Below the pieces are notes generated by a model, which did not search any database, was not told where the DNA came from, and saw nothing but the letters and a program-made list of their open reading frames with translations. The translations under genes and the position numbers were made by a program. A stretch of 22,828 nucleotides of DNA from a bacterium. GTDB taxonomy: Bacteria > ARS69. This document shows positions 1-22,828 of this stretch, piece after piece. The DNA lies in contig JALGZR010000116.1 of NCBI GenBank assembly GCA_025774805.1, forward strand, positions 1 through 22,828, in the 5' to 3' direction. Every line of letters begins with the position of its first letter. Position 1 is the stretch's first letter.

Positions 1-1796
1 ATGACGGCGTCTCCTGGACCCAGGTGAAGACCGAGGGCCACTTCTTCGACGCGAAGTGGAAGCCGGGCGACCCGAACGTGGTCTATACCGTGCGTGGGGG
101 CAGCGGATCGGCCAACAGCAACGTGAAGGTCTCCACCGACGACGGTCTCACCTGGACCAAGGCCGGAACGGGCCAGCCGTTGGGGAGCCAGATCGGGAAG
201 TCGAAGCTCGCGGTCACGGCGGCGGATCCCGAGGTCGTCTACGCGATCTTCGTGAATCGTTCCACCAGCGGTCTGCTCGGCGTCTACCGGAGCCCGGACG
301 GAGGGTCCACCTGGACCCTCCAGGCGACGACCCCCAACATCCCCGGCAGCCAGGGGTGGTACAACCTCTCTCTCACCGCGGATCCGAACGATGCCGCCCG
401 GGTGATCGCGGGAGGCGTCCAACTCTACTGGTCCGAGAACTCGGGCGTGTCCTGGGGCCAGGTGGGCGGCATACATGGCGTGCACGTGGACCACCACGCC
501 GCGACGTACGAACCCGGGAGCGACAGCGTGGTCTGGGTCGGCTCCGACGGCGGCCTCTGGAGGTCCGCGAACGACGGCCAGAACTGGTCCGATCGGAACA
601 CGGGGCTCGTGACCTATCAGTTCTACGACATCTGCGTCGCCCAGTCGGATCCGAACATCGTCTTCGGGGGAACCCAGGACAACGGGACCGACAAGTGGCC
701 GGGCTCCTCGGTCTGGACGCAGGGCCTCGGTGGAGACGGCATGGTGTGCGTGATCAGCCCGAATCACGAGACGAACATCTATGCCGAGATGCAGAGGGGC
801 GTCCATTACAAGTCGCGGGACGGCGGACACTCCTGGCAGAGGATCATGAACGGCATCACCGGAAACGGCCGGTGGGTGACGCCGGTGGCGGGCGACCCGA
901 GCATGGGCCGCCACCTCTACACCGAGACCACGAGCGGGATCTTCCGCACGAACAACGGGGGATCCGAGTGGGTGAACGTGTCGTCCCACCGAGCGCGCTG
1001 GATCTCCGTCAGCGCCATGGACACGAGCCTCGTCTGGACGGTGGACACGGGGGCTCCCCGCTACTCGACCGACGACGGGGGGTCGTGGAACGTCGTCTCC
1101 TCCTACGGATTCCCGACGGGAAACACCACGAAGATCCTCGCGCACCCGACCGTACGGAACTCGGCCTTCGTCACGTTCTCCGGATACGGAGCCGGGGACG
1201 CGCACATCGCGCTGACCACCGACCTCGGGGCCACGTGGCAAAACGTCACGGGCGACTTCCCGACGCAGCCGGTCAACACGATCGCCGTCGATCCGCTCGA
1301 CCCCGTCGCATGGTACATCGGCACCGACGTCGGGGTCTGGGCCAGCACGAACGGCGGCGTGAACTGGCTGCCCTGCGAGGTCGGGTTCCCGAACACGGTG
1401 GTGGAGGATCTCGAGATCCAGATCACGGGCCGAAAGCTCCGGGCGGGAACGCACGGTCGCGGGGCCTGGGAGATGGACCTGCCGCCCGGCGGTCCCACCA
1501 CCGACGCCCCGATCTCCGTCACAAATCCTTCGCGCGATCTCCTGTTCGACCCCCCGTTCCCGAACCCGGCGAAGGGGACGGCCGTGCTCCGATTCGCCGC
1601 GAAGAGCGATGCCTCGCTCACGATCGAGATCTTCGACGTGCGCGGACGCCGTGTCGCGACCCTCGGCGAGCACCCCGGGGACGGGATCATCCGCACGACG
1701 CCCTGGATCACGGACGATGCGCCCCCGGGCGTCTACTTCGCCGTGATGCAGGCCGGGGCCGAGAAGATCACGCGGAAGATCGTCGTCGCGCGGTAG
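1..1796 (+). CDS. Secreted Asp-box (BNR/sialidase-like) beta-propeller protein with C-terminal sorting domain, 5'-truncated
   Basis: The frame is open to the first base of the window, where it already reads DGVSWTQV, an Asp box. The true start therefore lies upstream and the GTG at 24 is only the first internal start codon. About ten Asp boxes (S-x-D-x-G-x-x-W type) recur every 40-60 residues, for example STDDGLTW, SPDGGSTW, SANDGQNW, SRDGGHSW, STDDGGSW and STNGGVNW. This is the pattern of sialidase/VPS10-like beta-propellers. The last 85 residues form a FlgD-Ig/type IX-like secretion tail: FPNPAKG, then VRGRRVATLG, PPGVYFAVMQAG and a basic end. The family usually acts outside the cell or on its surface, often binding or cutting glycans. 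No catalytic residues of a defined hydrolase can be assigned, so the substrate is unknown. The next gene on the same strand carries the same kind of tail. Confidence 0.85.
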   Translation, partial: DGVSWTQVKTEGHFFDAKWKPGDPNVVYTVRGGSGSANSNVKVSTDDGLTWTKAGTGQPLGSQIGKSKLAVTAADPEVVYAIFVNRSTSGLLGVYRSPDGGSTWTLQATTPNIPGSQGWYNLSLTADPNDAARVIAGGVQLYWSENSGVSWGQVGGIHGVHVDHHAATYEPGSDSVVWVGSDGGLWRSANDGQNWSDRNTGLVTYQFYDICVAQSDPNIVFGGTQDNGTDKWPGSSVWTQGLGGDGMVCVISPNHETNIYAEMQRGVHYKSRDGGHSWQRIMNGITGNGRWVTPVAGDPSMGRHLYTETTSGIFRTNNGGSEWVNVSSHRARWISVSAMDTSLVWTVDTGAPRYSTDDGGSWNVVSSYGFPTGNTTKILAHPTVRNSAFVTFSGYGAGDAHIALTTDLGATWQNVTGDFPTQPVNTIAVDPLDPVAWYIGTDVGVWASTNGGVNWLPCEVGFPNTVVEDLEIQITGRKLRAGTHGRGAWEMDLPPGGPTTDAPISVTNPSRDLLFDPPFPNPAKGTAVLRFAAKSDASLTIEIFDVRGRRVATLGEHPGDGIIRTTPWITDDAPPGVYFAVMQAGAEKITRKIVVAR

Positions 1797-1837
1797 TCCT
1801 GCGCGATTGCCCAGCGGGCGGGCAGAGGTGGCGGCTG

Positions 1838-1860
1838 CCGGAGATTCACCCAATCTCCGG
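1838..1860. terminator. Perfect 9-bp hairpin downstream of the propeller gene
   Basis: CCGGAGATT, loop CACCC, AATCTCCGG form a perfect 9-bp stem 42 bases after the stop codon of the first gene. No T tract follows, so it is not a canonical intrinsic terminator. It could protect the 3' end of the mRNA or assist factor-dependent termination. Confidence 0.35.
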
Positions 1861-2001
1861 TGGATCCGCACCGGTCAAGGGATGCAATCGATCTCTGAAA
1901 TGTGGCATGATTCCCCCCTTCGTCCCCCCGTCTTTCTCCCCGGGCCACCCTGGAGAAACCCGGCCCGGGCGCCCGAAATGCGTCGAGACGAGCGCCTGCG
2001 G

Positions 2002-2007
2002 TACAAT
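2002..2007 (+). promoter_or_regulatory. Possible -10 element TACAAT
   Basis: TACAAT matches the sigma-70 -10 consensus at five of six positions in otherwise GC-rich DNA. No convincing -35 box sits 16-18 bases upstream. If it is real, transcription would start near 2014. That is too close to the ATG at 2022 to leave room for a ribosome site, and it favours the TTG start at 2100 for the next gene. Confidence 0.3.
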
Positions 2008-2099
2008 CGTCTGACCCTGGAATGCCCCTCGGAAAGCGTGCGCACCGGATCGCCACCGGCGCCGAGCCATCGCATCCCCGTTCTTGGAGTCTCATCAAG

Positions 2100-4847
2100 T
2101 TGCGTACCGGATTCTCGCTCGCCGCGTTCCTCGCACTTCTCTCCGCCCCCGCCACTTCGCCGGCCGACACGGCCGACACGCTGTTCGTCGCCGAGCGCGA
2201 GGACAACTCCCCGTATCTGGTGGTCGATCCGGCCGGCAACCCCGTCCTCACCTGGATCGCGACGGCGCCGGACACGAACGCGACCGGTCGTTTCGACGAG
2301 CTGGCCGTGGCCACCCACGACAGCGCGGGGTGGAGTGCTCCGCAGATCGTGGCCGGACCGGGGAGCTACTACACACCGCGCACCGTGTTTTCGTCCGATG
2401 GGGCGCGTTGGATCGTGTGGACCGAACACGACGGAACCGATTCACAGATCCGGTTGCGTCGCGATCTCGGGGCCTCGACGCAGACGTTCACGCTGGGAGA
2501 CGCGCTTCAGCCCGATCTGGAGCCGTCGATCGCGCCCGATGACAGCGGCGGCGTCGTGGTCGTCTGGCAGGGATGGCGAACCGACAACTACGAAATCCTG
2601 ATGAGCTCCGGCGGCGCGGGTGGATTCGCGTCCGAGACGTTGGTGTCGGAGTGCGCGAACAGCGATCGTGATCCTCGGGTCGTCTGGGGGAACGGAAAGG
2701 CCTGGATCGTCTGGTCGAGCTACCAAAACCCCGCGTACAACCTGATCCACAAGACGTTCGACGGGACCACGCTCTCTGCCGCGGTCCAAATCACCGATTC
2801 GAACCGGGCGCGGAACTTCCACCCGGAGCTGGCATGGGACGACGGGAACGGCGTTCTCTGGATCGCGGCCACCTGGATCAACCGAGGATGGGTCGGATTC
2901 AACCAGACCGAGCTCGGGGTGCTGTATGATCCGGGGTCGCCGAGGGTATGGGCGTACGACGGCACCACCGTCTATCAACCCTCGGGGCTGGACGCCGACG
3001 ACCGGTTCCCGTTCAAGACCATGCAGGAGCTCGGCTATGAGACGTATCTCTACAGCGGGACCCCGATGCCGGACCGATGGGGGCCCCGGCTGGCCGTGGT
3101 TCCCACCGACGGGCGCCGCGTCTGGTTCCTGCACAAGCAGATCGGCCCGATCACGGAATTCGGAACGGTGAACCGGTACGCCGGCGTCGTGGGGCTGCAC
3201 TACGGCGGTGGCGTGTGGTCCGCCCCGGACGCGTTTCTGGACCTGCGGTCCACGCTCGCGTGGACGGTCCCGGCGGCGGCCGCTTCCGGAGACGTGCTCT
3301 GGGTGGCCTGGGGCGCCGACGACCGCTCCAATCCTATCAGCGGTCTCGGCTTCTCCATGTTCGGCCACGATCAGAACATCGTCGTGCACTCCGTCACCAT
3401 CGACACCTCGGACGCGGGCCCGCCGAGCCTCGTCTCGCTCGGGAGTCCTCCTGCGGTGGGGTCGTGCGTCACCGACTCGCGGCCTCCCTTCCAGATCGAC
3501 GTCGGGGGAACTACGAGAACGCTGCTCTTCGGGGACAATCACCGGCACAGTTGGGATCTCTCCTGGGATGGATTCGACGACCCGATGCTCTTCTCCACCC
3601 TCTACTACTCGTTGGACTTCCTCGGTCACGATTTCATCAGTCCTTCGGACCACGCGGAGCGCTACTCGAAGGCCGTTTGGGCGTGGATTCCGAAGTACTC
3701 GATGCTCTACGACGTACCGGGCCGGTTCCGCGTCTTTGCCGGCTACGAGCGATCCATGCGCGGCGGGGCGGGCGGCGATCAAAACGCGTTCTACCGGGAT
3801 CCGGCGGATTTCACCGAAGCGTCGGCCGGGTATCCGTCCATCGCAAGCTGGCACGACATGTACGATGCCATGGCCGGGATCGACGTGCTCGCGGTTCCGC
3901 ACACCCCGTCGCAGTGCGGCGCCGAGATGGACTGGCCTCACCTGGCGGACGGGGATCCCTCGGTGTTGCCGGAACCGCTTCGTCTCGTGGAGGTGTACCA
4001 ATCCGCCCGCCGGAGCTTCGAGTACTTCGGGTGCCCGAGGCAGTACACGGGCTGCGTGTCGGCCGCGGACACCGGCTGGGTCAACGTGGCGCTCGCTTTG
4101 GGAATGCGGATCGGGCTGCTGGGCGCGAGCGACCACACGATCCGCGCCGGCTTCATCAGCGTTTTCGCCGAGGACCGGTCGCGCGACGCGATCTGGCAGG
4201 CCCTTTACGACCGGCACTGCTTCGGATCGTCGAGATACACGAAGTTCAACTGCGACTTCCGGGTGAACGGAGCGCTGATGGGCTCCGAGATCGAGTCCGG
4301 GGTCGCACCGACGCTCGACGTGCTGATCGAGGGACCGAACCCCCTCCTCAACATCGACATCAACAAGGACGGCAACCCTACGTGGTTCTCCACCTCCAGC
4401 GCCGACTCGGACACGACGTTCAGCATCGTCGATCCGGATCCGGTCATTCCCGGGACGTCGAGCTTCTACTATCTCCGTGTCCTCGATGCGAACAACAGGA
4501 TGCTCTGGACCAGCTCCGTGTGGGTCGACTTCGGGGATCCGACGGGAGTCCAGGTCGCCGAGGCGGAGGGAGGGCCGCTTCGCGTCGCGGCTCTTCCCAA
4601 TCCTTCACGGCGAGGCGACATCCGCTTCGAGATCGGCGGGTTGTCTCCGGTGGGCGGGCGACTCAATCTCTACGACGTCGGGGGAAGGCTCGTTCGGCGC
4701 CTGGATCTGGAGGCGGGATCGCCGGATCGCATCGTACCGTGGGACGGGCGAGACGCCGCCGGATCGACGGTGGCGCCGGGCGTCTACTTCGCCGTGCTCC
4801 AGTCGCGGGGAGAGACGCAGACCGTCCGGTTCGTCCGGCTCCGCTGA
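2100..4847 (+). CDS. Secreted PHP/DUF3604-type metallohydrolase with N-terminal propeller-like region and C-terminal sorting domain
   Basis: I start at TTG 2100. It has GGAG ten bases upstream (2086-2089) and yields an immediate Sec signal peptide (LRTGFSLAAFLALLSAPATS). An in-frame ATG at 2022 would add 26 residues and has no clear ribosome site. Residues about 25-450 look like a Trp-rich beta-propeller (repeated 'W.V.' strands). Residues about 465-760 carry the metal-ligand pattern of the PHP superfamily as in DUF3604: GDNHRHS (H481, H483), SDHAERYS (D517, H518), GYE, VPHTPSQ (H601) and GASDHT (D678, H679). The end has FlgD-Ig/type IX-like sorting features: LPNPSRRG, YDVGGRLVRRL, WDGRDAAG, APGVYFAVLQSRG. 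It is probably exported and cell-surface bound, hydrolysing a phosphoester or similar bond. The substrate cannot be told from sequence. Confidence 0.85.
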   Translation: MRTGFSLAAFLALLSAPATSPADTADTLFVAEREDNSPYLVVDPAGNPVLTWIATAPDTNATGRFDELAVATHDSAGWSAPQIVAGPGSYYTPRTVFSSDGARWIVWTEHDGTDSQIRLRRDLGASTQTFTLGDALQPDLEPSIAPDDSGGVVVVWQGWRTDNYEILMSSGGAGGFASETLVSECANSDRDPRVVWGNGKAWIVWSSYQNPAYNLIHKTFDGTTLSAAVQITDSNRARNFHPELAWDDGNGVLWIAATWINRGWVGFNQTELGVLYDPGSPRVWAYDGTTVYQPSGLDADDRFPFKTMQELGYETYLYSGTPMPDRWGPRLAVVPTDGRRVWFLHKQIGPITEFGTVNRYAGVVGLHYGGGVWSAPDAFLDLRSTLAWTVPAAAASGDVLWVAWGADDRSNPISGLGFSMFGHDQNIVVHSVTIDTSDAGPPSLVSLGSPPAVGSCVTDSRPPFQIDVGGTTRTLLFGDNHRHSWDLSWDGFDDPMLFSTLYYSLDFLGHDFISPSDHAERYSKAVWAWIPKYSMLYDVPGRFRVFAGYERSMRGGAGGDQNAFYRDPADFTEASAGYPSIASWHDMYDAMAGIDVLAVPHTPSQCGAEMDWPHLADGDPSVLPEPLRLVEVYQSARRSFEYFGCPRQYTGCVSAADTGWVNVALALGMRIGLLGASDHTIRAGFISVFAEDRSRDAIWQALYDRHCFGSSRYTKFNCDFRVNGALMGSEIESGVAPTLDVLIEGPNPLLNIDINKDGNPTWFSTSSADSDTTFSIVDPDPVIPGTSSFYYLRVLDANNRMLWTSSVWVDFGDPTGVQVAEAEGGPLRVAALPNPSRRGDIRFEIGGLSPVGGRLNLYDVGGRLVRRLDLEAGSPDRIVPWDGRDAAGSTVAPGVYFAVLQSRGETQTVRFVRLR

Positions 4848-4914
4848 GCCTCGATCAAGAGCGCGCTGCCGAGCGGGAGTCTCTCGCGTCTGTGAAGAGC
4901 CGAGATCGCTCCCC

Positions 4915-4933
4915 GGCGGATTCTGAGTCCGCC
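4915..4933. terminator. Hairpin between convergent genes
   Basis: GGCGGA, loop TTCTGAG, TCCGCC lies in the 113-base gap between the ends of the convergent hydrolase (+) and megaprotein (-) genes. The position suits a bidirectional terminator, but there is no T tract on either side. Confidence 0.3.
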
Positions 4934-4960
4934 CCGTCTACGCGTTCCGCGCGTTGAGAG

Positions 4961-7900
4961 CTACACCGAAACGGGACTGGAGCGCGTCTTCGAGCCCGCC
5001 GTGACCACATCCGGCCGGGTGACGGTGCGCGGTCCCAGGTAGACCTGGCCGCTCGTGCCGTGCAGGGAGACCAGGTCCCCCTTGACGATCTGGTGAAGCA
5101 CCTCGCCGGAGGAGCTGTGGATCGCGACGGCGACGTGAGACGTCGATCCGCCCTTGGCCGTGAGAAGCCCGTCGGCCGAGAGGATCATAGGAATGTCCTC
5201 GGGCGTCGGGTTCTCCATCACCATGAGAATCCCGTCGACATCGTCCCGCTCCGTCACGCCGCTGTCCGCCAGCTCGATCCGATCCGACTCGTCGAAGGCC
5301 ACGACCCCGCGGAACGCGAATCCCCGCACGCCGATGCCCTGTGCGACCGCCGGCCCGGGGTTCATGAAGGCGACCGTCTCCACGTCGACGCTCTTCTCGG
5401 ACGTCCGTGACTGGAGGATGCTGAGCACCCCGCGCTCGACGGTGAACTCCATCTCCTGGTCGGTGCCGTGGAAGCGTCTCAATCGGGCCACGACGTGCCG
5501 GATCCGCCGGTGGAGCATCGGCATCAGTCGTTCGAGCTCGGAGATCGCGTGGAACGATCCGGGCCCCACGACACCGCTGACGAGGTCGTCGCCGGCGGCC
5601 GAGAACTTGAACTCGCCCTCGAGCTCACGAACACCCCAATCCGTCAGTCTCGTGTGCGGAATCACGCCGGTGAGCGACGCCTCCGTCTCGTCCATTCCGG
5701 GACGCACCTCGATCTTCTTCCGGTTCCCGAACGCCATCACCTGGACGATCGCCGTCGTGTGCCAGTCGTGACAGATCCCCTTGAACTCCCGGTACCGCCG
5801 TGCGGCTTCCCGCTCCCAGGAGTCGAAGACGGCGTGGATCGCGGCGAGGAGCTGCCGGCGCGGATCCTCCAGCAGGGCGTCCATCGCCTGCCCGTGGCCC
5901 CGCTTGCGCAGGATCGCCTTCGTCGCCTCGGCGATCTCCTTCATCCCCTCCCAGGGGAGGTCGTCCTTGGCCAGCACTCCATAGCGCCGCTTGGTCTCCT
6001 CCACCAGATCGTATTCCTCGACATCCACACCCCAGACCGCCCCCGCGAAGGAGGCGAGGAACCGCCGGTAGGAGTCGTAGGCATGCCATGGGTCCTCGGC
6101 CGCCAGCGTCTGCGCGATCCGGTCGTTCATCCCGGTGAACACGACGGTCGAGAGGATCCCGGGAAGCGAGATCACCGACCCTCCGCGAACCGCGAGGAGG
6201 AGGGGTCGGCTCTCGTCTCCGAACCGGGCCGGGATTCCGTCGCGGCGGGCGACGTCCTCCTCGAGGATCCGGAGGTGTTTCTCGACCGCCTTCTCCAGCC
6301 CGGCTCGGTCGGTCCGGTGAACCCCGGCGCGGGGGAGGGCGGTGGGAAGGATGAAGCCGTCCCGCGTGGGCAGGTTCAGGTGGGAGATCTGCAGGAGGCT
6401 GCTCCCCTTGCCGCCGTACTGGGCCCGCAGGCAGTCCTCCGGCTTCCCGCTCTCGATTCGACGCCGGATTTCATCGCGGTGCGAGATGTGCAGGATGTCG
6501 TACACCGCGTCCGCGCCCGGCCCGCTCGGGCGCTCCTGTCCATTCACCCGCCGGTCGAAGTCCTCCACTCCCTCGCGGACGAAGCGCGTGGCGAGCTCGG
6601 CGAAGTGCACCATGCAGTTGAGGTCGAAGAGACCCCGCTGCAGGTTCGCGGTCACGAATTGCAGCTCTTGGGACTCCATCCCGAGGCGGGTTCGAATCGC
6701 GTCGAACGGGGAGAGGACCCGCTGGAGCATCTTGTGGAAGCAGCGCTGGACGCCGTCGAGCAGGTTCAGGACCTCCGCGAAGGTCCGGGAGCCGTCGACC
6801 AGCATGTCCGTCAGATCGCGGAGCTCCTGGCAGGGCACGCCGTCCGGTTCGAGGTTCCGAACGCACGTCCGGATGATCTCGAGGCATTGCGAGAGCTGCA
6901 CACCCTTCTCCTCGTATGAAGAGGCCAGCTGCCGCAGCATCAGGTAGCCCATCTCCTCGAGCAGGCAGTCCAGGTGGTAGAGATGGCGCCGTTGCTCCGG
7001 GAAGCCCGCCGGGTCCAGTCCGGCCCGCACCCGGTGGCGCAGCTCACGGATGGCGTCCACGCTCTGAACGAGCTCTCCGCTCCGGGAGATCTCGCGCACG
7101 TTGGCGAGGCGCGCGAACAGCTCGTCCTGGAACGCGGAGCGGGCACTCTCCGCCAGCCGATCCACGCCGCCGCGAAGGGTCGCCTCGGCCTCGTCGACGT
7201 CCAGGGAGGGATCCCCCGGATCGAGGTCCAGAAGCTCCGAGATCGCCCGGCTGCACGCCTCGATCTCCGGCGGGCCGTCGGTGAAGGCGTCGGCCTTCGC
7301 CTTCACGATTCGCAGGTGGTGGTTGTACACGAATCGGTTCCGGTCGCGGAGCGCCTTCGCGATGATCTCCGTCTCCTCACCCAGACTGTTCCCGAACTCG
7401 CACCGCTCCAGCGTCAGCGCGTACTCCCTCTCCCAGTCGCTCAATCGGTCGTTGATGTCGCCCGCCTCGAAGAACGTCTCCAGGTCGCCGACGATGCGGC
7501 CCACGAGATCACGGGGCGTGGTCCGGGACCGCGCCTGCTCGTCCGCGGCCGCCGGATCCGGATGGCCCTCCTCGGCGAGGCCGGCGGTGTCCCCCGTCTC
7601 CAGGTACTTCAGGTATGCACGCGCGAGGCGTAGAGTGCCCCTGCCCAGCGCGTGGTGCGTTCGGCGGCGCAGCTCGTTCACGATGGAGCTGCCCCGCACG
7701 TGGACCTCCGCGAGGTCGATCGTGTCGTTCCAGAGTCGATCGATGACGGTGGGCTTGGTGGCGAGTCCCGCGATGCTGCGCATGAGGACCCGGACGAGAA
7801 GCGGCACGCGCCTCGCGAGTGGGCTGTTGATGAACCGATCGAGCTCGACGTTGAGGTTGCGCACCTCCGGCTGCATGTTCTTGGCTCCGAGGAAGGCCTT

Positions 7901-10900
7901 GAACGACAGTCCGACGATCCTCGCCACCAGGCAGCGGAGGGCGAAGATGCTGTGCGTTCGATTCGCCGACTCGCTGATTTGTTTGAGCCCGGCCGCGATG
8001 TCCCGGATCCGGGCGACCGCGACGGGGCGCGCGTCCTCCTCGTGGAAGCCGAGCATCAGGGGCTCGAGGTCGATCGCCTCGCCGCGCACGCCCCCGATCG
8101 TCGTCAGAAGGTCGTCCGTGAGGATCGTGCCCTCCCGGACCGAGCGGCGCGCGAGCCATTCGATGCTCCCGTCCCGGACGCCGTGCACCAGGACGTCGTC
8201 TCCGAGGATGTAGGGGACGGCGAGCGCGTCGCCATTCCGGAAGATGCGGTTGTTGACGAGACCGAAGGCGCGGTAGCGCGAGGCGAGGGGCCGTTTGATG
8301 AGCGCGTAGCGCCGGAGGGCCTCCGCGCGATTGGCCTCGGTGGGCTCCAGCACGCACGCGCGGTGAAGCGCGCGGTCGAGGTCCTCGAGCCCTTCCCGCT
8401 CCTGCGGGGTGAGGACGGCGGGCTCCCGATCCGGCGCGCCGGCGATCGCGGGCTCCGGCACGCGCTCGGGTGCGGGCTCGGCTGCGGCGGGGTCTTCCTC
8501 AGAGAGCTCCGCGGACCCGCCGGGTGCGGCGGCGGCGACGCCCGGCGTCTCGACGGGAGGCGGCGTCTCGGTCGCCCGTGCCTCCACTGCGGCAGGGGTG
8601 GCGGCCGGCTCCTCGGTCGGAGGAGGGGCCGGCTCCGGACGCTCCTCCCGTGGAGCGGCTTCAACCATCCCGAGCTCGGCATCCCCGCGCACGGTCTCCG
8701 CAGGAATCTCCATGCCCTCCTCGGTCCCGTAGATCCCGGAGACCTCACGCAGGGCCTCGTAGAGCGGCGTGCCCCGGGCCTCGAGTTTCCGGTTGGCCTC
8801 GCGGAGCGCGGTCACGTAGTCGGAGAGCGCGCTGCCCCGGATGTCCACCTGCTCCTTGTCGCAGAGTCGAGCGACCATGGCGATCATCTCGTCGCGCAGG
8901 GCCTCGTAGAGATCCTGCCCCTTGAGGTGGGCGATTCCGCGGGCGAGGGCGAGCGAGACCGCGAGCATCGCGTTCATCCCCAAGTTCTGCTTGCGCTGCA
9001 TCACCTGGATGCGCTCCTCGAGCGTCGCGTCCTCCCGGAGCTTGCCGCGCCGCCGGGCCACGCGCTCCTCCAGTTGGAGCAGCACCCGGTCGACGTCGCG
9101 GAGCGTCATCGCCGCTGCGCTTCGCCCGACGAACGCGGGAGCGATGATCTCGAGCACGTTTCCGACCGCGTTCAGGCATCCCTTGCCGCCGTAGCGCCGA
9201 GCTCGCGTGAACAGCGCCTCGAGCGCATCATCACCGGACGCGTGGACATCCGCGTCGCGGACCTCCTTCCGGAAGCGGACCACGCCCTTCTCTGCCTCGA
9301 CAAAGAGATCGGGATGCCGCTCGATCGGCTCGCGGTGCTCCGCCCTCTCCACCAGGGCATCAACGAGATGAATGGCCTCGCCCGTTCCCGCGGACGTTCC
9401 GAGCGGCGTCGCACCGCGGAAACGAAGCGTCACCCCGGATTCGGAAAGAGAGATCTCGGCGGTGGCGCCCACCGTCGGGATTCCGGCGTTGGTCGGCTCC
9501 TCGTACGCGGTCAGTGAGTGGAAGACGGCCTTCCGCCCGCTCGTGAGGGCGTGCGACTCCTCGGCCGATCCGCCCTTGCCCATCAGCTCCGCGACGGACT
9601 GGTACTTGACGAGCCTCTCGGTGTTCGCTCCGCCTCCGGCCTTGAGACCGAGCGCGTTGACCGCCAGCGCGATGTGAGCCTCCATATCGTCGTTCGGGCT
9701 CTTCGAACGGTGCGAGACCACGATCTCCAGGTTCTTGCCGAGTGCCACGAGCATGGCAATGAGGGTCTCGTAGAGGGAGCCGATCTGGTTCGCCTTGATG
9801 AGGGCGGTGTTGATCAGACCGCGCGCCGCGTCCTCTTCGATGGTGCGGTCGTTCGTGGTCACGAGGTCGTCGCCGATCACGAGGACCCGATCGCCGAGGG
9901 CGTCGAGGAGCATCTTCCAGCCCTCGCGATCGTCTTCGGAGAAACCGTCCTCGATCGACGCGATGGGGATCTCGAATTCGGTGATCGCCTTGCGGTAGAT
10001 CTCGAGCACGCCGTCGCGATCCATGACCGCCTTGGCCTTGTCGCGCCAGAAGAGGTACATGCCCACGCTGTCGGGCATGTTGAACTCCTCGCGATAGGCC
10101 TTCTCCAGCTCGGACATGGCGGGGTCGAGGGCGATGGCCACGTCCTGGCCCGGTCGGTAGCCGCACTCCTCGATGGCCTGGCGCATCATGGCCCAGAGCC
10201 GGACCTCGGGGAGGGGGTAGTCGCCCTTCTCGATGAAGGGCGCCAGCCCGCCCTCGAGGCCGATCCCCATGACCCGGCCTCCCTCCGACTTCTCGATGAT
10301 CTCTTTGAGCCGGTTCTGGAGGCGAACCGTCATCTCCTGGCCCTCTTGGTAGTCGCGGGCGCTGAGGATGAGGAACATCGCCTCCTGCATGCTGACGTTG
10401 GATTCGGGATACTCCTTCTCCGTGTGTCGCCCGCCCATTCCGCAGTTCCGGAACTGCCACGGCGCGGTGACCGGACCGAGGCGGGGGTGGGTGATCTCCT
10501 GGATCCGCTCCGCGAGCATGCGCTGCTTCACGGCCGAGGCGCGGTCGAACCAGCTTCCCACGTCCCCCACGGTCGCGGCCTGCTCGGCGGCCCGGCGCTC
10601 CCGCTGCCGGAACTCGCGGTACTTGCCCGGGTCGGCGATCAGGAAGTCGAGGAGCCCGACGACTCCGATCCCGAGAAGGAGACGGCCGAGGTAGACGGCG
10701 GCGATCGCATCGAGCAGAAGGCCGATCGCCAGGAGGATCACGGCGGGAGGGAGCGCGGCGAGCGCGAGGTTCCGACTGGCGTGAGGGCCCGCCGCCGCGA
10801 CCGCGAGGTTGTAGGGAGCATCGGGATAGTAGTTGAGACTCTCCCGCTTGATGCCGCGCGCCTTCCCGTAGGGCGCCCGGAGGAAAAGACCCAGGTAGAG

Positions 10901-11239
10901 AAGCGCCCGCGCGGTCGGGGTTCCCTTCAACTGCGGAGCGAGCTCCTCCAGCACCCGGGGGTTCAGTGCGTTGAGTCGCGCCGCGGACCGGAAGTGTCCG
11001 ATCTCGTGCCAGGCGATACCGGTGTGGAAGCTGATGTACATGAACAGCGCCGAGACGATGGTCTCGGGGCTCACGAAGATGAACGCGAGGACCTCGGCCT
11101 TGTGGACGGCGAGCGAGGGAAGGGCCAGGACCGAGGAGACGAAGGCGACGTGGAAGGAGACGAGGATGTGGTTCGCGATGACCCACCCCTCGTGGAGGTG
11201 GGACCGCCGGGGCGCCGGGCAGGACGGTGCCCGGCTCAT
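4961..11239 (-). CDS. Megaprotein: M50-type membrane zincin + circularly permuted enolase + PPDK-like ATP-grasp/His domains (2,092 aa)
   Basis: The start is ATG at 11239. The frame stays open to 11611, but those 124 codons are low-complexity and match nothing I recognise. Residues 20-215 hold several membrane segments with HEIGH (78-82), AAAGPxxSRNLALA (148-161) and LLD (D198), the three sites of M50 site-2-protease-like proteases. Residues 262-556 are an enolase barrel with its active-site set present: GGRH (H272), QEAM (E286), LEGG (E329), D372, SIEDG (E430), GDD (D457), IKANQIGS (K482), SHRSK (H510, R511), LKAGG (K533). Residues 577-790 are the enolase capping domain (GTSAGTGEA with S616, GGKG, KQNLGMNAMLAVSLA), which is normally N-terminal. 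A Pro/Ala/Glu linker (about 855-945) and a helical region of unknown fold (945-1600) follow. PPDK-like ATP-grasp then runs from 1608 (YGGKG, K1611; LAVRGGS; EMEF; LQSR) to a phosphohistidine domain (KGGSTSH, H2035). The PEP/pyruvate barrel is absent. Membrane-tethered interconversion of 2-phosphoglycerate and PEP, linked to ATP-dependent phosphotransfer, is inference. Confidence 0.85.
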   Translation of the reverse strand: MSRAPSCPAPRRSHLHEGWVIANHILVSFHVAFVSSVLALPSLAVHKAEVLAFIFVSPETIVSALFMYISFHTGIAWHEIGHFRSAARLNALNPRVLEELAPQLKGTPTARALLYLGLFLRAPYGKARGIKRESLNYYPDAPYNLAVAAAGPHASRNLALAALPPAVILLAIGLLLDAIAAVYLGRLLLGIGVVGLLDFLIADPGKYREFRQRERRAAEQAATVGDVGSWFDRASAVKQRMLAERIQEITHPRLGPVTAPWQFRNCGMGGRHTEKEYPESNVSMQEAMFLILSARDYQEGQEMTVRLQNRLKEIIEKSEGGRVMGIGLEGGLAPFIEKGDYPLPEVRLWAMMRQAIEECGYRPGQDVAIALDPAMSELEKAYREEFNMPDSVGMYLFWRDKAKAVMDRDGVLEIYRKAITEFEIPIASIEDGFSEDDREGWKMLLDALGDRVLVIGDDLVTTNDRTIEEDAARGLINTALIKANQIGSLYETLIAMLVALGKNLEIVVSHRSKSPNDDMEAHIALAVNALGLKAGGGANTERLVKYQSVAELMGKGGSAEESHALTSGRKAVFHSLTAYEEPTNAGIPTVGATAEISLSESGVTLRFRGATPLGTSAGTGEAIHLVDALVERAEHREPIERHPDLFVEAEKGVVRFRKEVRDADVHASGDDALEALFTRARRYGGKGCLNAVGNVLEIIAPAFVGRSAAAMTLRDVDRVLLQLEERVARRRGKLREDATLEERIQVMQRKQNLGMNAMLAVSLALARGIAHLKGQDLYEALRDEMIAMVARLCDKEQVDIRGSALSDYVTALREANRKLEARGTPLYEALREVSGIYGTEEGMEIPAETVRGDAELGMVEAAPREERPEPAPPPTEEPAATPAAVEARATETPPPVETPGVAAAAPGGSAELSEEDPAAAEPAPERVPEPAIAGAPDREPAVLTPQEREGLEDLDRALHRACVLEPTEANRAEALRRYALIKRPLASRYRAFGLVNNRIFRNGDALAVPYILGDDVLVHGVRDGSIEWLARRSVREGTILTDDLLTTIGGVRGEAIDLEPLMLGFHEEDARPVAVARIRDIAAGLKQISESANRTHSIFALRCLVARIVGLSFKAFLGAKNMQPEVRNLNVELDRFINSPLARRVPLLVRVLMRSIAGLATKPTVIDRLWNDTIDLAEVHVRGSSIVNELRRRTHHALGRGTLRLARAYLKYLETGDTAGLAEEGHPDPAAADEQARSRTTPRDLVGRIVGDLETFFEAGDINDRLSDWEREYALTLERCEFGNSLGEETEIIAKALRDRNRFVYNHHLRIVKAKADAFTDGPPEIEACSRAISELLDLDPGDPSLDVDEAEATLRGGVDRLAESARSAFQDELFARLANVREISRSGELVQSVDAIRELRHRVRAGLDPAGFPEQRRHLYHLDCLLEEMGYLMLRQLASSYEEKGVQLSQCLEIIRTCVRNLEPDGVPCQELRDLTDMLVDGSRTFAEVLNLLDGVQRCFHKMLQRVLSPFDAIRTRLGMESQELQFVTANLQRGLFDLNCMVHFAELATRFVREGVEDFDRRVNGQERPSGPGADAVYDILHISHRDEIRRRIESGKPEDCLRAQYGGKGSSLLQISHLNLPTRDGFILPTALPRAGVHRTDRAGLEKAVEKHLRILEEDVARRDGIPARFGDESRPLLLAVRGGSVISLPGILSTVVFTGMNDRIAQTLAAEDPWHAYDSYRRFLASFAGAVWGVDVEEYDLVEETKRRYGVLAKDDLPWEGMKEIAEATKAILRKRGHGQAMDALLEDPRRQLLAAIHAVFDSWEREAARRYREFKGICHDWHTTAIVQVMAFGNRKKIEVRPGMDETEASLTGVIPHTRLTDWGVRELEGEFKFSAAGDDLVSGVVGPGSFHAISELERLMPMLHRRIRHVVARLRRFHGTDQEMEFTVERGVLSILQSRTSEKSVDVETVAFMNPGPAVAQGIGVRGFAFRGVVAFDESDRIELADSGVTERDDVDGILMVMENPTPEDIPMILSADGLLTAKGGSTSHVAVAIHSSSGEVLHQIVKGDLVSLHGTSGQVYLGPRTVTRPDVVTAGSKTRSSPVSV

Positions 11240-11390
11240 GGGTTGCGATCCGAAGCCGCGTGGCTCATTCGTCCCATCCGCGGTTTGTCGCCCGGCCCGG
11301 CGGACCGGGTGCCGCCCGGGGGCGGGCGCTCCTCCCGGAGGAGCGCGGAATCCGCTCCGGACACCGCCGGGCGAAACCCTCCAAAGAGGT

Positions 11391-11418
11391 AACATATAGC
11401 GGAAGTAGCCAGCGGCAA
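11391..11418 (-). promoter_or_regulatory. Possible sigma-70 promoter for the megaprotein gene
   Basis: On the minus strand TTGCCG (11418-11413), a 16-base spacer and TATGTT (11396-11391) resemble a sigma-70 promoter. This is a local AT-rich patch, with an untranslated leader of roughly 145 bases to ATG 11239. The matches to consensus are modest. Confidence 0.3.
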
Positions 11419-11756
11419 CGGTCCGATCCCGCAGGCCGTCGGGCCCCCGAGACCTCCTCGGGAGACACGGCCCGTCTCCTCCGTCCCACCCCGACCAACG
11501 GTCGGAAAAAGGACGGACTTTACGACGGACTTCGGCAAGAGCTGCCGATTCTCGTCTCTCTTGGTGGGTCGCCGCCGAAACTGGCGATTCCGCGGTCTCG
11601 CAGGCCTGCACTTCTCACCAGCCTGATTCCCCCGACTTCCTTTGGTCTTGATTCGGACGCCCGGATCTCCTGACACACCGCTCGAACGTCGGGGACCCTC
11701 CGTGCGGCCCGAGTTTCCTGTGATAGAGTCCCCCCTCGGGTCCGAACACCCTTCCG

Positions 11757-11762
11757 AAGGAG
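11757..11762 (+). promoter_or_regulatory. Shine-Dalgarno AAGGAG that fixes the GTG start
   Basis: AAGGAG lies nine bases before GTG 11772. It decides for this non-ATG start of the glycosyltransferase gene. Confidence 0.75.
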
Positions 11763-11771
11763 TCGTGGAGA

Positions 11772-13490
11772 GTGGGGAACGCGTCGCGGACCGCGGGGCT
11801 GCGATGGCTCGTTCCGGTGGGAATCGCGGGAGGATTCGTCGCCCACGCCCTTCACCTGAGCTTCCTCTGCGACGACGCCTTCATCTCCTTCCGGTACGCG
11901 TGGAACTGGGTGGAGCACGGGGAGATCGTGTTCAACCTCGGGGAGCGCGTCGAGGGTTACACGAACTTCCTCTGGGTCGCGCTGATGGCCGGCGGGCTCG
12001 CGGCCGGGATCGATCCGACGGTTTGGAGTCGCCTCCTCGGGATCGCGTTCGGAGTCCTGGGGATTCTCGTCCTCGTCCGGTTCATTGTGCGGCGCGAGGG
12101 CGGAGGGTTCGCCGCGGCCAACGTGGCCGCTCTGCTGCTCGTGCTGTCCCCCGCCTACGCCGCCTGGGCGACCGGCGGCCTCGAGACGCAGCTCTTCACG
12201 CTGCTCGTCACCCTCGGATGGACGAGATACCTGGAGGAGACGTCCGGTGAGACCCCGCGGCGCGCTCTGAGCGGGATCCTGTTCGGCCTGGCCACGCTCA
12301 CCCGCCCCGAGGGCTTGATCTTCATGGCGGCGACCCTGTTGCACCGGACCGCGGTGGCCTGGTTCGACGAGCGTCGGGTTCGGCCGACGCGGTGGGAGTG
12401 GGGATGGTTCGGCGGCTTCCTGCTTCCCGTGATCCCGCACGAGATCTGGCGATGGACTTACTACGGGTGGCCGCTGCCGAACACCTACTACGTGAAGGTC
12501 GGAGCCGAAGGGCTGTGGCGAAGCGGAGCGCACTACCTCCGGGTCTGGGCGACCGACCATTCCGTCTGGCTCCTTCCGATCGCCTTCGCCTTCATTCCCG
12601 GATGGATCCGGGGCGGTCCGCGGCGGGGCCGGAGCCTGCTCGTGCTCTACGCGGTCCTGCTGATCGCACACGTGGTGCGCGTCGGCGGTGACTTCATGGA
12701 GTTGCACCGCTATTTCGTCCCGATTCTGCCCGGTCTCGCCCTGCTGTCGGCGCTGGGGCTCAGGGGAATCGCCGTGCGCCTTTCGCGATCGGACCCGCGG
12801 GCGTGGGGAACGGCCGTCCTGTTCCTGGCGTATCTCTCGGCCCTCGGGATTCGCGCCGTTCAGGTCGAACGGCGCGTGGACGTACCGTACTCCAAGAGGG
12901 GCATCGACTCCATCCGCCAGCTCGACATCATCGCCCACGTATGGTCCCAGGTGGGACGGTGGTTGGCCGAGAACAAGCCGCCGGACACGTCCATCGCCGT
13001 GAACGCGGCCGGTGCCATTCCGTACTACTCACGACTGACCACGCTCGACGTACTCGGGCTCAACGATGCGTACATCGCGCACGAGGTGATCCCCGACGGA
13101 GACCGCGCCGGGCACATCCGGTCGGCACCCGACGAGTACATTGTGGAGCGCGACATCGACCTTCTTATCTTCCATCCCCAGCTCGACATGAACCGGCCCC
13201 CTCCCGCCGGGGATCCGTACTGGAGTCGGCGGGGGTACGTCTGGAAGACGGTCCAGATTCCCGGCGACCGCCCGTTCTGGTTCGGATACTGGGAGAAGGC
13301 GCGGCGGAACCCGCGCCGAGGCGCGAGAGAGCGATCGGCGCGATCCGGTGCCGTTCGCTCGCGAGGCCGGCGCTTCGTCGTCTACGGCCCGGCGGTGTCC
13401 GCTCGGGACTCGGGGTGCGGAAGAGGGCCGACCTCGAACCAGCCCTCGGGCGACCAGACGAAACCGACATCCGAGGTCGTGATCAGGTGA
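11772..13490 (+). CDS. GT-C type membrane glycosyltransferase, AftB-like
   Basis: The 572-residue protein starts at GTG with a strong AAGGAG. It opens with a membrane helix, then SFLCDDAFISFRYAWNW (Asp34-Asp35) and GERVEGYTNFLW (57-68) in the first extracytoplasmic loop. Multiple hydrophobic helices follow to about residue 370, and a soluble C-terminal part starts near NAAGAIPYYSR. The paired acidic residues in the first loop and the GERVEGYTNFLW signature are those of polyprenyl-phosphate-sugar dependent GT-C enzymes related to the arabinofuranosyltransferase AftB. It would transfer a sugar from a lipid-phosphate donor on the outer face of the inner membrane. Donor and acceptor are unknown. 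The last 36 or so codons overlap the antisense gene at 13382-13768, and this tail (about 515-572) is Arg/Gly/Ser-rich, so the ancestral protein may have ended earlier. Confidence 0.8.
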   Translation: MGNASRTAGLRWLVPVGIAGGFVAHALHLSFLCDDAFISFRYAWNWVEHGEIVFNLGERVEGYTNFLWVALMAGGLAAGIDPTVWSRLLGIAFGVLGILVLVRFIVRREGGGFAAANVAALLLVLSPAYAAWATGGLETQLFTLLVTLGWTRYLEETSGETPRRALSGILFGLATLTRPEGLIFMAATLLHRTAVAWFDERRVRPTRWEWGWFGGFLLPVIPHEIWRWTYYGWPLPNTYYVKVGAEGLWRSGAHYLRVWATDHSVWLLPIAFAFIPGWIRGGPRRGRSLLVLYAVLLIAHVVRVGGDFMELHRYFVPILPGLALLSALGLRGIAVRLSRSDPRAWGTAVLFLAYLSALGIRAVQVERRVDVPYSKRGIDSIRQLDIIAHVWSQVGRWLAENKPPDTSIAVNAAGAIPYYSRLTTLDVLGLNDAYIAHEVIPDGDRAGHIRSAPDEYIVERDIDLLIFHPQLDMNRPPPAGDPYWSRRGYVWKTVQIPGDRPFWFGYWEKARRNPRRGARERSARSGAVRSRGRRFVVYGPAVSARDSGCGRGPTSNQPSGDQTKPTSEVVIR

Positions 13491-13768
13491 ATCTCGGAGT
13501 CGTCCCCCAGAAGGAACTTGACCTCGTGAATCAACCCCTCGGGCAGATCCTGGCTCGGCATTCGCAGCCATCCGTTCGATCGCAGTCTCCAGGCCTCTCC
13601 CGACCGGGAGAACCAGAGGGATCCGCTGTTCCGGGTGAAGACGTCGCCCCCGACGATCTGTCCCGAGACCCGGGGAGTCCAGTCCGCCGCCGCCCTCTCC
13701 GCCCCGAGCTGGTATGCCGCCGCGAAGCAGAGGAGAGCGAGGGAGACGTAGAAGATGCTCTTCGCCAT
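13382..13768 (-). CDS. Small exported or membrane-anchored protein of unknown function
   Basis: ATG 13768 is preceded by GGGAAGG at good spacing. A longer frame back to 13819 adds 17 residues without a better site. The 128-residue product begins MAKSIFYVSLALLCFAAAYQLG, a signal peptide or signal anchor. It continues with a Trp-rich, beta-strand-like soluble part containing GSLWFSRSGEAWRL, NGWLRMP and GFVWSPEGWFEVGP, where W/F-x-x-x-G turns recur. I do not recognise a family. It faces the glycosyltransferase gene and overlaps its last 109 bases. Confidence 0.7.
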   Translation of the reverse strand: MAKSIFYVSLALLCFAAAYQLGAERAAADWTPRVSGQIVGGDVFTRNSGSLWFSRSGEAWRLRSNGWLRMPSQDLPEGLIHEVKFLLGDDSEIHLITTSDVGFVWSPEGWFEVGPLPHPESRADTAGP

Positions 13769-14342
13769 CGGTGACCTTCCCTTCAGTACTGGTTTTACGT
13801 TCGCAGAGTTCGGCCGCATCCAAGGGCCCGGCCATTTCCGGCGCTCTTGCTTCGGGGGTCAGCCCAACCACAGAGATTGTACCTATGTCTCACTATGGCC
13901 AGCCACGATAACCCTGCTCTTTCCTTGAGACAGCTCGATGGTGGCAGGACTGCTCTCGTTTCTTTCGGCCCTGTCGGTCCGTCTGGTTCTCGAGTCTGGG
14001 TCGTATCCTTCCCCAATGGCTTCGAAACTGCGATTTTCGCAGGTTACCCCATCCCCCGAATCTGGAGTCCCCCGCCACCCTCTCCCCAAACTTCTGTCCC
14101 ATAATCAGTTACGCTCTCCATTCCCTCTCCTTCTCAGGCCCTGAGGCCACGGAGAGACTTGCATTCTGTCCCATAAGAGCTGATGCTTCGCTCGCACCCA
14201 CGCCATACACCGCCGGAACACACCCCGCATTCTGGGACAGCACTACCGGTCACCCAGCTCGCGAGCGTGTCCTTCACCCAGGGGGACCTCCCTGTAACTC
14301 AAACACTGTCTCTTCGCTCAACATATGATTAGAGGTGCGATC
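13769..14342. other. AT-richer non-coding stretch at the left edge of the island
   Basis: Base composition shifts from the GC-rich background to a mixed one at about 13850-13880. Short frames here do not look like genes. The stretch holds two direct copies of TTCTGTCCCATAA (14092-14104 and 14164-14176) and an inverted TGGGACAG (14235-14242). It resembles decayed mobile-element DNA, but I cannot assign a family. Confidence 0.5.
14092..14242. repeat. Direct and inverted copies of TTCTGTCCCATAA / TGGGACAG
   Basis: TTCTGTCCCATAA occurs at 14092-14104 and again at 14164-14176, 72 bases apart. TGGGACAG at 14235-14242 is the inverse of the CTGTCCCA core inside both. Such sets are typical of transposase-binding ends or of a regulator's operators. 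Here they sit 100-250 bases upstream of the TIR-radical SAM gene. Confidence 0.5.
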
Positions 14343-16661
14343 GTGAACGACAGAGACCGAGTTGACCGGGTCTTCATAGGTTGTGCGCAAAAGAACGTTG
14401 TCTCTCTCAAACTTAAGAACTTCCTCGCCGACCGCCTCAATAAGAAAGTTGCCATGGTCCAGGAGTTCGACCCGGGCACCACCGTCTTTGACACATTGGA
14501 TGAACACGGGCAGCATTGTGATTTTGCCATCATCGTGCTGACTGCAGATGACTTGACTTCTGACGGAGAGCTCCATCCTCGGCAAAATGTGATACATGAA
14601 CTGGGTTTCTTCCATGGAAGAATTGGCCGGGATCGAATCCTCCTTCTGAAGCAGGACATTGCCAAGCTCCCCTCAAACGTCGGAGGTCTTCACTTCCTGG
14701 AATTCCAGGGCACGGACATCAAGCCAATCCTCGACGACATCCGAACCAAGATCGAGAATGCACCTGCCTCCGAACTCACTTACGAGCGCCTTGCCGCAAA
14801 TGTCTATCTCTCGCGCGATGCCCCGGGTGCGCATGTCTACAGTATGCTTGAGACGTTTCGTTCTCCTGAGGCATTCCTGGAAGGGCTTCGAAACACCCAG
14901 GCGGAGCGAATTCTTCTTCTGGGATCTGCGCCTGCTGAAACGCAGGCATTCCTCGGGGCTTTGCTTCGATTGAAGATCGCTAATGAGCCGGAAACAAGAG
15001 AAAGGATCCATGTTCGCAACGTTGATCATGCAGAGATTCCGGTCAAGTTTGTCATGTCAGCCGTTGATCACGTGCCCCGGCATATCGTTCTAGCAGGACC
15101 TGTCGGTGCCAAGACTCACCGCGGGCGGGATCTGGCCGATCTCAATCCCGATGTGTACGCTGTCTTTAAATCCTCGTTCCAAGCTCTCTGGTCCCGCGCA
15201 ACCTCAATGCAGGAACATGTCACTGTCGAGATCTTACGCCGTTATAATGAGATCCCTCCGCGCACGCATTCCCTGAAGGACTTCGTGCGGCGGGTCCTCG
15301 TGCCCCAAGAAACTTCTAATGCGTTCTGCTCTGAGTATGGGGAATCCGCATTCACACAAGTTTGTGAGTATGTTGGTAGTCTCATTCAAGAGCAAGCACC
15401 GGATCACGGTGCTCGGATTCGCCTGTCTTCAGGTTCCCCCACGTCGATGCAGTTCTCCGTTCCTCCCCTCCGAAGTTCCTTGGCACGCCTGTTCAGCGAG
15501 CCTCCCGTTGGGAATCGTCGGCATGTCCCGTTCAGTGTCATCTTCGATCTCACGTACTTCTGCAATCTGGCATGCAAGGGATGCGGGGTGGCCGTCAAGC
15601 CCCGCGCGTCCGAACTCACCAATGTTAAATGGGAGATCTCCCTTGAGGAGGCCGCAGCGATAATTCGAGGTGTCGAGTGCTTCGGCAGGGGGAGAAATCT
15701 TAAGGGAAATCTCCGATTCTGTATTGGCGGCGGAGAGCCAACTCTCCATCCAAACTTTGACGACGTTATTGAATTGGCGGCCCAGGCTTTCGGCCCTCAA
15801 AGTGTTTCATTCGACACTAACGGTACGAATTTGCCCTATGAGAGGCTGCGACGCATAGCTAGAAAAGTGAGCAATATCGGCGTTGGGGTGGACGGAGACG
15901 AAGATTATCACAATCAGTGGCGAAATCCCGGGAACGGCGGATATCCCAAATCCGTGTTCCGCGCGGTCGAGGAACTGCTTGAGAATGCAGCCCGAGACGA
16001 CTGGATTCTCCAGAAGATCGAGATTGTCTTTACTCCGACCGCAGAGAACTGGAAGAAGTTCAAAGAGGTTGCGAGGCTTGCTAAGCAGTACGGCATACGA
16101 CGAATAAGCTGTCATCGATTCATGCTGACTGGGCGGGCGTTCAAGGGGAAAGAGGAGACAGATGGGGAGGCCGAGGTCAGTGAGCCAAGCCCCGAAGAAT
16201 ACCTACAACTCTTTGAGGACATCGCACGTGTACGCGAAGAGATGGGACTTGAGGCGCATTTCCACCACTCGTTCGAGCAGCTCCTAGAGCGGCAACTTGC
16301 CTCAATCGACTCGACCGTTCACACTTTGGCTCCGTGTTGCTCCCGAAGGGCGGCATTGTGCATCAGCCCTGACAAGAGGCTTCACTTCTGCCCGTGGTTT
16401 GTTGCCCCTCCCTTCGACAAACTTGGACTTTCCCTGAGTGACTTCGAGGCAAGGAACCTCGATGGCGAGATTTACTATGACATCTGCAAGGCTGTTGGAA
16501 TACTTCGCAAATATTCGATGGGGTGGAATGTCTGCCCGATTGCCGGTGCCTCGATGCGCCTGCCAAAGCGGGAAGGCAAAAGGTGGGAACGCCGGGAGCT
16601 ACTGGACGCCTTGCGCCGTCCGGATAGATGTGAGGACGCGATATTGACGGCACTCGGGTAG
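14343..16661 (+). CDS. TIR-like (CAP12/PF10137-type) NADase domain fused to radical SAM enzyme
   Basis: I choose GTG 14343, which has AGAGG seven bases upstream. ATG 14325 adds six residues with no ribosome site. Residues 8-125 match the CAP12/TIR-like nucleotide-binding fold: RVFIGCA at the first strand, CDFAIIVLTADD, then QNVIHELGFFHGRIGRDR with the probable catalytic Glu86 and LLLK. In this family the domain usually cleaves NAD+ or binds nucleotides in anti-phage effectors. Residues 126-390 are unrecognised. Residues 395-620 are radical SAM: CNLACKGC (C407, C411, C414) for the 4Fe-4S cluster, GGGEP (462-466) for SAM binding, and SFDTNG. C-terminal C665/C666, C673, C683 and C731 suggest a SPASM/twitch-type auxiliary cluster. 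Composition is more AT-rich than the neighbours and the gene lies among mobile-DNA remnants, which argues for transfer. A defence role is inference; the chemistry and trigger are unknown. Confidence 0.85.
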   Translation: MNDRDRVDRVFIGCAQKNVVSLKLKNFLADRLNKKVAMVQEFDPGTTVFDTLDEHGQHCDFAIIVLTADDLTSDGELHPRQNVIHELGFFHGRIGRDRILLLKQDIAKLPSNVGGLHFLEFQGTDIKPILDDIRTKIENAPASELTYERLAANVYLSRDAPGAHVYSMLETFRSPEAFLEGLRNTQAERILLLGSAPAETQAFLGALLRLKIANEPETRERIHVRNVDHAEIPVKFVMSAVDHVPRHIVLAGPVGAKTHRGRDLADLNPDVYAVFKSSFQALWSRATSMQEHVTVEILRRYNEIPPRTHSLKDFVRRVLVPQETSNAFCSEYGESAFTQVCEYVGSLIQEQAPDHGARIRLSSGSPTSMQFSVPPLRSSLARLFSEPPVGNRRHVPFSVIFDLTYFCNLACKGCGVAVKPRASELTNVKWEISLEEAAAIIRGVECFGRGRNLKGNLRFCIGGGEPTLHPNFDDVIELAAQAFGPQSVSFDTNGTNLPYERLRRIARKVSNIGVGVDGDEDYHNQWRNPGNGGYPKSVFRAVEELLENAARDDWILQKIEIVFTPTAENWKKFKEVARLAKQYGIRRISCHRFMLTGRAFKGKEETDGEAEVSEPSPEEYLQLFEDIARVREEMGLEAHFHHSFEQLLERQLASIDSTVHTLAPCCSRRAALCISPDKRLHFCPWFVAPPFDKLGLSLSDFEARNLDGEIYYDICKAVGILRKYSMGWNVCPIAGASMRLPKREGKRWERRELLDALRRPDRCEDAILTALG

Positions 16662-16721
16662 GGGGCCGACTTTCAGGGGATCCCTCATAGGTGGAACGGA
16701 GGGGGGACCGGCTTTGGCGGA
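16661..16721 (+). repeat. Two degenerate boxes GGGGG(A)CCGRCTTT..GG.GA, possible IS21-like end
   Basis: GGGGGCCGACTTTCAGGGGA (16661-16680) and GGGGGACCGGCTTTGGCGGA (16702-16721) are imperfect copies 41 bases apart. They directly abut the stop codon of the radical SAM gene. Repeated boxes of this look occur at the ends of IS21-family elements, but no transposase is present and the assignment is tentative. Confidence 0.35.
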
Positions 16722-16847
16722 GTGTGAAGGGCTCTCCGGATCTTCGACGTGAGGCTGACCTTCCTTTGTGGAGGAGGCCAGTAAGGACGGAGGCTGGGTC
16801 GGTAACAGCTTCGCCGCCTGAGACAGACACGTGTGCGCTTAAGCTAA

Positions 16848-17040
16848 CCTCGATCCGTCAGAAAATCTCGAGGGAAAACGCACGAGAGCGCGCCAGCCGC
16901 GGCCGTGCTCGCCCTCGCCAATACTCACTTATCGTGAGATAAGCTCCGCTTGGCTCGGGCTGCGCGCGACCCCGGCTGGCGCGCTCTCGTGCGTTTTCCC
17001 TCGAGATTTTTTTCCCTCGAGATTTTCTGACGGATCGAGG
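16848..17040. mobile_element. MITE-like element with about 52-bp terminal inverted repeats and CTAA target duplication
   Basis: The left arm 16848-16899 begins CCTCGATCCGTCAG and is repeated in inverse orientation at 16973-17040, ending CTGACGGATCGAGG. The match is exact apart from one 16-base tandem duplication in the right arm (unit AAAATCTCGAGGGAAA in inverse sense). CTAA flanks both ends (16844-16847 and 17041-17044), a likely target-site duplication that fits the YTAR target of some IS5-family transposases. The 73-base centre has no gene and holds a small hairpin, CTTATC-GTGA-GATAAG (16928-16943). The element sits between the ends of convergent genes, 21 bases from the sulfatase stop codon, where the transcribed hairpin could act as a terminator for both. 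Confidence 0.75.
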
Positions 17041-17065
17041 CTAATTTGCTCTGGAGGGCAGCTGC

Positions 17066-18991
17066 TCACCGCCCCTGTCGCATTTGCTGTCGGAGCCCCA
17101 CGATTTGGGGACGGACCAGCATGCCTACGCGATGTTCGTCGATCTCGAGGGCCTTTTCGTACTCGGCCAGGGCTTCCGGCAGGCGGTTCTGAAGGCTGAA
17201 GCGGTCCGCCCGCAGGACGTGAATGAACCCGTTTCCGGGATCCAGCTCACGCGCTCTCCGCAGCGCGTCCTCCATCGCATCCCACCGCTCCGTCAGCATG
17301 TGGGCCCGAGCGATCTGGAGCGCCGTCCCGCAGAGCGGGTTGAGCGCGAGCGACTCCTCCAGAATGCGAACCGCGTCCTCGGTCCGGTTCGCCTCTTGGT
17401 AGAGCTCTGCGAGGAGCGACGTGCCGTCGACGTAACCCGGGCACTCCTGCACCGCCGCTTCGGCCTCGCGGATCGCCTCGGCCAGCCGTTTTTCCCGCTG
17501 AAGGCGGAGCGCCGACGACGTGCGACGGCTCGCCCGCATCATCGCCTTCGGATCGGGAAGGCCTCCCGACACCTCGTCCCCCCCCGAGGCCTGCGCGTAG
17601 CCGAGGGACCGCAGCCGCTCGATCTCCTCGGTGCTCATCTCGCGGCGCCCCGAGGCCGAGACCCCGGCCCAGCTCTCTCTCAGGCGGTCGAGACGCTCCG
17701 CCAGCCCCCCCGCCTCGGATCGATCGGGGTGGAGATTCGTGAGCTCGTCGGGGTCGGCGCGCAGGTCGTAGTACTCCGGCTCCGGCGCCTCGATGTATTT
17801 GTCGTGGCGCCGACGCAACCCGTAGAGCGGGCTGCAACGCGCCGCGTGAAACGGCATCCGAGTCTCGACGTAGAGGGCGCGATCCGGATCGTTCTCCCCG
17901 CTCAAGAGACTGACTCCGTCTCCGGACGCGGAGACCGGGAGGCCGAGGAGATCCTCGAGCGTCGGGCGCAGGTCCACGAGACTGACCACGCGATCCGTGA
18001 CGTGGTGGGATCCGTCGAAGAGCCCGGGACCGGAGAGGATGAAGGGGACCCGGAGGGTGCTTCCGTAGACGAACAGTCCGTGCGTCGACTCCCCGTGCTC
18101 GCGCAGACCCTCCCCGTGATCGGCGACGAGCGCGATCAACGTGCGATCGCTCCGGCCGTGACGTCCGATCTCCGCGACGAGCCGCCCGATCTGCTGATCG
18201 ACGTACGCGATCTCGGCGTCGTAGGGACGGCCGGAGAAGCGCGGGAGATTTCCCAGGGGAGACTGGAGCGGAATGTGCGGGTCGAAGTAGTGCACCCACA
18301 GGAAATACGGCGTCGCCGTGGCACCCCGTCCTCTCAGCCAGCCGATCGCGGCGTCCGTGACGGCGCCCGCGGATCTCTGATTGAAGTCGAGGTTGCCGGG
18401 CTGGAAGCCGCCCTGGGTCACCTGGAAGTCGTAGGTGTCGAAGCCCTGGTCGAGGCCGAATCGCTCGTCGAGCACGAAGCAGCCGATGAAGGCGACCGTA
18501 TCGTATCCGGTCTCCTTCAGTCGCTCCGCCAGGGTGGTCCGTTCGGCCTCGAGTCGGAAGAGCCCGTTGTCCCGAACGCCGTGCCGGGGAGGGTAGAGTC
18601 CGGTCATGATCGTCGTGTGGGAGGGCAGCGTGATCGGCACCGGGGAGATGGCGTCGTCGAACTGGACGCCGTTTCGCACGAGCCCGTCCATGTTCGGGGT
18701 CTCGGCCTTCTCGTAGCCGTACGTACCGAGGCGGTCGCTCCGGACCGTGTCGAGCGTGATGAGAAGGAGGTCGTAGCCGGCGGCATCGCCCGGGCGGACG
18801 AGTCGGGAGAGATCGGCGGAGGGCGCCGGGCGTCGCGAGAGGAACACGCCGAAGACCGCGGCCGCGCCGAGGACCGCGACCACGGCGCCGGCCAGGACGA
18901 TCGGGCGCTTTCGACTTCCGCTTTTTCTCGGCGCCGGCTTCGGCTGCGGCTGCGGCCTCTGCTGTCGCCGGCGGCGGGATCGCTTGCCCAT
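17066..18991 (-). CDS. Membrane-anchored sulfatase-fold (alkaline phosphatase superfamily) hydrolase with TPR C-terminus
   Basis: The 641-residue protein has a very basic cytoplasmic start, a single membrane anchor (about 31-50), a sulfatase domain (about 72-440) and TPR repeats (about 505-635). Metal-site motifs are LLLITLDTVRSD (D81) and VADHGEGLREHGESTHG (D291, H292, H304). The nucleophile motif reads PITLPSHTTIMTG, with Thr121 where sulfatases have the Cys/Ser that becomes formylglycine and His where they have Arg. A phosphatase, phosphodiesterase or phosphotransferase chemistry is therefore at least as likely as sulfate ester hydrolysis. The active domain should face the periplasm. The paralogue ends 96 bases upstream on the same strand, so the pair is probably one operon. 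No strong ribosome site is visible before ATG 18991. Confidence 0.85.
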   Translation of the reverse strand: MGKRSRRRRQQRPQPQPKPAPRKSGSRKRPIVLAGAVVAVLGAAAVFGVFLSRRPAPSADLSRLVRPGDAAGYDLLLITLDTVRSDRLGTYGYEKAETPNMDGLVRNGVQFDDAISPVPITLPSHTTIMTGLYPPRHGVRDNGLFRLEAERTTLAERLKETGYDTVAFIGCFVLDERFGLDQGFDTYDFQVTQGGFQPGNLDFNQRSAGAVTDAAIGWLRGRGATATPYFLWVHYFDPHIPLQSPLGNLPRFSGRPYDAEIAYVDQQIGRLVAEIGRHGRSDRTLIALVADHGEGLREHGESTHGLFVYGSTLRVPFILSGPGLFDGSHHVTDRVVSLVDLRPTLEDLLGLPVSASGDGVSLLSGENDPDRALYVETRMPFHAARCSPLYGLRRRHDKYIEAPEPEYYDLRADPDELTNLHPDRSEAGGLAERLDRLRESWAGVSASGRREMSTEEIERLRSLGYAQASGGDEVSGGLPDPKAMMRASRRTSSALRLQREKRLAEAIREAEAAVQECPGYVDGTSLLAELYQEANRTEDAVRILEESLALNPLCGTALQIARAHMLTERWDAMEDALRRARELDPGNGFIHVLRADRFSLQNRLPEALAEYEKALEIDEHRVGMLVRPQIVGLRQQMRQGR

Positions 18992-19087
18992 GGATCGGAG
19001 GCGCCCGGTTTCGGAGGACGAGGTCAGCGGCGGTTCCGCGTGATGCGCGTGCGGGACTATAGCATGTCCGGCCGGCCCGCCCTCCGC

Positions 19088-21037
19088 TCACCCCTCCCGA
19101 CGGGCCAGCGCTTCGCGTGCAAGCTCCTCCAGGGGACCGTCCGCGTCGAGCTCGAGGACTTCGCGCCAGTGATGCACCGCCTGATCCCGGGCTCCGAGCC
19201 GATCGTGAACGCGCGCGAGGCCGGCATGAGCCGCGGCGGAACGCGGTCGCAGCTCGACGGCCTCTCGAAGAAGGCGCAGCGCCTCGTCCTCCCGGTTGCG
19301 GTCGGCGAGGAGCGCGGCGAGCTTCAGACGCACGGCGACCGACCGGGTGTCGTGGGCCAGCGCACGCCGCAGGACGTTCTCCTGTTTCTTCTCGTTCCCG
19401 AGTCCGCCCTCGGCGTCGGCGAGTCCCAAGTAGACGCTCGTCGGGTTCGGGCCGAGCTCGAGCGCCGCCCGAAACGCTCGCTGCGCCCCCGCGAAGTCCT
19501 CGCGGGCCAGATGGGCCTGACCCAGGTAGTCCCAGACGAAACGGTTCTTCGGGTCGTCCCCGACGATCCGTTCCAGCGATTCGATCGCGCGAGCGACCTC
19601 CCCGGTGTCGAGGAGTGTGACCGCGTGGTCGAAGTCTCTCAGGAGATGCACGCGATCCGCCGGATCCGGGCCGCTGTGAAACGCCTGCTCCGGGCTCTTC
19701 CCGGCCTCACCGGGGTCGCCGCCCACGTAGCCCAGGGAGCGGAGGGCCCTCACGTCGGTCGGGGAGAGATTTCGCTCCTGCGAGGCGAACGAGCTCCGGC
19801 GGCGCTCTTCCCACTCCTGGAGAAGCCGCTCCTTCATTCGCGCCAGGATCTCGGGATGGCTCGACGCCAGGTCGCGCTCCTCCCCGGGATCCTCCTCGAG
19901 GCGGAACAGGCGGTCCCTCTCCCCGACGACGAGCCTCCAGCCGTTCTCCTCCCACGCGCGCAGCCCTCGCCAACTGAAATTGAACCAGGGATACAGCGTC
20001 TCCGAGAGGACCGGGGTCGGCGGGGCCGACAGGGGAGGTGCCGACTCCGCGTTCACCCGCGGATCGAGCCCCGCGAGGGACAGTAGCGTCGCGGAGACCC
20101 GCTCCAGAGAGACGGGATCTCGAATGAGCTCCGGTTCGTACTCTTCGGTTCGCGCGATGATCGGCACCCGGATCGTCGAGGTGCGCAGGAGAAAGCCGTG
20201 ACTGGTCTCGCCGTGGTCGCCGAGCCCCTCGCCGTGGTCGGACGCGCAGACCGACCGGAGCCGGCGCCCGGGCCGGCGCTGCGCGAGCTCCGCGAGCACC
20301 CGTCCCACCTGGCGATCGGTGTGGGCGACCTCGCCGCGGTAGGGGTCGAGGTCGTAGAGCTGCCGCCACGGCTCGGGCGGCCGGTAGTCCGCGTGGGGAT
20401 CGAAGAAATGAACCCACAGAAAGACCGGCCCGTCCGGTGACGGGGCCCGTTCCGAGTCGAACCAGCGCCGGAGTCGGCGCACGGTGAGCTCGGCCGGGCG
20501 CTCCCGCATGAAGACGAACCTGTCCTCTTCCCGGCCGAGACGCTGGTCGTAGTGATCGAAACCGCGATCGAGACCGAAGCTCGCCATCACCGGGTAGGCG
20601 CCGATGAACGCCGCGGTGGTGTACCCGGCGGCCCGGAACCGCTCGGCCACGGTGTGTCCGGTCTGACGCCCCAGCCGGAAGATCCCGTTGTCCCGGACGC
20701 CGTGGGAGACGGGCGGCAGCCCCGTCATCATGCTCACGTGAGACGGCAACGTGACCGGCGCCGGCGCGCGCCCCTCGTAGGCCAGCGCCGCGCCGCGGGC
20801 GAGGCGATCCAGCTCCGGCGTCCGGACCGCGGGGTCGCCGAGACATCCCAGGCGGTCTCCGCGCAGCGTATCGATCGTGACGAGCAGCACGTCGGGAGGG
20901 CTCGGCCCGGGCCCGGGCGCGCACGCCCACGGCTTCGCGAGGGCGATCACGGGAACCACCGAGAGGAATCGCCAGCGCAAACCGGATCTCCGAGGGGCAC
21001 CCGGGGGAGTGGCGGAGCGACGAGCTGGGTGAGCCAT
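19088..21037 (-). CDS. Exported sulfatase-fold hydrolase with TPR C-terminus, paralogue of the downstream gene
   Basis: This 649-residue protein is built like its downstream neighbour. It has a basic start with a hydrophobic stretch (about 24-39) serving as signal or anchor, a sulfatase domain (about 48-400) and TPR repeats (about 460-640, e.g. NRFVWDYLGQAHLAREDF). Motifs are LLVTIDTLRGD (D56), PVTLPSHVSMMTG (Thr96 at the nucleophile position) and CASDHGEGLGDHGETSHG (D267, H268, H280). Both proteins share the HGVRDNGxFRL segment and the 'LRSLGY' end of the catalytic domain, so they come from a duplication. A Cys at 39 is not in a proper lipobox (PWAC). No good ribosome site precedes ATG 21037. 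The substrate is unknown; TPRs may bind a partner or another cell-envelope protein. Confidence 0.85.
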   Translation of the reverse strand: MAHPARRSATPPGAPRRSGLRWRFLSVVPVIALAKPWACAPGPGPSPPDVLLVTIDTLRGDRLGCLGDPAVRTPELDRLARGAALAYEGRAPAPVTLPSHVSMMTGLPPVSHGVRDNGIFRLGRQTGHTVAERFRAAGYTTAAFIGAYPVMASFGLDRGFDHYDQRLGREEDRFVFMRERPAELTVRRLRRWFDSERAPSPDGPVFLWVHFFDPHADYRPPEPWRQLYDLDPYRGEVAHTDRQVGRVLAELAQRRPGRRLRSVCASDHGEGLGDHGETSHGFLLRTSTIRVPIIARTEEYEPELIRDPVSLERVSATLLSLAGLDPRVNAESAPPLSAPPTPVLSETLYPWFNFSWRGLRAWEENGWRLVVGERDRLFRLEEDPGEERDLASSHPEILARMKERLLQEWEERRRSSFASQERNLSPTDVRALRSLGYVGGDPGEAGKSPEQAFHSGPDPADRVHLLRDFDHAVTLLDTGEVARAIESLERIVGDDPKNRFVWDYLGQAHLAREDFAGAQRAFRAALELGPNPTSVYLGLADAEGGLGNEKKQENVLRRALAHDTRSVAVRLKLAALLADRNREDEALRLLREAVELRPRSAAAHAGLARVHDRLGARDQAVHHWREVLELDADGPLEELAREALARREG

Positions 21038-21167
21038 GCACGCTAGAAGAACCCCGGAGGGAGGTCAAGGGACCAGGACGGGGAAGGGAAATCCCAACGG
21101 ATTGATTCCGAAGACGTTGGCCTGCATCTTTCGCCGGGCCCGTCGTAAGGCGGGGGAGAAACGCGGG

Positions 21168-21804
21168 TCAGGAGGCGGTGATCTCGACCAATGTCCCCCG
21201 GGGTGCCCAGCGGAAGAGCACCATCGCATTCGCCGGAGAGAGCCGCACGCACCCGTGGGAGCCCACGCCGAGCATCCCGCTGCGGCGTAGAATGGCCGCC
21301 AGGACCACCCCCGCCGCTTCGTGGATCACGTAGCCCTTGTAGAAGAACATGGCATGGTCCATCGGCAGATTGTAGGTGCGGCTCACGTACTTCTCGTGCT
21401 TGCGGTAGATCCGGAACATTCCCGGCGGCGTGGGGTGCTGAGCGTCCCCCGTGGTGCAGTTGAAGTGGAAGATCTCCGTTCCCGCCTGATACGCCTTGAG
21501 CCGCTGACCGCGGAGCGACACGGTGATTCGCTTTGCGCCCTTCTTTCCGCCGCGGCTCGCGACGTTGAGCTCGGTGATCGTCCGCCGGAAGGGGTCCACC
21601 CGCCCGTCGGGGCGACGCATGAAGCGCCTCTGGAAGGCCCGGATCGCCTCCACGGTGTCGGGTCCGCACACCCCGCCCGCGACGAGACGGTTCCTTCGAT
21701 CCGCCCGATTCAGGAGCTGCTGGATCTTGATGACATCATCGGGGAAGTTCGCCCCCCCCCTTCCCCACGGGGCGGTTGATGGTGACCACGCCGAGTTGGC
21801 TCAT
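21168..21804 (-). CDS. L,D-transpeptidase (YkuD) with N-terminal peptidoglycan-binding-like domain, frameshifted at a G9 tract
   Basis: ATG 21804 has AAGGGAG at ideal spacing. It reads MSQLGVVTINRPVGKGG, then runs into a stop at 21736. Removing one G from the nine-G run (plus-strand C run 21752-21760) joins it to the downstream frame and restores DDVIKIQQLLNRADRRNR...GPDTVEAIRAFQRRF, a clear PG_binding_1-type repeat. The YkuD domain follows: VIHEA (His about 161), GVGSHGCVRLSP (Cys about 185, corrected numbering) and a 211-residue total. These enzymes form 3-3 cross-links or attach proteins to peptidoglycan through the Cys thioester. There is no signal peptide, which is unusual for a periplasmic enzyme. 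An uninterrupted fragment alone could start at GTG 21671 and would keep the catalytic domain. The extra base may be a sequencing or assembly error. Confidence 0.75.
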
Positions 21805-22012
21805 GTTCCGCTCCCTTCCCGTCCCGGGCGCCGCGTCCTCTCGGCTCGACGAAATCCTACCCCGGGCGGAAGGGGGAGACAAATCCGGAAGGACCTCTCC
21901 GGGTCGCCACGGACGCGCGAGGGTGTTCGTCCCGGTCCGTGAAGAAGTCGCGCCGTTCTCCGGAGTCGTCGTCCGGGAGCGAGCGTTGTCGCGGAGCGGG
22001 ATGACGCCCCGA

Positions 22013-22032
22013 CCCGGGCCTGCGGGCCCGGG
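22013..22032. terminator. GC-rich hairpin downstream of the minus-strand gene
   Basis: CCCGGGCC, loop TGCG, GGCCCGGG forms an 8-bp stem about 55 bases beyond the stop codon of the unrecognised gene at 22088. There is no T tract. It may slow or end transcription, but this is weak evidence. Confidence 0.35.
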
Positions 22033-22078
22033 TGCGGGTGCGGGTGCGGGTCCGGGTGGGGGTCCGGGGTCCGGTGCG
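22031..22078. repeat. Degenerate GGGTGC/GGGTCC hexamer tandem repeat
   Basis: About seven to eight consecutive units of GGGTGC, GGGTCC or GGGTGG follow the hairpin. The plus strand is G-rich with regular runs of three to five Gs, so G-quadruplex formation is possible. It lies in the 283-base gap between the unknown protein and the transpeptidase gene, which otherwise shows nothing except the transpeptidase ribosome site. Confidence 0.5.
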
Positions 22079-22087
22079 GCCCGGCAG

Positions 22088-22828
22088 CTACCCGCTCCTC
22101 TCCTGTTCGGCCGGACGGAACGTGAGCTCGAGCGGCGTCTCCTCTCCCTTGTGGTAGTAATGCCGCCAGTGGACGTAGGTGATTCCGTCCACCTCGAACC
22201 GGTGCGTGGGCTCGGGAGAGATCGAGACGATCTCCGCGCCCTCCGGGAGCTTGAGCATCTTCGACACCAGCCGGTCCTCCGCATAGTCCCCGCGGTGCCG
22301 GTACCGGAGGGCATCGCCCTCCGCCACCAGGTGGTCCTCGAACAGGATCCGGTGCGTGAAGCGAACGACCTCCCCCGGCAAGATGGGGCGGACGAGATTC
22401 ACGCATGCGAGCCACCGGCCTTTTTCCCGTTCCTCCGTACGGATCGGGAGCTCGTTCCCGAATTCGTCGAAGACTTTCCAGTGCTCGAGGAGCTTGATCT
22501 CGTGGGGCGCGAGTCCCCAGGTGATGACGTGGTTCGTCTTCGTGCGCCGGTTGGCCCGCGAGTGGCTCGTGTGAAGGAGCACGTCCCCGTTGTTCATCAG
22601 CTCCTCGAACGACTCGGCCCGGAGCATCGGGGGTCGATCCGCACGCAGCGCCTCCGCGACGTCCTCTCGACCGTCGATCGCCCGGATCCGGTCGAGGGGA
22701 ACCTCGAGGCACAGATCCTCGGTCTGAACGACGACCGGGCATTCCGAGGCGGGAATCACGATCCCCTCGAGCGTCTCCCCGTTGGCCAGCTCGATCTGAC
22801 GAATCTCCTCCGCCGTCGCCGACAGCGC
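22088..22828 (-). CDS. Unrecognised protein, 5' end beyond the window
   Basis: The frame is open to the last base of the window, reading ALSATAEEIRQIELANGETLEGIVI upstream of the internal GTG at 22759. The true start is therefore probably outside. The visible 246 residues are soluble, with no signal or membrane segment. An N-terminal strand-rich piece (IELANGETLEGIVIPASEC) is followed by an Ala/Arg-rich helix. A beta-rich part follows with NHVITWGLAPHEIKLLEHW, PILPGEVVRFTHRILFEDH and ITYVHWRHYYHKGEETPLEL. I do not recognise the family and assign no function. It ends with TAG at 22088-22090. Confidence 0.65.
   Translation of the reverse strand, partial: ALSATAEEIRQIELANGETLEGIVIPASECPVVVQTEDLCLEVPLDRIRAIDGREDVAEALRADRPPMLRAESFEELMNNGDVLLHTSHSRANRRTKTNHVITWGLAPHEIKLLEHWKVFDEFGNELPIRTEEREKGRWLACVNLVRPILPGEVVRFTHRILFEDHLVAEGDALRYRHRGDYAEDRLVSKMLKLPEGAEIVSISPEPTHRFEVDGITYVHWRHYYHKGEETPLELTFRPAEQERSG

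Follow-up and report, generated by a model that had tools for sequence, protein, structure and literature searches.

The window, i.e., the whole stretch of 22,828 nucleotides analysed here, encodes a large protein whose enolase part is, judging from its profile matches, a natural circular permutant of enolase with new ends near canonical residue 140. The canonical enolases compared have one fixed domain order, whereas the permuted family has the opposite order. The order of the domains, the conservation of residues, the single clade, the selection and the recurrent linkage to a dikinase half were all established by computation. A preliminary description of this DNA left out the larger protein, in which a site-2-protease-like (S2P-like) domain stands before the enolase and a PPDK-derived module after it. 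In this larger context, the enolase looks less like a spare glycolytic enzyme and more like a component of a membrane-tethered module. The best explanation overall, which we hold to be probable, is that the permutant is a working, membrane-held enolase that cooperates with the PPDK-derived module.

Enolase is among the most conserved glycolytic enzymes, and a permutant with every catalytic residue offers a direct test of the cap-barrel connection for folding, dimer formation and catalysis. Neither a permuted enolase, as the preliminary description had already stated, nor an enolase/S2P/PPDK fusion or three-part module was found described in the open-access papers searched.

Reversed order of the enolase domains

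The open frame runs from 11611 back to 4961 on the minus strand (2216 codons), and the protein probably starts at an ATG at 11239, giving 2092 codons (4961 to 11239, minus strand). The full-frame translation is referred to as P0001, and residue 1 of the preliminary description, the ATG at 11239, corresponds to P0001 residue 125; relatives can be aligned from about P0001 residue 137 onward. Within this frame, the enolase TIM-barrel domain, which is the canonical C-terminal domain, comes first (9584 to 10486, minus strand; PF00113, hhalign and structure match), while the cap domain, which is the canonical N-terminal domain, comes second (8870 to 9517, minus strand; PF03952 and hhalign). They are connected by a linker of about 22 residues (9518 to 9583, minus strand), which joins the canonical C-terminus to the canonical N-terminus and lies in poorly conserved alignment columns.

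The Pfam profile Enolase_C matched P0001 389-673 (E 6.4e-46; 157.4 bits against a gathering score of 21.5), and Enolase_N (PF03952) matched after the barrel, with the best stretch at P0001 871-904 (E 7.4e-13; 49.2 bits against a cut-off of 35). A six-frame search of the genome placed Enolase_C at 10447-9590 and Enolase_N at 9223-9065 and 9004-8900, all in one common frame. By hhalign, the permuted barrel paired with the canonical barrel (E 8.5e-51, covering E. coli 145-409) and the permuted cap with the canonical cap (E 5.1e-22, covering E. coli 3-134), and the cross pairs of barrel and cap gave no match (probability 0.1-0.5%). The final 20 or so residues of the canonical barrel had no hhalign counterpart in the permuted copy. 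These pairings indicate that the permutation cuts at the cap-barrel junction and that the old ends are joined by the 22-residue linker. The barrel-then-cap order in a single open frame, as first described from the sequence, was thus reproduced by Pfam, the six-frame search and hhalign. A second canonical cap ahead of the barrel was also considered and dismissed, as the upstream segment had no hhalign match to the cap (probability 0.1-0.5%).

Against the NCBIfam equivalog model TIGR01060, the protein reached 211.5 bits and missed the cut-off of 300 bits, because the permutation splits the score. Annotation pipelines may therefore miss or misname the permuted enolase, whose two pieces are scored separately and fall below the equivalog cut-off.

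An AlphaFold2 model of residues 1-806, built from 22 sequences, was of moderate confidence (mean pLDDT 68, pTM 0.55). Its barrel (259-553) superposes on about residues 142-420 of a solved enolase chain (Z 19.7, rmsd 3.4 A over 266 residues); the structure aligners used follow chain order, and the superposition covers the barrel. The cap is predicted with good local confidence.

Conservation of the active site, selection and ancestry

The preliminary description had claimed a complete active-site set, and all twelve residues checked are identical in the window copy, namely the equivalents of E. coli S42, H159, E168, E209, D246, E290, D317, K342, H370, R371, S372 and K393. The residue numbers of the E. 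coli reference sequence agree with the established ones. By residue alignment, the catalytic Glu equivalent to E209 is encoded at 10253 to 10255 and the catalytic Lys equivalent to K342 at 9794 to 9796, and the catalytic-loop serine of the cap, S616, is at 9392-9394, all on the minus strand. The twelve catalytic, metal-binding and phosphate-binding residues are kept in 31 of 32 permuted copies, and they are also complete in four further Omnitrophota copies and in a stand-alone gene of the genome G1020. The sole exception among the 32, L091, has lost all twelve as well as the HExxH motif of its membrane domain, and is a degenerate relative, probably a pseudoenzyme. This locus (G172:C59, 2-2959, minus strand) carries reversed enolase domains followed by the start of a second S2P-like domain at the C-terminus.

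Some features depart from the canonical enzyme. The N-terminal motif S-R-G-N-P-T is altered, with S15-R16 replaced by N-A in most permuted copies and E22 by G in nearly all, which may affect dimer contacts. The permuted cap carries insertions compared with the canonical cap, and the barrel and the cap loop differ in detail (SHRSKSPND and GTSAGTGEA, respectively). The phosphate-binding set for 2-phosphoglycerate (2-PG) and phosphoenolpyruvate (PEP), consisting of H370-R371-S372 and S42, is typical of true enolases and not of other members of the superfamily.

For the pairs that could be resolved, dN/dS of the barrel was about 0.11 (window versus L006), 0.03 (L014 versus L017) and 0.06 (L022 versus L023), and was below that of the cap or the membrane domain in the same pairs. 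In a quick maximum-likelihood tree with 33 canonical enolases, the permuted copies all fell on one side of a branch with SH-aLRT support of 100; there are long branches inside the permuted group, and its inner order is uncertain. The permutation most likely arose once, and selection has maintained it in bacteria scattered over several phyla, mostly beside a canonical enolase.

The sources are mostly metagenome-assembled genomes, L025 and L028 contain frameshifts, L091 is degenerate and the window has a 29-residue gap in its swivel domain, all of which would fit an assembly chimera or a decaying duplicate. For the family, such an artefact is nevertheless of negligible probability in view of about 40 independent loci with one and the same order, purifying selection and a single clade. 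A chimera or assembly error was dismissed on the number of independent loci, and a decayed copy on the conserved catalytic residues and dN/dS. The preliminary description had likewise held that this is not a decayed copy, which agrees with the conservation in independent copies, the strong purifying selection, the single clade and the existence of the stand-alone gene. The permuted protein is an enolase homologue and probably functions as enolases do.

The site-2-protease-like membrane domain

The permuted enolase is nearly always preceded by an S2P-like (M50-type) membrane domain, which in the window lies at 10502 to 11182 on the minus strand. Its hallmarks are an HExxH motif in a membrane helix (HEIGH in the window, at 10994-11008), the motif A-A-G-P and late Asp residues that are conserved. 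When loci from other genomes were searched with hmmsearch, the S2P-like profile retrieved genuine S2Ps, including the RseP-like L114, L115 and L117 and the SpoIVFB-like L116 (E 3e-6 to 2e-5). Pfam Peptidase_M50 had no match in the window and a weak one in L085 (E 0.016; 15 bits, below the gathering score of 27.2), and no S2P structure turned up when PDB sequences were searched with the S2P-like profile. The HExxH motif is kept in 14 of 15 aligned copies, the exception being L091, and it is also lost in G1020, so protease activity cannot be general; this pattern suggests that an anchoring or signalling role can suffice.

The PPDK-derived module and the helical domain

A Pro/Ala/Glu-rich linker follows the cap, ahead of a domain of about 640 residues that is largely helical and has no confident match (6494 to 8416, minus strand; delimited by alignment and model). 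Foldseek and VIA-align matched PPDK for the C-terminal half and otherwise gave weak helical matches, and hhalign found no relation between the helical domain and the end regions of the PPDK-like neighbours in subfamily B.

The PPDK-type ATP-grasp domain (5384 to 6466, minus strand) was identified by TIGR01828 (E 5.5e-67) and by a PDB profile match to PPDK 12-341, and the phosphohistidine swivel domain (4994 to 5368, minus strand) by PF00391 (E 1.4e-5), with the catalytic His at 5135-5137 in GGSTSH. The window keeps the ATP-grasp equivalents of PPDK K22, R92, G101, R135, E323, Q335 and R337 as well as the swivel H455 equivalent, while the subfamily-B neighbours keep K22, R92, E323, Q335 and H455 but not R337. 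About 29 residues just after the swivel His are absent in the window and present in all 15 aligned relatives, which reflects either a natural deletion or an assembly error. The window protein ends after the swivel, with no match to the PEP/pyruvate TIM barrel of PPDK, and wherever it was scanned, homology to PPDK breaks off before the PEP barrel, near position 512 of 865. The equivalog cut-off of TIGR01828 (843 bits) was missed, with 226.4 bits.

It could be imagined that the enolase barrel replaces the missing PEP/pyruvate barrel, with the swivel His exchanging phosphate with an enolase-held ligand, and the PPDK homology does stop before the PEP barrel in all four arrangements, with an enolase barrel linked each time. 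Neither the sequence nor the model, however, has any sign of the swivel docking on the enolase. In addition, the phosphate bound by enolase lies beneath the cap loops and is not touched by the reaction, making this reading quite improbable.

Halves of PPDK type without the PEP barrel have been reported to phosphorylate other small molecules, such as by rifampin phosphotransferase (PMC4844700) and HpeHI (PMC12167813). By the same token, the dikinase half might make another phosphorylated hydroxy-acid that the barrel dehydrates, which would make the protein a new member of the enolase superfamily, and the non-canonical details of barrel and cap loop would agree with this. The equivalents of H370-R371-S372 and S42 are, however, kept without exception in intact copies, and we regard a different substrate as unlikely. 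VadK (Rv1127c) of M. tuberculosis is also a PPDK half without the PEP/pyruvate barrel, which autophosphorylates and binds metabolic enzymes (PMC12636432); by analogy, the PPDK half described here should autophosphorylate on its swivel histidine.

Distribution and genomic arrangements

The reversed order was found in more than 30 (about 40) loci from Acidobacteriota, Gammaproteobacteria, Myxococcota/Deltaproteobacteria, Omnitrophota and other MAGs, including loci on contigs of 100 kb, 800 kb and 1.4 Mb. A search for related loci gave 24 of the family, nearly all with the window architecture as far as their contigs reach, labelled as Acidobacteria, Lysobacterales and other Gammaproteobacteria, Deltaproteobacteria, Myxococcales and Omnitrophica MAGs. 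The family is rare and patchy: profile searches found it in about 10 of 297 genomes in the phylum of L007, as five clear matches among 237 genomes in the phylum of the Omnitrophica locus, in four of 188 in a Myxococcota/Deltaproteobacteria sample, in one of 274 in a gammaproteobacterial sample (the seed itself) and in three of 386 in a broad sample. Plasmids yielded no closer permuted relative covering 80% of the query.

The same three parts occur as one protein, two, or three consecutive genes. In the window and most loci, they are fused into one long protein that ends in the PPDK half; L007 has two adjacent genes. All four subfamily-B loci (L085-L088) carry a shorter S2P-enolase protein and a convergent PPDK-like gene. 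The Omnitrophota locus L113 has an N-terminal PPDK half, as does L111, where it lies farther away in a 10,304-residue frame. In G1020, a genome unrelated to that of the window, the parts form an operon of three consecutive genes, in which a PPDK-like and an S2P-like gene come first and the permuted enolase, at most 554 residues long, follows just downstream as a gene of its own. Other conserved neighbour genes in subfamily A were not found beyond small groups of four loci.

Several other features were seen at these loci. Omnitrophota have very long frames with the S2P-permuted enolase, of 10,304 (L111/L112, G398:C13), 10,113 (L092/L093, G080:C98) and 3,214 codons (L109, G547:C72), which also contain Glu/Leu dehydrogenase-like, UDP-glucose pyrophosphorylase-like, PPDK-like, HATPase and LysM domains. 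In L089 (3417-8961), a divergent S2P-permuted-enolase gene adjoins genes for a canonical enolase and phosphoglucomutase/phosphomannomutase. The window further encodes a 778-residue protein (14325-16661, plus strand) in which a radical SAM domain (E 1.7e-14) comes after a CAP12/Pycsar-type TIR domain (E 1.9e-22), and two adjacent sulfatase-TPR proteins in tandem (17066-21037, minus strand).

Most carriers, the genome of the window among them, also encode a canonical enolase, and the idea that the permutant is the sole enolase of its host was dismissed for most of them. In G060, G065 and G347, the permuted copy alone was found; a contig may be missing, and G347 has long contigs. If this pattern is real, the permutant would be the only enolase of these three.

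Proposed role of the assembly

In the explanation that we prefer, the S2P-like domain would hold the enolase at the membrane, and the permuted enolase would convert 2-phosphoglycerate to and from phosphoenolpyruvate. The PPDK-derived module, with its ATP-grasp and swivel domains and no PEP/pyruvate barrel, would phosphorylate its own histidine from ATP. In this way, phosphotransfer at the membrane would be coupled to the handling of PEP/2-phosphoglycerate and to the state of ATP, and the protease-like domain may be the output. We infer the catalysis, the coupling and the role of the protease-like domain. The altered S-R-G-N-P-T motif, the cap insertions, the unmatched end of the canonical barrel, the equivalog miss, the moderate model and the HExxH lost in two relatives are counterpoints to this explanation.

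Enolase chemistry on 2-PG/PEP is the activity that we favour, at somewhat better than even confidence, because no intact copy lacks any of the catalytic and phosphate-binding residues. Selection may nevertheless act on binding and not on catalysis, because a canonical enolase covers glycolysis in most carriers. The protein might accordingly serve as a sensor, which binds 2-PG/PEP and Mg2+ in the old active site and gates a protease-like or histidine-kinase-like module without turnover. The canonical enolase in most carriers and the nature of the fusion partners, an S2P-like membrane domain and a PPDK half that has no acceptor barrel, would suit a sensor, for which VadK provides a precedent of a regulatory PPDK half (PMC12636432). 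However, only the degenerate L091 has lost the equivalents of K342 and E209 and the metal ligands, and a sensor without turnover appears rather doubtful, if less so than a change of substrate. Pure sensors usually lose the general base or acid.

A more far-reaching reading can be proposed tentatively, at less than even confidence, namely a bacterial membrane machine of a hitherto undescribed kind in which the permuted enolase reads or sets the level of PEP/2-phosphoglycerate, the PPDK-derived module phosphorylates a histidine from ATP and the protease-like domain is output or anchor. If the three parts do function as a unit, they would amount to more than an enolase variant. The linkage to an S2P-like domain and a PPDK half in several arrangements points to an unrecognised tie between lower glycolysis, histidine phosphorylation and the membrane.

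Comparison with known systems

Compared with canonical enolase (EC 4.2.1.11; E. coli Eno and yeast enolase), the permuted copy is homologous in barrel and cap along nearly the whole length, but it has the reversed order, the new termini near 140, a membrane tether and fused partners. The S2P-like domain resembles the M50 site-2 proteases RseP and SpoIVFB in its HExxH within a membrane helix, A-A-G-P and late Asp, whereas it lacks an LDG motif in the strict sense, leads into a cytosolic metabolic enzyme and has lost the HExxH motif in two relatives. The C-terminal part is like PPDK in its ATP-grasp (12-341) and phosphohistidine swivel (392-509) with equivalents of K22, R92, E323, Q335, R337 and H455, and unlike it in the absence of the C-terminal PEP/pyruvate TIM barrel, in the helical residues in front and in the fusion to a permuted enolase.

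Rifampin phosphotransferase and the HpeHI/PpsAB dikinases share the ATP-grasp and the swivel histidine and use a non-pyruvate acceptor; they have a dedicated small-molecule binding domain in place of the permuted enolase and the helical domain. VadK likewise shares the PPDK-derived ATP-grasp and histidine domains and has no PEP/pyruvate barrel, but it is free-standing, with no membrane domain or enolase, and its reported partners are enzymes of the methylcitrate cycle (PMC12636432).
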